Assembly (NCBI RefSeq): GCF_016937535.1
Contig: NZ_JAFHKK010000014.1
Location: 1-60,705, forward strand
DNA: 60,705 nt
Source of the DNA: Sulfurospirillum tamanense
GTDB taxonomy: Bacteria > Campylobacterota > Campylobacteria > Campylobacterales > Campylobacteraceae
Direction: 5' to 3'
A program made the position numbers and the translations under genes. This document shows positions 1 to 60,705 of the stretch, piece by piece; the first letter of the stretch is position 1; the number at the start of each line of letters is the position of its first letter. The notes beneath the pieces are model-generated. The model saw nothing but the letters and a program-made list of their open reading frames with translations. It had not been told where the DNA came from and did not search any database.

Positions 1-2167
1 CTTTTGTTTGCAAAAGTAGATACACATCATCGCCACTCGTTTGTAGTCCCACAAATATTTTTGCAAAAACATCTTTGACTTTTAAAGGTTGTTGGTTGAG
101 TTTTTCCAGCACCGTCAAAATCTCATTATTGGAGAGATTCCATTTGTCGCTTCCTAGTTTTTCGTAGCCGATGGTATCGTATTTAAAATCATCAGAAATA
201 TCTTTTGGGCTGATAGATTTAAACTTGAGTTGTTCGTTTCCATGGGAAAGTGTGATGATACATGTATAGGTTGACGCATCTTCAAAGACCATCTCACTGC
301 CAAAATGGAGCAAACTTTCAACCGCTTTATTCTCCGCCAAAAAGCCTCTTAGTCCACTTCCAAAATCTGAAATCAAAAACTTATGAGGCAAGATATAGCT
401 TAGCTTTCCTGTTGGTTTTAACATGCCAAAACTCATCTCTAAAAAGAGTGCGTAAATGTCATAGTTTCCCGTTGCGCTTTGGTATTTTGCTTCGTAGAGT
501 TTCGCTTCATCTTCGTAGTTGCTTTTAAGTCCTTGCACGCGCACATACGGTGGATTGCCAATCACTACATCAAAGCTATTTTCAGGAAATGGCATGTCTA
601 ATAGTGAGTTGGCGCATTTGATTTTATCTGCCAGTTTTGTCAGCTCCCTGCCCTTTTGGGCGGTGCGGAGCCAGAGGCTGAGTTTGGCTATCTCTACGGC
701 ATCTTCGTTGATGTCCACGCCGTAGAGGTTGTTTTCTAGTACAGAAGCTTCGATGTCATAGTACGCGGTGATGTCGCCCATGATGGTGAGTTTTTCTTGG
801 AGTTCTTTGTGTTCTTTGATGAGGTACTCTAGGGCTTGGGTGAGGAACGCGCCGCTTCCGCACGCGGGGTCAAGCACCTTTACATGTAAGAGCCACTCTT
901 TGTAGTGTTGTAGGGCTTCTTTGGTTTTGGCTTCTTCTTTGGTGGGGCGTTTGCTGTTTTTGGGTGGGGTGACGTGCTTTACATGTAAGGCTTCTTTTTT
1001 CTCTTCGCATAGTGCGCCTAGCGTGTTTTGGACGATGTACTTGGTGATGTATTCGGGCGTGTAGAAAACGCCGTCTTTTTTGCGTTTTGATTTGGTTTTG
1101 TCAAAGTCGGTGTGCTCGATGTTGGCTTGGATTTCTTCTAGGTCGGTGAGGCTTTGTTCAAAGATATGTCCCAAGATATTGACACTCACATCACTGGCAA
1201 AATCATAGCTACTGAGCTTTTGGGCTTCCATGTCTAGGGCATTGTCGCTAATAACCAAAGAGTCCAACTGCTCATCTTTGGCAAAAAGTCCGCCGTTGTA
1301 TTTTGGAATTTTAAGCCTAGCATTGCCTTCATTGATAGCATCAAAGTAGTTTTTGTACATGTCGTAAAGCACAAAATTAGTAAATTTTTGATTTTTAAAC
1401 TCGGTGATGATTTCGTTGATAGTGTTGGGTGCTAAAAGCCCTCTGTCTTCGGCAAAGAGAATGAACACAATGCGGTCACAGAGCTTTTGCGTGAGGCGCA
1501 AAAGGTGGCTTGGGTCGAGGTCTGGGTTGTGGTGGCGAATGTCGCCAAACAAGTGGGCGCGAAAGGCGCTAAAGTCTTTGTAGAGGGCTTTTGAGATGTG
1601 CTGTTCAAAGTGTGCGGATTTTTCTTTGAGCTGGAGGGGTAGATGGGTGCGGATGCTCTCAAAGCTTAAGAGCAAATGGAGTTTTTTAAACCCTTCGTAG
1701 TTTAAGTCAAACAGTTTAAACACTTCGTATTCGGTTTTTTTGTCAATATAAAAGCGCAACTCGTCAAAATTTGAGAGGATGATGTAGCGCGAATGGCTGT
1801 GCGAGTTGTGGTAATTAAAGGCTTGGGGTTCGATGGCATCGAGGTTTTTGGTCTTTTGGTCTTTGAGTTCTATCACTCCGATGACTTTACCGTCTGCGTA
1901 GATCACGCCATCGGCTTTTTTGCCGTCGGTTTCGTTTTTTTTCTCACGCTCTAGGGTGAAGTTTTCGGGGCTGGAGGTTTTGAGGGTGTAGCCAAGGCAG
2001 TTTTCAAAGATGTCTTTTAAAAAGCCGTCTTGATACTCTTCTTCTTTGAAGTGTTTAATGTGGTCAACTTTGGCCAAAAACGCTTGGAACTTTGCCCACG
2101 CAAGGGCGACGTTGCCCTCATCTTGGGAAACACTTTTTAATACCGAGGGCGTAAAAATGCTCATCAT
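1..2167 (-). CDS. Type IIG restriction endonuclease/adenine methyltransferase (partial, cut by window edge)
   Basis: The open reading frame runs from an ATG-ATG pair (2167 or 2164) leftward off the window, about 720 codons without a stop. The first ~120 residues hold a PD-(D/E)xK-like nuclease core (KKADGVIY followed by GVIELKD). Next comes a helical linker, then an N6-adenine methyltransferase with the SAM-binding motif DPACGSGAF (encoded near 850-876) and the catalytic NPPYVRV (encoded near 540-560). The target-recognition domain begins but is cut off. This layout is typical of Eco57I-like type IIG enzymes, which methylate and cut with one polypeptide, so no separate specificity subunit is needed. 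Two copies of the dispersed TTACATGTAA palindrome lie in the coding region (880, 979), both read as LHVK. A BREX PglX protein is the alternative; no BREX genes are visible, and the left neighbour is outside the window. Confidence 0.88.
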   Translation of the reverse strand, partial: MMSIFTPSVLKSVSQDEGNVALAWAKFQAFLAKVDHIKHFKEEEYQDGFLKDIFENCLGYTLKTSSPENFTLEREKKNETDGKKADGVIYADGKVIGVIELKDQKTKNLDAIEPQAFNYHNSHSHSRYIILSNFDELRFYIDKKTEYEVFKLFDLNYEGFKKLHLLLSFESIRTHLPLQLKEKSAHFEQHISKALYKDFSAFRAHLFGDIRHHNPDLDPSHLLRLTQKLCDRIVFILFAEDRGLLAPNTINEIITEFKNQKFTNFVLYDMYKNYFDAINEGNARLKIPKYNGGLFAKDEQLDSLVISDNALDMEAQKLSSYDFASDVSVNILGHIFEQSLTDLEEIQANIEHTDFDKTKSKRKKDGVFYTPEYITKYIVQNTLGALCEEKKEALHVKHVTPPKNSKRPTKEEAKTKEALQHYKEWLLHVKVLDPACGSGAFLTQALEYLIKEHKELQEKLTIMGDITAYYDIEASVLENNLYGVDINEDAVEIAKLSLWLRTAQKGRELTKLADKIKCANSLLDMPFPENSFDVVIGNPPYVRVQGLKSNYEDEAKLYEAKYQSATGNYDIYALFLEMSFGMLKPTGKLSYILPHKFLISDFGSGLRGFLAENKAVESLLHFGSEMVFEDASTYTCIITLSHGNEQLKFKSISPKDISDDFKYDTIGYEKLGSDKWNLSNNEILTVLEKLNQQPLKVKDVFAKIFVGLQTSGDDVYLLLQTK

Positions 2168-2177
2168 CCATCTCGCT

Positions 2178-2220
2178 TTACATGTAAGGGTTTTTGGATT
2201 ATAGCAACCTTTACATGTAA
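2178..2220 (-). promoter_or_regulatory. Promoter of the restriction-modification gene, flanked by two palindromes
   Basis: On the minus strand a TATAAT -10 box (2203-2198) sits in the context GCTATAATCC. A perfect TTACATGTAA lies on each side, at 2178-2187 (between the -10 and the start codon) and 2211-2220 (in the spacer upstream of the -10). The spacing resembles an operator pair around a core promoter. Whether a protein binds here is inference. Confidence 0.55.
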
Positions 2221-2266
2221 AGCCTCTTTGGGCGGGTGTTCTCTTTTTTGTTGCGAAGGTTGCGGG

Positions 2267-3019
2267 TTAGAAGAGTTCAAGGTCGTCATTTTCGTGAATC
2301 ACCACCCTGTTTCTCCCCTCTTTTTTTGCAATGTAAAGTGCGTCATCGGCCATGGAGTAAAAGCCATCTTCGTTGACATTAATCTCAGAAAAATCTACAT
2401 GTAACAACCCAAGGGAGATGGTAATGTATTTGGAGACTTCTGAGGCGGAGTGGGGTATTTTTAAATCTTCAATCTTTTTTCTTATCGACTCTGCAAATTC
2501 CAATGATTTTTCCCTGCCTTCTCTTGAGAAGATGATGCCAAACTCCTCTCCTCCAAGCCTAAAAGCAAAATCCCCTCCCCTTTGGAGTGCGCTTTTAAGG
2601 GCATTGGCGACATTTATCAGGGCAGTGTCGCCAGCCTTGTGTCCATTTGAATCATTGTATTTTTTAAAATAGTCAATATCTAAAATGATAAAAGAGAGCG
2701 TGCTGTTTTCTCTTTTTGCTCGGTTAATCTCTCTTGTCAAAATTTCATTAAAATGCCTTCTGTTGTACAGTAAGGTCAGCGGGTCAGTAACTGCTAGTTT
2801 TTCAAAAACTTTTTTTTGCGTTATGTCATATCTGACGATAACTTCACCAATCTCCTTGCCATCATCATCCAAAATGGGCATCACGCTGTTTTGGTACCAG
2901 CGCTCTTTCCCATCCACTGTTCTCTCTTGGAGTTCGCCCTCAAGAGACTCTTTGTTGATGAGGGCGTCTTTTACTTTTTTGACAAATTCGTTGGGTAGTT
3001 TATGTTGATTTTGTTTCAT
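2267..3019 (-). CDS. Small diguanylate cyclase with a partial PAS domain
   Basis: 250 residues. Residues 1-70 match only the C-terminal half of a PAS/PAC domain, ending in the usual RYDITQKK connector. Residues ~75-240 are a full GGDEF domain with GGEEF at the active site and an RxxD inhibitory site (RGGD) five residues earlier, so both synthesis of cyclic di-GMP from GTP and product inhibition are expected. There is no signal peptide or membrane segment. An in-frame TAA lies two codons before the ATG, so the gene cannot be longer as sequenced; it may be the remnant of a longer PAS-GGDEF sensor. A TATAAT box lies only six bases before the ATG. The GGDEF part resembles the REC-PAS-GGDEF protein at 57662-58960. 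Confidence 0.9.
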   Translation of the reverse strand: MKQNQHKLPNEFVKKVKDALINKESLEGELQERTVDGKERWYQNSVMPILDDDGKEIGEVIVRYDITQKKVFEKLAVTDPLTLLYNRRHFNEILTREINRAKRENSTLSFIILDIDYFKKYNDSNGHKAGDTALINVANALKSALQRGGDFAFRLGGEEFGIIFSREGREKSLEFAESIRKKIEDLKIPHSASEVSKYITISLGLLHVDFSEINVNEDGFYSMADDALYIAKKEGRNRVVIHENDDLELF

Positions 3020-3024
3020 GCGTG

Positions 3025-3030
3025 ATTATA
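3025..3030 (-). promoter_or_regulatory. -10 box of the small diguanylate cyclase gene
   Basis: TATAAT on the minus strand (3030 to 3025), within TGTTATAATC. Transcription would start about seven bases downstream, at or within the ATG at 3019, which suggests a leaderless mRNA. No convincing -35 box is seen. Confidence 0.45.
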
Positions 3031-3103
3031 ACACAGGCAAATTATAAATTATGCCAGTTGTATTTGGTTTGCTAAATATGATGTGCCTTACATGTAAGAG
3101 TTT

Positions 3104-3997
3104 TCACGCCCTTGTGCGTCTTTTGCGCAAGCTGATGTTGTTCAACAGTTTCACCGCAAAGAGTGTTAGTGCCGTTCCGATGACGAGTGAGAGGCTGATG
3201 GATTCGCCTAGGAAAAGGATGCTGAGGCTAATGGCGGCGAAGGGGACGAGGAAGATAAAGGAGCTTACTTCTCTAGCGCCCAAGCGTTCGATGCCGAGGA
3301 AATAGATAGTGTTGGCAAAGGTTGAAGCGCCAAAGGCGATGAAGAGCATATTGAGCCAAAAAATCCCATCATAGGTAGAAAAATCAAGGGCGTCCACATC
3401 CACAAAAAACGCCCAAGCCACTGCCGTGGTGATGACGTACATGTAAAAGGTAAAAACGATGGGCGAAATCTTGGTCGCCTTGGAGCTGAGGATAGTCACC
3501 ACGGGCCACAGTAGCGAAGCGATGAGAAAGTAAAGATTATGCACCGCGCCAAGTTGCGCCATGTCAAAATGCCACACATCCAGCATCGTCAGTACGCCAA
3601 GGGCGCCTAAAATGAGGGCGAAAAGGTCTTTTTTGGTGATGGTGCGCACCCGCAAAAGTGCCAAGAGGAGAAAGGTGTTGATGGGGATGAGCGAGGTGAC
3701 CATCGCCCCGCCAAGGGACGCAGTGCCGTACTTGGTGCCTAGAAAAAAGTAGTTCATGTAGGCGATGAGCGCAAGCGACGTGAGCACCACAAGGCCAAAG
3801 CTTCTTAGGTCGATGGCAAAAGATTTTTTCAAAAAAAGGATGATGGGCACCATACTAAGCGCGGTGATAAAGTAGCGAAAAAAGACCACATCGTACGCGC
3901 CGATGTACCCGCTTAAGACTTTGATGTTTACCCACGACCCGCCCCAACAAAGCATGGCAAGAAAGAGCATGGCGTAGAGGCTGTTTTTTTGTTCCAT
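3104..3997 (-). CDS. EamA/DMT-family transporter
   Basis: 297 residues with about ten hydrophobic segments arranged as two EamA repeats, the length and pattern of inner-membrane drug/metabolite exporters. The N-terminal segment reads LAMLCWGGSWVNIKVLSGYIGAYDVVFFRYFITA, shown here only as a typical EamA opening with a W-G-x-x motif and an F-x-R-Y-F motif. The start at 3997 has AAGGA eight bases upstream. The AraC-type regulator 30 bp upstream on the same strand probably controls it. The substrate cannot be read from the sequence. Confidence 0.85.
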   Translation of the reverse strand: MEQKNSLYAMLFLAMLCWGGSWVNIKVLSGYIGAYDVVFFRYFITALSMVPIILFLKKSFAIDLRSFGLVVLTSLALIAYMNYFFLGTKYGTASLGGAMVTSLIPINTFLLLALLRVRTITKKDLFALILGALGVLTMLDVWHFDMAQLGAVHNLYFLIASLLWPVVTILSSKATKISPIVFTFYMYVITTAVAWAFFVDVDALDFSTYDGIFWLNMLFIAFGASTFANTIYFLGIERLGAREVSSFIFLVPFAAISLSILFLGESISLSLVIGTALTLFAVKLLNNISLRKRRTRA

Positions 3998-4026
3998 AAA
4001 AGCGTCCTTGTGTGTTTGGGCGCAGT

Positions 4027-4842
4027 TTAGCGCGAAAAATGCGAAGGGTATAGAATAAAATTGCGCTTGTTTAAAAGTTCTTTGGGCGCGTAGCCGTACA
4101 TCCTGCGAAAACTGCGGATGAAGTGGGACTGGTCGCTAAACCCCGCCTCCACGCTCGCTTGTGCCAAAGAGCGTCCGCCAAGGGTGAGCTCTTTAGCGCG
4201 CGAGACCCGCTCCATGATGATGTACTGGTGGGGCGTGAGTCCCGTGTCTTTGGCAAACACCCGCAAAAAATGGTACTTGCTGAGGTGCGTTTGAGTCGAG
4301 AGGTCGTCTAAAGAGAGCTCTTCGCTTAAGTTCTCTTGGATGTAGGCTTTAGCCGTATGTACGGCGGTTTTGTCCCCAAGGTCGGGCACTTTCGTTCTGT
4401 TGACATGGGCGTAAGTGCGGATGAGGTACGAAAGGGCGCGGATGAGTTTGGTTTCGCTCTCCATGGGTGCTTCGTAAGCGTACACGCTGTGAAAAAACGT
4501 TTTAAGTAGCGTGTATAAGTGCGCATCCTGCACGATGTGTTGGGCAAACAATGGCAGTTTTCGCTCTCCGTAAAGTTGCGCATACATATCGATGAGTAAC
4601 TCTGCTTGAGGGTAGAAGTTGGTGTATTGCCATGCGTAGGAGTCACCGCAATGTACCTCTTGGGGGTTAATGATGCGCGTTGAGTAAGCGTAAGCATCAC
4701 AAGATGTGCGCTCTTTAGTGGACTTAAATAGCCCTGCGTGCGTAAGCCCGATGGTGTAGGTGTTATGAAAATGGCGCGTAAAAGCGCCGTTGGAGTCGGT
4801 GATGTTTTCAAAAACCGTGTTGTGAAGAAGTGAAGGCATCAT
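4027..4842 (-). CDS. AraC-family transcriptional regulator
   Basis: About 271 residues. The N-terminal half is a cupin-like AraC-binding effector domain containing FTRHFHNTYTIGLTHAG and a conserved NPQEVHCG turn. The C-terminal ~100 residues carry two helix-turn-helix motifs: LSLDDLSTQTHLSKYHFLRVF, given by its ends, and then SLAQASVEAGFSDQSHFIRSF. This form (AraC N-terminal plus HTH_18) often controls an adjacent exporter; here the EamA gene follows 30 bp downstream. An ATG at 4851 overlaps the -10 box and so is an unlikely start. The ATGs at 4842/4839 lie where transcription should begin, so they are preferred, giving a leaderless transcript. Confidence 0.87.
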   Translation of the reverse strand: MMPSLLHNTVFENITDSNGAFTRHFHNTYTIGLTHAGLFKSTKERTSCDAYAYSTRIINPQEVHCGDSYAWQYTNFYPQAELLIDMYAQLYGERKLPLFAQHIVQDAHLYTLLKTFFHSVYAYEAPMESETKLIRALSYLIRTYAHVNRTKVPDLGDKTAVHTAKAYIQENLSEELSLDDLSTQTHLSKYHFLRVFAKDTGLTPHQYIIMERVSRAKELTLGGRSLAQASVEAGFSDQSHFIRSFRRMYGYAPKELLNKRNFILYPSHFSR

Positions 4843-4849
4843 GGGGCGC

Positions 4850-4855
4850 ATTATA
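4850..4855 (-). promoter_or_regulatory. -10 box of the AraC regulator/exporter operon
   Basis: TATAAT on the minus strand in the context GCGCTATAATGCG. It lies eight bases from the ATG-ATG at 4842/4839, leaving no room for a ribosome-binding site. It therefore decides against the longer start at 4851. Confidence 0.5.
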
Positions 4856-4916
4856 GCGCAATCTTGCCCTTGCTAATAGAACAAAATTGCGCTTACATGT
4901 AAGGGTTTTTGTCGCC

Positions 4917-7481
4917 CTAGGCTTCCCACGTGCCGCGAAGTGGTTCGCTGTAGTTGGGCACATCGTCGTAGCTAAAAATAGCAAAATACTTGGAAATTTG
5001 CGCCGTGCCAAAGGTGTCGTACGTGTAGTTGTCTTTACCCGCGTAAAGCTTGTCCCCGTCGGAAGGGTTGGTCGGGGGATGGAAGCGATTGCGCACCACA
5101 TAAACGCCTACAAATCCTTCTTCCTTGGGGTTTGTCCATGTGAGCTTAATCTTGCCGCCTTCGTTGGAAACTTTGAGGTCGGTGGCCATGGGTGGCGGGC
5201 TTTTGCGGCGCGGGATGTACTCTACGGTGAGGGTGACATTTTCATCCCACGTGACAAGGTGGTTTTTGACGATAGCAGAAGTAGGCTTGATGATAAATTT
5301 GCTTTTTTGCCCCTTTTGGTGCATTTCTTCTAGAGATTGTAACGAGTAGCTGTCAAAGATAAAATGGTGGCATTTGTTCTTTTGCAAGTCGGCTCGGCTC
5401 ACTTCATAACCGATAAACTCGATGCGCTCTCGAACTTTGATGTTCTCGCAACTCAGCTCTTCGATGTCCACAAACTCCACGTTGTAGCGGATGTCCTCTT
5501 TACTGCGTGTCCGGTTGCGACTTTTGATGCTAATGTACGCTCCTGTGATGACGGTTTGGTCGGGCGCGGGAAGCGTGTCGAGGCTAAATTCCATGTAGCC
5601 GTAGATTTTTTGATTTTCCTTGTCAAATCCACAAGAGAGTTGATGATTTTTTGTGTAGTCTAGGCTCACTGTGGCAATGGCATTTACGGGAATCTGAAGG
5701 GACTGGCTTGGCAAGGTGTATTTGATGAACAGGTTAGGACGGTAGTGAATCCCACCGCCAAAATTTCCATACCCCAAGTCAAACATCATCATCTGCGAAT
5801 CCCGCCCCAAAGGGAGCTTGGTAGGCCCGCTGATTTTGAGTAAAAGGGCGTTGTGGGTTTGGAGTTGGGTTTCTAGCAAGCGACGTTCGTATTCGTTAAA
5901 TTTCCAATGGCTCCAGATGCCTTGGGTGAGTGTTTCTGAGGGCATCGTGGTGCCGATGGTTTGAATCACGGTGCTTTGGCTGATGTGGTCAAAGTCAGTG
6001 ATGTCTCCAACGCTCTCGCGGTCGATGAGCGAAACCGACCACTCGCCAAATTTTTCTATCTTGGCATTGACGCGGTTAAGGGGGTAAAGAGAAAGGTACG
6101 CCTCTTTGATGATGGCATTTTGCGGCAAAGTATCAAGCTTAAAATCAATCACCCCGTAGCTAATGCCCTTGGTTTCGTTGATGCCGATAAAAAGCGAATT
6201 GCGTCCAAAATGGGCACGGTTTTGCTCTTTGGTAAATTCTGCCGTGTAGCCCACGTCGCTAGGAGTGGGGAAAATGGTGCGGTGAAATTCTGTGGAATCA
6301 AGCAAGGTTTGCACCCGCATTTTGGGGGCAAAAGCCGACTTGACGCCCGTGATGTTGTCCACCGCGCGAATGTAGTAAAAATAATTCGTCCCACTGGAGA
6401 GTTCAATGTCCGTAAAATGGTGGTTTTTAGTCACCCCGACAAGGGAGCTTTCATTGCAGGCTTCTTTGTTTTCGGTGTTGCGAAAAAGTTGAAAATAGAT
6501 ATCTTTTTTACAGGGGTATTCCCACGCCAGCGTGACTTCTTGGGAAGTTTTGTGCTGAAGCAAAAAATTCTCAGGCCGCCTTGGCGCGTTGGTGGAGTAG
6601 TTGTGCGCCTCGCTTAGGGCGTAAAGGAGCGCGGGGATGTTTTCGTGAATGCTCTCGCGCATGTTTTGCATAAAATCAGGAATATTGCGCGTGCCTACTT
6701 CTACTACCGTAGCGATGATGCCTTTGTTGTAGTAGTACTCTCGCCCACTCCCGCTAATGAGTTTTTTGGGCGGTTTTCCCCGGTGAATGCCGTATTTTCG
6801 CCCTGTTGCTTTGCGGATGTGGTAGTTCATATTTGCGCATAGGGTGTTGAGGTCTGTGCCTTCGATTTCGGCTTCGTGGTTGAACTTGTGGGCAGGAAAA
6901 AAGACGTTTCCCTGAGAGTGATAATCAAGGGCGATGGTGATGTTTTCATGGGCGTCTACAAAGGCTTTGATGGCCTGCGTTTCGGGCTCTGAAAAGGGTG
7001 CGGGGCCACTGTAGACGTTAGAGGAAGTGTCGGAGACTTTTTGAAATCCCACGCTAAAGTTGCGGTTCAAATCCACACCAAAAGTCCCATCTCCGTTGTT
7101 ACGGCGGTTTTTGCGCCAAAAGGAGAAGTGCTTGCGGCTGTACTCAAACCCATCGGGGTTAAGACAGGGTACGATGTAAAGGGTGTTTTTGGTGAGCACT
7201 TCTAAGACCATGGGGTTGGTGTCGTAGTGGCCTAGTAAGTACTCAATGAAACTCACCCCCAACTCGTTGCCTATCCACTCTCTGGCGTGAATAGTGCCCG
7301 TGTAAAGCAAGGCGGGTTTTAAATCCGCATGCTCTACATGTAAAGTAATTTTAGCCAAGATAATGTCGCGATTTTCCCAGGTTTTACCCAAGGATTCTAG
7401 GGAGATTAAGCTAGGATAGCGTCGTACACATTCTTTTAAAAATTCACAGGTTTGTTCGTAAGATCGGTACTGTTTTTTCAT
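4917..7481 (-). CDS. M14-family zinc carboxypeptidase with FN3 and DNRLRE-like domains
   Basis: 854 residues. Residues ~5-295 are an M14 metallocarboxypeptidase: zinc ligands H65 and E68 (GTIHAREW) and H188 (LDYHSQG), substrate-carboxylate residues N139-R140 (DLNRN), and catalytic E261 (VVEVGTRN). All key residues are present, so removal of C-terminal residues from a peptide is expected. A fibronectin type III-like domain follows (~310-400), then two related beta domains of the DNRLRE type (~415-590 and ~595-755) and a second FN3 (~765-854). Such accessory domains are usually extracellular, but no signal peptide or membrane segment is visible at the N-terminus. Last gene of the four-gene operon starting at 10939; the gap to the preceding ATP-grasp gene is 10 bp. 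Confidence 0.9.
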   Translation of the reverse strand: MKKQYRSYEQTCEFLKECVRRYPSLISLESLGKTWENRDIILAKITLHVEHADLKPALLYTGTIHAREWIGNELGVSFIEYLLGHYDTNPMVLEVLTKNTLYIVPCLNPDGFEYSRKHFSFWRKNRRNNGDGTFGVDLNRNFSVGFQKVSDTSSNVYSGPAPFSEPETQAIKAFVDAHENITIALDYHSQGNVFFPAHKFNHEAEIEGTDLNTLCANMNYHIRKATGRKYGIHRGKPPKKLISGSGREYYYNKGIIATVVEVGTRNIPDFMQNMRESIHENIPALLYALSEAHNYSTNAPRRPENFLLQHKTSQEVTLAWEYPCKKDIYFQLFRNTENKEACNESSLVGVTKNHHFTDIELSSGTNYFYYIRAVDNITGVKSAFAPKMRVQTLLDSTEFHRTIFPTPSDVGYTAEFTKEQNRAHFGRNSLFIGINETKGISYGVIDFKLDTLPQNAIIKEAYLSLYPLNRVNAKIEKFGEWSVSLIDRESVGDITDFDHISQSTVIQTIGTTMPSETLTQGIWSHWKFNEYERRLLETQLQTHNALLLKISGPTKLPLGRDSQMMMFDLGYGNFGGGIHYRPNLFIKYTLPSQSLQIPVNAIATVSLDYTKNHQLSCGFDKENQKIYGYMEFSLDTLPAPDQTVITGAYISIKSRNRTRSKEDIRYNVEFVDIEELSCENIKVRERIEFIGYEVSRADLQKNKCHHFIFDSYSLQSLEEMHQKGQKSKFIIKPTSAIVKNHLVTWDENVTLTVEYIPRRKSPPPMATDLKVSNEGGKIKLTWTNPKEEGFVGVYVVRNRFHPPTNPSDGDKLYAGKDNYTYDTFGTAQISKYFAIFSYDDVPNYSEPLRGTWEA

Positions 7482-7491
7482 TAAGTTTAGG

Positions 7492-8907
7492 TTAGCCTTT
7501 CTGGTGCCACTCTTCCCAAAGGGTAAGAATTTTCTTTTGTATTTTAGTGGTTAATCCCTTAATGTGTTCAAGAGAGGTGCCGCCTTGGTTTAAGGCCTCG
7601 GCCACTGCTTCGGGGCTACCGTACATTTCTAAAATACGGTCAAATTTTTTCTCCCCTACCCCTTCGATGGAGGTGAGCAATTTTTTGAGAGCTTTTTTAC
7701 CCAGTATTTTTTTGAATTGTGCGGGCGATTCTTGTGCCTCGTCACTTGGCGTTATCGGCGTCATGACAACTTCCGTAGAGCGCACAGGTTTGAGGGCAAA
7801 TTTACCTTGATAATTCCACGTTTGGCTTGGCCACTCCTGCGTTCCCGTTTCGAGGGTGTTTTCCATCGCGTAGTGCTCATCAAGCGCATGCAGATAATAC
7901 TCGCCGTCTACTAAGACTTTTTTCTTTTTGCCAAAATATCCTCCATCATAACTTGGGCTATACGCCCCAAAGGTGATATGGCGCATGGTGCGAAGCAAAG
8001 ATTTGTTGATTTTGCTAAGCTCTTCCCAGTTGTAAACAGGAATGTGAGGCTTAGGGAAACGCCCGTCGCTAAATTTCCACATCAAATACTGTCCAATCCA
8101 ATCACGGATGTAAGGAAAAGCCGCAAAAGCTGTGGCACACTCAAGGATGCGCACTTTCCCGTCTTTCCCGTAAGCCACATCACATGCCCAGTATTCTGCC
8201 TTGGCCGCTTTGCTGACGCGCACGGCCAAATCAAGGACTTTTTTGGGCACGTCGTGGTAATCCATCGAACCTCCTTGGGAAGTGTTGGTGAGCCATTTTC
8301 CCTCAGGCGGACGACGCCAAAAGGCACACACGGGCTTGTGGCCGATGAGCATGACGCGAATGTCTGCTTCCATGGGGATGAAATCTTGGATGTACATGGG
8401 GTAGTATTTTTTGGCTTTAAAAAGCGCTGTTGCCTCATTAAAGCTGTCTACTTTGTGGACAAAATAGCCACCATAATTAGAAGGGCCGTAGGATTTTTTG
8501 ATGATTTTAGGGTAGTGGGCTTTTTTCAAAAATGCCTCACCCTCTTCGGGGTTGTAAAAGATGCGGGTTTTAGGCACAGGGATTTTGTACTTCCATGCAA
8601 AACGCGTGACGTTTTCTTTGGATTTGTTGGAAAACTGCGTATCCAAGGAGGGCACAAACCGCACATGAGGCAGGGCAAGGCTGATGTCTCGAAAGGTTTC
8701 GTAGGCGGTAGCGGGCACATTGCCGATAAGCACGTCGATTTTTTTGCGTTTAATCTCCGCAATGAGACGCGCCTTGTCATTTCCCCAATGGTACGTCACT
8801 TTTTCGATTTTATCGGGCCAGCCTTTGAAATTTGAGGTATCAAAAAACTGTAAAACATAATCCAAATACAAAAGCCCAAGCGTTGGTAATTTACTGTTGC
8901 GTGCCAT
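7492..8907 (-). CDS. RimK-like ATP-grasp protein with C-terminal helix-hairpin-helix domain
   Basis: 471 residues. Residues ~100-290 show an ATP-grasp fold of the RimK/glutathione-synthetase kind: a nucleotide loop (KIIKKSYGPSNYGGYF), DIRVMLIG, and an SQGGS segment matching the N-x-x-x-GGS of the family. In the final metal-binding motif the usual E-x-N is replaced by E-C-A (RILECATAF), so one magnesium ligand appears lost. A variable middle region follows. The last ~75 residues contain SIEGVGEKKFDRIL and HIKGLTTKIQKKIL, two helix-hairpin-helix units as seen in DNA-binding proteins. SD AGGAAA precedes the ATG. It sits eight bases after the paralogous ATP-grasp gene. The likely role is peptide or amide ligation with a targeting tail, but substrate and activity are unknown. 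Confidence 0.82.
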   Translation of the reverse strand: MARNSKLPTLGLLYLDYVLQFFDTSNFKGWPDKIEKVTYHWGNDKARLIAEIKRKKIDVLIGNVPATAYETFRDISLALPHVRFVPSLDTQFSNKSKENVTRFAWKYKIPVPKTRIFYNPEEGEAFLKKAHYPKIIKKSYGPSNYGGYFVHKVDSFNEATALFKAKKYYPMYIQDFIPMEADIRVMLIGHKPVCAFWRRPPEGKWLTNTSQGGSMDYHDVPKKVLDLAVRVSKAAKAEYWACDVAYGKDGKVRILECATAFAAFPYIRDWIGQYLMWKFSDGRFPKPHIPVYNWEELSKINKSLLRTMRHITFGAYSPSYDGGYFGKKKKVLVDGEYYLHALDEHYAMENTLETGTQEWPSQTWNYQGKFALKPVRSTEVVMTPITPSDEAQESPAQFKKILGKKALKKLLTSIEGVGEKKFDRILEMYGSPEAVAEALNQGGTSLEHIKGLTTKIQKKILTLWEEWHQKG

Positions 8908-8915
8908 GCGTTTTC

Positions 8916-9839
8916 CTAGTGTTGTGTTTTTTTGTCGATAAGTTCAGCGATGAGTTCAATTTTTTTGCCATTAAAATCCAACCCCACTTTTTCTTGCTCG
9001 GGAGTGGCAAAAGCAGGGATGCCATTAACTTCTAGCACCACGTACTCTTCTTTTTTGCGGTCATAGATGATGTCTACCCCTGCAATTTCAAGCCCCGTAA
9101 TTTTAGCGGCTTTTAGTGCCAGTTCGATTACGGCAGGTTCGGGCTCGCGCAAAAAGACGCTCCCGCCACTGCTAATGTTGGTGCGCCAGTCGCTCCCGCC
9201 CGCCTTTCGTCCGTAGCATCCTATGAAGGTGTTGTCCACGATGTCCACGCGGTAATCGGTCTTGTCATAGTCAATAAATTTTTCCACGTAAAAAAAGCGC
9301 AAATCCATTTGATTTAGAAAGGGCATCAGCATGTCCAAACTGGCTTCGTTTTCAATCTTGGTAAGCCCCACCCCACCCCAGCCGTCGGTGGGTTTGTAGA
9401 CCATCTTGTCCCATTTTTTGAGGATTTTTGACAAAAAACGCCCATCGTCGCGATGGCAAAGCCTATAATCAGCGGTCAAAACCCCGTGGTTGCGCAACAA
9501 AAAAGAGGTTTGAAATTTGTCTTCAGTGAGTTCAAAGGCTTCGTAATTGTTAATAGTGGGCATGATGCGATTGAGCGCTTTGTAGAGAAACATTTGATAC
9601 TGTGTTTGCTCCCCTGCATTATAGGAAAAAAAGAGGTCAAGTTTGTTCATTTTGACCGCTTTTCCTTTGCCGTTATCGCTGTTACAGTAAATGGTGCCGT
9701 TTTTTGCAACAGCGTTGCGCAGATTGAGTCCTGTGATAGTTTCAATTCCCCGTTCTTTGAGCTGTTTGACCAATTTTTTCTGAATGGCTTCGCCGCCGCT
9801 GTTTTGGTAAAGCCACATGCCAATGGTGCGCGTTTTCAT
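8916..9839 (-). CDS. RimK-like ATP-grasp ligase
   Basis: 307 residues. Motifs of a complete RimK-type ATP-grasp ligase are visible: MVYKPTDGWGGVGL (nucleotide loop), DYRVDIVDN, NISSGGSV, GVDIIY, and the metal-binding E-x-N in VLEVNGIPAF. The family joins an acyl-phosphate intermediate to an amine, commonly adding glutamate or another amino acid to a peptide or protein end. The ATG at 9839 is chosen over one 27 bp upstream because an AGGAG lies five bases before it and it forms an ATGA overlap with the stop of the M20 peptidase gene, implying coupled translation. It is a paralogue of the next gene (7492-8907) but without the HhH tail. Confidence 0.85.
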   Translation of the reverse strand: MKTRTIGMWLYQNSGGEAIQKKLVKQLKERGIETITGLNLRNAVAKNGTIYCNSDNGKGKAVKMNKLDLFFSYNAGEQTQYQMFLYKALNRIMPTINNYEAFELTEDKFQTSFLLRNHGVLTADYRLCHRDDGRFLSKILKKWDKMVYKPTDGWGGVGLTKIENEASLDMLMPFLNQMDLRFFYVEKFIDYDKTDYRVDIVDNTFIGCYGRKAGGSDWRTNISSGGSVFLREPEPAVIELALKAAKITGLEIAGVDIIYDRKKEEYVVLEVNGIPAFATPEQEKVGLDFNGKKIELIAELIDKKTQH

Positions 9840-10939
9840 TTGAACTCCTGATGTTCTTGGTGCCATGCGAGGATGTGACTCATCATGGTGATGCGTTGGT
9901 TAAAGCTTGATTTTAGCGCCCGTTCGTGTACCGTATGGTCTCCGTCCCCAAAAGGCCCCATGCCATCCAGTGTCACCACGCCGCAAGAAGCCACGTGGTT
10001 CGCATCGCTCACGCCTCCGCGTTTTTCGGTGGGGATAGGATGTTGACAAAGGGTTTCGAGGGTTTGGATAAAGGCGGCTTGCGCAGCATTTGGCTCCATC
10101 ACGTCACGTTGAATGAGCCCTTTACATGTAGCGCTTGTCCCTGGCACAAAGGCATGGTTGGTGATCTCCTCTAGGGCGTGGAGCAAGCGCTGTTTTTCTT
10201 TTTCGTTGGCAAAGCGGATTTCAAGGAGCATCTCGCAATGGGGACTGATGGTGTTGGCGCCAACGCCTCCTTGGATAGTGCCTACATTGACCGTAGTGCC
10301 TTCCTCTAGGTTCGTAAGGGCGGTGAGGGCTTGGAGTTTGTAAGCGGCTTCTAGGTTGGCGTTAATGCCCTCAGTGTAACGCACCCCTGCGTGGGCGGCT
10401 TTGCCTTTTACATGTAAGGTGTATGTTCCCACCCCTTTTCTGCCTGTGACCACTTCGAGGTTTTTACCCGCCGCTTCAAACACAAAGCAATAATCATAGC
10501 TCTTAGCCAACTCCAAAGTTAAAGCCTTACTATCATCACTACCTGTTTCTTCATCGCTCACGAGGAAAAAATCCACATTATAAAGCGTTCCAAAACGCTT
10601 GTGGGTTTCTCGCAAGGCTTCAAGAGCGACGATATTGCCCCCTTTCATGTCACAAACTCCTGGGCCATAGACCCACGCTTCATCGTGGCTAAAGGTTTCA
10701 AAGGTTTCTGGCGCAAAGACCGTGTCGTTGTGGCCCAAAAGCAAGATTTTTGCCCCCTCTTTATGGGGGGTTTGAAACAAGAGATGGTTTCCTAGGGTTT
10801 CTCTTGTAAAGGTGGTCACGCTAAATCCCAAAGGGACAAGCCACGCTTGCATCTGTTGGCCTACCTTGTCTACACCTGCTTTATTTTTGGTGTAAGAGTT
10901 GATGCAGCATAGGGTTTCTAGGTCTTGAAGGTAGTGCAT
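9836..10939 (-). CDS. M20-family metallopeptidase (glutamate carboxypeptidase-like)
   Basis: 367 residues with the full set of di-zinc M20 residues: GHNDTV (His), GVCDMKGG (bridging Asp), SDEETGS (catalytic Glu and ligand), FEAAG, and DGDHTVHE (final His). The dimerisation lid lies at ~165-270 and includes KGKAAHAG. Its overall form is that of carboxypeptidase G2-like enzymes, which release C-terminal glutamate or cleave dipeptides and acyl-amino acids. There is no signal peptide, so it is probably cytoplasmic. It is the first gene of an operon with two ATP-grasp proteins and an M14 carboxypeptidase, which suggests that it trims or recycles what the ligases build. Two dispersed palindromes lie in the gene: 10408 (perfect, LHVK) and near 10122 (ATCKG). 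Confidence 0.88.
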   Translation of the reverse strand: MHYLQDLETLCCINSYTKNKAGVDKVGQQMQAWLVPLGFSVTTFTRETLGNHLLFQTPHKEGAKILLLGHNDTVFAPETFETFSHDEAWVYGPGVCDMKGGNIVALEALRETHKRFGTLYNVDFFLVSDEETGSDDSKALTLELAKSYDYCFVFEAAGKNLEVVTGRKGVGTYTLHVKGKAAHAGVRYTEGINANLEAAYKLQALTALTNLEEGTTVNVGTIQGGVGANTISPHCEMLLEIRFANEKEKQRLLHALEEITNHAFVPGTSATCKGLIQRDVMEPNAAQAAFIQTLETLCQHPIPTEKRGGVSDANHVASCGVVTLDGMGPFGDGDHTVHERALKSSFNQRITMMSHILAWHQEHQEFK

Positions 10940-10942
10940 GAG

Positions 10943-10976
10943 GAACCCTTGTGTGGCAAATTAAGGGTTCATTATA
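10943..10976 (-). promoter_or_regulatory. Promoter and inverted-repeat operator of the ATP-grasp/peptidase operon
   Basis: A TATAAT -10 box (minus strand, 10976-10971, in GCTATAATGA) is immediately followed by an inverted repeat with 8-bp perfect arms, GAACCCTT and AAGGGTTC (10970-10963 and 10950-10943), separated by 12 bases. The predicted transcription start falls in the first arm. The position suits a repressor operator; a short leader hairpin next to the ATG is the alternative. Confidence 0.5.
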
Positions 10977-11036
10977 GCTTTATCTGGTTAAAAAGAATAA
11001 CTATTTGTGTTTAAAAAACCTACAAGAAATTGTGCT

Positions 11037-11681
11037 TTACATGTAACGCAGTTTGTAGCCCATTCCTCCTTGGGAGAGCAGTGTCTCTGAGGGGAGTTTT
11101 TTGCGCAAGCGTTTGACGAGTGCGCGGACGTTTTCGAGGCTCGTAAGCTCCCCTTCCCAGACGTAACACTCAATCATTTCAAAGGTAATGATTTTATCCA
11201 AATGTTTTGCCATGAGATTAAGCAGTAGAATCTCTTTTTTGGCCAGCTTGACTTCTTCATTATTTTCGTATAAAAGCTGCGCGTGGGTGTCGAAAAAAAC
11301 AGTCTCCGAAAAATGCAATTTCGTGTGCGTGGGTTTACATAATTTGTCTACTTTGAAAACCAACTCATCCACATAGAAGGGCTTTTTGAGGTATTCGTCG
11401 CACCCATCGCAGTAGGCTTCTTTGATGGTTTCAAGGTCAATGTTGGCACTGATGATAATGGCAGGTGTTTGGCTGTCTAGGAAACGAATTTCTTTAAGGA
11501 GCGTGAGTCCATCGATTCCAGGGACATTGATGTCTAAAATGAAGCAGTCGTAGCCGTTATCAATGGCTTCTAGGGCTTTTTTACCATCACTAAATGCGTC
11601 TACTTGGTAGCGCGACTGATCAAGGGCTTCAATGATGAGATCGCTTAGGCGCTCATTGTCTTCAAGGAGGAGTATTTTCAT
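11037..11681 (-). CDS. OmpR-type response regulator
   Basis: 214 residues. The N-terminal receiver domain has the acidic pair in LLLEDNERL, the phospho-acceptor Asp in CFILDINVPG, and the conserved Lys in YLKKPF. The C-terminal ~90 residues form a winged-helix DNA-binding domain (LVKRLRKKL recognition region). It lies 9 bp downstream of the sensor kinase gene and is its evident partner. The last codons (LRYM-stop) are formed by a perfect TTACATGTAA at 11037-11046, so the palindrome supplies the stop codon. Confidence 0.92.
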   Translation of the reverse strand: MKILLLEDNERLSDLIIEALDQSRYQVDAFSDGKKALEAIDNGYDCFILDINVPGIDGLTLLKEIRFLDSQTPAIIISANIDLETIKEAYCDGCDEYLKKPFYVDELVFKVDKLCKPTHTKLHFSETVFFDTHAQLLYENNEEVKLAKKEILLLNLMAKHLDKIITFEMIECYVWEGELTSLENVRALVKRLRKKLPSETLLSQGGMGYKLRYM

Positions 11682-11690
11682 AGGGCAATT

Positions 11691-13868
11691 TTAACCATTT
11701 GACGTATTTTTTGCAAGATGAATGCTGATTTTGGCACCTTTGTCTGTGTTGCTTGCTAGAATGCGTCCTTGCATTTTATCTTCAATGATGAGTTTGGCCA
11801 TGTAAAGCCCAAAGCCATCACCATGTTCTTTGGTGCTGTAAAAAGGGTCAAATACGTGGGGCAGGCTTTCAGGGTCCATGCCGCCCCCATCATCTTCAAT
11901 CCCCAGAATAGCATTGTGGGCGGTTTGTGAGAGAGTGATAGTGATTTGCCCTGCTTTTTTTCCTGCAATGCGTTGTTTGATGATGGCATCTTTGGCGTTA
12001 TTGATGATGTTGAGAAGGGTTTGTTTAAATTCATTGGGGTAGCCGTAGGTTTGGAGTGCTATGTCTTCGTCTTTACATGTAAAGATTGAGGTGATGTAGT
12101 TGTATTTGAGTGTGTGGTTTAAAATCTTTAAAATATCCTCGATAGCATCCTTGACACAAAAAACTACAGGCTTTGTTGAGGGCTTGATAAACGCGCGAAA
12201 ATCGTCAATGGTTTGGGTCATATAAGAGACTTGTTCCATGATTTCCATTGAAAACGCCTTGGCCTCTTCTTGGGTGATGGCGTGTTTTTTGCGGGCATAA
12301 ACAAGAGATTGAGCGATGGCAGAAATTTCAATGAGAGGTGTTTTCCATTGGTGGGCGATGGAGGCGAGCATTTCGCCTACTTCGGACTGTTTGGAACGCT
12401 GTAAGACAAACTGCTCATGGCGCTTGTACTCTAGTTCGATTTTTCGTTTTTCGGTAACGTCAGTCATGATGGTAACAACACCGCGTTCAAAGCGCTTTCG
12501 GCGTATCATGAGGTCGCGTTTTTTGCCATCAATATCCACATAGGAGAGCTCAATGTCTGTTTTGAAACTCCCCTCTTCTTCGCGCATAAAATCTTTGAGG
12601 TTTGGCATGATTTGAGTGATATGGTGGCCGATAAGCTCTTTTTTTGGCTTGTTAAGCAAAGTACACAAAGCGCGGTTGCATCCGAGCAAAATCCCCTCAT
12701 GAGAACGCCAAAAAATGGCACTTTGTATGGTGTTGAGCAAAACGCTATCAAGCTCATTTTGGGCACGCATTTGTTCTTCTAGAACAGTTTTTTTATAAAG
12801 CCCAAACAAAAGCGCTATAGTAAAGAAAAGCAACAAAGGCGAGAGAGTAAATACGCTGTTGACAAGCTCTCTGTTGCGCTCAAGAAATCCAAGGGGCATG
12901 TTGATGATAATAGAATTTTTAGGCAGCGCTTCTGTAAGTAAAGCGTGTTTTGTCAGCATATTCATGTCAAACATAGGTTGGGCTTGAGGCGTGGTGATGG
13001 GGATATCCATAGGAGAGATACCGCCTAGTATCTCAAGGGCTTTTTTGGCCGCTTCGCTGCCTTGGGTAAAGGGGTCCACCATAATGCCTCCAACAACTCC
13101 CTCATCCAGATGAATGGACGTTAAAGCAAAAATGGGAAGTTGCGTCTCTTTAAAAAAACTTTTCAACTTTGCATAAGGGACGTAAATCTCTCGGGTGTCG
13201 CGGTAAAGACTTGTGAAAAGCACAGCAGAGCGCACTGGAAGTTGTGCAAGTTTTTGAGGCAAGGTTTCGAGCAAAATGTCGTTATCGTAAATGATTTCAA
13301 AGCGCTCAAGGTATTTTTCTTTGGCTTGAAAAATCTGTTCCTTGATGCGTCGCGAAGAGTAAGCCTTGTCGCTAATGATGTAGACTTTTTGGAGGTTTGG
13401 CACTAGAGCGTCAATGAGCTCAAAAGTCTTGTCTACTTCTTTATACTCAACTATGCCTGTTGTTTTGTAGGTTGCTTGATGAATTTGAAGTTGCATGGGG
13501 TCAAAATTTTCAACACCGCAAAAAACAATGGGCGTATTGGGAAAAAGAGTGCTCCCGTGTTCTAGGGCAAACTCAAAAGCAAAGTTATCGGCCACAATGA
13601 CGACCTCATAGCGTCTGCCTGTAAATTTCTTGCGGTAGAGTTCGAGTACGGTTTGAAAATATTCGGGCGAATCAATTTTTTTGCTGTCCATGTACTCTGT
13701 GGTGATTTCGTATTCTGGGTAGTCTTTAAAAACACTCTCAACCCCCAAAGAGATGCCATCGGTCCATTTTAATCCCTTGTTGTAGGATTGAAGCAAAAGA
13801 ATTTCTTTGTCATAAGAGGCCCAAAGTAAAGAGGCGAAACAAAACACCAAAAGCACTACGATGCGCAT
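11691..13868 (-). CDS. Membrane sensor histidine kinase with periplasmic ABC-substrate-binding-like domain
   Basis: 725 residues. A signal peptide (MRIVVLLVFCFASLLWA) is followed by a ~300-residue periplasmic region resembling the ABC substrate-binding (LacI/type I) fold, then a membrane helix at ~345-365 (LLLFFTIALLFGLYKK), a PAS domain (~370-480, ending VTIMTDVTEKRK), a dimerisation domain with the phospho-His in SIAHQWKTPL, and an ATPase domain with NIINNAKDAI, DDGGGM and GDGFGLYMAK. It senses an unknown extracellular ligand and phosphorylates the response regulator encoded next. The start codon overlaps the stop of the preceding gene (TAATG). Confidence 0.92.
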   Translation of the reverse strand: MRIVVLLVFCFASLLWASYDKEILLLQSYNKGLKWTDGISLGVESVFKDYPEYEITTEYMDSKKIDSPEYFQTVLELYRKKFTGRRYEVVIVADNFAFEFALEHGSTLFPNTPIVFCGVENFDPMQLQIHQATYKTTGIVEYKEVDKTFELIDALVPNLQKVYIISDKAYSSRRIKEQIFQAKEKYLERFEIIYDNDILLETLPQKLAQLPVRSAVLFTSLYRDTREIYVPYAKLKSFFKETQLPIFALTSIHLDEGVVGGIMVDPFTQGSEAAKKALEILGGISPMDIPITTPQAQPMFDMNMLTKHALLTEALPKNSIIINMPLGFLERNRELVNSVFTLSPLLLFFTIALLFGLYKKTVLEEQMRAQNELDSVLLNTIQSAIFWRSHEGILLGCNRALCTLLNKPKKELIGHHITQIMPNLKDFMREEEGSFKTDIELSYVDIDGKKRDLMIRRKRFERGVVTIMTDVTEKRKIELEYKRHEQFVLQRSKQSEVGEMLASIAHQWKTPLIEISAIAQSLVYARKKHAITQEEAKAFSMEIMEQVSYMTQTIDDFRAFIKPSTKPVVFCVKDAIEDILKILNHTLKYNYITSIFTCKDEDIALQTYGYPNEFKQTLLNIINNAKDAIIKQRIAGKKAGQITITLSQTAHNAILGIEDDGGGMDPESLPHVFDPFYSTKEHGDGFGLYMAKLIIEDKMQGRILASNTDKGAKISIHLAKNTSNG

Positions 13869-15679
13869 TAGTGTTGTCCGTTTTTGGTGAGTTGTTTGAG
13901 CTCGTTAATGAGCTCTTTTTGGCGCATGTACATGTAGCGCAATAGGTACGCATCATAGGGGTCTTTTAGGGTTAGAAGGACAACGATTTTTGTCAAAAGG
14001 TCTTTGAGCGGGCGTTGGGAAACAACTTTGCCTGTGGCACGGATTTCTATAAACCCTTCCTCTGTGGTAGGGTCGGGAAGTTTGAAAGTAATGATGCTGG
14101 TTTGATTTTGAGCCAAAGAGACAACATTTTGGCGGCTAGTAAACGCAATGGATTTTAAAGAAACATCAAGCATGTCTCCTTGGACTTGTACGCGCCCTTG
14201 TTTGAGGTAAACAGGATTTCTAAAACTCGGTTGCACGCGGGTATATTCGCGACTGTTGGTGCTGTCTGGCAAAAAATAGAAAGAATCAGCAATGAGGTAC
14301 TTTTCTTCAAAATTAATAAATTTTGCACTGCCGTGGATGTCAAAAGGGAGCTCGGCGCTTAAAATAACCGCCTTTTTTGATTCAGAGGCTGTGTAAGCTT
14401 GGAGGGTTTGGCACTCAAAATAAACCATTTTGTCTTTGATTTTTATGACTTTTGAAGCGGTGTTGATGCATAGCCCTTTGTAAATATTTTGAAGTTTTAG
14501 CGGTGTTTTATTTACCATAAAAGTGTAAAAAGTACGCAAAATACGTTGGGGTTCTTTTAGTGATTCTCCACAAGAAGGAAAAATGCTAATATCGCGCTGT
14601 GTTAAATCCCTCTCTTCAAGTGCTCTGCGTGCCATGGAATCAAGTAGAGTCTCTACCTGTGGGAGCGCTTCTTTGACTCCGTGCCACACATGCGCGCTTA
14701 GTGTAAAAATTTCAAGAGATGGGATGTTTTTACAGGTTGCGTAAAAGTTTTCAATGTTTGCCTTGATGCTTTCAACACTGTGCTCTTCAAAAGCAAGGAC
14801 ATACGCACTCTCTTCCCATTGGGCGAAAAGGCGTATTTTTTCATGAAAGGAAGAAAGCTTTTCTTTTAGCGCATGGATTGCTCCTTGGTATTCTGCTTCC
14901 ATGAGTTTTTTTTGAAGTTCGGCGCTATTGTCAATAGTAAGAAGAATAAGGCTCAACTGTCCCGTTTCTTTTTCTTCAAGGCGACTTTTTAGCCACGTTT
15001 GTGCTTCTTTTTTTGTATTTGAAGGGGTGATGCAAGAGGAGGAGCTTTTTTTCTCATAAGGAAAAAAGAGCATGTACGTCTCTTTGGCATCCTTAAATCC
15101 GTGACAAAAGGCATTCCATGATTGATTGTTGGAGTCCGCAAGCACTTGAAAAGGCTCAACAGGAAAATCTTCAATCTGAAAGTTCTCCTCTCCTAGAAAT
15201 TCCCTAGCAGCATCACTGGCATACAAAGGTGTTTTGTCGGTGTAGCACACAAGCGGAAGGTGACGCCAAAGAGTAAGTCCAAGTTCGTACATTTCTTTAC
15301 GTTGGATTTCTGTGAGTAAATGCTGGTGGATTTTTTTGAGGGTTTGTACGTATATTTCAGGGGTTTCAAAAGGAAACAATATTTCTTTTATGCCTACATG
15401 TAAAGCATATTTATAAAGGATGACTTGATGCAGCTCCTTGGCAGCAAGAAGGTACAGATGTGCCCCTTTGTGGCGCTTAAGCAATAAGGCTAAAATGCCT
15501 AGTTTTTCCTTGGTAATGCTATCAAGCTCCATAAGGTACACTTGTGCTTTTGGAAAAGAAGTAGCCTCATTAGCACATAAAGAGGTGATGTTGAAGAGCG
15601 CAGTTTCTTCTTTGAGTAGAGGCGCAAGCGTGTTGGTGCTGAAATAAAGATGGCAAAGTGTGTAAAGTTTGGCTGTCAT
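13868..15679 (-). CDS. Cytoplasmic protein with degenerate GGDEF-like and PilZ-like regions
   Basis: About 603 residues from the ATG at 15679. That start is preferred over an upstream in-frame codon because GGAGAA precedes it and it forms an ATGA overlap with the rhomboid gene. No signal peptide is visible. The N-terminal ~130 residues look like a degenerate receiver-type fold. A central segment (~230-370) has the secondary-structure rhythm of a GGDEF domain but no GGDEF signature, so it is not expected to make cyclic di-GMP. The C-terminal ~150 residues carry a PilZ-like stretch with EYTRVQPSFRNPVYL and DVSLKSIAF, a weak version of the R...D-x-S-x-x-G motif. It probably acts as a signalling adaptor with the kinase whose gene overlaps its stop. 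The function is not established. Confidence 0.6.
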   Translation of the reverse strand: MTAKLYTLCHLYFSTNTLAPLLKEETALFNITSLCANEATSFPKAQVYLMELDSITKEKLGILALLLKRHKGAHLYLLAAKELHQVILYKYALHVGIKEILFPFETPEIYVQTLKKIHQHLLTEIQRKEMYELGLTLWRHLPLVCYTDKTPLYASDAAREFLGEENFQIEDFPVEPFQVLADSNNQSWNAFCHGFKDAKETYMLFFPYEKKSSSSCITPSNTKKEAQTWLKSRLEEKETGQLSLILLTIDNSAELQKKLMEAEYQGAIHALKEKLSSFHEKIRLFAQWEESAYVLAFEEHSVESIKANIENFYATCKNIPSLEIFTLSAHVWHGVKEALPQVETLLDSMARRALEERDLTQRDISIFPSCGESLKEPQRILRTFYTFMVNKTPLKLQNIYKGLCINTASKVIKIKDKMVYFECQTLQAYTASESKKAVILSAELPFDIHGSAKFINFEEKYLIADSFYFLPDSTNSREYTRVQPSFRNPVYLKQGRVQVQGDMLDVSLKSIAFTSRQNVVSLAQNQTSIITFKLPDPTTEEGFIEIRATGKVVSQRPLKDLLTKIVVLLTLKDPYDAYLLRYMYMRQKELINELKQLTKNGQH

Positions 15680-16182
15680 TGTCTTCTCCAAAACCATCCC
15701 ACTCCAAACCCAAACAAGTGGGCGTACCACGCAATGTTCATCCCTAAAAGTAGCGGCGCGAAGGAGATGAGCAGTAATGCCACAACCAATCCTTTTCGGC
15801 TATAAGGGTCATGCCTAGCAATCCATCCAATAAGCACGGAAATAGCACCTGAAGCCCCTACTAAAACGTGATTAAGTTCGAGTGTATACAAAAAGAAGAA
15901 ACTCAATAGCGATGTTAAAATCCCACCTAATAAATAAAGAGCAAGAAAAGACCTACCCCCAATGGTGCGCTCCAAGAGAGTGCCAAACTGAAATAGCACT
16001 ACCATATTCATGGCAAGATGTGTTAATCCCCCGTGCATAAACATGCTTGTAAAGGGTTGCCAAAGAAACAAGCCGTCAAAAAAGAGGCGATTGAGGCCAA
16101 AGTAAGCATGAGAATAAGGAATAAAAGATTGCAAAAGAAAGCAAGCAATGTTGGCGACAATGAGCGCAAGAACACTGTTCAT
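15676..16182 (-). CDS. Rhomboid-family intramembrane serine protease
   Basis: 168 residues, nearly all in five or six membrane helices: the minimal rhomboid core. The catalytic Ser is in VGASGAIS and the catalytic His in YAHLFGFGVG; the conserved HGGLTHLAMNM segment of helix 2 is present. It would cut transmembrane proteins within the inner membrane; the substrate is unknown. An AAAGGAGAGG ribosome-binding site precedes the ATG and a TATTAT -10 box lies at 16219-16214. It heads the rhomboid - PilZ-like - kinase - regulator operon. Confidence 0.9.
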   Translation of the reverse strand: MNSVLALIVANIACFLLQSFIPYSHAYFGLNRLFFDGLFLWQPFTSMFMHGGLTHLAMNMVVLFQFGTLLERTIGGRSFLALYLLGGILTSLLSFFFLYTLELNHVLVGASGAISVLIGWIARHDPYSRKGLVVALLLISFAPLLLGMNIAWYAHLFGFGVGWFWRRQ

Positions 16183-16459
16183 TCCTCTCCTTTTGTTGCT
16201 TCGTGTGGCTATGATAATACAAAGAACCTAATAAATACCAAAAATATTACCAAAATACCTCAAAAAGTTCTCTCTAAACATCTTTGTACTACAATAACTT
16301 TCATTTGAGCCTCCGGCGCAAAAATAGCAAATTTAACAACACCAAGGGTGTGCAGGATTTGTGTCTAAAGACGCCTTATGTTGACGTAGCTTTTGGGGCT
16401 TTGCTTCAAAAGAGCGTGTTTTGAGCTCTTTGAGAATGTGATTAAACAAGAGGATTTAC
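16183..16459. other. Divergent intergenic region with long murA leader
   Basis: 277 bp between the rhomboid gene (minus) and murA (plus). On the minus strand TATTAT (16219-16214) is the probable rhomboid -10. On the plus strand TACAAT (16290-16295) is a candidate murA -10, leaving a ~155-base leader. Near 16399-16445 that leader has short complementary runs (GCTTTTG with CAAAAG; GAGC with GCTC). No known RNA family was recognised and no start codon with a convincing open frame is present. Confidence 0.4.
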
Positions 16460-17722
16460 ATGTACTACTTGCAAATTGAAGGACGTTACCCGCTTCATGG
16501 CGAAGTCGCCATTTCTGGCGCAAAAAATGCTGCCCTCCCCCTTTTGGCTTCCACCTTGCTTTGCGCTACGCCCGTGAGGTTAAATAACGTTCCAAAGGTA
16601 GCAGATGTGCAAACCTTTATGAAACTCTTGGAACATTTGGGTGCTTCGTGTACCTTTGAAAACAACCAAGCTACCATCGATGCCTCAACTGTCAATTCCA
16701 CGTGTGCTAACTATGACATTGTTCGCAAAATGCGCGCCTCTATTTTGACACTCGGGCCATTGTTGGCGCGTTTTGGTCAGTGTGAAGTCTCTTTGCCAGG
16801 AGGGTGTGCCATTGGTCAGCGGCCTATTGATTTGCACCTTAAAGCCCTTGAGCAAATGGGTGCAGTGATTGAGATTAAACAAGGCTATGTAGTGGCTACG
16901 GCCCTTGAGGGGCTAAAAGGTTCTACGATAGTGTTTGATAAAGTGACAGTAACAGGCAGTGAAAACATTATCATGGCAGCAGCCCTAGCCCACGGTAACT
17001 CTACCCTTGTGAATGTTGCCCAAGAGCCAGAAGTAGTGCAACTGTGTGAAGTTTTAATGGCGGCGGGCGTGCCTATTGAGGGGGTGGGAAGCAATGAGCT
17101 TCACATTCAAGGCTCTGGCCAAACACTTTTGTCTTTTCCTGAAATTTGTGTCATTCCTGACCGCATTGAGGCAGGGACTTATTTGTGTGCAGGAGCCATC
17201 ACCAATAGCCCCATTACGTTGACTCACGTCCGCCCTGACCACTTGCGTGCTCTCACGCGCAAGCTTTTAAAAATGGGCTTTGGCATCAATGAAACAAAGA
17301 ACAGTGTTTCTCTTGTGCCTGCAAAGACAATTGCAAGTGTGGATATTGAAACCACGGAATACCCCGGCTTCCCCACCGACATGCAAGCCCAGTTTATGGC
17401 TCTTGTCACACAAGCCAAGGGCACAAGCGTGATTGACGAGCGGTTGTTTGAAAACCGTTTTATGCATGTGAGTGAACTTACTCGCATGGGGGCGCAGATT
17501 CGGCTCAAAGGCCACAGTGCCACCGTGCAAGGGGAGTGTTCCTTGACGGGCGCGGATGTGATGGCGACGGATTTGCGTGCAAGCTCAGCTTTAGTATTAG
17601 CAGCCCTTGTTGCCCAAGGAACCACGCGGATTCATCGTATCTATCATCTTGATCGGGGTTATGAAGACCTTGAGGGAAAACTGGCTAAATTGGGTGCGAA
17701 AATTACCCGACTGAGCGAATAA
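16460..17722 (+). CDS. murA: UDP-N-acetylglucosamine 1-carboxyvinyltransferase
   Basis: 420 residues, the full length of MurA. It transfers enolpyruvate from PEP to UDP-GlcNAc, the first committed step of peptidoglycan synthesis in the cytoplasm. The N-terminal substrate motif SGAKNAALP is present, as is the active-site loop [14 protein letters not shown] with the catalytic, fosfomycin-sensitive Cys. [11 protein letters not shown] near the C-terminus is the conserved Asp/Arg segment. The start ATG lies inside a near-copy of the dispersed palindrome (TTTACATGTAC), after an AAGAGG ribosome-binding site. moeA follows after 9 bp. Confidence 0.97.
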
Positions 17723-17731
17723 GGAAAGATA

Positions 17732-18919
17732 ATGGAATTAGGATTGTACGAAGCACGTGATACGCTACTCTCTTTGGTGTGCCCTTTAAAACAAACGACG
17801 TTTGTGCCCTTGAATTTGGCCCTTGGGCGTGTTACCTCCGAGGCTATTGTGTGCCAAAAAAACCTTCCTTCTTTTAACAATGCTGCCTTGGATGGGTTTG
17901 CATTTGCGCACCACGAACATGCGCAGACTCTACGCATTAAGGCCACCATTTATGCAGGAAGAGCGCAAGTGCCGATTCTTGAAAAAGATGAGTGTTATAA
18001 GATTATGACAGGAGCAAAGGTGCCAGAAGATGCCGACACTATCGTCGCATTTGAAGATGCCTTGAAATATGATGAGGCAACCGTTACCCTGCCCCCTTTG
18101 GTCAAAAAAGGCAATGCGTTTCGCGTCAAGGGAGAGGAACAAGCCAAAGGAAACGTGCTTATAGAGGCGGGTACGACCCTTTCCCCTTCTCACATTGCTA
18201 TGCTTGCGGCTCAGGGTATTACTCAGGTGCCTGTAGTGGTCCGACCGCGCGTGGCAGTTGTCTCCACGGGTGATGAACTTAAAGAACCATGGGAGCAAAG
18301 TGGAGAAGATGAGATTCACAATTGCAACTCTTATGCCCTTGTGGCGCTGTTGCAAAGTGCAGGATTTGAGGCAGATTATTCGGGGGTTATTCCAGATTCT
18401 CTTGAAGCATCTAAGCACTTTATTGGCGGGTTAAAAATCTATGACGCAGTTATTTCTAGTGGCGGTATCAGCGCAGGAGAAGCAGACTTTGTGCGAGAGG
18501 GTTTGGAAGCCAATGGCTTTGAAGCCGCGTTCCATGGCATTAATATCAAGCCTGGTCGCCCAACCATGGTGGGGCGCATGGGAAAAACCCTTGTAATCTC
18601 GTTGCCCGGAAATCCTATGGCTGCTTTCTTAAATGGTTTTTTATTGGCTTTGCCTGCACTTAAAAAACTCTCTGGCATGGGCACGGTTACCCCGCCATTT
18701 TTGCGTGCTACGAATGCTTTGGCCTTTACATGTAAAGGGGGGCGCAATGAGTTGGTGCTTGGGCGAATCGAGGCGGGTGTATTTACCGTAACGCGCAGCA
18801 ACAAATACGGCTCAGGTATGCTTACGCCTCTTCTGGAGAGTAATGCGGTGCTTGTAAGCGAGGCTTCCCAAAAGCACTTTGATGCAGGATGCGAGGTTTG
18901 GTGTGTTTTACTCCCCTAA
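17732..18919 (+). CDS. moeA: Molybdopterin molybdenumtransferase
   Basis: 395 residues. It inserts molybdate into adenylated molybdopterin to make molybdenum cofactor. Visible family features are the N-terminal NNAALDGFAF, the GxxxKIMTGAKVPEDADT segment, the MPT-binding domain with VVSTGDEL and SSGGISAGEADFV, and the C-terminal beta domain. It contains a perfect TTACATGTAA at 18726 read as FTCKGG. It shares a strand and a short gap with murA, but the two are functionally unrelated. Molybdoenzymes (formate dehydrogenase, nitrate reductase, polysulfide reductase) are common in this group, which fits. Confidence 0.95.
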   Translation: MELGLYEARDTLLSLVCPLKQTTFVPLNLALGRVTSEAIVCQKNLPSFNNAALDGFAFAHHEHAQTLRIKATIYAGRAQVPILEKDECYKIMTGAKVPEDADTIVAFEDALKYDEATVTLPPLVKKGNAFRVKGEEQAKGNVLIEAGTTLSPSHIAMLAAQGITQVPVVVRPRVAVVSTGDELKEPWEQSGEDEIHNCNSYALVALLQSAGFEADYSGVIPDSLEASKHFIGGLKIYDAVISSGGISAGEADFVREGLEANGFEAAFHGINIKPGRPTMVGRMGKTLVISLPGNPMAAFLNGFLLALPALKKLSGMGTVTPPFLRATNALAFTCKGGRNELVLGRIEAGVFTVTRSNKYGSGMLTPLLESNAVLVSEASQKHFDAGCEVWCVLLP

Positions 18920-18923
18920 TCTC

Positions 18924-18952
18924 TTGACAAGCGAGGGTGAATTTGCTAAAAT
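18924..18952 (+). promoter_or_regulatory. Sigma-70 promoter of tRNA-Gly
   Basis: A perfect -35 box TTGACA (18924-18929), a 17-bp spacer and TAAAAT (18947-18952) place the start about nine bases before the tRNA. This is one of the few places in the window with a consensus -35 box, as expected for a stable RNA gene. Confidence 0.75.
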
Positions 18953-18967
18953 CTCACTCTCATTTTT

Positions 18968-19042
18968 GCGGGAATAGCTCAGTGGTAGAGCACAACCTTG
19001 CCAAGGTTGGGGTCGCGAGTTCGAACCTCGTTTCCCGCTCCA
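18968..19042 (+). tRNA. tRNA-Gly (anticodon GCC)
   Basis: 75 nt including an encoded CCA. The acceptor arms GCGGGAA and TTCCCGC pair fully. The D arm is GCTC/GAGC, the anticodon arm CAACC-TTGCCAA-GGTTG gives anticodon GCC, and the T arm is GCGAG-TTCGAAC-CTCGT. It is preceded by a consensus promoter and followed directly by eight Ts. The T run begins the flgA reading frame, so the tRNA and flgA may share a transcript that is processed at the tRNA 3' end. Confidence 0.97.
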
Positions 19043-19926
19043 TTTTTTTTCTCTTTTTCCTCCCCTTTTTATTAATCGCCAAGCCATTAAAAATTGCTTC
19101 TGAGTATTGTGTAGAAGGAGAGCATTTGTTGCTTTCTCACATCTCCCCTTCTCTTGAAGCCGTGCCTTTAATGCGCTTGCCCAGCAGTTCCACCTTTCAA
19201 ATTCCTTTTTTGCGTCTCGAAGCCCTTTTAACAGAGCACAACGTGACAAGTGTTGACCAATCGGGCGGTATTGTGACATTACGTCGCCATTGTGATATTA
19301 CGCATGATATTGATTTTTTGAAACACAGTGTGCAACAAGCCTTTGAAGAAGCCTACGGGGTGATTAGCATCAAAGCTATCACTCTTGTGCCCCAATCTGT
19401 TTTGCCCTCAGATTTTAAAGAATACACCCTCGTGCAAACGCGTCTTTCTGATGCCAATGTGCGCAACGCCCAAGGCACCTTTTCTGCTATTTTTGCAGAC
19501 GGACAAGGGTTGCGCCGCACGCTCTATTTTCGGTTTCATGTTGAGGCAACTTTGACAGGCTTTAAAGCGAAACATAATCTCCCAAACGGTAAAATCCTAA
19601 CCCTTAGTGACATTGAGTCTGTGCGATTTGCGCTCGAATCGCTCCCCTCCATGCCCCTGCAAGAGGTAAAACCAGATACATTGGTTGTCAAACAATACGT
19701 GCGCGAGAATACCTTGCTTTTGGAGCGTCAATTTGATGCAAAATTGCTCGTGCAACGGCGAAGTTCCGTAGAGGCCCTAATGCAAGATGGCGCACTTGCC
19801 ATTGGTGTGCGTGCCCAAGCGCTTGAGGGTGGCAACAAAGGCGACACCATTCGCATTCGCACAAACGAAGGGAAAGTTTTTCAAGCGCGCATCCTTTCTA
19901 AAAACAAGGTGATAATTAAAGAATGA
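19042..19926 (+). CDS. flgA: Flagellar P-ring assembly chaperone FlgA
   Basis: About 294 residues. The C-terminal ~130 residues are an SAF/FlgA domain (SDIESVRFALE ... GVRAQALEGGNKGDTIRIRT), which binds the P-ring protein FlgI in the periplasm. A signal peptide (IFFLFFLPFLLIA) begins immediately after the tRNA-Gly CCA. No ATG, GTG or TTG lies in frame between the tRNA and this signal peptide. The first usable codon is an ATT at 19042, whose A is the last base of CCA; a GTG at 18982 inside the tRNA and a GTG at 18937 before it are the other in-frame options. The start is therefore uncertain. The gene overlaps ubiX by ATGA. Confidence 0.85.
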   Translation: MFFLFFLPFLLIAKPLKIASEYCVEGEHLLLSHISPSLEAVPLMRLPSSSTFQIPFLRLEALLTEHNVTSVDQSGGIVTLRRHCDITHDIDFLKHSVQQAFEEAYGVISIKAITLVPQSVLPSDFKEYTLVQTRLSDANVRNAQGTFSAIFADGQGLRRTLYFRFHVEATLTGFKAKHNLPNGKILTLSDIESVRFALESLPSMPLQEVKPDTLVVKQYVRENTLLLERQFDAKLLVQRRSSVEALMQDGALAIGVRAQALEGGNKGDTIRIRTNEGKVFQARILSKNKVIIKE

Positions 19927-20447
19927 AACGACTAATTGTAGGCATTAGCGGTGCAAGTGGAGTGACATTAGGAAAGCGTTTTGTGGAACTTCTTCCCAAG
20001 GACGTGCAAGTGTACGTGATTCTCTCTGAGCACGCCAAGGTGGTTTTTAAGCGCGAAGAAGGCGTGCATTTGCTGGATGACCAAGACATTGGTGGAGTGA
20101 GTGCCTCGGGCTCCTTTCAAAACGATGGCATGATTGTTGTGCCTTGTAGTATGAATAGCCTTGCTAAGATTGCTTGCGGAATTGCTGACACCCTGTTGAC
20201 CCGCACGGCTTCGGTGATGCTCAAAGAAAAACGCCCTCTTGTCCTTGCGCCAAGGGAGATGCCTTTTGGAACGATAGCTCTTGAAAACATGCACAAACTC
20301 TCTGCTTTGGGTGTTGTTATCGCCCCGCCGGTGCTTGGGTATTATGCGAAACCTGAGTCTTTGGAGATGATGGAAGATTTTTTGATTGGCAAGTGGTTTG
20401 ATTTGTTGGGTATTCCCCATGCACTATACCAAAGGTGGCAAGGGTGA
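19923..20447 (+). CDS. ubiX: Flavin prenyltransferase
   Basis: 174 residues. UbiX-type enzymes attach a prenyl group to FMN to make the cofactor of UbiD decarboxylases; in this group they may serve menaquinone-type pathways. The N-terminal FMN-binding [13 protein letters not shown], the conserved [31 protein letters not shown] region (quoted by its ends VVPCSMNS and TRTASV) and [16 protein letters not shown] are present. It is slightly shorter than many UbiX proteins. It is coupled to flgA by ATGA and to coaD by a GTGA overlap, in the same order as in Campylobacter. Confidence 0.92.
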
Positions 20448-20941
20448 ATTTGATCACAAAAGCGGTCTATCCTGGCACCTTTGACCCCATCACCAATGGC
20501 CATATGGACATCATCCGACGTGCCAAAAGCGTGTTTGAGGAAGTGACTGTAGCAGTGGCCATTTCCCAGGAAAAACGCCCCATGTTTGACATCGAGGCGC
20601 GCGTGGCTATGGTAAAAGCGGCCACAAGGGGAATGAAGGGTGTACATGTAATGCCCTTTGATACCCTTTTGGTGGAGTTTGCTAAAGAGATTGGGTCTCG
20701 GATGATTATTCGTGGGCTTCGGGCGGTGAGTGATTTTGAATACGAACTGCAAATTGGATACGCTAATGCTTCGCTGTGGAAGGAAGTGGAAACCATGTAC
20801 CTCATGCCAAGTCTTCAAAACGCGTTTATCAGCTCTTCCATTGTGCGCTCTATCTTAAAACATAAGGGCGATGTGAGCCATTTGGTTCCCCCTGAAAATG
20901 CAGCTTTTTTAAAGGATAGTATCTATGTATGTGATCTTTGA
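20444..20941 (+). CDS. coaD: Pantetheine-phosphate adenylyltransferase
   Basis: About 165 residues. It catalyses the fourth step of coenzyme A synthesis, joining 4'-phosphopantetheine and ATP. The nucleotidyltransferase motif [16 protein letters not shown] and the C-terminal SSSIVRSI are present. The GTG at 20444 overlaps the ubiX stop as GTGA; a GTG nine bases upstream and a TTG six bases downstream are alternatives, and an AAGGG lies just before the TTG. The 3' end overlaps tmk by 17 bases. A near-copy of the palindrome (GTACATGTAA) at 20642 is read as VHVM. Confidence 0.94.
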
Positions 20942-21503
20942 AGGGGTAGATACATCGGGAAAGTCGACCCAGATTGCGCGCCTCAAAACCCGTTTACCTC
21001 AAGCTATCATCACCAAAGAACCAGGTGGGACGAACTTAGGCATAGAGATTCGTCGCATGGTCTTGGAAAAAACCGAACCTGTGGATGAAACGGCAGAAAT
21101 GTTTTTGTTTTTAGCCGACCGCGCGCAGCATTACCGCAATGTTGTTGCGGCACATGCGGACAAGCTTGTCATCAGCGACCGCGGCTTTGTCTCAGGGATG
21201 GCGTATGCGATGGCCAATCAAAAAAGCCTTGATTTACCCTTGCTGTTAACCCTTAATCGTCTTGCCCTTGGGGGGAATTTTGCCGATAAGATTGTCTTTT
21301 TTAAAACCAACGAAGCCTTGATTTTAGAACGTCTTGGGCAAAAGCATCACGATAGCATCGAAGCGCGCGGCGTTGAGTATTTGTTACATGTACAATATCT
21401 CATGGAAGAGATTTTAAAACGCCTTGAACTTCCTGTGTGCACCGTTGATGCGGGATGGAGTGAGGAAAAGATTGAACAAACCATTGAAGGATTTCTTATA
21501 TGA
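20925..21503 (+). CDS. tmk: Thymidylate kinase
   Basis: 192 residues. It phosphorylates dTMP to dTDP. The P-loop is [11 protein letters not shown], followed by the DR(A/G) dTMP-binding motifs ([19 protein letters not shown]) and a lid region. It begins inside the end of coaD (17-bp overlap) and ends with an ATGA overlap on hisS, so translation is coupled in both directions. Confidence 0.96.
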
Positions 21504-22708
21504 TAACTGCATTGCGCGGGATGAAAGATACCCTAAGTCCAGAAAACAGTGTGTACGCCTTTGTGATTAACGAATGCGTGCGCTTGGCAAAAAATTACGG
21601 GTTTGAGTTGATTGAAACACCGATTTTAGAAGAAACCGCCTTGTTTAAACGTAGCGTGGGTGAGAGTAGCGACATTGTGGGCAAAGAGATGTACCAATTT
21701 ACCGACAAAGGCGACAACGACGTGTGCATGCGCCCTGAGGGCACTGCTGGTGTAGTGCGCGCCTTTGTGCAGCACAAGATGGACAAAGCAGGCGGCGTGA
21801 AACGCTTTTTTTACCACGGCCCTATGTACCGCTATGAGCGCCCCCAAAAAGGAAGACTGCGCCAGTTTCACCAATTTGGCGTAGAATCTTTTGGGGAATC
21901 AGACGTCAAAGAAGACGCGTCGGTGATTTTGCTTTTAGCAGAAATCCTTCGCGCCCTTGGCATCAAAGCAACCCTAAAGCTCAACTCCCTAGGGTGCCCT
22001 ACATGTATGCCACCTTATCGGGAAAAACTCATCGCTTTTTTGGACGCCCAAGAGGGCTTGTGTGAGGATTGCTTGCGCCGTAAAAACACCAATCCTATTC
22101 GTGTGTTAGACTGTAAAAACGCACATTGCCAAACCCTTTTGGCTACAGCACCGCGCATTACGAACCATTTGTGCGTTACATGTAACGAGGAATTTAGTGC
22201 GTTGCAAGCCTTACTAAAGGGCTTTAACCTCCCTTTTGAGGTGGACAGCTCTTTGGTGCGTGGACTTGATTATTACTCCAAAACAGCCTTTGAGTTTGTG
22301 AGCGATGAAATCGGGGCGCAAAGTTCCATCGCTGGGGGTGGACGGTACGACCGCTTGGTGGAATTTTTAGACGGCAAGCCCACGCCTGGCATCGGGTTTG
22401 CTATGGGGATTGAGCGGCTTTTGGAGCTTGTGGTGATGCCAGAGGCGTCTCGTGAAGGAATTTATCTTGGCGCCTTGTGCGAAGAGGCAATTGGTCCTGT
22501 TTATGCACTGGCTATCCAAAAACGCGCCAGTGAAAAAGTAATGGTGGAGTATCAAGCCAAAAGCCTCAAAGCCCACTTAAAACTTGCGGATAAAAAAGAA
22601 GCTGTTATCTTTGCGTGCATGGGCGAAGATGAATTAAAAGAGGGTGTGGTGTGGGTTAAAAACCTTATCACAAAAACAGAAACACGTATTCCACTAAAGG
22701 ATTTTTAG
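21500..22708 (+). CDS. hisS: Histidine-tRNA ligase
   Basis: 402 residues, class II synthetase. Motif 2 (FFYHGPMYRYERPQKGRLRQFHQFG, quoted by its ends FFYHGPMYR and RQFHQFG), the histidine-binding motifs VRGLDYYSKTAFE and GGGRYDRL, and motif 3 (GIGFAMGIERLL) are present. The insertion domain has four Cys pairs (CPTC, CEDC, CKNAHC, CVTC), matching the zinc-containing subtype of bacterial HisRS. Two palindrome copies encode part of these: CPTC near 21999 and CVTC at 22176. The C-terminal anticodon-binding domain is short but complete. Confidence 0.96.
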   Translation: MITALRGMKDTLSPENSVYAFVINECVRLAKNYGFELIETPILEETALFKRSVGESSDIVGKEMYQFTDKGDNDVCMRPEGTAGVVRAFVQHKMDKAGGVKRFFYHGPMYRYERPQKGRLRQFHQFGVESFGESDVKEDASVILLLAEILRALGIKATLKLNSLGCPTCMPPYREKLIAFLDAQEGLCEDCLRRKNTNPIRVLDCKNAHCQTLLATAPRITNHLCVTCNEEFSALQALLKGFNLPFEVDSSLVRGLDYYSKTAFEFVSDEIGAQSSIAGGGRYDRLVEFLDGKPTPGIGFAMGIERLLELVVMPEASREGIYLGALCEEAIGPVYALAIQKRASEKVMVEYQAKSLKAHLKLADKKEAVIFACMGEDELKEGVVWVKNLITKTETRIPLKDF

Positions 22709-22710
22709 GT

Positions 22711-24567
22711 ATGCCAATGGGAAATTATGGATTAAACATTTGGGGTAGCAATAATTTTGTCATCGAAAACGGAAAGGTGTGTATCAATAAAGGGATGAAA
22801 CCCGCCTTGTACGACATCGTCGAAGAGATACGAAAAGGGGACATCCGTGGCCCTATTTTGCTTCGGTTTCCCCACCTTATCAAAAAACAAATCGACACCG
22901 TGTATAACAGTTTTCGCAAAGCAAAAGTCGAGTTTCATTACAATGGTGAATTTAATGCGGTATATCCATTAAAAGTTAACCAATACCCTGGCTTTGTGAA
23001 AAATCTGGTGGAGATTGGAAAGCCCTATGGCTATGGCTTGGAAGCGGGCAGTAAGGCAGAGTTGTTGTTGGCCATGAGTTACAACAACGACGACGCGCCC
23101 ATTACGGTTAATGGCTTTAAAGACAAGGAAATGATTAACATCGGGTTTATTGCTGCAGAAATGGGCCACAACATCACCCTCACCATCGAAGGGCTCAATG
23201 AACTTGAGAGCATCATTGAAACCGCAGGAGAGCGTTTTGCACCCAAGCCTAACATCGGATTGCGGATTCGCTTACACAGTTCGGGTATTGGGATTTGGGC
23301 AAAAAGTGGGGGGATTAATTCCAAATTTGGTCTTACTTCCACGGAGCTCATCAAAGCGGTGAGTATGCTTAAAGATGCGGGGCTTTTGGAGTATTTTACG
23401 ATGATTCACTTCCACATCGGCTCTCAAATTACCGACATTAACCCCCTTAAAAAAGCCTTGCGCGAGGCGGGAAACATTTACGCAGAACTGCGCAAAATGG
23501 GAGCGCATAATCTCAAAGCTATTAACCTTGGTGGGGGTTTGGCTATTGAATATTCTCAATACAAAAATACCCTCAACCGTAACTACACCCTCGCTGAGTA
23601 CGCCAACGACGTTGTGTTTTTGCTTAAAACCATTGCCAACCAAAAACAAGAGCCCGAACCTGATATTTTTATCGAATCAGGGCGCTACATTGCTGCCAGC
23701 CACGCCATACTCATTGCGCCCGTATTGGAGCTGTTTTCCCAAGAATACACCGAAGGAAAACTCTTTTTGAAAGAGAAAAACCCTCCTTTGGTGGCGGAAC
23801 TTTTGGACTTGTACCGTTCTATGAAGCCAGGCAACGCCCTAGAGTACTTGCATGATAGTATTGACCATATGGAGTCGTTGTTGACCCTGTTTGACCTAGG
23901 CTACATCGACCTCCAAGACCGCTCTAACACCGAAGTGCTGGTTAACCTCGTCATCAAGCGTGCGGTAAGTATGTTGGGAGATAAAAACCTTACTGAAATC
24001 ATGGACATCCAAGAGCGCGTACAGGAGCGCTATTTGGTCAACTTTTCTTTGTTTCAAAGTTTGCCAGATTACTGGGGGATTGGGCAAACATTCCCTGTCA
24101 TGCCCTTAGACAGACTGGACGAAACCCCTACTCGCTCGGCTTCTTTGTGGGACATTACGTGTGATAGTGACGGAGAGATTGGCTTCAACCTTAATAATCC
24201 GCTCTTCTTGCACGACGTCGATGTGACAGAACGCAACTACTTTTTAGGCTTTTTCTTGGTGGGTGCGTATCAAGAAGTGTTGGGCATGAGCCACAATCTT
24301 TTCACCCACCCTACTGAAGCGGTGATTCGCATTGAAGACAAAGACCCCAAGGGATATGTAGTTGAGGGGCTGTTGGAGTCTCAGTGTATTCAGGATATTT
24401 TAGAGGATATGGACTATGATGTGCGCGAAATTCAAGACAATTTGCATGAGCGCATTGAAAAATCCCCACTGATTGATGACAAACAGCGTAAGCATATTTT
24501 GGGAGAGATTTACCTCTTCTTGAACGATAATGGCTATTTGAAAACGATTGGAAAAGAAGGAGAATAA
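22711..24567 (+). CDS. speA: Biosynthetic arginine decarboxylase
   Basis: 618 residues, the usual length of PLP-dependent fold-III SpeA. It converts arginine to agmatine for polyamine synthesis. The PLP-Lys motif is AVYPLKVNQY; the phosphate-binding glycine loop is NLGGGLAIEY; the C-terminal active-site Cys region is SLWDITCDSDGEI. Two bases separate it from hisS, and its TAA overlaps the cysE start (TAATG). Confidence 0.96.
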   Translation: MPMGNYGLNIWGSNNFVIENGKVCINKGMKPALYDIVEEIRKGDIRGPILLRFPHLIKKQIDTVYNSFRKAKVEFHYNGEFNAVYPLKVNQYPGFVKNLVEIGKPYGYGLEAGSKAELLLAMSYNNDDAPITVNGFKDKEMINIGFIAAEMGHNITLTIEGLNELESIIETAGERFAPKPNIGLRIRLHSSGIGIWAKSGGINSKFGLTSTELIKAVSMLKDAGLLEYFTMIHFHIGSQITDINPLKKALREAGNIYAELRKMGAHNLKAINLGGGLAIEYSQYKNTLNRNYTLAEYANDVVFLLKTIANQKQEPEPDIFIESGRYIAASHAILIAPVLELFSQEYTEGKLFLKEKNPPLVAELLDLYRSMKPGNALEYLHDSIDHMESLLTLFDLGYIDLQDRSNTEVLVNLVIKRAVSMLGDKNLTEIMDIQERVQERYLVNFSLFQSLPDYWGIGQTFPVMPLDRLDETPTRSASLWDITCDSDGEIGFNLNNPLFLHDVDVTERNYFLGFFLVGAYQEVLGMSHNLFTHPTEAVIRIEDKDPKGYVVEGLLESQCIQDILEDMDYDVREIQDNLHERIEKSPLIDDKQRKHILGEIYLFLNDNGYLKTIGKEGE

Positions 24568-25280
24568 TGCAACAAGCAAGCCTATGGCAATTAATAAGAG
24601 AAGACTTTTCTATGCCACTTAAAAATGACCCCGCCATTCGCTCGCGCGTGGAACTTGTGTTTAACTACCCTGGTGTTTGGGCGTTGGCCAATTACCGCGT
24701 TGCGCATGCTTTACATGTAAAGGGATTTAGGCGCCTTGCGCGAGTGATTATGGGGATTACGCAGATGATTACAGGGGTAGATTTGCACCCGGGTGCTACC
24801 GTAGGTAGGCGGGTGTTTTTGGACCATGCGGTAGGGATTGTGGTGGGAGAGACGGCGGTGATTGGCAATGATGTGCTTATTTACCAAGGAGTTACCCTTG
24901 GGGGTGTGAGTCTTGAGCGCGATACCAAACGGCATCCTACCATCTTGGATGGCGCGGTGATTGGTTCTGGTGCGAAAGTGCTTGGCAACATTACCGTGGG
25001 GAGAAATTGCCGTATCGGGTCAAACTCGGTCGTGGTAAGGGATGTACCCGATGAATCTACTGCAGTAGGAATTCCAGCGCGTGTGATTGATAAAGGGCGC
25101 GATAAAAACCCCATGGCACATAACAAAATTCCTGACATTAACAAAGAGCTGTTTGCTTACTTGGTTAAACGTGTGGCACTTTTGGAAGAAGCTATTGTTA
25201 AAGACAATAAAGAACTTATCGCTAAAGACAAAGAATTGGATGAAATTTACCAATGTTTTATTAAAACCATTAAAGATTAG
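24567..25280 (+). CDS. cysE: Serine O-acetyltransferase
   Basis: 237 residues. It acetylates serine with acetyl-CoA, the first step of cysteine synthesis. The C-terminal half is a left-handed beta helix of hexapeptide repeats (VFLDHAVGIVVGETAVIGNDV, quoted by its ends VFLDHAVG and AVIGNDV) with the catalytic His of DHAVGIV and the GGVSLERDTKRHPTI loop. The last ~55 residues form a charged helical extension. A perfect palindrome at 24711 is read as ALHVKGF at the family's conserved ARV(A)HAL site. Confidence 0.95.
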   Translation: MQQASLWQLIREDFSMPLKNDPAIRSRVELVFNYPGVWALANYRVAHALHVKGFRRLARVIMGITQMITGVDLHPGATVGRRVFLDHAVGIVVGETAVIGNDVLIYQGVTLGGVSLERDTKRHPTILDGAVIGSGAKVLGNITVGRNCRIGSNSVVVRDVPDESTAVGIPARVIDKGRDKNPMAHNKIPDINKELFAYLVKRVALLEEAIVKDNKELIAKDKELDEIYQCFIKTIKD

Positions 25281-25292
25281 TGGCGGTTTTGC

Positions 25293-25317
25293 TATAATTT
25301 CGAAATTTTACATGTAA
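25293..25317 (+). promoter_or_regulatory. Promoter and palindrome in the leader of the aspartate aminotransferase gene
   Basis: GCTATAATTT gives a clear -10 box TATAAT (25293-25298). A perfect TTACATGTAA follows at 25308-25317, and its AAAGG tail doubles as the ribosome-binding site for the ATG at 25327. The palindrome would therefore lie at the very 5' end of the mRNA. Confidence 0.6.
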
Positions 25318-25326
25318 AGGGAAAAG

Positions 25327-26496
25327 ATGCTTTCACAACGTATTCAGGTGTTATCCGAGTCACTCACAATGGCCATCACAGCACAAGCGCGTGAGTTAAA
25401 AGCTGCAGGTGAAGATGTGCTTAGCTTTTCAGCCGGCGAGCCTGATTTTGACACACCTAAAGTGTGCCAAGAAGCAGTGATAAAGGCGGTTCAAAGCGGT
25501 TTTTCCAAATACACAGCAGTCCCTGGAGCTCCTGAGGTGCTTGAAGCGGTGTGTGTAAAATTAAAGCGTGATCATGGGCTTGAGTATAAACCCAACCAAA
25601 TTATCACCAATGTTGGCGCAAAGCACTCTTTGTTTAACCTTTTTCAGGCTATTTTGAATGAAGGCGATGAAGTTATCATTCCTGCTCCTTACTGGGTAAC
25701 GTACCCCGAGATTGTTCTTTACAGTGGTGGTAAGCCTGTAGTTTTAGACACCGATGAAAAAAGCGGTTTTAAAATCACACCCGCTCAACTTCAAGCAGCT
25801 ATCACGCCAAAAACCAAGGCACTCATTTTAAACACCCCCTCTAATCCCACAGGTGCTGTCTATTCACGTAGTGAAATCGAAGCCCTTGGCGAAGTGCTAA
25901 AAGGGACTGACATTTTGGTTGCTTCGGATGAAATGTATGAAAAATTAGTGTTTGGAAAGCCCTTTACGGCGGTTGCCTCTGTGAGCCAAGATTTGTTTGA
26001 GCGTACAGTAACTATCAATGGCCTTAGCAAGTGTGCGGCTATGCCAGGATGGCGTTTTGGCTACATGGCAAGCCCCATTAAAGCCCTTAATGACGCCATA
26101 AAAAATCTTCAAAGCCAAAGCACTTCCAATATCTGTTCATTGGTACAAAAAGCAGCTATTCCTGCACTTTTGGGCCAAGCAGATGATGAAATAGCGATCA
26201 TGAAAGCTGCTTTTGAAAAGCGACGCAATATGGCAGTGGCACTTTTCAATGCCATTCCTGGTCTTTCTGTCGTCTCTCCAGATGGTGCATTTTATTTGTA
26301 TATTAACACCAAAGAAATTGAACCCGACTCCATGAAGTTTTGCAAGGAGTTATTAGCTGAAGCAAAAGTAGCTACGGTGCCTGGAGCTGGATTTGGTTGT
26401 GATGGGTATTTTCGTTTTTCGTTCGCGACTGATGAAGTGAGCATCGAAAAAGGGATTGCAAGAATTGCGACTTTTGTAAGAAATTATAAAAAATAA
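25327..26496 (+). CDS. aspC: Aspartate aminotransferase (class I/II, PLP)
   Basis: 389 residues. It has the fold-I aminotransferase motifs SAGEPDFDTP, PYWVTYPEI, LNTPSNPTGAVYS, SDEMYEKLVF, the PLP-Lys motif INGLSKCAAMPGWRFGY and the carboxylate-binding Arg in YFRFSFA. This is the subgroup Ib type used as aspartate transaminase, equivalent to aspB of Campylobacter, where it also follows cysE. It interconverts aspartate/2-oxoglutarate and oxaloacetate/glutamate. It has its own promoter and ends in a strong hairpin terminator. Confidence 0.93.
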   Translation: MLSQRIQVLSESLTMAITAQARELKAAGEDVLSFSAGEPDFDTPKVCQEAVIKAVQSGFSKYTAVPGAPEVLEAVCVKLKRDHGLEYKPNQIITNVGAKHSLFNLFQAILNEGDEVIIPAPYWVTYPEIVLYSGGKPVVLDTDEKSGFKITPAQLQAAITPKTKALILNTPSNPTGAVYSRSEIEALGEVLKGTDILVASDEMYEKLVFGKPFTAVASVSQDLFERTVTINGLSKCAAMPGWRFGYMASPIKALNDAIKNLQSQSTSNICSLVQKAAIPALLGQADDEIAIMKAAFEKRRNMAVALFNAIPGLSVVSPDGAFYLYINTKEIEPDSMKFCKELLAEAKVATVPGAGFGCDGYFRFSFATDEVSIEKGIARIATFVRNYKK

Positions 26497-26502
26497 ACTT
26501 TC

Positions 26503-26525
26503 AGAGCAGGGAAAATCCCTGCTCT
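26503..26525. terminator. Bidirectional hairpin terminator
   Basis: Perfect 9-bp stem AGAGCAGGG / CCCTGCTCT around the loop AAAAT, placed between the converging aminotransferase gene and the 78-residue gene at 26536. The downstream run is modestly T-rich on the plus strand. Confidence 0.8.
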
Positions 26526-26535
26526 TTGTGTGCAC

Positions 26536-26772
26536 TTACGCGTTAAATCTTGTCTTTGCATCTTCAAGTGCGTCAATAAGCTCTTGAAGGTTTTCGTAAG
26601 GAATGTGTGCTTTCCAGTCAGGTTCTTCGGTGTTGCCTTTAAGGGAAATACCAATGCTCACCACAGGGTGTGAATCAGTGCCATAAGGCTCTTCAAGGTG
26701 TGAAATAGAAACCGAACCTTTACGTGTTCCTGCTAATGCAAATGATGTTAGTACTGTATTTTTTCCGCTCAT
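26536..26772 (-). CDS. Small conserved hypothetical protein next to lpxD
   Basis: 78 residues, no signal peptide, no membrane segment, no Cys. It contains [36 protein letters not shown] (quoted only for its alternating beta pattern; ends TSFALAGT and SIGISL) followed by an amphipathic helix [17 protein letters not shown]. This looks like a small alpha/beta fold of unknown function. It is translationally coupled to lpxD by an ATGA overlap and is the last gene of the ilvB-ilvH-lpxD operon. I do not recognise the family. Confidence 0.75.
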
Positions 26773-27734
26773 TTATTCTCCTTGTTGGTGTTAAAAAATT
26801 TTGAAATTTTGGCTTGAAGTTTAAGCCAATCTTTTTGCAAGACAAGGGGGAATCCTCCATAAGTTTTTCCGCCCTCTAAAGACTTTGTAACCCCACCACG
26901 TGCGGCGATAGTCGCAAAATCACCTATTTTCAGATGTCCAGAAGTGGCGCTTTGCCCTCCCATAATGACATTTCTTCCTAGTGTTGTTGAGCCAGAGATG
27001 CCTGTTTGAGAAACAATGATACACCCTTCTCCTAATTCGCAGTTGTGAGCAATCTGTACCAAATTATCAATTTTGGTACCACGCTTAATGCGTGTTGTTC
27101 CAAAAACAGCACGGTCTACCGTGGTGCATGCGCCAATTTCTACATCGTCTTCTAGCACAACAGTGCCCGTATGGTAAATTTTGATATGCTCACCCTGTGC
27201 TGTATGAGCATAGCCAAAACCATCAGCACCAATCACAGCATTGGCTAAAATATGGCACCGTTTTCCAAGTTGTGAGCCACTATAAATAACAGCATTAGGA
27301 TGAATAATTGACCCTTCGCCTATATATGCATTATCTCCAATGTATGCGCCTGCCATGATAGTAACATCCGCTTCAATCACGGCACCTTTCCCTATATAAA
27401 CATGAGGGAAGATTTGCGCACAAGGGTCCACGCGAGCAGGCTCTCCTGTGGTGGACGCCAAGGGGGTGGCAAAATACGCACTAGCATAAGCCATGCTCAA
27501 ATGTGGTGTTGGTGTAACAAGCGCACTACAGCCCCCAGGAAGCGCATTAGTGTGCTCTTTACTTATAAGCACAGCCCCTGCTTTGGTGCTTTTGAGCACA
27601 TCAAGGTAGCGGCTGTGGTCAAGATAGCTTAATTCGTCTTCGAGGGCATTAGCCAAAGTGTTAAGGCGAGATATTTCTTTGTCTTTGCCCAAAAATTCCA
27701 AAGAGAGCAAAGAAGCAAGAGTGGAAAGCTTCAT
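26769..27734 (-). CDS. lpxD: UDP-3-O-acylglucosamine N-acyltransferase
   Basis: 321 residues. It adds the second acyl chain in lipid A synthesis. The N-terminal ~95 residues form the uridine-binding domain. The rest is a left-handed beta helix of hexapeptide repeats with [13 protein letters not shown] (catalytic His region) and [27 protein letters not shown]. The gene overlaps ilvH by ATGA, as in the Campylobacter ilv-lpxD arrangement. Confidence 0.95.
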
Positions 27735-28207
27735 TGCACATCCAAGGCGACAGAGCCACCCCGTACAATTTCAATAGGGTTGTATTTTTTAATGGCTTTT
27801 AAAAAGTTGTTCACCCTGTTGGGGTCATCCGCAACCATTGCCACAATAAAGTCCTCACCACTGCTGGCAATGGTGCCGTTGTAGGCTTTAAGCATCGCAT
27901 CAAGGCCGTCAAATTTTTCACTTAAAGGAATTTTTACAAGGGCCATCTCTTTTTCTACGAATTCGCCCGATTCGATAACCTTATAAGTAGGAATTAGCTT
28001 ATGTAGTTGTTTTACGATTTGCTCAAGCACTTTGGCATTTCCTGAGGTGACAATGGTAAGGCGCGAAAGATTAGTGTTTGGAATCGGTGCAACAGTGAGT
28101 GAATCAATGTTGTACCCTCGTCCTGCAAATAATCCTGAAATGCGCGATAAAACCCCGTGTTCATTTAGTACGATTACTGAAATTACGCGTCGTGTTTCCA
28201 TTATCAA
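27731..28207 (-). CDS. ilvH: Acetolactate synthase small (regulatory) subunit
   Basis: 158 residues. An N-terminal ACT domain ([32 protein letters not shown], quoted by its ends [11 protein letters not shown] and GYNIDSLTV) binds valine for feedback control. A C-terminal ~80-residue domain activates the catalytic subunit. It is coupled to ilvB by ATGA and to lpxD by ATGA. Confidence 0.96.
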
Positions 28208-29898
28208 TCCTTATACTCAAGCATCATGTTGTACAGTGTTCCGCCCGATGGAACCATAGGAAGAACGTTTTCTAGGCGGTTAACTTTCACGTCAATCATT
28301 GCCACAGTTTTGCTCGCAATAGCTTCTTCTAGTGCTTTGTCGAACTCTTCTTTAGTTTCTACGCGTCGTCCAAAACCCCCAAAAGCCTCCACTAATTTGA
28401 CAAAATCAGGTTGCATTTGTAGGTCGGTTGAGGAGTAGCGTTTGTCATAAAAGAAGGTTTGCCACTGGCGCACCATGCCTAAAAAGTTGTTATTTAGGAT
28501 GATGTTAATCACGGGAATTTTATTTTCAACTGCCGTCATGAGCTCTTGAATGTTCATTAAAATAGACCCATCGCCCGTGATGTTGATGGAGATTTGCTCT
28601 TTTTGCGCCCATTTGGCGCCCATGGCCGCTGGCATTCCAAAGCCCATGGTGCCAAGCCCCCCGCTGGTTACCCATTGGCGCGGATAAGTAAAAGGGTAAA
28701 ATTGCGCCGCCCACATTTGGTGTTGGCCTACATCCGTTGAAATGACAGCCTTGTCGCCCAAGAGTTCTCCCACACGCTGAATCGCCCATTGGGGCTTGAT
28801 AACTTCATTGGAATCTTCGTACCCTAAAGGGTGAATTTCGTTATAACGGGCAAGCAAATCACGCCAGTTTTGGTATTTTTCGGATTTGATTTCTTCTTTG
28901 GCGCGTGGAAGCATCGCTTCAAGCACGTTTTTCATGTCCCCTACAATAGGATAATCCACATCCACAAGTTTTCCAATGGAGCTAGGGTCAATGTCTACAT
29001 GTATAATTTTGGCGTGCTTGGCAAATTCGCTGAGCTTGCCTGTGACGCGGTCATCAAACCGTGGCCCAAAAGCAATCATCAAATCCGCTTCGCTCATGCC
29101 CATGTTGGCCGCATAAGAACCGTGCATGCCAAGCATTCCTAAAAGTAACGGGTCATCGTAGCGCAAGGCGCCTCTTGCCATCAAGGTTTCAACGGCAGGA
29201 ATACCCGTGACTTTGGCAAATTCACGCACTAGTTCCGAAGCGCCTGCGCTAATGATGCCACCACCCAAATAAAGAATGGGGCGCTTGGCTGCTGCGATAG
29301 CCTCAACCGCTTTTTTGATTTGCCGTACGTTGCCTTTGTAAGTAGGCTTGTAGGTTTGCATGGCAATTTCTTGTGGGTACTCAAAGGTGCCAAGTTGCGC
29401 CGTGACGTCTTTAGGAAGGTCAACATGCACGGGGCCTGGTCTGCCTGTGCGCGCGATGTAAAAGGCTTCTTTAAGGATGCGCGGGAGTTCGCTGACGTGG
29501 CGCACGAGGTAGTTGTGTTTGACACAAGGACGTGAAATACCCACGGCGTCAATCTCTTGAAACGCATCGGTGCCAATCATTGTAATGGGTACTTGGCCGC
29601 TAATGATAACCATAGGAATGGAGTCCATGTACGCCGTGGCAATGCCTGTGACGGCATTGGTAAAGCCAGGCCCGCTGGTGACAAAGGCCACCCCGACGTT
29701 TCCGCTTGCCCGTGCGTATCCATCGGCTGCGTGTACCGCAGCTTGTTCGTGTCGGCTAAGAATGTGTGTGAAGTATTTTTGTTTGTAGACTTCATCATAC
29801 ACGTTCATGATTGCTCCGCCGGGGTATCCAAACACCACTTCAACGTTTTCGTTGCGCAGTGCTTCAATTACCATTTGTGAACCGGTCATTTCCATCAT
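28204..29898 (-). CDS. ilvB: Acetolactate synthase large (catalytic) subunit
   Basis: About 564 residues from the ATG at 29898, chosen because AAGGAG lies just before it; a longer in-frame start at 29922 has no such site. It is a ThDP-, FAD- and magnesium-dependent enzyme of branched-chain amino-acid synthesis. The catalytic Glu region is GYPGGAIMNVYDE...LSRHEQAAVHAADGYARASG (quoted by its ends). The ThDP/Mg motif is GDGSILMNIQELMTA ending in NIILNNN, and FAD-domain sequence GPRFDDRVTGK is present. Confidence 0.96.
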   Translation of the reverse strand: MMEMTGSQMVIEALRNENVEVVFGYPGGAIMNVYDEVYKQKYFTHILSRHEQAAVHAADGYARASGNVGVAFVTSGPGFTNAVTGIATAYMDSIPMVIISGQVPITMIGTDAFQEIDAVGISRPCVKHNYLVRHVSELPRILKEAFYIARTGRPGPVHVDLPKDVTAQLGTFEYPQEIAMQTYKPTYKGNVRQIKKAVEAIAAAKRPILYLGGGIISAGASELVREFAKVTGIPAVETLMARGALRYDDPLLLGMLGMHGSYAANMGMSEADLMIAFGPRFDDRVTGKLSEFAKHAKIIHVDIDPSSIGKLVDVDYPIVGDMKNVLEAMLPRAKEEIKSEKYQNWRDLLARYNEIHPLGYEDSNEVIKPQWAIQRVGELLGDKAVISTDVGQHQMWAAQFYPFTYPRQWVTSGGLGTMGFGMPAAMGAKWAQKEQISINITGDGSILMNIQELMTAVENKIPVINIILNNNFLGMVRQWQTFFYDKRYSSTDLQMQPDFVKLVEAFGGFGRRVETKEEFDKALEEAIASKTVAMIDVKVNRLENVLPMVPSGGTLYNMMLEYKD

Positions 29899-29961
29899 GT
29901 TCTCCTTAAAAATTGCCCTCACCTGCCCTTTATATGTGTGTAGATAGGTAAAAAGTGCGTC

Positions 29962-29967
29962 ATTATA
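29962..29967 (-). promoter_or_regulatory. -10 box of the ilvBH-lpxD operon
   Basis: TATAAT on the minus strand in GTTATAATGACG, about 65 bases before the ilvB ATG. The ~55-base leader shows no obvious leader peptide rich in branched-chain codons. Confidence 0.6.
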
Positions 29968-29994
29968 ACAAAAGTAGATTAAATCAGCCTCACG

Positions 29995-30888
29995 TTAGTG
30001 ACTTTCTTGCAACCCATGGCAAAGTGCTATGGCTACGCCTTCGCGAAGCCCATCGTCCACTACTGTCATCTCCTTAAACCCTAAGGTTTGCATGAGCGCT
30101 GTGATAATGTTAATTCCTGTAACAATCAAATCGCCTCGTCGTACGCCTACCCACTGTTCACGCTCTTTTTCTTCTAGTGCCAAAAGGCGCTTTAGCGCTT
30201 CTTTGTATTCTTTACATGTAAGGGTTGTTCCTGTGATTTTTTCGTGTTGGTAATCGGCGTATCGCATGCCTTGCAAAAAGGCACTGACGGTTGTTGGCGT
30301 GCCTGCTGTGGCAACGAGTAGCGAGGCTTTTGGCCACGGTTGTGTTGTGTGCGCTATCTCTTTTAGGGCGCTTTCTAGGGCACCAGAGTCGCCCTCAGTG
30401 AGGGTGACAATACCCAAAGGAAAACTGTGGGAAAAGGTTTGGGTTTGGGTTTTACATGTAAGCTCTAGCGACCCACCACCCAAATCCATGAGCCAAAAAG
30501 GCAGTGCTGTTTGCCCTAGGCGTGTTAATGCAGTTTGGACGCCTAAAAGTGTTAACGCAGCTTCATCGGCCCCGTCGATAACTTCAAACGTAAGGCCTGT
30601 GCGCGCATGGATGCTTTGAAGTACTGCTGTAGCGTTGCTAGCGCGCCTTAGGGCTTCGGTGCTCACACAGCGTACGGGCAGGGTTTTAAAATCAAACAGC
30701 AACGCGGCTTCATCTAACGCTTCAAGGATGCGGTTTTGGGCATTTTCACCGATGTAGCCGTTGTGGTGCAACCCCTCAGCCGTACGCACAATGCGCTCAA
30801 AGGTTTTAATGCGCGTACCGCTTTTGCAAGAGCGTTGCACCACGCGCAAGGTATTCGAGCCTAAATCACACGCAATAACCTCGTCCAT
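29995..30888 (-). CDS. Ppx/GppA-family exopolyphosphatase or pppGpp phosphatase
   Basis: 297 residues from the ATG at 30888, which has AAGGAG upstream and opens with the family motif IACDLGSNTLR; an upstream in-frame codon adds 38 unlikely residues. The actin-like ATPase fold carries the second phosphate-binding motif LMDLGGGSLEL and ATAGTPTTV. It lacks the C-terminal HD-like extension of E. coli Ppx, as is normal for the short form in this group. Substrate (polyphosphate or pppGpp) cannot be decided. Two perfect palindromes (30212, 30452) are read as LTCK. The gene diverges from pdxJ, as in Campylobacter. Confidence 0.88.
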   Translation of the reverse strand: MDEVIACDLGSNTLRVVQRSCKSGTRIKTFERIVRTAEGLHHNGYIGENAQNRILEALDEAALLFDFKTLPVRCVSTEALRRASNATAVLQSIHARTGLTFEVIDGADEAALTLLGVQTALTRLGQTALPFWLMDLGGGSLELTCKTQTQTFSHSFPLGIVTLTEGDSGALESALKEIAHTTQPWPKASLLVATAGTPTTVSAFLQGMRYADYQHEKITGTTLTCKEYKEALKRLLALEEKEREQWVGVRRGDLIVTGINIITALMQTLGFKEMTVVDDGLREGVAIALCHGLQESH

Positions 30889-30918
30889 AACACTCCTTTT
30901 GAAGGGTTCAAGTTTTGC

Positions 30919-30924
30919 TATAAT
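30919..30924 (+). promoter_or_regulatory. -10 box of pdxJ-pdxA
   Basis: TATAAT in TTTTGCTATAATACTCC, 30 bases before the pdxJ ATG at 30954. It lies in the 65-bp divergent gap shared with the Ppx/GppA gene. Confidence 0.65.
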
Positions 30925-30953
30925 ACTCCAAATTTCTCCCCAAAGGCAACCCC

Positions 30954-31733
30954 ATGCTCCTCGGCGTAAATATCGACCACATCGCCGTTTTGCGCGAAGC
31001 AAGACGCATTAATGACCCCGACCCTCTCGACGCTCTTGGCATCGTAAAGCGCGCAGGGGCGGATCAAGTCACCATCCATTTGCGCGAAGACAGGCGACAC
31101 ATTCATGATGAAGATGCCAAACGCATTGTGGCCCTTTCGCCCTTGCCTGTGAACCTTGAATGCGCTATGGCGCCTGAGATGTTAAAGATTGCGACCACGC
31201 TTTTGCCCCATCGCGTGACCTTGGTGCCTGAAAAACGCGAAGAGGTGACCACGGAGGGGGGCTTGGATGTTGAGGGGTATTTTGATGGGCTTAAAGAGGC
31301 GGTAAAGCTGCTACAAACCCACGGGATTGAAGTGTCACTGTTTATCGACCCAACGCCTGAAGCCGTAAGACTTTCCCAAGCCTTACATGTAGAGTGGGTA
31401 GAGCTCCACACTGGGGCGTATGCTAACCTTTATGCCATGCTTTATGGAAATTTGGCCAATTCTCATCACAGCATTAAAGCACTTGAACTTCCCCGCTCAG
31501 AGCTAAAAAACAATCTTCTAACAAGCCTAAAAGCGCTGGAAGAAGCCGCAAAATTGGGTACATCTTTGGGATTAAGGGTTGCTGCTGGACACGGGCTTAA
31601 TTACCAAAACGTGGAAACGATTGCGCGCATGAGGGCCATCGAAGAGCTAAACATTGGCCAAAGTGTCATCGCTCGCTCGGTTTTTACGGGCCTTGAAGAG
31701 GCGATTGTGCGCATGCGCGAGTTGGTGCGATGA
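30954..31733 (+). CDS. pdxJ: Pyridoxine 5'-phosphate synthase
   Basis: 259 residues. It condenses 3-amino-2-oxopropyl phosphate with deoxyxylulose 5-phosphate, the last step of the DXP-dependent vitamin B6 pathway. The motifs LGVNIDHIAVLREARR, TIHLREDRRHI, FIDPTPEAV, ELHTGAYA and AGHGLNYQNV are all present. It overlaps pdxA by ATGA. A near-palindrome at 31382 is read as ALHVEWV. Confidence 0.97.
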   Translation: MLLGVNIDHIAVLREARRINDPDPLDALGIVKRAGADQVTIHLREDRRHIHDEDAKRIVALSPLPVNLECAMAPEMLKIATTLLPHRVTLVPEKREEVTTEGGLDVEGYFDGLKEAVKLLQTHGIEVSLFIDPTPEAVRLSQALHVEWVELHTGAYANLYAMLYGNLANSHHSIKALELPRSELKNNLLTSLKALEEAAKLGTSLGLRVAAGHGLNYQNVETIARMRAIEELNIGQSVIARSVFTGLEEAIVRMRELVR

Positions 31734-32659
31734 AGCTAGCCATTAGTCTTGGGGATTTAAATGGCATTGGTCTTGAGATTGCGTTGCGCTCCCATGAGGA
31801 GATTGCGCAATGGTGCGAGCCGGTGTATTGCATTGACCCGACGATGCTTGCGTGGGGTGCGGCGCTGTTAGGCTTAGATGTCCCCGAAAGCTTGCAAACA
31901 TGCCCGTGTGGCGATGTGTTTGACATTACTCCAGGGCGTGCCACAAAAGCTTCAGGTAAGGCCTCTTACGCATCCTTCCTAAAAGCACTCTCTTTGGTGC
32001 AAGAAAATAAAGCTGACGCGTTGGTGACCTTGCCTATTCATAAGGAAGCATGGCACAAAGCAGGAATGCTTTACAAGGGACACACTGACGCTCTGGCAGG
32101 ACTCTTGAAAGAAGATGCCATGATGATGTTAGGGTGTGAAACGCTTTTTGTGGGCCTTTTTACCCACCATATTCCTTTGAAAAACGTTGCTAAACAGATT
32201 AAGAAAAAACCATTAATAGGCTTTTTAATACGCTTTTGGGAAGCCTTACATGTAAAGCCTATTGGGGTGCTAGGGCTTAACCCCCACGCGGGCGATGGCG
32301 GGGTGATTGGGAAGGAAGAGCGTGTCATTGCCAAGGCGATTGCAGCAGCCAATAAGGCTATCGGGGAAGAGGTATTTATGGGGCCATTGGTGCCTGATGC
32401 GGCCTTTACGCCCCAGAAACTAGCGCAGTTTTCCCATCTGGTGTGTTTGTACCATGACCAAGGATTAACGCCTCTTAAGGCCCTCTTTTTTGAAGAGAGT
32501 ATTAATGTTTCTCTGGGGCTTAGTGTGGTGCGCACTTCGGTGGACCATGGCACGGCGTATGATATTGCTTACAAAGGTATGAATCCTTCGTGTAAAAGCT
32601 TTCTTAATGCTACAAAAAGCGCCATAACACTTGCCGAAAAAAGGCGAAATTTTACCTAA
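31730..32659 (+). CDS. pdxA: 4-hydroxythreonine-4-phosphate dehydrogenase
   Basis: 309 residues. It is an NAD-dependent oxidation that supplies the amino-ketone used by PdxJ. The motifs LGDLNGIGLEIA, the metal-binding HxGHTDAL-like YKGHTDALAG, LGLNPHAGDGG and YHDQGLTPLKAL are present, followed by VRTSVDHGTAYDIA. Coupled to pdxJ, so the two last B6 steps are made together. A perfect palindrome at 32246 is read as ALHVKPIG. Confidence 0.96.
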   Translation: MKLAISLGDLNGIGLEIALRSHEEIAQWCEPVYCIDPTMLAWGAALLGLDVPESLQTCPCGDVFDITPGRATKASGKASYASFLKALSLVQENKADALVTLPIHKEAWHKAGMLYKGHTDALAGLLKEDAMMMLGCETLFVGLFTHHIPLKNVAKQIKKKPLIGFLIRFWEALHVKPIGVLGLNPHAGDGGVIGKEERVIAKAIAAANKAIGEEVFMGPLVPDAAFTPQKLAQFSHLVCLYHDQGLTPLKALFFEESINVSLGLSVVRTSVDHGTAYDIAYKGMNPSCKSFLNATKSAITLAEKRRNFT

Positions 32660-32704
32660 ATTTTATTACGAAACGGCTACAGTTCTTTCTTAGTAAAATT
32701 TTGG

Positions 32705-32734
32705 GATAATGCCTCCTTAGAAAACTCCTCTAAG
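32705..32734 (+). promoter_or_regulatory. -10 box and leader hairpin of the phosphate transporter gene
   Basis: GATAAT (32705-32710) is followed by a perfect 7-bp stem CCTTAGA / TCTAAGG around a 7-base loop. The right arm contains the AAGG ribosome-binding site for the ATG at 32742, so a closed hairpin would mask it. Confidence 0.5.
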
Positions 32735-32741
32735 GATGTGC

Positions 32742-34292
32742 ATGTCGCGCGATAACTTTCTGGCTTTTACTCTCTTTACTGTTTCTACCATCGGCTTTTT
32801 TGTTTGGGGGTATGATTATATCCCATCTCACCATTTTCTTCTTTTTACCATCGCTACTCTTTTTGGCTTGTTTATGGCCTTTAACATTGGCGGTAACGAC
32901 GTAGCCAACTCTTTTGGCACAAGTGTGGGTGCAAAGACGATTACCCTTAAACAAGCCCTTATTATTGCAGCTATTTTTGAGCTGAGTGGGGCGATTTTTG
33001 CAGGCGGTGAAGTTACTAAGACTATTCGCCAAGGCATTGTTCAAATGCCTACATCCGAATTTGACCCCTTGCTGTTTGTGGCAGTGATGCTCGCCGCACT
33101 TTTGAGTGCTGGGCTATGGCTTTTGATTGCCTCAAAAAGAGGATTGCCAGTTTCCACTACCCACTCCATTGTAGGCGGGATTGTAGGCGGGAGTATCGCC
33201 CTTGGCTATGTGGTCACAGGAGGTGAGAGCTCTTTTTCTATGGTGAGTTGGGGCAAGATTGGTCAGATTGCCATAAGCTGGGTGGTTTCTCCTGTGCTTG
33301 GGGGGATTTTGTCTTATATTGTTTACCACTACATCAAAAAAAAGATTCTCACGCCCACAGAAAAAGCAGTGGACGTGTTAAAGCGCATGAAAAAAAGTCG
33401 CAAAATCTACAAAGAAAAATACGCCAATGCCCTTGGACTTAAAAGCGACGAAGAACAAATCGAAGCATTGCGTCATTTGGTTATGCAGGATGATGAGGAT
33501 CAAAACGGTAATTTGGGCACTGAAACGGATTTTCAAAAACGCATTAAGGCGATGAAAAAACGGGAAAAACAGGTAGATACCTTTGGAGCATTGCGTCGGA
33601 ATATCCCTTTTGTTGGTGCACTTGCTGCGGTTTCTGTTTCTTCAATGTTGTTGTTTAAAGGGTTAAAAAACCTTAAGATGGAGATCAGTACCATTGAGAC
33701 CGTTTGGATTATTTTCCTCATAGGCACAGCGGCGTATTTAGTCAGCCTTGCCATTGTGAACATTATGGCCAAGAACGATGCCCACAAAAGTGCGACGCGC
33801 ATTTTTGCATGGCTTCAGATTTTTACCGCTTCGGCGTTTGCTTTTAGCCATGGGGCCAATGACATCGCCAATGCCATTGGGCCATTTGCGGCGGTCTTGG
33901 ATGTGCTTAAAACCGGAGCCATTAACGCTAGCGCTCCTGTGCCGCTTATCGCTATGGCTGTCTTTGGTGTGTCGCTCATTGTGGGGCTTTGGTTTTTGGG
34001 TAAGGAGGTCATCACCACTGTTGGGTCACGCCTTGCAGAGATTTTGCCCGTAACGGGCTTTTCTGCAGAACTTGCGGCAAGTTTGGTGATTTTGCTTGCA
34101 ACAGCCTTTGGGATTCCTGTTTCTTCTACTCATATTCTCATCGGTGCGGTGCTTGGCATTGGGGTTCTTAACAAAGATGCCAACTGGAAGCTCATGCGTC
34201 CCATCGCTCTAGCGTGGGTTATTACTTTGCCTGTTGCGGGCTTTTCTTCTGCCTTCTTCTTTTTTGTACTTAAAGCAGCTATGGGGCTTTAA
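32742..34292 (+). CDS. pit: PiT-family inorganic phosphate transporter
   Basis: About 516 residues with ~11 membrane segments in two homologous halves, each with the PHO4 signature: GGNDVANSFGTSVGA and HGANDIANAIGP. The halves are split by a charged cytoplasmic loop (~residues 195-285). It is a low-affinity phosphate:cation (or metal-phosphate) symporter of the inner membrane. The second ATG (32742) is preferred over one at 32736 because its spacing from TAAGGA is better. It has its own promoter. Confidence 0.93.
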   Translation: MSRDNFLAFTLFTVSTIGFFVWGYDYIPSHHFLLFTIATLFGLFMAFNIGGNDVANSFGTSVGAKTITLKQALIIAAIFELSGAIFAGGEVTKTIRQGIVQMPTSEFDPLLFVAVMLAALLSAGLWLLIASKRGLPVSTTHSIVGGIVGGSIALGYVVTGGESSFSMVSWGKIGQIAISWVVSPVLGGILSYIVYHYIKKKILTPTEKAVDVLKRMKKSRKIYKEKYANALGLKSDEEQIEALRHLVMQDDEDQNGNLGTETDFQKRIKAMKKREKQVDTFGALRRNIPFVGALAAVSVSSMLLFKGLKNLKMEISTIETVWIIFLIGTAAYLVSLAIVNIMAKNDAHKSATRIFAWLQIFTASAFAFSHGANDIANAIGPFAAVLDVLKTGAINASAPVPLIAMAVFGVSLIVGLWFLGKEVITTVGSRLAEILPVTGFSAELAASLVILLATAFGIPVSSTHILIGAVLGIGVLNKDANWKLMRPIALAWVITLPVAGFSSAFFFFVLKAAMGL

Positions 34293-34296
34293 TGCT

Positions 34297-34332
34297 TTAC
34301 ATGTAAAGGGTTTAAAGGCCCTTTACATGTAA
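34297..34332. repeat. Paired palindromes forming a 14-bp inverted repeat
   Basis: TTACATGTAAAGGG (34297-34310) and its exact reverse complement CCCTTTACATGTAA (34319-34332) flank the 8-base loop TTTAAAGG, between the phosphate transporter and rhlE. Each arm carries a whole TTACATGTAA, so the site can be read either as two palindromic operators or as one hairpin. It lacks a long T tail. Confidence 0.8.
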
Positions 34333-34400
34333 CCCTAGGACTTTTTAACCCAAGACTTGCTACACTTCCTTTCTACTTTTAAACTTTACAAGGAATTTTA

Positions 34401-35636
34401 TTGACATCATTTTCACAACTCTCCCTCTCACCTGCCCTTTTGAAGGCAGTAAGTGAGGAAGGGTATACCACCCCTACTCCCGTCCAAGCCAAAGCCATTC
34501 CCCCTATCCTAGAAGGTCGCGACATGCTTGCGGGCGCCCAAACAGGCACAGGCAAAACCGCAGGTTTTACCTTACCCATTTTAGAGCGATTAACGCGTCA
34601 TGAACACCATAAAGGGAAGCCAAAACTGCGGGTGCTTATCCTTACTCCTACACGCGAACTTGCAGCTCAAGTGGCCCAGAGCGTTGTTACCTATGGCAAA
34701 TATTTGCCTTTTAGAAGCACTGTGGTGTTTGGAGGCGTGGGGATTAATCCACAAATCAAAGCACTCAAAGCGGGTGTAGACATTTTAGTAGCCACCCCTG
34801 GGCGTTTATTGGATTTGCATAGCCAGCAATGTGTTGATTTTTCCAACATTGACACGTTTGTGTTGGATGAGGCAGATCGAATGCTGGATATGGGGTTTGT
34901 TAAAGATATTCGTCGCATCATTGCTTTACTTCCCAAGAAACGGCAAAACCTTCTTTTTTCAGCTACCTATTCTGATGAAATCAAGGCCTTGTGTGAGTCC
35001 ATTTTACACAACCCTGCTATCGTCGAAGTGGCTAGACGCAACACCTCTAGCGAACTTGTGCGCCAGCGGGTCATTGTGAGTGATTGTGCGCGTAAAACTG
35101 CTCTTTTGGGCAAACTCATTAGCGAAGAAAAATGGAAACAAGTGCTTGTTTTTACCCGCACAAAACACCGCGCCAATAAGGTCAGTGATTATCTCAATAA
35201 GCTAGGCATTACTTCCGCAGCCATTCATGGCAACAAAAGCCAAAGTGCGCGCACGAAAGCCTTGAGTGATTTTAAAGCGGGTCATGTCAAAATTTTAGTG
35301 GCCACTGACATCGCGGCGCGCGGCCTTGACATTGACCAGCTGCCTCGCGTGGTGAATTTTGAACTGCCCAATATCGCCGAAGATTACGTGCACCGCATTG
35401 GTCGTACAGGGCGTGCTGGAAACGCAGGTGAGGCCGTTTCGTTGGTGTGCATCGATGAGTTTGATTACCTTAAGGGCATTGAGCGTTTGATTAAAAAAGT
35501 GTTTGAGCGAGAAGTCATCGAAGGATTTGAGCCTGACCCTTCCATTAAGGCCGAGCCTATCATCCAAGGACGTGGTGGTGGACAACGCCCCTCTTCAGGA
35601 AACAAGCGCCCGACAGGCCGCAAGCCAAGACGTTAG
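34401..35636 (+). CDS. rhlE: DEAD-box RNA helicase (RhlE type)
   Basis: 411 residues from a TTG start with AAGGAA upstream. All helicase motifs are present: the Q motif ([12 protein letters not shown]), [37 protein letters not shown] and [11 protein letters not shown] short basic Gly/Arg-rich tail ([14 protein letters not shown]) is typical of RhlE. It unwinds short RNA duplexes in ribosome assembly or RNA decay. Confidence 0.94.
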
Positions 35637-35637
35637 T

Positions 35638-36087
35638 GTGAAAATCTTGGTTGACGCAGACGCGTTTCCCAATGCCCTCAAAGAGGTGCTTTTGCGTACC
35701 GTATTAAAGCGCAAGATTCCTACAGTGTTTATCGCCAACAAACCCATTGCCACGCCAAATGTGCCTTTTGTACAGATGAAGGTGGTGGCTTTGGGCGCAG
35801 ACGAAGCAGACCACCATATCGCCGCACTTTGTGAGAAAGAAGACGTGGTGATTACCGCAGACATTCCCCTCGCAGACCGCGTGGTTGCCAAGGGTGCTCT
35901 GGCTCTTGATCCACGCGGCACGGTGTACGATGCAGAAAACATCAAAGGCTTGCTTGCCATGCGCAACCTCATGCAAGAGTTGCGCGATGGCGGACAAATC
36001 ACGGGCGGCCCAAGTGCCATCGGCCCCAAAGACGTGCGGGCATTTGCCGATGGGCTTAATGGGCTTTTGTCTAAAAAAGTCTTCTAA
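35638..36087 (+). CDS. YaiI/YqxD family protein (UPF0178)
   Basis: 149 residues from the GTG at 35638, two bases after the rhlE stop; a longer frame starting inside rhlE is a shadow. The family is a NYN/PIN-like fold with conserved acidic residues: ILVDADAFPN, TADIPLADRVV and LDPRGTVYDAENI, then LRDGGQITGGPSAIGPKDVRAFADGL near the end. Nuclease activity has been proposed for the fold but is not established. The 3' end overlaps the convergent gene by four bases. Confidence 0.9.
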   Translation: MKILVDADAFPNALKEVLLRTVLKRKIPTVFIANKPIATPNVPFVQMKVVALGADEADHHIAALCEKEDVVITADIPLADRVVAKGALALDPRGTVYDAENIKGLLAMRNLMQELRDGGQITGGPSAIGPKDVRAFADGLNGLLSKKVF

Positions 36088-36395
36088 ATAACCACTTTGT
36101 AGCCCAACTTCTCTTCCACTGAGGCAATTTTTTGCGTCATGCCTTCGCTTCTGTTTTTGCGAATATCGACCTTAAAACACCCGTATACGCGGTTGTGTTT
36201 CTCTAAAGCTTCATAAGCATTTTCGATGATTCTTAACGCTTCAGGCAAAGTAGGTGTTTCAATCACCGTACTCATGGGGGTAAGTTTGTAAGGGTAGCCA
36301 CTTTGGGCAACCATTTCAACAACTTTGGCTACCGAAGCACTTTTGCTCTCGCCCCCTTCCGTAGGAAAGAGTGAGAATTCCAATAAAACACTCAT
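36084..36395 (-). CDS. MTH1187-family thiamine-binding protein
   Basis: 103 residues. The ferredoxin-like fold of the UPF0045/MTH1187 family is seen in LLEFSLFPTEGGESKSASVAKVVEMV (quoted by its ends LLEFSLFPTE and AKVVEMV), the central TPMSTVIETPTLPEAL, and the C-terminal TQKIASVEEKLG. Family members bind thiamine or pyrimidine precursors in the cytoplasm. It is coupled to the upstream flavin-binding gene by an ATGA overlap. A perfect palindrome lies just upstream at 36405 in that gene. Confidence 0.88.
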   Translation of the reverse strand: MSVLLEFSLFPTEGGESKSASVAKVVEMVAQSGYPYKLTPMSTVIETPTLPEALRIIENAYEALEKHNRVYGCFKVDIRKNRSEGMTQKIASVEEKLGYKVVI

Positions 36396-37165
36396 GTTGT
36401 TCCTTTACATGTAAAGAGTACTTGCATCATTTTAATAGTCTCTTCATCCAAAACTCCCTTTCTTGCGCGCAAAGTCTCGATGATCTTTTCTTGTTGAATC
36501 TTAGGAAGGTTTTGACCGAACTTGACCTTCATGGTACGCGAAATAGGCGCGAGGGCAAAGACCGCTGTTTTTTCCAACATTGTTTTGTGTCCTTGGGAGG
36601 CGATGGGCTCATGGTTTCCCTCAGGTTGATGTTTTGCCATAAGTGCGTCAAGGGCCACGGCTTTTTCGGTAGCATCATTCAAAATGCGAACATCCCCTTG
36701 AAAAATCAAGCTCGCAAAAAATTGAGTTGCAGAGCAGGCCAAGGTCGAATGTGTTGCATAAGAGGGAACAAAGGCATAAGGCTCGACGACACTGAAAGAG
36801 GCTTGTGGATTTGCTTTAATGAGGCGCATTTTTCTTCCCTCTTTGGAACCATGAAACACTACGCACCCTTTCCACCATGTAAAATTAACAGGCACGCCAT
36901 AAGGCATGCCTCCCTCCACTAGAGAGAGGGTGCCATAACTACAGGTTTGCATCAAGGTCTCAAAAAGGCCCTCATCCGCACTCTCAAACTCATAACGTCG
37001 CAAAGAAGAAGGGGCCGCCGGGATTTCTTCTGTAAGCACAATCCATGTTTTACCTTCTTTTTCAACGGTTTTTAATTCCCTGCTGTTGATGCGTTTTATG
37101 ACTTGAAATTGGCTCATTTTGTGCATGAGCGCATAGCGCTGAACAGAAACAAGGGTCTCTTTCAT
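36392..37165 (-). CDS. Pyridoxamine-phosphate-oxidase-like flavin protein with N-terminal HTH-like domain
   Basis: 257 residues. Residues ~1-45 (YALMHKMSQFQVIKRINSRELKT...GKTWIVL) resemble an excisionase/MerR-type winged helix. Residues ~60-210 are a split-barrel FMN-binding domain of the NimA/PNPOx kind, with CSYGTLSLVEGGMPYGVPVNF (ends CSYGTLSLV and PYGVPVNF), VVFHGSKEGRKM, and the family His/Ser-bearing SVVEPYAFV. It probably reduces nitro- or flavin-type substrates or binds heme; the HTH fusion suggests a regulatory or scaffold role. The palindrome at 36405 gives the last residues FTCKGTT. Confidence 0.75.
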   Translation of the reverse strand: MKETLVSVQRYALMHKMSQFQVIKRINSRELKTVEKEGKTWIVLTEEIPAAPSSLRRYEFESADEGLFETLMQTCSYGTLSLVEGGMPYGVPVNFTWWKGCVVFHGSKEGRKMRLIKANPQASFSVVEPYAFVPSYATHSTLACSATQFFASLIFQGDVRILNDATEKAVALDALMAKHQPEGNHEPIASQGHKTMLEKTAVFALAPISRTMKVKFGQNLPKIQQEKIIETLRARKGVLDEETIKMMQVLFTCKGTT

Positions 37166-37222
37166 AATTTTTCATTCCTTTTGGTCGTCGTCTTCTTGTA
37201 AAATGTTATACAAGAAGGCGTA

Positions 37223-39829
37223 TTATTTGTTTTTTAAAGCTTTAATCGCCCCGTGTGCCGCGGCCAATCTTGCGATAGGCACGCGATAAGGAGAGCAAGA
37301 AACTTCATCTAGCCCAAGCCTGTGGCAAAACTCAACCGATGCAGGGTCGCCGCCGTGCTCACCGCAAATGCCTATGTGAAGGGCGGGGTTTACCGCTCTT
37401 GCTTGGGCGACGCAAATCTCCATCAGCCTGCCTACACCGCTTTGATCCAAGCTTTGGAATGGGTCTTTTTCGTAAATGCCCTTGCCCACATAGTGTTTTA
37501 AAAAAGAGTCCGCGTCGTCTCTGGAAAACCCACAGCACATTTGGGTCAAGTCGTTGGTTCCAAAGCTAAAAAAATCACAGTGGGGTGCTAGTTCATCAGC
37601 AGTTAAAGCGGCTCTAGGCACCTCAATCATCGTACCAATTTTATACGCCACCGCTCCGACTTCCACAGCCACTTTCTCGATGACCTCTTTTAGAAAAAGA
37701 TACTCTTTTAAATGCCCCACCAAAGGGATCTCAATCCACGGTTCACAACCAGGAACTTTGAGGGCTGCTTGAAAAATGGCTCTGGCTTGCATTTGGGAGA
37801 TTTCAGGGTAAACCACGCCAAGGCGGCACCCCCTAAACCCAAGCATGGGGTTAAATTCATGCAGGCTGCTAATGGTCTGCTCAAGCTCCTCTTTAGTAAC
37901 CCCAACCTCTTTAGCAACCTCCCTAATGTCTGCCTCATCTTTTGGTAAAAACTCATGCAACGGCGGGTCTAAAAGGCGAATGATGGCGGGTTTTCCCTCA
38001 AGGGCTTCAAAGATTTCTTGGAAATCTTTTTCTTGGTAGGGCAAGAGTTTATCTAGCGCTTTAACCCTGCTGTGAGTATCTTTAGCCACAATCATCTCTC
38101 GCACCGCTTGGATTCTAGAAGCGTCAAAAAACATGTGTTCCGTACGGCACAAGCCGATGCCCTGCGCCCCAAACTTGATAGCAGTTAGCGCGTCTTTTGG
38201 GTTGTCGGCATTGGTTTTAACCAGTAGCGTTCTAAACTTATCGGCCATGATCATTAGCTCACCAAAATAACCCGAAAGCTCTGGCTCAATGGTCGCAACC
38301 CTCCCCTCATAAACAACACCAACAGAACCATCAAGGGTGATGTACTCCCCATCGTTAAGGGTTTTTCCCTTCATGGTGAGTGTTTTTTTCTCTTCGTTAA
38401 TGAGCGCGTCACTACAGCCTGCGACACAGCACTTACCCATGCCTCTAGCCACCACTGCAGCATGGGATGTCATGCCGCCTCTGGTGGTCAAAACACCCTG
38501 CGCGGCGTTCATCCCAATCAAATCCTCAGGAGACGTTTCCACCCTCACCAAGATGACCTTTTCGCCCGCTTCGTTTCTCTTGTGGGCTTCTTCCGCGTCA
38601 AATACGATTTTACCTACCGCAGCCCCTGGAGAGGCGGGCAACCCTTTGCCCAAAACCGTTGCGGCTTTGGTGGCTTCGGGGTCAAGCTGTTTATGCAACA
38701 ACTGGTCAAGCTGTGCGGGGTCTACTCTTAACACCGCTTGTTTTTCATCGATCAAGCCCTCTTTTGCCATCTCTACTGCGATTCTCACGGCCGCGGCCGC
38801 GGTTCTTTTGCCGCTTCTGGTTTGTAGCATCCACAACTTGCCCTCTTCGATGGTAAACTCCATGTCTTGCATGTCGGTGGTGTGTTGCTCTAGCTTGTCT
38901 TTGTAGCCAACCAACTCCTCGTAAAGGGCCTTGTTTTGATGGCCCAGCGCCTCAATACTCAGTGGCGTTCTTGTGCCCGCAACCACATCTTCGCCTTGGG
39001 CGTTCATGAGGTATTCGCCGTAAAAGACGTTTTCGCCAGTGGAGGGATTTCTGCTAAAACACACACCCGTCCCCGACGTCTCTCCCTTGTTGCCAAAGAC
39101 CATGGCTTGCACCGTTGCGGCTGTGCCTGAAAGGCTTTTGAGGTTGTTTAGTTCGCGGTACAAAATAGCGCGGCTGTTGTTCCAAGACTTAAAGATGGCT
39201 TCGATGGACATCTCCAACTGAACCATGGGTGACTGGGGAAAAGGCTGGTTGGTGTGCTTTTGGATAATTTCCTCAAACTCGCCTACAAGTTTTTTAAAAT
39301 CCTCCGCATTAAGCTCTGTGTCCAAGGTGACATTTTTTTCATTTTTGATGCGCTCTAGCGCCGCCTCAAAAAGATGCGAAGGCACACCCATGACCACCTC
39401 GCCAAACATCATCACAAACCTACGGTACGAATCGTAGGCAAATCTTGGGTTGGAAGTTTGCGCGATGAGCCCAAGGACGGATGTGCTGTTTAGGCCTAGA
39501 TTTAAAATGGTGTCCATCATGCCCGGCATGGAGATAGCACCGCCTGAACGAACAGAAACAAGCAAGGGGTCTTGGTCGTCTCCTAGCTTCTTGCCCATTG
39601 TTGCTTCGAGTTTGTCCAGATGCTGGGTGTATTCTTCTACGATGGAAGCGGAGATGGCCTTTGTGTCGCCCTTATAATACGCTTGGCAAGCCTCCGTCGT
39701 GATGATAAAACCAGGGGGAACGGGGATTCCTAGCCTCGTCATGACCGCTAGATTGGCCCCTTTTCCACCTAACAACTCTTTTAAATCAGCGCTGCCCTCT
39801 TCGAAACTGTACACAAACTTGTTGCCCAT
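37223..39829 (-). CDS. ppdK: Pyruvate, phosphate dikinase
   Basis: About 868 residues from the ATG at 39829, which has GGGAGG upstream; a longer frame starts inside mnmH. It interconverts pyruvate + ATP + Pi with PEP + AMP + PPi. It has an N-terminal ATP-grasp nucleotide domain (LKELLGGKGANLAVM), the phospho-His domain with TRGGMTSHAAVVARGMG, and a C-terminal TIM barrel with GLCRTEHMF, FSFGTNDLTQM and the catalytic Cys in IGICGEHGGDP. In an organism living on organic acids it would feed gluconeogenesis. Its 5' end overlaps mnmH by 49 bases. Confidence 0.97.
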   Translation of the reverse strand: MGNKFVYSFEEGSADLKELLGGKGANLAVMTRLGIPVPPGFIITTEACQAYYKGDTKAISASIVEEYTQHLDKLEATMGKKLGDDQDPLLVSVRSGGAISMPGMMDTILNLGLNSTSVLGLIAQTSNPRFAYDSYRRFVMMFGEVVMGVPSHLFEAALERIKNEKNVTLDTELNAEDFKKLVGEFEEIIQKHTNQPFPQSPMVQLEMSIEAIFKSWNNSRAILYRELNNLKSLSGTAATVQAMVFGNKGETSGTGVCFSRNPSTGENVFYGEYLMNAQGEDVVAGTRTPLSIEALGHQNKALYEELVGYKDKLEQHTTDMQDMEFTIEEGKLWMLQTRSGKRTAAAAVRIAVEMAKEGLIDEKQAVLRVDPAQLDQLLHKQLDPEATKAATVLGKGLPASPGAAVGKIVFDAEEAHKRNEAGEKVILVRVETSPEDLIGMNAAQGVLTTRGGMTSHAAVVARGMGKCCVAGCSDALINEEKKTLTMKGKTLNDGEYITLDGSVGVVYEGRVATIEPELSGYFGELMIMADKFRTLLVKTNADNPKDALTAIKFGAQGIGLCRTEHMFFDASRIQAVREMIVAKDTHSRVKALDKLLPYQEKDFQEIFEALEGKPAIIRLLDPPLHEFLPKDEADIREVAKEVGVTKEELEQTISSLHEFNPMLGFRGCRLGVVYPEISQMQARAIFQAALKVPGCEPWIEIPLVGHLKEYLFLKEVIEKVAVEVGAVAYKIGTMIEVPRAALTADELAPHCDFFSFGTNDLTQMCCGFSRDDADSFLKHYVGKGIYEKDPFQSLDQSGVGRLMEICVAQARAVNPALHIGICGEHGGDPASVEFCHRLGLDEVSCSPYRVPIARLAAAHGAIKALKNK

Positions 39830-40818
39830 TTTGCCCTCCCTATGGTGTGTAGTTTTTCTATGCAAGTTGAGTCGTTTTCCAAAGCAATGGTTTCGTGATG
39901 GTATTTGTATATTTTATCGTAGTATTCTGTAAGCAGTAATGAAACAACAGTATCTAAATCACCTTTGTCAAAAGCTTCACACAAGGTGCGTTTGGTTTCT
40001 TTAGAAATAAAGCGCGAAATCTTATCAAGAGCATAATAAAAAAAAGGTGCGTCTATGGCTTCATACTCTTTTTTGATGCGGGCTATTCGATCTTTCAAAG
40101 GGGCAGTAATGCGCACTTTTTTGCCTTGATACATAGCATGGTATAAGGATGAAGGAAGCATGAGTTTGCCAATGCGCTTACTCTCCCCCTCGATAAAACA
40201 AAAAGGAGCTTTTTCGACATCTTTGATGGCGCAGGCAAGAAGGTTCTGAAACATTTTGGTGCTTGGTTGGGTGTGGGTTTGTCTTCCAAAAACAGAACCT
40301 TTGTGTTCTGCTAGAGCCTCTAAATCAATAACAGGGGAAAGATGCTGTAAAAGTTCTGTTTTACCACATCCTGTGTTGCCAAAAAGGGTGATAAAAGGAG
40401 GAAGTGTGGGTTCTTCAAGTAAGGCAACAATAACATTTCTTATCCCCTTGTAGCCATTTTTGACACGGTCCACACGGTAGCCAATCTGGTCTAAAATCAG
40501 TCCAAAAGAGGCTGAACGCAATCCGCCTCTAGCGCAGTACAGGGCGATTTTTCCCCCTGGAGGAACTCGAGTGTAAATAGATGCAAGGTGAGTGGAAACA
40601 TTGGCGCAAATATACCCTGCTCCCAAGGCTTTTGCACGAAATTTTGACTCTTGTTTGTACACACACCCCACTTCGTGACGCTGGGTATCATCTAGGGCGA
40701 AAAAATTATGTGCTGTTGGAAAGTGTGAGGTAGCAAATTCACTAGGGCTACGCGCATCGATAATTAAATCATACTGCGCGTAGGTTTCAAAAAAAGCCTC
40801 AGGTTCAATGAGACGCAT
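39781..40818 (-). CDS. mnmH: tRNA 2-selenouridine synthase
   Basis: 345 residues. The N-terminal rhodanese domain carries the catalytic Cys in ALYCARGGLRS (the family usually has YCWRGG). The C-terminal half has the P-loop FGNTGCGKTELL. MnmH geranylates and then selenates 2-thiouridine at the wobble position of certain tRNAs, using selenophosphate. No selD is in the window. It overlaps the HIT gene by TAATG and runs 49 bases into ppdK. The order TPR-trpC-HIT-mnmH matches Campylobacter, where the last gene is annotated as a rhodanese. Confidence 0.92.
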   Translation of the reverse strand: MRLIEPEAFFETYAQYDLIIDARSPSEFATSHFPTAHNFFALDDTQRHEVGCVYKQESKFRAKALGAGYICANVSTHLASIYTRVPPGGKIALYCARGGLRSASFGLILDQIGYRVDRVKNGYKGIRNVIVALLEEPTLPPFITLFGNTGCGKTELLQHLSPVIDLEALAEHKGSVFGRQTHTQPSTKMFQNLLACAIKDVEKAPFCFIEGESKRIGKLMLPSSLYHAMYQGKKVRITAPLKDRIARIKKEYEAIDAPFFYYALDKISRFISKETKRTLCEAFDKGDLDTVVSLLLTEYYDKIYKYHHETIALENDSTCIEKLHTIGRAKWATSLCTVSKRAALI

Positions 40819-41318
40819 TAGTAAGTAGACATTTTAAAATGTTCCAAAGAGGCTTGCTTAAGACGCTCATAAATGCCTTCAAATGGGACGCCATGGACGC
40901 GTATTTCTCCGATAGTGGTGATGAAATTGGTATCTTTTTGCCACCGCGGGACAAGATGGTAATGCACGTGTTCAGCAATGCCAGCTCCGGCGCACTCACC
41001 CAAGTTCATCCCAATATTGACCCCTAAAACCCCAAAGGTTTCTTTGAGCATTTTCACACCCGTGCGCACATGGGCACTCATTTGGTCCCAGACTACTTCG
41101 TCTAAGGTTTCGATAGCACTGGTGTGCTCATAGGGGATAATCATAAAATGGCCCGGCGTGTAAGGGTAGCGATTCATGACACCATAGCAGTGTGTGTCGC
41201 GAAACAAAACGCCAAGGGCTTCATCGTCTTCTGGCGTATCGGCAATGTGGCAAAACACACAGCCTTGCGTGCTGTTTGTAAAGTATTCACTGCGCCAAGG
41301 CGCATACAATCCTTCCAT
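40818..41318 (-). CDS. HIT-family nucleotide hydrolase/transferase
   Basis: 166 residues. The histidine triad is AEHVHYHLVPRW. An N-terminal zinc-type CVFCHI and the NRYPYTPGHFMIIPYEH motif are conserved in the Fhit/HINT-like family, which splits dinucleotide polyphosphates or nucleoside phosphoramidates. It overlaps trpC and mnmH by TAATG junctions. Confidence 0.93.
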   Translation of the reverse strand: MEGLYAPWRSEYFTNSTQGCVFCHIADTPEDDEALGVLFRDTHCYGVMNRYPYTPGHFMIIPYEHTSAIETLDEVVWDQMSAHVRTGVKMLKETFGVLGVNIGMNLGECAGAGIAEHVHYHLVPRWQKDTNFITTIGEIRVHGVPFEGIYERLKQASLEHFKMSTY

Positions 41319-42106
41319 TAATCCACCTTTTTAAACGCACGTAGCGCTTCTTCGATGTTTGCTTGACGCATAAAATGTTCCCCAATCAAAAAAGCATCCG
41401 CCCCCACCTTGCTCAAATGAGCAATGGTTTCTTTGCACTCTACCCCGCTTTCTGCCACGATGATTTTCCCATTGGGAATAAGGGGCATGAGTTTTTCGGT
41501 GAGGTTCATGTCCATTTCAAAGGTTTCCAGATTGCGGTGGTTGATACCGATGATGTCCGCACCTGCAAAAATAGCTTTGGTTAAATCTTCTTTGTCGTGA
41601 ATCTCTACGAGCGCTTCCATGCCAAGATGACGAGTGTATTCAAGCAGTTCTTTAAGCTCTTTGCGACTAAGTGCTGTGGCGATGAGCAAGACAAAATCTG
41701 CCCCGTACACCAGTGCTTCCACCAGTTGGTATTTGTCGACAATAAAATCTTTGCGCAAGAGAGGCGTTGCCACGTAGCGACGAATTTGGGTGAGGTATTC
41801 TAGGTTGCCTTGAAAAAAATGCGGCTCTGTGAGTACCGAGATGGCATTTGCGCCCCCTTTTTCGTAACTTTGAGCGATAACAAGCGGGTCAAAATCCTCT
41901 CGAATTACCCCCTTGCTGGGGCTTGCTTTTTTCACCTCTGCGATGATACGATAAGGCTCCTCCTTGGTTGCTTTTAGATAGGGGGAAATATCGCGCGGGG
42001 GGTAGTTGTTGTACGCCAAAGAGCGTCCTAGCCACTCCAAGGGATACTCAATCTTGCGGCGTTCCAAATCCTCTTTGGTTTGCCTTATAATCTTGTCTAA
42101 AATCAT
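41318..42106 (-). CDS. trpC: Indole-3-glycerol phosphate synthase
   Basis: 262 residues, single-function TIM barrel. Motifs: [53 protein letters not shown] and [10 protein letters not shown]. It closes the indole ring in tryptophan synthesis. No other trp genes are in the window; trpC is separated from the trp operon in Campylobacter too. ATGA overlap with the upstream TPR gene. Confidence 0.96.
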
Positions 42107-43368
42107 TCACTTTTCCTTATGCATGCGTTAATTTTTTCATAATGGTCTTTGATTTCTTGCTCACTTGTGGTATTTAAAATGGGTACCATGAGAGCATGGG
42201 CTTCTTGGCATCGTCCAAGTTTATAATACCCCCATGCTAAGGAATCGATATAATAAGGGGAATCAGGCTCTTTTGCTAAGGCACGTTTGACAAGTGCTAT
42301 GCCTTTGGCTATATCTACGTCATGGTCAATGAGCAAGTACCCGTAATAGTTCAAGTACAAGGGCTCTTCAAGGGTTTTAATAACCTTTTCAAATTTTTCC
42401 GACACCGAAGAGAGTAAGGCTTTTGTGATGGTGTCTTTGTTGTATTCGTATTCGTAAATGGCCACCCTGCCAAGGTAGTCAAGCTTTCCAAAATCTTCAT
42501 AAGCTCTCTTGGCGACTTTATAGGCTTTTTCAAATTCTTTGCGCGAGGCGTGCAAATCCATTAACATCAATGGGTCGTGGTTGCTTTGGTTTAAAAAGGC
42601 AATCGCTCCTGCAAAATCTCGCTTAAATAGTAAAAGTTCCACCACCTTGTTGGCATATTGGTCTTCTTTTTGACCCATATAGAGCATTTTGTAGGTAGAG
42701 ATAAGCCCGTCAATGTTTTTTGTTTTGCCATATATTTGCACTAAACGGAAACACGTAGCTTTGGTGCATCCGTTCATGCGACGCACGGTTTCAAGATAAG
42801 AAATGGCTTCGTTGGTGCGATCAAGATGCGTGTCTAGCAAATCCACAATGGCAAGCAAAGACTCTTCGCTTTGAGACTCTTTGTAGATTGAATCATAGTA
42901 TTTTAACGCAAGATCATACTCCTTGAGATGAAAATGAATGGAACCCAAAATAGTTAAGTTTTGTATGGATTTTTCCCGCCCGATCAAGTTTATCATCTGC
43001 TCTTTGGCTTCTTCAAACGCTTTGTTGTTGAGCAAAACCCCTACATGTAAACGCACTACATCCCCATCCTCTGGCGTATGGGCAAGGGCTTTTTCAAGCA
43101 ATTTTTCTACAGGAAGCCCCGCAGAAAAACCAATCCTTAGAGCTTCTTTGATGTACTCAAGTTTGTTGGTGCGGTCAAACAGTGTTTCAAACATTTCAAC
43201 CGACGTGCTTGCGTCTCCCTCTTGATAGGTTACCAAGGCTTGTAGGGCCAGTAGGTCTTCGCCATCGATGGAGTACCTTGGAGGGGATGATGGACTTTGA
43301 ACAGAGGGCGTACATCCTCCTAGAAAAAAAACAATGGCTAATGAGACAAGGAAACGATACCAGGACAT
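42103..43368 (-). CDS. TPR-repeat outer-membrane lipoprotein
   Basis: 421 residues. A lipoprotein signal with lipobox LGGC (Cys at residue 20) indicates export and lipidation. The rest is helical, with repeated TPR-like pairs (e.g. [46 protein letters not shown] near the C-terminus). It probably acts as a periplasmic scaffold; the function is unproved. The start at 43368 has GGAGAAAG upstream. It overlaps the YkgJ gene by 31 bases. Confidence 0.85.
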
Positions 43369-43718
43369 TCTTTCTCCAGTTCGTCAAAATGACGTTTAAA
43401 ATAGTTCCAAAAAGGAAAGGTTCGGCATTGGCTTGGCCGCACCTCATAGATGCTGCATCCACGTTTTTGGTCATCAAAAAAGAGACACGCAACGCCACTT
43501 TCGTGCGGGATTTCTTTAATGCTGTACATGTGCGATTCTTTAAACAAATAGCGTTCCACAAAGAGGGATTCTTCTAAATTTAAAAAATTAGCAATAGCTG
43601 TTATCTCTTTGGGGTTAACCCAAATATACCCGCTTTCTCCAATGCAGCAATTGCCTTTACATGTAAAGCACACTTTTGGGTTGAAGCCATAATCAAACCC
43701 CTCTTGTGTTTTTAACAT
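43338..43718 (-). CDS. YkgJ-family cysteine-cluster protein
   Basis: 126 residues. A conserved Cys cluster, CFTCKGNCCIG ... GVACLFFDD...GCSIYEVRPSQCRTFPFW, is typical of the zinc- or iron-binding UPF0153/YkgJ family (cluster quoted in parts). The TC-K of the first motif is encoded by a perfect palindrome at 43657. The role is unknown; some family members accompany tRNA or flagellar modification genes. It overlaps the methyltransferase gene upstream by seven bases and the TPR gene downstream by 31. Confidence 0.85.
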   Translation of the reverse strand: MLKTQEGFDYGFNPKVCFTCKGNCCIGESGYIWVNPKEITAIANFLNLEESLFVERYLFKESHMYSIKEIPHESGVACLFFDDQKRGCSIYEVRPSQCRTFPFWNYFKRHFDELEKECPGIVSLSH

Positions 43719-44401
43719 GAAACACTCACAGTGCCTGCTTTGCTGAAAATCGTAGCGGCTTGTGGTGTGGGGCCTTGCATGTCATTTACCACCAAAGGTG
43801 GTAAAATCTCACACAAACTTTTAGACGAACGCTTTGCTTCTAAAAGAACCAAAGAGGCAATCTTCGATGCCTTGGGATGCACGCATTGTAGGGCTGTGGG
43901 GGTCAGTTTGGACGCATGCAAGTGGTGCATGATGGCTCCTAGTTGTTTAGCATCATAACAAAAAAGCACTTTGCCGTGGGGTTTAAGCACCCGTTTCGCT
44001 TGGTCTAAAAAATCTTCCAAGGGTAAATGGGTAGCGTAACGGCTCAGGCTTAGGTGTGGGTTTTGGCTTTTTTGGGTTCCATCGTGATAAAACGGTGGAT
44101 TACTAACAATAACATCCATGCATTGGCGCCACGATAACGTTAAAAAATCCCCTGTTTGAACCTCTAATTCAAGAGAATTTGCGCGCGCATTTTTTTGGGT
44201 CAAGGTGACATTTTCAGGCTGAATATCGATGGCGTGAACGGCACATTGGGGCAAATCTCGCTTGATGAGTAACCCTAAAATTCCACATCCACAACCCACG
44301 TCCAACACCTCGCCGCTGCACCCTTGGCGCAAAATAAAATCATACAACATAAGACTGTCACTGTTGTAGCGATAGCCTTGAGCAAGTTGTTCTAAGCGCA
44401 C
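43712..44401 (-). CDS. N6-adenine methyltransferase, TrmN6/YfiC-like
   Basis: 229 residues, Rossmann-fold SAM methyltransferase. Motif I is VLDVGCGCGILGL, the acidic loop is VHAIDIQPENV, and the catalytic motif is VSNPPFYHDG, the N-P-P-F form seen in tRNA1(Val) A37 N6-methyltransferases. A tRNA target is therefore most likely. The GTG start overlaps the stop of the coiled-coil gene (TAGTG). Confidence 0.85.
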   Translation of the reverse strand: MRLEQLAQGYRYNSDSLMLYDFILRQGCSGEVLDVGCGCGILGLLIKRDLPQCAVHAIDIQPENVTLTQKNARANSLELEVQTGDFLTLSWRQCMDVIVSNPPFYHDGTQKSQNPHLSLSRYATHLPLEDFLDQAKRVLKPHGKVLFCYDAKQLGAIMHHLHASKLTPTALQCVHPKASKIASLVLLEAKRSSKSLCEILPPLVVNDMQGPTPQAATIFSKAGTVSVSC

Positions 44402-46605
44402 TAGCGGTACACCCGAATAATGAAGCCACGCCTGTTGGGCACTTCAACTAAATCTGAGGAGTAGCTAATGCGTGCAACTCCTTCAAAATGGCGTTCAATT
44501 AACTCTCCACCTTTTGCGGCGCGCTGTTTTCCTAGTCCTAGATTGGAAAGGCGGGTTAAGCGTTCTATCTCATTTTTTGCTACCCCAAGCGCCTCTTCTT
44601 GCTCGATGCGTTTTAACGTAGCAAACCCACCATCGTCCACAATAGGAAGCACTTCAAAAAAGTGCGAAGCCTCATAAGTGTTTAAAAAAGCATCGACTCG
44701 TGCTTTACATGTAGGGGTTGCTTCGTTGGTGCCACTTTCCATGTCGTCGCAGGTGATGGAGGCCAGGAGTTCAGGTTTTTTAAGAACAGCATCTTTAAGT
44801 AGGGTTTGGCTTTCGGTTTGTTCTTGCAAAAGAGCAGTGTTGAGCTGTTCGATTTTGGCTTCGTAAATCTCTTCGCGTTTTTTTATCTCTTGCTGAAGGG
44901 CTTCAAACTCATTTTTAAGAGCAAGGAGTTGTTTATCTTGTGTGAGTTCAAGCAGTGCTTTTTCCTTTTCAAGCTTTATGCGGGCTTCCTCTAATGCCTC
45001 GATACGCTCTTTGAGTGCCTGTGCTTGGTTCTCAAGTTGAATGCTTTGTTCGCGGTGTTTGGCTTCTAGTGTATCGATATGTTGTGAGGTTTTAGCGATG
45101 ATAACGTTTCGTTCACGCTCTAATGAAACAATTTTCTCATTGAGAGTTTGGTAGTTTTTGACATGCTTTTCTTCGTTGCTTTCCACGGCTTGAACAGAAG
45201 AGCGAGTTGTTTTTTCTAAAGTCTCTTCTAGGGAAGTGATTTTTTCATTGAGGGCTTTTTTCTCAGCGGTTGTTTCTTCTAAGGTTTTTTTGTACGCGTC
45301 TACCTGCTCTTTTAAAGAGGCAACCAACTCGCTCTCGCGCTCTTTGGCGTTTAGACTCTGGCCTTTAATTTCCTCTAGAGCGCTCGCGTATTCTTTGTCT
45401 TTTTGGCTAACACGTTCTTGGGCCATGCGCTCAATCTCTCTGATGCGTTGGGTGAGTTGCTTTTTTTGCTCCTCAAGGGTGCTATTTTGTGCGCGCAGAG
45501 AAACAAGGGTTTCTTCATGGCTCTCACGCAATTTTTCACGCATCAGACGCTCTTGTTGTGCCTTGCTTTCAAGGTCGATGGTTTGGTTGCGTAGCGTGTT
45601 TAGTGCTTCTTCATGCTTGCGCATGAGCGTGTCTGTTTCACTGTTTTTTTGCGCTATTTCTTGGTAATAGGTCTCTTTTAGGCCACCCATTTCTTGGATA
45701 AGTTTTTGGATAGCTTCATTGTGTTTACGCTCTTGGGCTAAAATTTCGCGGGTGTGGTTGGTTAGGATGGTGTTTTGTTCGGCCTCTTTTTCTCTCAGGG
45801 TGTTGCGCAGCTGCTCTGTGTCATTTTTACTCTCGCGCAAGGCTTTCTCTTTTTCATCCAACAAGGCGCTCATCTTCTCTTGAAGGGCTTTGTGCTGCTC
45901 TAAGAGATAGCGGTTTTTTTCCGCAAGCGTAGAGTTGCTGATGCGCTGCTCTTTGGTGGCTACACTGATCTCTTTGTCAATTTCCATGGATTTTTCGCGC
46001 AACTCTTTTTGCAATTCGTACACGGTATTTTCCAACCCAATAATTTTGGTTTCGTATTCCCGCGAAGTGCGCATCGCTTCTTGTTGCAAGTCGTTAATGC
46101 GACGGGTGAGATCGTTGATGTTTTGATAGTGCTGTTGTTCGGCTTGGTTCATGGTTTCTAGATTTTGGGTTTGAAGCTTTTGGCGCTCTTCATCTAGCGC
46201 TTTTTTTTCATTGTTAAGCGTGATGGCAAGTTCCCAGTTTTTATTGGCCAAATCAATGTTGTCTTGGTATAAAAAACGGTTTTTTTGACGCAAGGTGAGT
46301 ACTTGCGCCTTAAGTTCATCCGCAGTCCCTTCAATGGGCGTTTCTACTTCCACCGCAAGCTCTTTGGTGGCAGTAGGGATGGCGCCCAAAGCAGTAATGG
46401 CTTGAATGTCGTTTTTATGCACATAGGCTTGCTGAATTTGCGGGGGTAAATCCTCAAATTTTAAAGGCGCTTTTTGCTCCTCATGTTTTGCAAATTCATC
46501 TGGAGAAAAGCTGTACATGTAAGCCGCTCCTATTCCAAAAACAAACAACCCGCCCAACGCCATACTTAAGGCAATAACAGACAAAGAACGCCCCTTGTGC
46601 TCCAT
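44401..46605 (-). CDS. Membrane-anchored long coiled-coil protein
   Basis: 734 residues. An N-terminal membrane helix (LSVIALSMALGGLFVFGIGAAYMY, residues ~8-31, quoted by LSVIALSMAL and GIGAAYMY) is followed by an ~80-residue linker and a coiled coil of ~500 residues (about 90-615) rich in Glu, Lys, Gln and Leu. The C-terminal ~115 residues form a compact domain containing CDDMESGTNEATPTCKAR (two Cys), FFEVLPIVDDGGFATL and VPNRRGFIIRVYR. It is probably a periplasm-facing structural or division-related protein. I do not recognise a characterised family. A near-palindrome at 44704 is read as TCKAR. Confidence 0.75.
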   Translation of the reverse strand: MEHKGRSLSVIALSMALGGLFVFGIGAAYMYSFSPDEFAKHEEQKAPLKFEDLPPQIQQAYVHKNDIQAITALGAIPTATKELAVEVETPIEGTADELKAQVLTLRQKNRFLYQDNIDLANKNWELAITLNNEKKALDEERQKLQTQNLETMNQAEQQHYQNINDLTRRINDLQQEAMRTSREYETKIIGLENTVYELQKELREKSMEIDKEISVATKEQRISNSTLAEKNRYLLEQHKALQEKMSALLDEKEKALRESKNDTEQLRNTLREKEAEQNTILTNHTREILAQERKHNEAIQKLIQEMGGLKETYYQEIAQKNSETDTLMRKHEEALNTLRNQTIDLESKAQQERLMREKLRESHEETLVSLRAQNSTLEEQKKQLTQRIREIERMAQERVSQKDKEYASALEEIKGQSLNAKERESELVASLKEQVDAYKKTLEETTAEKKALNEKITSLEETLEKTTRSSVQAVESNEEKHVKNYQTLNEKIVSLERERNVIIAKTSQHIDTLEAKHREQSIQLENQAQALKERIEALEEARIKLEKEKALLELTQDKQLLALKNEFEALQQEIKKREEIYEAKIEQLNTALLQEQTESQTLLKDAVLKKPELLASITCDDMESGTNEATPTCKARVDAFLNTYEASHFFEVLPIVDDGGFATLKRIEQEEALGVAKNEIERLTRLSNLGLGKQRAAKGGELIERHFEGVARISYSSDLVEVPNRRGFIIRVYR

Positions 46606-46608
46606 GGA

Positions 46609-47562
46609 TTACCTTTGGCCTAAAATATGCTCAATGATGTGATAACTGTGATTTAACGCCATGGCAATGGATCCACCAGAATTCACCGCAATATCGCCAC
46701 CAATATAAAGTCCAGGCACCTCGGTTTGATAATTTTCATCAAAAATAGGATGCCCTGCCCCATCAAGCGTAATGCCGCATTTTTTCAAAAAATCCACAGG
46801 TGTTGTGCCGCCAATGGCGTAAACAACGCGGTCATAAACCGTAAAGTTGCCGTCGGTAAAATTCACACGCACTTTCCCTGAAGCATTCTCAAGGCTCTTG
46901 ATGTCTACACCAAGACGCAAACGCAACAACTCTTGGCCGTCATAGGCGTAAAGTTGTTCTTCGTTGATGTCGTTAAGGCGTGAAAAGGTGGGTCGGCGAT
47001 AATTAAGGGTGACGGTATTGGTTTTGGAGAGTTCTAGCGCGTATTCTGCTGCCGAGTTCCCTCCGCCTACGATGAGGAGTTTTTCCCCTTGGGAACATTT
47101 GTCAAGATTGAAATTAACCAATTGTTTAATCGAGGGTGGGATTGGGTAATCGGGCTTATTGGGCTTGCCCATTTTACCAATGGCAACGATGACATTTTTG
47201 GCTTCATAGCCCGCTTTTGTGGTGACCACTTGAAAAGAATTCCCTACTTTTTTGACGCTCTCTACTTCGCTGTTAAACGCAGTGTCAATTTCGCCATTAT
47301 CAAGCAAAGAGTCAAAATAATCAAGCGTGCTCTCTTTTGAGCCATCGGAAAATTGCACGCTCCCTTTAAGCTCAACCACTTGACCTTTATAGTCTTTATC
47401 TACCCGCTTGTTGTCTTTGTAAAATTTACGGATGGTTTGGGAGTGGTTTTCCCCTTTTTCGATAAGCAAAACACTTTGTAATCCGCGCATTTTTGCCTCT
47501 ACTGTTGCACTAATTCCTCCGGGGCCTCCGCCAATGACAATCATGTCGTACACGCAATTCAT
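46609..47562 (-). CDS. FAD/NAD(P)-dependent oxidoreductase (YpdA/thioredoxin-reductase-like)
   Basis: 317 residues. FAD-binding IVIGGGPGGISA, NAD(P)-binding LLIVGGGNSAAEYA and the C-terminal FAD motif GLYIGGDIAV are present. The redox CxxC of thioredoxin reductase is absent, as in YpdA-type bacillithiol disulfide reductases and ferredoxin-NADP reductases. The electron acceptor is unknown. AAAGGAG precedes the ATG and a TATAAC-like -10 box lies ~12 bases before that. It heads the long minus-strand gene chain and diverges from proA, as in Campylobacter. Confidence 0.85.
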   Translation of the reverse strand: MNCVYDMIVIGGGPGGISATVEAKMRGLQSVLLIEKGENHSQTIRKFYKDNKRVDKDYKGQVVELKGSVQFSDGSKESTLDYFDSLLDNGEIDTAFNSEVESVKKVGNSFQVVTTKAGYEAKNVIVAIGKMGKPNKPDYPIPPSIKQLVNFNLDKCSQGEKLLIVGGGNSAAEYALELSKTNTVTLNYRRPTFSRLNDINEEQLYAYDGQELLRLRLGVDIKSLENASGKVRVNFTDGNFTVYDRVVYAIGGTTPVDFLKKCGITLDGAGHPIFDENYQTEVPGLYIGGDIAVNSGGSIAMALNHSYHIIEHILGQR

Positions 47563-47611
47563 TTGGTTCTCCTTTGGTTATAATCGCTCCTAAAGCGATA
47601 GAAAGATAAAA

Positions 47612-47777
47612 TAGGCTTCTTTTGTAACCCATTAAAACAAGAGATTCAAGACAGTGCACGTCACTTTCTCACACTAAAAACATCGCCATAGCTTTGGCTA
47701 TGACTCAATTTTGAGTGTAAAAAATTAACGCACTCTGTTTAAACTCTTTATGTTTCGAGGGCTATAAAAGAAGCCTA
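47612..47777. ncRNA. ssrS: 166-nt rod-like hairpin; candidate 6S RNA
   Basis: The 249-bp gap between the oxidoreductase gene and proA holds a long imperfect inverted repeat. The ends pair perfectly for 12 bases (TAGGCTTCTTTT with AAAAGAAGCCTA) and then CCC with GGG. Further blocks pair through the rod (AAACA, AAGAG, GTGC, ACACT on the left arm, each with its complement on the right). The tip is CATAGC-TTTG-GCTATG. The centre of the outer stem and the centre of the tip coincide exactly at 47694.5. A ~170-nt rod with internal loops and a tight tip is the form of 6S RNA, which binds RNA polymerase. A TATAAT at 47579-47584 could drive the plus strand; the minus strand has the better T-rich tail. 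The strand is undecided and no sequence match was checked. Confidence 0.45.
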
Positions 47778-47811
47778 ATTTACCCACTTTTACATTAAAA
47801 AGGAAGAAAAC

Positions 47812-49047
47812 GTGGACGCATTCTTGCAAAAGGCCAAATCTTTAACCTCTTTCTTGGCCACCATGGAGCCCCAACAAAAAAATACCCTCCTTTTAGCCAT
47901 GGCAGACGCCCTTGAGGCCCACCAAGAAGCCATCTTGGAAGCCAATGCCAAAGACATGGACAAAGGAGTCAAAAACACCCTAAGTGCTGCGCTATTGGAC
48001 CGTCTTAAGCTCACCCCAAAACGCATACGAGGGATGGCTCAAGCAGTGCGTGAGATTGCCGCGCTCAAAGAGCCTGTGGGCCGAGTTCTTGAGGGCTGGG
48101 TGGTGCCTAGTGGGCTTCGCATCGAAAAGGTGAGCATTCCCATTGGCGTCGTGGCTATCATTTACGAAAGCCGCCCCAATGTCACCAGTGACACCGCGGC
48201 ATTGTGCTTTAAAAGTGGCAACATTTGTGTTCTTAAAGGGGGCAAGGAAGCCACCCATAGCAACCACGCTATTGCCAAGGTATTGCAAGACACCTTAGCT
48301 TTCAACGGCGTAGACCCTGCGTGTATTTCGTTGCTTCCTGATGAGACCCGTGAAGGGGTCGCTACGCTTATTCGCCAAGACGCCTATGTGGATTTAATTA
48401 TTCCAAGAGGCGGGGAAGGATTGATTCGTTTTGTCTCTCAAAATGCCACGGTCCCTGTGGTCAAACACGACAAGGGCGTGTGTCACACTTACGTGGACAA
48501 GGAAGCCAACCTTGACCAAGCCATGGAAATCGTCCTTAACGCCAAATGCCAGCGCCCCAGTGCGTGTAATGCCCTTGAAACGTTGCTTGTCCATGAGGCA
48601 ATCGCTTCGGACTTTGTACCACGCATCGCCGCCGCACTCACCCAAGTGGGTGCTAAAGTCAAAGGATGCGCCACAACGCAACAGTTTATACATGTAGACC
48701 TTGCTACGCCCGAGGATTTTCACACCGAACACTTAAGCAACGCCCTTTCCATCAAAGTGGTCGCGGATATTCAAGAGGCGTTGCATCACATCACCACTTA
48801 CGGTTCGTCCCATTCCGAGGCGATTTTGACAGAAAACTACACCACCGCAGAGTGGTTTTTAAACGCAGTGGATGCTTCGTGCGTGTATGTCAATGCCTCC
48901 ACGCGTTTTACCGACGGGGGTGAATTTGGCTTTGGGGCAGAAGTGGGTATTAGTACCAACAAGCTCCACGCGAGGGGTCCTATGGGCATCAATGAGCTAA
49001 CCACGTACAAATATAAGGTCTATGGCAAAGGAAATGTGCGTGCGTGA
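47812..49047 (+). CDS. proA: Gamma-glutamyl phosphate reductase
   Basis: 411 residues from a GTG with AAGGAAG upstream. It is the NADPH-dependent second step of proline synthesis. Motifs: VPIG-type SIPIGVVAIIYESRPNVT (catalytic-domain lead-in), GNICVLKGGKEA, IIPRGGEGLI, the active-site Cys in QRPSACNALET, and the C-terminal FTDGGEFGFGAEVGIST. No proB is present in the window. The 3' end overlaps the start of the ABC ATPase gene. Confidence 0.96.
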   Translation: MDAFLQKAKSLTSFLATMEPQQKNTLLLAMADALEAHQEAILEANAKDMDKGVKNTLSAALLDRLKLTPKRIRGMAQAVREIAALKEPVGRVLEGWVVPSGLRIEKVSIPIGVVAIIYESRPNVTSDTAALCFKSGNICVLKGGKEATHSNHAIAKVLQDTLAFNGVDPACISLLPDETREGVATLIRQDAYVDLIIPRGGEGLIRFVSQNATVPVVKHDKGVCHTYVDKEANLDQAMEIVLNAKCQRPSACNALETLLVHEAIASDFVPRIAAALTQVGAKVKGCATTQQFIHVDLATPEDFHTEHLSNALSIKVVADIQEALHHITTYGSSHSEAILTENYTTAEWFLNAVDASCVYVNASTRFTDGGEFGFGAEVGISTNKLHARGPMGINELTTYKYKVYGKGNVRA

Positions 49048-49618
49048 ATCTGTGCTTAGCATCGAGGGGTTGCGCTTTGGTTACACTCCTGAAGCGCCAC
49101 TTTATGAGAATTTTTCCCTTGCTTTACATGTAGGCGAAGTAGTGAGTGTTGTGGGGCCTAGTGGTTCGGGAAAAACAACGCTGTTTGAGCTTATAACGGG
49201 CGCGTTAAAACTGCAAGCGGGAAGCCTTACATGTAAAGCTTTTTCTCAAATCTTTCAAGACCCTTATACCTCCTTTCACCCTACTTATTCTCTTTTAGAA
49301 CAAATGGCGGAAGTGGCGGATACCCAAGAGCACGAACGATTGTGCGACGCCATGCACCTCTCCCCTGCACTCTTGCGTCGCAAGCCCCATGAGCTTAGCG
49401 GTGGGCAATTGCAACGCGCGTCGATTATCCGCGCACTGCTCATGAAGCCTAAGCTTTTGCTAGCAGATGAGCCAACGTCGGCGCTGGATAACCTTATTCA
49501 ACTTGAAGTGATGCAATTGCTTATGGGGTTGTTAGATGAGGTTGGGATACTTTTAATTACCCACGATGAGGCGCTTGCATCGTGGTGCAGTGATTCTATC
49601 ATAAGGCTAAAATCATGA
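49040..49618 (+). CDS. Orphan ABC-transporter ATPase (dipeptide/nickel type)
   Basis: About 192 residues. Walker A (GPSGSGKTT), Q-loop (SQIFQDPYTSFHPTYS), signature (LSGGQLQRASI), Walker B (LLLADEPTSALD) and switch His (LITHDEA) are all intact. The Q-loop sequence is of the OppF/DppF/NikE subgroup, but the protein is ~60 residues shorter than usual and lacks the C-terminal oligopeptide-binding extension. No permease or binding protein is nearby. The GTG at 49040 (AAGGA upstream) or the ATG at 49022 are both possible starts. Two palindrome copies (near 49123 as LHVGE; perfect at 49227 as LTCKA) lie close together around Walker A. Confidence 0.85.
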   Translation: MRESVLSIEGLRFGYTPEAPLYENFSLALHVGEVVSVVGPSGSGKTTLFELITGALKLQAGSLTCKAFSQIFQDPYTSFHPTYSLLEQMAEVADTQEHERLCDAMHLSPALLRRKPHELSGGQLQRASIIRALLMKPKLLLADEPTSALDNLIQLEVMQLLMGLLDEVGILLITHDEALASWCSDSIIRLKS

Positions 49619-50637
49619 AACGCTTTTTAGTAGCAGTGTTGTGTTGTGCTCCTGCTGTGTTGCTAGGAGATGAGAATGTTTTGTTAGAGCATATCACGAC
49701 CCATCCGCAAGAGATAAAACGTGCGCTTGTGGTGGCAGGGTCCATTGCATTGCTTTACGGGATGATGGTGTTGGTGCGCTACTTGGCCCATCGGTATGCA
49801 ACACAAGTGGAGGACGAAGAACGAAACCAGCGCTATTTTGCCATCAAAAAACTTTCCAATATTTTATTTGTGATACTTTCTGTGCTTATCATTGCGCTGG
49901 TGTACACTAAAAACCTCGCGCAGGGACTGGCTATTTTTGGTGTGATTGGCGCGGGCTTAACCATCGTGCTTAAAGAGTTGGTTCTAAGCATCGTTTCGTG
50001 GATGATGATGATGGCTAGCTCTTCTGTGCGTTTGGGCGATCGTATTAAAATTGACAAAGACGGCAAGCCAATCATTGGCGATGTAATTGACATCTCTTTA
50101 ACCAAAATCACGCTCTATGAAAATATTACGAATGATTCTATTACTGACCACAAAAAAGCGGGGCGCATTATCTTTGTGCCTAACTATTTTATGCTCACCC
50201 ACGATATGTATAATTATACGCATTTATCCATGAAAACCATCATAGACCTTGTTGAAATAAACCTTTCATTTGATACGAATATTGAAAAAACAGAAGCCAT
50301 TACCTTTGAAATTGTTGAATCCATCAGCGGAAGGTACACAGAAATGGCGAAACGTCAGTATGACAGATTAAAAGATAAATACACGCTTCGTAATATGACA
50401 AATTACCCAAAAGTCGTTTTTTATCCCAGCTTTAAAGGAGACGGGATCACCATGGGGATTTGGTATGTGACGCCTTATCGAGAGATTTTACGTGTGAAAA
50501 GTGAGTTAACCAAACAAATCATTGGTCGCTTACGCATGGAAGAGGATGTACACTTGATGTATACAGGAACGTCTATGTATCTCGAAACAAGCGACATGAA
50601 AGCAACGCTTGCTTCGAGATTATCTTCTAAAGTTTAG
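49615..50637 (+). CDS. Small-conductance mechanosensitive channel (MscS family)
   Basis: 340 residues. A signal-like N-terminus is followed by three or four membrane segments. The pore helix ([30 protein letters not shown], quoted by [11 protein letters not shown] and VLSIVSW) leads into the MscS beta domain with [11 protein letters not shown], and the cytoplasmic alpha/beta vestibule follows. It opens under membrane tension to release solutes. It starts inside the end of the ABC gene (ATGA) and converges on the DAHP synthase gene, overlapping it by four bases. Confidence 0.9.
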
Positions 50638-51986
50638 GATTGGCGCGCCTCTTTTAAAGACTCGGCAATCAAGAAGGCAAGTTCTAAAGCCTGATCTGCA
50701 TTGAGCCGTGGGTCACATTGGGTTTCATAGCGAGAGCCGAGCCCTTCTTCGGTGATGGCTTGCGCGCCACCGACACACTCAGTGACGTCTTGCCCTGTCA
50801 TTTCTAAGTGCACGCCGCCAGGGTAAGTTCCTTCGGCTTTGTGGACATTAAAGAACCCTTTAACTTCAGCTAGGATTTGATCAAAAGCACGGGTCTTGTA
50901 GTTAGAAGAGGCCTTGACGGTGTTGCCATGCATGGGATCGATGCTCCATAAGACATTGTGCCCCTCTTTTTTGATGGCGCGCAAGAGGTCTGGAAAGTGT
51001 TTTTCGATTTTATCAGCCCCCATGCGCACAATGATGTTGAGACGTCCTGCTTCATTTTCGGGATTAAGTTTGTCAGCAAGTCGCAACAAGTCATCTGCTT
51101 GCATTGTAGGACCTGCTTTGATGCCAATGGGGTTTTTAACCCCGCGCAAAAATTCTACGTGCGCCCCGTCCACATCGCGCGTGCGGTCTCCAATCCACAG
51201 CATGTGTGCCGAACAGTTGTACCAATCTCCCGTGATGCTATCTTGGCGTGTGAGCGCTTCTTCGTAGTTGAGTAACAAGGCTTCATGGGAAGTGTAAAGT
51301 GCGGTTTGGTGTACACTGGGCGTATTGGCCGAAGTGATACCACACGCTTCCATAAATGCTAGCGTTTCTGTGATGCGATTAGCCAAGTGTGCGTAACGGT
51401 CTCCCAGCGCACTTTCTTTCACAAAGCCCATGTTCCAGCGGTGCACTTGGTGTAAATCCGCTAAACCGCCCCGTGAAAAAGCGCGCAAAAGGTTAAGGGT
51501 TGCGGCGGATTGGTTGTAAGCACGAAGCATGCGAGAAGGGTCAGGGACGCGCGCTAGTTCTGTGAAGTCGATGTTATTGATAATATCGCCACGGTAGCTA
51601 GGCAATTTCACCCCGTCAATTTCTTCAAAATCTGAAGAACGCGGCTTTGCAAATTGCCCTGCCATGCGCCCTACTTTTACCACAGGACAGCTTCCTGCAA
51701 AAGTCAAAACAACGGCCATTTGCATCAAGACTTTAAACATGTCTCGAATGGTATCGGCACGAAAATCTGAAAAACTCTCGGCACAATCGCCACCTTGGAG
51801 TAAAAACGCCTTTCCTGCTTGCACATCAGCGAGTTGTTGTTTAAGGCTGCGCACCTCGCCCGCGAACACAAGGGGTGGGATGGTGGAGAGTTCTGTTTCA
51901 ACAGATTGTAATGCACTTAAATCTGGGTAGGTAGGTTGTTGTTTAATAGGCATATTACGCCATGACGAGCGGCTCCATTGGTTCAT
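50634..51986 (-). CDS. aroG: 3-deoxy-7-phosphoheptulonate synthase, class II
   Basis: About 450 residues from the ATG at 51986, which has AGAGGA upstream; an in-frame start at 52034 lies over the -10 box and is rejected. Class II (plant-type, AroA-II) DAHP synthase: KQQPTYPD and N-terminal W-R motifs, [40 protein letters not shown]-like [22 protein letters not shown] and DPMHGNT. It condenses PEP and erythrose 4-phosphate to start the shikimate pathway. Confidence 0.95.
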
Positions 51987-52016
51987 ACACAATCCTCTTT
52001 TGGTCAAAATTTGCCC

Positions 52017-52022
52017 ATTATA
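52017..52022 (-). promoter_or_regulatory. -10 box of the DAHP synthase gene
   Basis: TATAAT on the minus strand in GACTATAATGGG, about 30 bases before the ATG at 51986, leaving a short leader with its own ribosome-binding site. Confidence 0.6.
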
Positions 52023-52084
52023 GTCAATCTTCACTTAAGTGTCCTAGCCTTGGGCTTTTTAGAAAGGCTTTTGAAAGATTGCTT

Positions 52085-52105
52085 TAACGTAAGTCACGTT
52101 ACAAT
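52085..52105 (+). promoter_or_regulatory. Promoter with operator-like inverted repeat before the RarD gene
   Basis: TAACGT (52085-52090) and ACGTTA (52096-52101) form an inverted repeat with a 5-base centre. It overlaps a TACAAT -10 box (52100-52105) upstream of the TTG start at 52124. A regulator bound here would block RNA polymerase. Confidence 0.4.
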
Positions 52106-52123
52106 CGCTTAAAAAGAGTCACC

Positions 52124-53014
52124 TTGAACGCTTCCTCTCCTAACGCCACCAAGCACGGTATTTTCTATGCGCTGAGTGCTTTTACCTTGTGGGGCTTGGC
52201 GCCCATTTACTTCAAAACCCTTGGCACACTTCCTCCTGGCGAAATTTTGCTTCACCGCATTGTTTGGTCGGTTGTTTTTCTTTTTTTGCTTTTGGCATTT
52301 AAACGGCAATTGCGTACTATTAGCAGAGTGCTTTTAAACAAAAAAATCCTTATGATGCTTATGGTTTCCTCGTGCCTCATTGCCACAAATTGGCTCATTT
52401 TTATTTGGGCTATCAACAATAACATGCTTATTGAAGCAAGCCTTGGGTACTACATCAACCCTCTTATTAATATCTTATTTGGATTTTTATTTTTAAAAGA
52501 AACTCCTACTAAAATGCAGGGTATTGGGATTGGGTTGGTGTTTTGTGCTGTTGGGTTTGAAATCTACACATTGGGTTCTTTGCCTGCGGTTGCACTTGCT
52601 CTGGCTTTTTTGTTTGCTTTTTACGGTCTGGTGCGCAAGAAAGTGCATGTGCCCTCCTTGCCAGGGCTTTATATTGAAACTCTTTTGCTTTTTCCATTAG
52701 CACTTTTATATTGGGGGTACTTGATATTTCAAGCAAACAGTGCGTTTTCTTTCTCTTTTGACACGCCTATTACTTGGTTGCTTTTGCTTGCAGGTCCTGT
52801 GACAGTCGCGCCATTGTTGGCATTTACTTCGGCGGCTTCACGGTTGCGCCTTAGCACCATAGGTTATTTTCAGTATTTGGCCCCTTCTATCAACCTTCTC
52901 TTAGCCGTCTTTGTGTATAATGAGCCCCTTTTGCAAGGAAAAATTATAACGTTTTCGTTGATTTGGATGGCTTTATTGCTTGTAAGTATTGAGTCATACG
53001 CTCGTAAAAAATAA
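52124..53014 (+). CDS. rarD: RarD/EamA-family transporter
   Basis: 296 residues from a TTG start. About ten membrane helices; the RarD subgroup features are the N-terminal ALSAFTLWGLAPIYFK, EILLHRIVWSVVFLF, ATNWLIFIWAINN and LEASLGYYINPL-type IEASLGYYINPL, and the C-terminal TIGYFQYLAPSINLLLAVF. It is an inner-membrane exporter or importer of unknown substrate (RarD has been linked to chloramphenicol sensitivity by name only). Confidence 0.88.
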   Translation: MNASSPNATKHGIFYALSAFTLWGLAPIYFKTLGTLPPGEILLHRIVWSVVFLFLLLAFKRQLRTISRVLLNKKILMMLMVSSCLIATNWLIFIWAINNNMLIEASLGYYINPLINILFGFLFLKETPTKMQGIGIGLVFCAVGFEIYTLGSLPAVALALAFLFAFYGLVRKKVHVPSLPGLYIETLLLFPLALLYWGYLIFQANSAFSFSFDTPITWLLLLAGPVTVAPLLAFTSAASRLRLSTIGYFQYLAPSINLLLAVFVYNEPLLQGKIITFSLIWMALLLVSIESYARKK

Positions 53015-53032
53015 CACACAAGGACACAAAAA

Positions 53033-53491
53033 ATGGAAGATTTTTTACCCGCTATAGTTGTTGCGATGGCCGTGGGGTTTATCATGATAAAGCAAATTGG
53101 AAAAATTACCCAAGGGCTTGATGCCAAGGGAGAATCTACAGGAACGCAACTCTATGCCACCTTTGCAGGTGTTGTGCAAGAGAAAATCCGTGCCATCAAA
53201 AAAGATATTGACACTTCCAAAGAAACCCTTGAGCCTCGCTACATCCTTAAGGCAGGTGAGAATGAAGAAAAAGCCCTTGAAGAACTCTCTGACATGATGC
53301 GCAAGCTTGTCTTTTTTGAAACAATGGGGTCTAAGCGCGATTCAAGGGAGCGCATTGAAGGGGAAATGTTTGCTGTACTTAGTGAGCTTGACTCTTTCGT
53401 GAGCCAAGCCATTGAAGATGGCGAAGCGTTGGCGGATGAACTACGTGAAGAACTTTTTAGTGTTTATGAAACATTGCAAAAAGAGGGTTAG
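53033..53491 (+). CDS. Small membrane-anchored hypothetical protein
   Basis: 152 residues. An N-terminal membrane helix (FLPAIVVAMAVGFIMIK) is followed by ~130 charged, mostly helical residues (ETLEPRYILKAGENEEKALEELSDMMRKL, quoted by ETLEPRYIL and LSDMMRKL). No catalytic motif was recognised. It lies 18 bp downstream of the RarD gene and probably shares its transcript. A strong hairpin terminator follows. Confidence 0.75.
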   Translation: MEDFLPAIVVAMAVGFIMIKQIGKITQGLDAKGESTGTQLYATFAGVVQEKIRAIKKDIDTSKETLEPRYILKAGENEEKALEELSDMMRKLVFFETMGSKRDSRERIEGEMFAVLSELDSFVSQAIEDGEALADELREELFSVYETLQKEG

Positions 53492-53504
53492 CGCATAGTC
53501 GCGG

Positions 53505-53535
53505 GGACTGTTTACTTTTTAAACAGTCCATTTTT
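53505..53535 (+). terminator. Rho-independent terminator
   Basis: A 10-bp stem GGACTGTTTA / TAAACAGTCC with the loop CTTTT is followed by ATTTTT. It ends the RarD transcript and overlaps the last codons of the convergent hybrid kinase gene. Confidence 0.85.
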
Positions 53536-56500
53536 CCATTATTTTCAAAGCCTTATCAAACTCAAACTCCTCAACACACTCTTTCCATTTTGCAAGCTCT
53601 TGATGCGGAATAACACCTATTAGGTTTTCATGCAATACATGTATCGTACCATCATCCATAAGCTCGCCCTCTTTCAAAAACCCCTTAACGGAGGCCAAAA
53701 GCTCGTTCAATTCTTGGTGCGAAAGTGTGTTGGGTGCTTGCGTTTGCGCGTTTGTCTCTTTCACTGATTCTAGTGCTCTAAGAAGATTGTTTAGCGCATT
53801 GGCAAGACTCTCTACCTCGTGGTTTTCTATTTTTTCATTATTTTTATATTTGCTATCAATAAAGGCAAGCTTTTCGTGAAGTTCAAAGGCTCCAATGTTG
53901 CCGCTTACACCCTTGAGGGTGTGTACTTGCTTGCGCGCGTCTGGCGCATTTGACTTGATAGCTTCGATAATATTTTCAAACTCCCCTGCTTGAAGTTGAT
54001 GTTTGAATTTTAGAAGCAAGGCACTGGCACTATCTTCCGAATCTAATATGTCCGTAAGATAGGCTTTGTCTAGGATTGCTTTGGAAGGTTGTTTTGTCTT
54101 ATCGCTATTGTTTATTTTGGCTCCACAAAGTCGAGATATTGTGTTGTAGAGTTCATTTTTGTCTATAGGTTTTCCAATATGCCCATTCATGCCTGTCTGA
54201 AACGCTTTTTCTTTATCCTCTGCCATGGCCGCAGCTGTTAGTGCCACGATGGGTATGGTTGTGTTGCGCTTTCTTATCTCTCGTGTTGCCTCGTAGCCTC
54301 CCATAACAGGCATTTGCAGGTCCATTAAAATAAGGTCAAAATAGTCTTCATTTGCCAAAAATGCCTCAAGACCCTCTTGGCCGTTATTGGCTATCTTGTA
54401 TGTTATGCCTACTTTTTCTAGCATAAGGCTAACCACCTCTTGATTTACCGCATTGTCCTCTACTATCAAAACAGTGAGACCGCTTAAATCGAGGGTAGTT
54501 TGCACGGTTTCTGGAGAGATGTCTCTGATTTTACCACCCCTAGCATCAGTAATTGCATCAAAAAGCGCTGATTGGGTTACTGGCTTTGAAATGAAGCTAT
54601 CAATGGCAACACTTCCTAAGTCTATATTTTCTTTACTGTAGCCGCTAACCATAAAAACCGTAGGCACATTTGATGTGAGTTCTTTTTGTTCATACAGGGT
54701 TTGTAGTTCTTTAATGGTCTCTACGCCATTTAAAATTGGCATATTCCAGTCAATGAGCAAAATGTCATAAGGGGATTTTTTCTTTTCCGCCGTTTTAATG
54801 CGCTCAATCGCTTCAGCACCATTGCTTGCTTCATCAAACGCGTAACCAAAGCGCCCTAGCATGGATTTAAGCACTTCTCTTGAAATCTCTTGGTCATCGA
54901 CAATTAAAACCTTGCCAGCGGCACTGCTGCTAGATTGCGCGTCTATCGCACAAGCGGCCAGTTCAAAATCTAGCGTAAAAGAAAATTTTGTCCCCACTCC
55001 TACTTGGCTTTGCACTGCTATCTCTGCACCCATAGCGTTGATGATATTTTTAGATATGACAAGCCCCAAGCCAGTACCTCCGTATTTCCTTGTTGTGGAG
55101 GTATCGGCTTGAGAAAAGGGCTTAAAGAGTTTGCTTAAGTGTTCCTTATTCATGCCAATGCCGCTATCTTCAACACTAAAGCCAATGGTTGCTTTTTCGC
55201 GCTCTTGTTTGTGTAAACATTCGATAGTAAGAGTGATGTTGCCCTTGTGGGTAAACTTAATAGCATTAGAAAGAAGATTGGTAAGTGTTTGAGTGAGCCT
55301 GAGCTCATCCCCAAGAAGTAATCCAGCACACTCGCCTTTGGGGAAAAAGTAAAGCTCAACGCCTTTTTGAGAGGCTTTTGCCTCAAACATCACTTTAAGC
55401 TGGGATAAAATATCTTCTAGGCGAAATTGCTTGTATTCAAGTTCAAGCTTTCCTGCTTCAATCTTCGAATAGTCCAAAATATCATTAATGACCCCCAGGA
55501 GCATTTTTGCAGAACTGTTTATTTTTCGCAAAACATCTTTTTGCCTTGGGTCATCGAGCATGTCATTCAAAATATCTCCAAGCCCAATCACTGCATTCAT
55601 AGGCGTGCGTATCTCATGGGACATGTTGGCTAAAAACTGGGTTTTTGCTTCATTTGCGCTTTCTGCTTTGCGCTTTGCGGCCTCAAGGGCTTCTTGGGCT
55701 TGCATCTGTGCTGTAACATCGTCATATATGGCTACAATCTCGCCACTGCTTAGCTTGTAGACATAATTCTTCCTATAGACGCTGAGTTTTCCATCGTCAT
55801 AGAAGCCAATGGGATGATGCTGCGCCTTCCCTGTTTTGTAGACTTCTTGAAAAACATCAAAAAGACCCATCTCTTTAATCCCTGGGAAAACCTCTGTAAT
55901 TTTTTGGCCTACAATACTTCTGTCCACACCGTCCATTTTTTGAGAAGCTTCATTGATGTTTTTAAAGATAAAATCTTCCCCATTATTAAAGGCTTCATAA
56001 ATAGCTACTCCGCTACTCATATTTTTATAAAGCTCACTAAAAAGCTCTTTTGCTTTTTCTGCTTTTTCCCTAGCTACTTCAAGTTCTTCTTTAGCCTTTT
56101 TTTCAGCCGTGATATCAAGAGCTGCGCCTCTGTAGCCTACAATATTTCCGTTGGTGTCAAACATTGGCAAACCATTTACTTTTTGCCAAACTGTTCTACC
56201 ATCTTTGGTTAAGGATTTATGAATGAGTCCTCTAAAAGAAGCTCTTTTGGCAGCTATTTCATTTAAGAAATACTCACCCACTCGCACCTCCTCCTCTTTT
56301 GGCATAAAAGAAAAAGGAGTTTTGCCTAAAGACTCCTCAATGCTGTAGCCTAGCATTTCTTCAAAAGATTTGGTGACAAGTGTGTATTCACCCCTATCAT
56401 TAAGTTCCCAAATGTACTCTCCTGAAGCTTCGGCAACATCGCTAAATCTCTGCTCGCTTTCCTTTAAAGAGTGTTCTAGGTTCTTTTGTTTTGTGATGTC

Positions 56501-57658
56501 CACGTGGCTTCCTAGCATTCGCAATGGAGTCCCATCTTTATCCCACTCAACTACTTTTCCAGAACAAATTACCCAGACAGTTGATCCATTTTTATGCCTA
56601 TACCTCACCTCTCCAACAAATGGGATTTCTCCTTTGCTCTTTACATGTAAATCAAAAACTTTCAGTGTAGTCTCAAGGTCTTCTTTGAAAATTATCTTCA
56701 TCCAAGATTCTGGAACATTTGGCATTTCATGGTCTTCGTAACCAAACATTTTTTTAAATCCAGGACTTAAATACTCTGTATTGTTTTTTAAATCCCAGTC
56801 CCAATAACCGCCAACTGTATTTTCGATAATGAAATTTACAGCATCCCTCTCTTTTTCTATTACCGTAGCCAATGCTTTTTTTTGCGTAATGTCACTCGCA
56901 ATACCAAGATAGCCAACAACCGCATCCTCGCTATTTTTTAGGGATGTAATACTTAGTTCTACTGTTATTTTTACCCCATCTTTTCTTATGTACGTCCACT
57001 CTTTTTCATCATGCAATCCAATATCTGACCTTGCCCTAAAAACCTCAAAGCCTAACACTTCTCTTTTGAGCTCTTGTTTCAGAGCTACACCTCTCTCTTT
57101 TAGCTCCACGGGATCATGAAAAAGCATGGGGGTTTGTTTGTTAATTACCTCTTCTGCCTTATAACCTAAAATCTCTTCAGCTTTTTCGTTAAAGCTAGTA
57201 ATCAAGCCATTGTTGTCTGTTGTGATTAGGGCGTGCGGGCTATTTTCTAGGAGTATTTTTTTAAATCTATTTTGCTCATCGAGCGTTTTTTGTAACTTTT
57301 TTTGATCAGTGATATCTCTAAATGTACACAAAAAATAGGGCTTGTTTTCTATGACGTGGGAGACAACGGTCACTTTAATGTCTAAGATTTTTCCATATTT
57401 TGTTTTGTGCTTTGTTTCAAAATCATCGCGCCCATTTTTGATGATGTTTTGTATATGTTGCTGGGTTTCTTCTGGGCTCTCAAGCGCTTCATAGTCTGAA
57501 ATAGTAAGGTTTTCAAATTCGTCTTTTTCGTATTCTAGCTGAGCGTACGCGGCTTGGTTGAATAGCACAGGGAGCTTTGTGGCAGTGTCTATCAGTACAA
57601 CCGCGTCAGGAAAAACTTCAAAAAGTTCTTTAAAATGCTTCTCTTCTATAGATTGCAC
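53519..57658 (-). CDS. Soluble multi-PAS hybrid histidine kinase with two receivers and Hpt
   Basis: 1379 residues, no membrane segment. Domain order: five PAS domains, each ending in a DIT/DVT connector (FRDITDQKK, ASDITQKK, HVDITKQKN, ALDITAEKK, YDDVTAQMQ); a dimerisation domain with phospho-His in MSHEIRTPMNAV; an ATPase domain with NLLSNAIKF, DSGIGM and GGTGLGL; receiver 1 (IVDDQEISRE, LLIDWNMP); receiver 2 (VEDNAVNQEV, ILMDLQMP); and a histidine phosphotransfer domain (VHTLKGVSGNIG). It is thus a self-contained cytoplasmic phosphorelay of the BarA type. It sits four bases after a REC-PAS-GGDEF gene, a likely output partner. The ribosome-binding site AAGGAG lies in the end of that gene. 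Confidence 0.93.
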   Translation of the reverse strand: MQSIEEKHFKELFEVFPDAVVLIDTATKLPVLFNQAAYAQLEYEKDEFENLTISDYEALESPEETQQHIQNIIKNGRDDFETKHKTKYGKILDIKVTVVSHVIENKPYFLCTFRDITDQKKLQKTLDEQNRFKKILLENSPHALITTDNNGLITSFNEKAEEILGYKAEEVINKQTPMLFHDPVELKERGVALKQELKREVLGFEVFRARSDIGLHDEKEWTYIRKDGVKITVELSITSLKNSEDAVVGYLGIASDITQKKALATVIEKERDAVNFIIENTVGGYWDWDLKNNTEYLSPGFKKMFGYEDHEMPNVPESWMKIIFKEDLETTLKVFDLHVKSKGEIPFVGEVRYRHKNGSTVWVICSGKVVEWDKDGTPLRMLGSHVDITKQKNLEHSLKESEQRFSDVAEASGEYIWELNDRGEYTLVTKSFEEMLGYSIEESLGKTPFSFMPKEEEVRVGEYFLNEIAAKRASFRGLIHKSLTKDGRTVWQKVNGLPMFDTNGNIVGYRGAALDITAEKKAKEELEVAREKAEKAKELFSELYKNMSSGVAIYEAFNNGEDFIFKNINEASQKMDGVDRSIVGQKITEVFPGIKEMGLFDVFQEVYKTGKAQHHPIGFYDDGKLSVYRKNYVYKLSSGEIVAIYDDVTAQMQAQEALEAAKRKAESANEAKTQFLANMSHEIRTPMNAVIGLGDILNDMLDDPRQKDVLRKINSSAKMLLGVINDILDYSKIEAGKLELEYKQFRLEDILSQLKVMFEAKASQKGVELYFFPKGECAGLLLGDELRLTQTLTNLLSNAIKFTHKGNITLTIECLHKQEREKATIGFSVEDSGIGMNKEHLSKLFKPFSQADTSTTRKYGGTGLGLVISKNIINAMGAEIAVQSQVGVGTKFSFTLDFELAACAIDAQSSSSAAGKVLIVDDQEISREVLKSMLGRFGYAFDEASNGAEAIERIKTAEKKKSPYDILLIDWNMPILNGVETIKELQTLYEQKELTSNVPTVFMVSGYSKENIDLGSVAIDSFISKPVTQSALFDAITDARGGKIRDISPETVQTTLDLSGLTVLIVEDNAVNQEVVSLMLEKVGITYKIANNGQEGLEAFLANEDYFDLILMDLQMPVMGGYEATREIRKRNTTIPIVALTAAAMAEDKEKAFQTGMNGHIGKPIDKNELYNTISRLCGAKINNSDKTKQPSKAILDKAYLTDILDSEDSASALLLKFKHQLQAGEFENIIEAIKSNAPDARKQVHTLKGVSGNIGAFELHEKLAFIDSKYKNNEKIENHEVESLANALNNLLRALESVKETNAQTQAPNTLSHQELNELLASVKGFLKEGELMDDGTIHVLHENLIGVIPHQELAKWKECVEEFEFDKALKIMEKWTV

Positions 57659-57661
57659 TTT

Positions 57662-58960
57662 TCACTCCTTGTTTACCGCTACTTGATTTCTGCCACTTTC
57701 TTTTGCTTTGTAGAGCAACTCATCTGTGTATTTGTACATCTCATCTACATGTGTTATTGTGCTAGCATGCTTACATGTAAGGCCCATTGAGGCGGTGATA
57801 TATGGACTTGTGCTACTGTATTCGTGTTTGAGTTTAAGGTTTTCTATGTTGCTTTTTAGCGTGTTGGCAAAACAAAGCGCACTTTCTCTTGTGTCAGCCT
57901 CATAAAGTACGCCAAATTCTTCACCACCAAGGCGAAATGCCAAATCATCTGCCCTTTGCAAACTCTTTTTTAAGCAAGCAGCAAACTCCACTAGCACGTC
58001 ATCCCCTTCTTGGTGCCCATAGTTGTCATTGTAAAGTTTGAAGTGGTCTATGTCGATGAGCAAAAAACAGACCAACGCATCTTTTCGTTTGGCGCTGTTA
58101 ATGACTTTTGGAAAAGTATCGTTAAAATGCCTTCGGTTAAAGATATTAGTAAGTCCATCGGTGATGCTTATCTCTTCTATCTTTTTTTTGTCGGTAATGT
58201 CTTCTCGTATGGCCGTATAGCCGATTTTTTTGCCATCTTTAACATCAGGAACAATATAGGCTTTTACCCAGTAAAACCCGCCCTCTTTGTTGCGATTTTT
58301 AATCTCCCCTTCCCAAGGTTTGTCTTGTGTGATGGTGCTCCACAAGGTTTTAAAAAATGACTCTGGCATGTCAGGATGCCTGATGAGGCGATGGTTCTCG
58401 CCCATGAGCTCTTCTTTGGTGTAGCCACTGATTTTGCAAAAAGCATCTGAAACATAAATGATTGCGCCATTAGCATCAGTACTTGAGGTAATCACATACT
58501 GGTCAATCACCTTTGTGTAGCGGGCAAGCGTTTCGTTTTGCTCTTGCATGGCCTTAGAGAGTGCTTCTAGCTCAATTTGACGAAACCGTAGGTTGATGTG
58601 TGCATTGACTCTAGCTCTTACGGTTGAGGGGCTAGAAGGTTTTGTGATGTAGTCCACCGCGCCGAGTTCAAACCCTTTTTCTTCGTCTTCTTTGCTTGTA
58701 TTTCCTGTGACAAATATCACGGGAATGTCTTTGGTCTCTGGATTACTTTTTAGGAGGACACACACTTCATAGCCATCCATTTGCGGCATTACCACATCAA
58801 GAAGAATGAGGTCAACTCCCCCGCTTGAAACTATCTCTAGTGCTTTTTCTCCGCTCTTGGCAAGCTTGATGCGGTATTTATCTTTGAGCATACTTGCCAA
58901 AATGGAAAGATTTGCCTGCATATCATCGACGATTAGAACGGTTGGCTGCTGGTTGCTCAT
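57662..58960 (-). CDS. REC-PAS-GGDEF response-regulator diguanylate cyclase
   Basis: 432 residues. The receiver has IVDDMQANL, the phospho-Asp in LILLDVVMPQMDGYEV and the Lys in YITKPSSPS. A PAS domain at ~140-260 ends in REDITDKKKIEE. The GGDEF domain (~270-430) has RLGGEEF and the RxxD inhibitory site RADD five residues before it, so it should make cyclic di-GMP under product control. It is in one operon with the hybrid kinase, which probably phosphorylates it. A perfect palindrome at 57771 is read as GLTCKHAS. Confidence 0.93.
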   Translation of the reverse strand: MSNQQPTVLIVDDMQANLSILASMLKDKYRIKLAKSGEKALEIVSSGGVDLILLDVVMPQMDGYEVCVLLKSNPETKDIPVIFVTGNTSKEDEEKGFELGAVDYITKPSSPSTVRARVNAHINLRFRQIELEALSKAMQEQNETLARYTKVIDQYVITSSTDANGAIIYVSDAFCKISGYTKEELMGENHRLIRHPDMPESFFKTLWSTITQDKPWEGEIKNRNKEGGFYWVKAYIVPDVKDGKKIGYTAIREDITDKKKIEEISITDGLTNIFNRRHFNDTFPKVINSAKRKDALVCFLLIDIDHFKLYNDNYGHQEGDDVLVEFAACLKKSLQRADDLAFRLGGEEFGVLYEADTRESALCFANTLKSNIENLKLKHEYSSTSPYITASMGLTCKHASTITHVDEMYKYTDELLYKAKESGRNQVAVNKE

Positions 58961-58989
58961 TTTGGCCCTCTTTGGCTTATTGCCTGAAC

Positions 58990-60201
58990 TTAAAACGTCT
59001 CTGTAAAATTATACCCGCCCTTGGTTAGATTTTTTCTTACCTCTTCTTGGTGGGTTTCACCCTTGGTTTCAAGAGTGATGGTAATGTTCGCATCTCCGTA
59101 TGAAAGGGTTGTGGACGTGCGGTCGTAGTCGATTTTGATGATGTTGGCATTAGAGGCGCGTAAAATGTCTGTGAGGCGCATCAGTGCACCAGGTTTGTCC
59201 ACCAATGTCACACAGATAATCATCTTTCTGGCTGATTTTATAAGCCCTTTTTCGATGATGACGGCAAGGGTTTGCACGTCAATATTTCCCCCACTTAAAA
59301 CCGTTCCGATTTTCATCCCTTTTTCAAAGGGAAATTTGTGGTGCATGATGGCCGCAACACCTGCTGCCCCGCCCCCTTCCACCACAAGCTTTTGGCGCTC
59401 TAGTAAAAACAAAATCGCTGTAGCAATCTCTTCATCATCCACCTGTACGATGTCATCCACACACTCTAAAATGTGCGCTAGGTTACTCTCACTCGTATCT
59501 CGCACGGCAATGCCATCGGCGATGCTACGCACACTTTTGGAGTGAATGACGCTTTTGGCTTTAAAAGACTCAAACATCGCAGGCGCACCTTTAGCGGTCA
59601 CACCGATGACTTTAATCTTGGGGTCAAGCTGTTTGATGGCTGAACCCACACCACTAATGAGTCCGCCGCCGCCAATGGGCACCACGACAATGTCAAGGTC
59701 ATTAACCCCATCAAGCATTTCAAGGGCCACAGTGCCTTGTCCAGCAATGACCGCGTCATCTTCAAAAGGATGGATAAAGGTGATGCCATGCTCTTGGGAA
59801 TACTGACGCGCATAGGCATACGCTTCGTCGTAATTATCCCCATGCAAGATAACCTCCGCGCCCAAGTCTTTCGTCCCTGTAACTTTGAGCAACGGTGTGG
59901 CTTCAGGCATGACGATGATAGCCTTGATGCCAAAGGTTTTGGCACTATAAGCCACTCCTTGGGCGTGGTTGCCTGCACTTGCAGCGATGACACCCTTGGC
60001 GCGTTCTTCGTCGCTTAACGAGGCGATTTTGTTGTACGCCCCACGGAGTTTGTATGCGCCCGTAAGTTGGAGATTTTCTTTTTTAAGGTAAATTTCGGCC
60101 CCCACCATTTGGCTTAAAAGAGGAGCTTTTGAAAAGGGTGTTTTGTTGACAACGCCGCCAATTCGGCGTTTGGCTTGAATGATATGACTTAAGGGAATCA
60201 T
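58990..60201 (-). CDS. ilvA: Threonine ammonia-lyase (threonine dehydratase)
   Basis: About 403 residues from the ATG at 60201, which overlaps the upstream stop by ATGA; an in-frame start 36 bases earlier lies inside the neighbour. PLP fold II: the PLP-Lys motif GAYKLRGAYN, SAGNHAQGVA, the glycine-loop VPIGGGGLISG and a C-terminal ACT domain (LVDKPGALMRLTDIL). It deaminates threonine to 2-oxobutyrate, the entry to isoleucine synthesis that IlvBH then continues. Confidence 0.94.
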   Translation of the reverse strand: MIPLSHIIQAKRRIGGVVNKTPFSKAPLLSQMVGAEIYLKKENLQLTGAYKLRGAYNKIASLSDEERAKGVIAASAGNHAQGVAYSAKTFGIKAIIVMPEATPLLKVTGTKDLGAEVILHGDNYDEAYAYARQYSQEHGITFIHPFEDDAVIAGQGTVALEMLDGVNDLDIVVVPIGGGGLISGVGSAIKQLDPKIKVIGVTAKGAPAMFESFKAKSVIHSKSVRSIADGIAVRDTSESNLAHILECVDDIVQVDDEEIATAILFLLERQKLVVEGGGAAGVAAIMHHKFPFEKGMKIGTVLSGGNIDVQTLAVIIEKGLIKSARKMIICVTLVDKPGALMRLTDILRASNANIIKIDYDRTSTTLSYGDANITITLETKGETHQEEVRKNLTKGGYNFTETF

Positions 60202-60623
60202 GGGTGAAAAATCCTTTGGTGTTCGATTTTGGTGCAACGGTCTTGGACGACGGTGAGGCCCATTTGGGAAGCTTTTTGGGCGGCACTGTCATTGGAAATG
60301 CCAAGTTGTAACCAAAGGCATTTTACCTCTTTGCGGTCTTTGATTTGCTCCACAAGAGCATCTGCAACTTCTGGTTTTCGGAACATATCGACCATATCGA
60401 TAGGTATGTCGACTTCTGTGAGGCTTCGGTAGACTTTTTCACCCAAGATAACCTCTTCTTTGGGGTAGATAGGAATGATGCGAAACCCCTCTTTTTGCAA
60501 ATAGGCCGCCACGCGATGAGAAGGCTTGGAGGTATCAGGTGAGAGCCCTACTATGGCAATGGTTTGAATGGAGGCAAAAAGTTCACGCAAGGTTTGCGTG
60601 GTGGGTTCATGGAGTATTGGCAC
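60198..60623 (-). CDS. CoA-binding domain protein (YccU-like)
   Basis: 141 residues from a GTG with AAGGAAG upstream. It is a single Rossmann-type CoA-binding domain: IAIVGLSPDTSKPSHRVAAYLQ, given by its opening, then GFRIIPIYP and the C-terminal LWLQLGISND...VVQDRCTKIEH with the conserved Cys. The family has no settled function; small members may be CoA-thiol or acyl-CoA sensors. It is coupled to ilvA by ATGA. Confidence 0.88.
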   Translation of the reverse strand: MPILHEPTTQTLRELFASIQTIAIVGLSPDTSKPSHRVAAYLQKEGFRIIPIYPKEEVILGEKVYRSLTEVDIPIDMVDMFRKPEVADALVEQIKDRKEVKCLWLQLGISNDSAAQKASQMGLTVVQDRCTKIEHQRIFHP

Positions 60624-60634
60624 GGTATCTTCCT

Positions 60635-60666
60635 TTACATGTAAAGCCTAAAAAATGGCGATTTTA
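60635..60666 (-). promoter_or_regulatory. Promoter and palindrome before the CoA-binding/ilvA operon
   Basis: A TAAAAT -10 box on the minus strand (60666-60661, in TGTGCTAAAATCG, an extended -10) is followed by a perfect TTACATGTAA (60644-60635) whose AAAGGAAG tail forms the ribosome-binding site of the GTG at 60623. This is the same layout as at 25293-25327. Confidence 0.5.
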
Positions 60667-60705
60667 GCACAAAACGGCTTTGAGTGACATTACCTAGCCT
60701 CTTTT

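Follow-up and report, generated by a model that had tools for sequence, protein, structure and literature searches.

Which biological function would call for two ATP-grasp proteins and two carboxypeptidases to be encoded side by side? This question is raised by positions 4917-10976 of the window, i.e., the whole 60,705-nucleotide stretch of Sulfurospirillum tamanense DNA analyzed here (contig NZ_JAFHKK010000014.1), in which a preliminary description had seen a writer/eraser system for a peptide tag or a peptide metabolite.

Architecture of the Gene Cluster

The four genes lie head-to-tail on the minus strand in the transcriptional order M20, LIG1, LIG2 and M14. The first (9836-10939) encodes an M20 metallopeptidase of 367 aa with Pfam Peptidase_M20 and M20_dimer matches. 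LIG1 (8916-9839) is a RimK-like ATP-grasp ligase of 307 aa that scores above the cut-off of the RimK family, and LIG2 (7492-8907) a LysX/ArgX/RimK-like ATP-grasp protein of 471 aa with a RimK match and a variable C-terminal helix-hairpin-helix (HhH). The last gene (4917-7481) encodes an M14A zinc carboxypeptidase of 854 aa with a Peptidase_M14 match and the fold of carboxypeptidase B. These are the families named in the preliminary description, with the reservation that the HhH of LIG2 is weak by Pfam (HHH_5, E 5e-4, below cut-off). The dense packing it reported is equally borne out on the minus strand: the M20 stop and the LIG1 start overlap by 4 bp in an ATGA (9836-9839, read directly from the sequence), and 8 bp (8908-8915) and 10 bp (7482-7491) separate LIG1 from LIG2 and LIG2 from M14. 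A mechanical open reading frame for LIG1 begins at 9866 and spans 316 aa, the numbering used below for its residues R206 and N281. Position 9866 is not a likely start since the alignments of LIG1 homologues also begin near 9839, where the ATG is directly preceded by an AGGAG ribosome-binding site.

The single promoter that had been assumed for the four genes was not recovered. A sigma-70 consensus scan of the 97 bp before M20 found no site, whereby such a consensus may miss Campylobacterota promoters, and a scan of the locus for promoters and terminators yielded nothing useful. Moreover, the four-gene unit is not always one transcript, because M20 is divergently oriented in some Sulfurovum-type loci. 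Directly upstream on the same strand (11037-13868) lie a response regulator and a histidine kinase whose sensor domain is of the ABC substrate-binding type, a pair that could regulate the four genes. Such a pair also precedes the gene set in locus L036.

Distribution and Co-Occurrence

When sought in relatives, the four-gene set recurs together across Campylobacterota in several unrelated contexts. Genome contigs of bacteria and archaea were scanned and the best 80 matches taken; all 80 loci belong to this phylum, with Sulfurimonas, Sulfurovum, Arcobacter and relatives, Nitratifractor and Hydrogenimonas as genera. One full-length copy of each gene is present in 36 loci, including the window and a Photobacterium locus. 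We rebuilt the gene order around LIG1 and found that the chromosomal surroundings of the set vary between groups (neighbor names were assigned from sequence). In Sulfurimonas-type loci the set follows rpsP-rimM-trmD-rplS, in Arcobacter-type loci argG is the upstream neighbor, in Sulfurovum-type loci the set is placed elsewhere and M20 is often divergent, and in the window the set lies behind the two-component system. A constant core in changing surroundings argues for a self-contained module. The four genes travel together in free-living Campylobacter relatives. The complete set of the gammaproteobacterium Photobacterium sp. DA100, of which the proteins share approximately 53-57% identity with those of the window, points to a transfer of the whole set as a unit.

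A few loci deviate from the basic composition. A second, diverged LIG1 copy (approximately 54-67% identity) lies beside LIG1 in four loci (L080, L088, L106 and L114) and flanking in two others (L062 and L108), which suggests different amino acid or acceptor specificities. In locus L104 (7576-7887), a small ORF of 103 aa, ORF6N-type-like, is inserted between M20 and LIG1.

For co-occurrence, LIG1, M14 and LIG2 were each traced through one common set of 298 class genomes. LIG1 is present in 31 genomes, M14 in 32 and LIG2 in 31, next to one eroded LIG2 remnant (G037), and all three occur together in 30 genomes. The exceptions are G105, with M20-LIG1 near a contig edge, G218, with LIG2 and M14 and no LIG1, G256, which kept M14 alone, and G037, in which the set is lost and a LIG2 fragment remains (locus L121). 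In G009 and G129, LIG2 is encoded outside the cluster, elsewhere in the genome, and the same holds for 11 out of 16 further genomes with a cluster devoid of LIG2. All 11 of these unlinked LIG2 genes directly adjoin efp, and in loci where dnaE was seen, it flanks LIG2 on the opposite side. In Sulfurimonas-type genomes (L120, 5000-6418; L122, 4619-6040; L123-L133), the lone LIG2 sits between efp and dnaE, approximately 30 bp behind efp, the gene of elongation factor P. The retention of LIG2 even when unlinked is strong evidence that it works with the other three genes. Taken together with the joint presence of LIG1, M14 and LIG2 in 30 of the 298 genomes, it leads us to consider the genes as one functional module. 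Dozens of loci and the whole-genome co-occurrence place the set beyond chance. Mirror-tree correlations (r 0.43-0.86), calculated without a housekeeping control, were given no evidential weight.

Conserved Residues and Predicted Specificity

M14 carries the most telling residue. Its residues 1-297 form the M14A carboxypeptidase, of which the model superimposes on carboxypeptidase B (Z 32.0, rmsd 2.4, 270 aligned residues), and precede fn3 and DNRLRE-like beta domains, the DNRLRE match being below cut-off. H65, E68, R123, N139, R140, H188 and E261 are invariant across 60 homologues, so that the M14A zinc ligands and catalytic sites (HxxE, R127, N144-R145, H196 and E270) are occupied in 60/60 at each position. 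The Tyr248 position, on the contrary, is not conserved and mostly holds Lys or His. At the position equivalent to 255 of bovine CPA, i.e., R247 in the window (codon 6741-6743, minus strand), 59 of the 60 homologues have Arg and one has Lys, whereas eight bacterial M14 proteins from outside the set carry Thr, Ile or Asp there, several of them with equal spacing to the catalytic Glu. Arg255 makes M14 enzymes such as CPO favor acidic residues at the C-terminus (PMC9925722). M14 is therefore predicted to be specific for C-terminal Glu/Asp. The register is backed by the alignment of the M14 motif SGSGREYYYxxG with SGSSIDWAYDNG of CPA4 and by the eight outside M14 proteins, and it rests on sequence alignment because the model, weak around 120-162 and 237-245, is so beside the specificity loop. 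The long fn3/DNRLRE-like tail (residues 300-854; window 4917-6600) keeps its length across the 60 homologues.

LIG1 points in the same direction. Its nearest solved relatives are RimK and ArgX, and E279, N281 and R206 are invariant in 83 homologues, which leaves the E-x-N motif intact. R206 and N281 align with R189 and N262 of Pseudomonas RimK, which contact the terminal glutamate (PMC10092738). None of the characterized glutamate ligase models of NCBIfam matches LIG1 above cut-off, and the same applies to all curated NCBIfam models for M20, LIG1 and LIG2.

For M20, carboxypeptidase G2 (CPG2) is the best PDB match (E 7.7e-25), and the metal-binding and catalytic residues H70, D97, E130, E131, E155 and H335 are invariant in 71/71 homologues. 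The positions of K208 and R324, which we take to be the glutamate-contact residues of CPG2, are not conserved in the aligned M20 sequences, while R167, K168 and R278 are invariant nearby in the same 71 homologues.

LIG2 is under strong constraint yet unusual. Structure comparison matches its fold to ArgX, LysX and RimK, with ArgX and LysX nearest, though with a pLDDT of 67 the model is weak and only the overall fold was used. LIG2 has 155 near-invariant residues, among which E256 and R184 are kept, but all 52/52 sequences have Ala (Ala258) instead of the Asn of E-x-N. Of the two ligases put forward in the preliminary description, LIG1 has E-x-N and glutamate contacts intact, whereas a ligase role for LIG2 is unproven. 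In the model, residues 404-470 with the HhH form a helical domain predicted with confidence. This end of LIG2 varies, and some Sulfurimonas lack it, which makes DNA or RNA binding unlikely as its core function.

All four proteins appear to be cytosolic, judged from their sequences. A simple hydropathy test found no signal-like N-termini in M14, LIG1 and LIG2, and the hydrophobic start of one M20 ORF is probably a mis-called start. M14 is thus predicted to be cytosolic, though it is in surface proteins that fn3/DNRLRE-like domains more commonly occur.

Proposed Function and Alternative Explanations

Given that a predicted acidic-specific M14, a CPG2-like M20 and a RimK-like LIG1 with conserved glutamate contacts are inherited together, we propose a cytosolic module that would reversibly extend an acceptor inside the cell, at one of its carboxyl groups, by an acidic residue (most likely L-glutamate), a reading to which we give an even chance. 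LIG1 would be the writer and would proceed like RimK/ArgX, activating the acceptor carboxylate with ATP as an acyl phosphate and joining the amino acid to it through an amide bond. M14 would trim terminal Glu/Asp off longer acceptors via Arg247 at the base of the S1' pocket, and M20 may remove or recycle residues from small products. LIG2 would be the other ATP-grasp subunit and may either ligate, with its metal or substrate binding altered, or present the acceptor as a non-catalytic partner. We infer the glutamate, the direction of each step and the role of LIG2. The writer/eraser idea is partly supported: neither of the outcomes that the preliminary description named as refuting it, i.e., absence of the joint set from relatives or a known pathway such as S6 glutamylation, came about, and position 255 of M14 and the glutamate contacts of LIG1 point to an acidic residue, while LIG2 as a ligase does not follow. 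Against our proposal count the sub-threshold scores of LIG1 for all characterized glutamate ligase models, the Asn that LIG2 has lost, the K208 and R324 positions without conservation in M20, and the incomplete sets in G256 (M14 alone) and G218 (LIG2 and M14 without LIG1), and a carboxypeptidase in the operon is no proof of action on the ligase product.

Alternatively, the product may be a peptide-like metabolite such as an osmolyte, a cofactor side chain or a storage peptide, which LIG1 and LIG2 would build on a small acceptor and M20 and M14 would release or degrade, with no regulatory tag involved. This is a possibility of some weight, though we do not favor it. M20 enzymes of this type act on small substrates, the top curated profile for LIG1 is MptN, the tetrahydromethanopterin glutamate ligase (below cut-off), and the patchy presence in the class together with the Photobacterium copy suits an accessory metabolite. 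However, in the rebuilt gene neighborhoods the set has no conserved companion that would be a transporter, a regulator or a third biosynthetic enzyme, and without turnover of the product it would be wasteful to keep two exo-carboxypeptidases next to two ligases.

Protein glutamylation and deglutamylation paralleling tubulin tyrosine ligase-like enzymes (TTLL) and cytosolic carboxypeptidases, in which LIG1 and its partner LIG2, devoid of the E-x-N Asn, would add C-terminal Glu to one or more cytosolic proteins and M20 and the M14A enzyme with Arg at position 255 would remove it, strikes us as rather doubtful. The C-termini of L19 (KELRRK) and EF-P (EKVK), the only part of these proteins inspected, give no hint of an acceptor.

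General peptide salvage, with the peptidases as scavengers and the ligases as unrelated passengers, is improbable. Salvage is a common role of M20 and M14 enzymes, and G256 indeed kept only M14, but the near-perfect co-occurrence of LIG1, LIG2 and M14, the retention of an unlinked LIG2 in cluster-bearing genomes and the Arg/Lys kept at the specificity site of M14 all speak against it. Even less probable is an amino-group carrier pathway like LysW/LysX/LysK, in which the ligases would load a carrier protein and M20 would free the product. Besides the nearness of LIG2 to ArgX and LysX, this explanation could draw on LysK being an M20 enzyme and on the argG upstream in Arcobacter loci. Nonetheless, the LysW family (PF21344) has no match in the bacterium's own genome, with controls detected as expected, M20 scores 36 bits against LysK compared to 184 bits for the glutamate carboxypeptidase model, and no small carrier gene fits the operon gaps of -4, 8 and 10 bp. 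A graspetide/RiPP ligase system is likewise improbable, as these gaps hold no precursor gene and no conserved small gene of at least 60 aa lies beside the set.

That the ligases constitute the ribosomal S6 glutamylation system, with which they share the ATP-grasp family of RimK, is almost certainly wrong and the distinction from S6 glutamylation can be upheld, as LIG1 and LIG2 reach 48 and 17 bits against the S6--glutamate ligase model (cut-off 331) and a separate, strong RimK (219 bits) is encoded elsewhere in the genome. This canonical trio of an AstE-like hydrolase, a RimB-like retropepsin and RimK is found near position 131626 of contig C1 (G000; locus L001, 34-2133).

If our proposal of reversible acidic-residue addition is true, the module would give bacteria a second and independent means of adding and removing acidic tags, found in a phylum that is prominent where marine habitats are sulfidic. 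From the Arg-255 signature follows a direct and inexpensive prediction, acidic C-terminal specificity, which makes the function testable. In addition, the defined gene set allows anonymous annotations such as 'RimK family ligase', 'ATP-grasp protein' and 'M14 peptidase' to be corrected in many genomes. A literature search that did not extend to the survey of amidoligases by Iyer et al. (2009) found no description of the four-gene set. A Nitratiruptor 'ATP-grasp protein' (NIS_RS04835) is induced by Cd and Cu (PMC10092412), but no tie to either LIG1 or LIG2 could be made.

Comparison with Known Systems

Writer/eraser pairs of an ATP-grasp ligase and a peptidase are already known in kind, while the four-part combination is without a curated family model. 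CPG2 is the nearest solved relative of the module M20 and shares its metal-binding and catalytic residues, yet the glutamate contacts that we attribute to CPG2 have no conserved counterparts where M20 aligns with them. The LysX/ArgX-LysW-LysK pathway likewise combines an ATP-grasp enzyme of the same fold with an M20 peptidase, but here LysW is missing, M20 is nearer to CPG2 than to LysK, and M14 is present. RimK with RimA/RimB, which acts on S6 in Escherichia coli and Pseudomonas, also joins a RimK-family ATP-grasp writer to a hydrolase, and its terminal-Glu contacts are conserved in LIG1. In contrast, LIG1 belongs to a different ligase subfamily, and the candidate erasers of the module are M14 and M20 metallopeptidases instead of a retropepsin-like protease. 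The eukaryotic CPO/cytosolic carboxypeptidases and tubulin tyrosine ligase-like enzymes follow the same logic, with a glutamate writer of the ATP-grasp type opposed by an M14 eraser, and the Arg at position 255 is common to CPO (PMC9925722) and the module M14. Unlike this eukaryotic pair, the module is bacterial, its eraser is of the M14A type with a fn3/DNRLRE tail, and it comprises M20 and LIG2 in addition.
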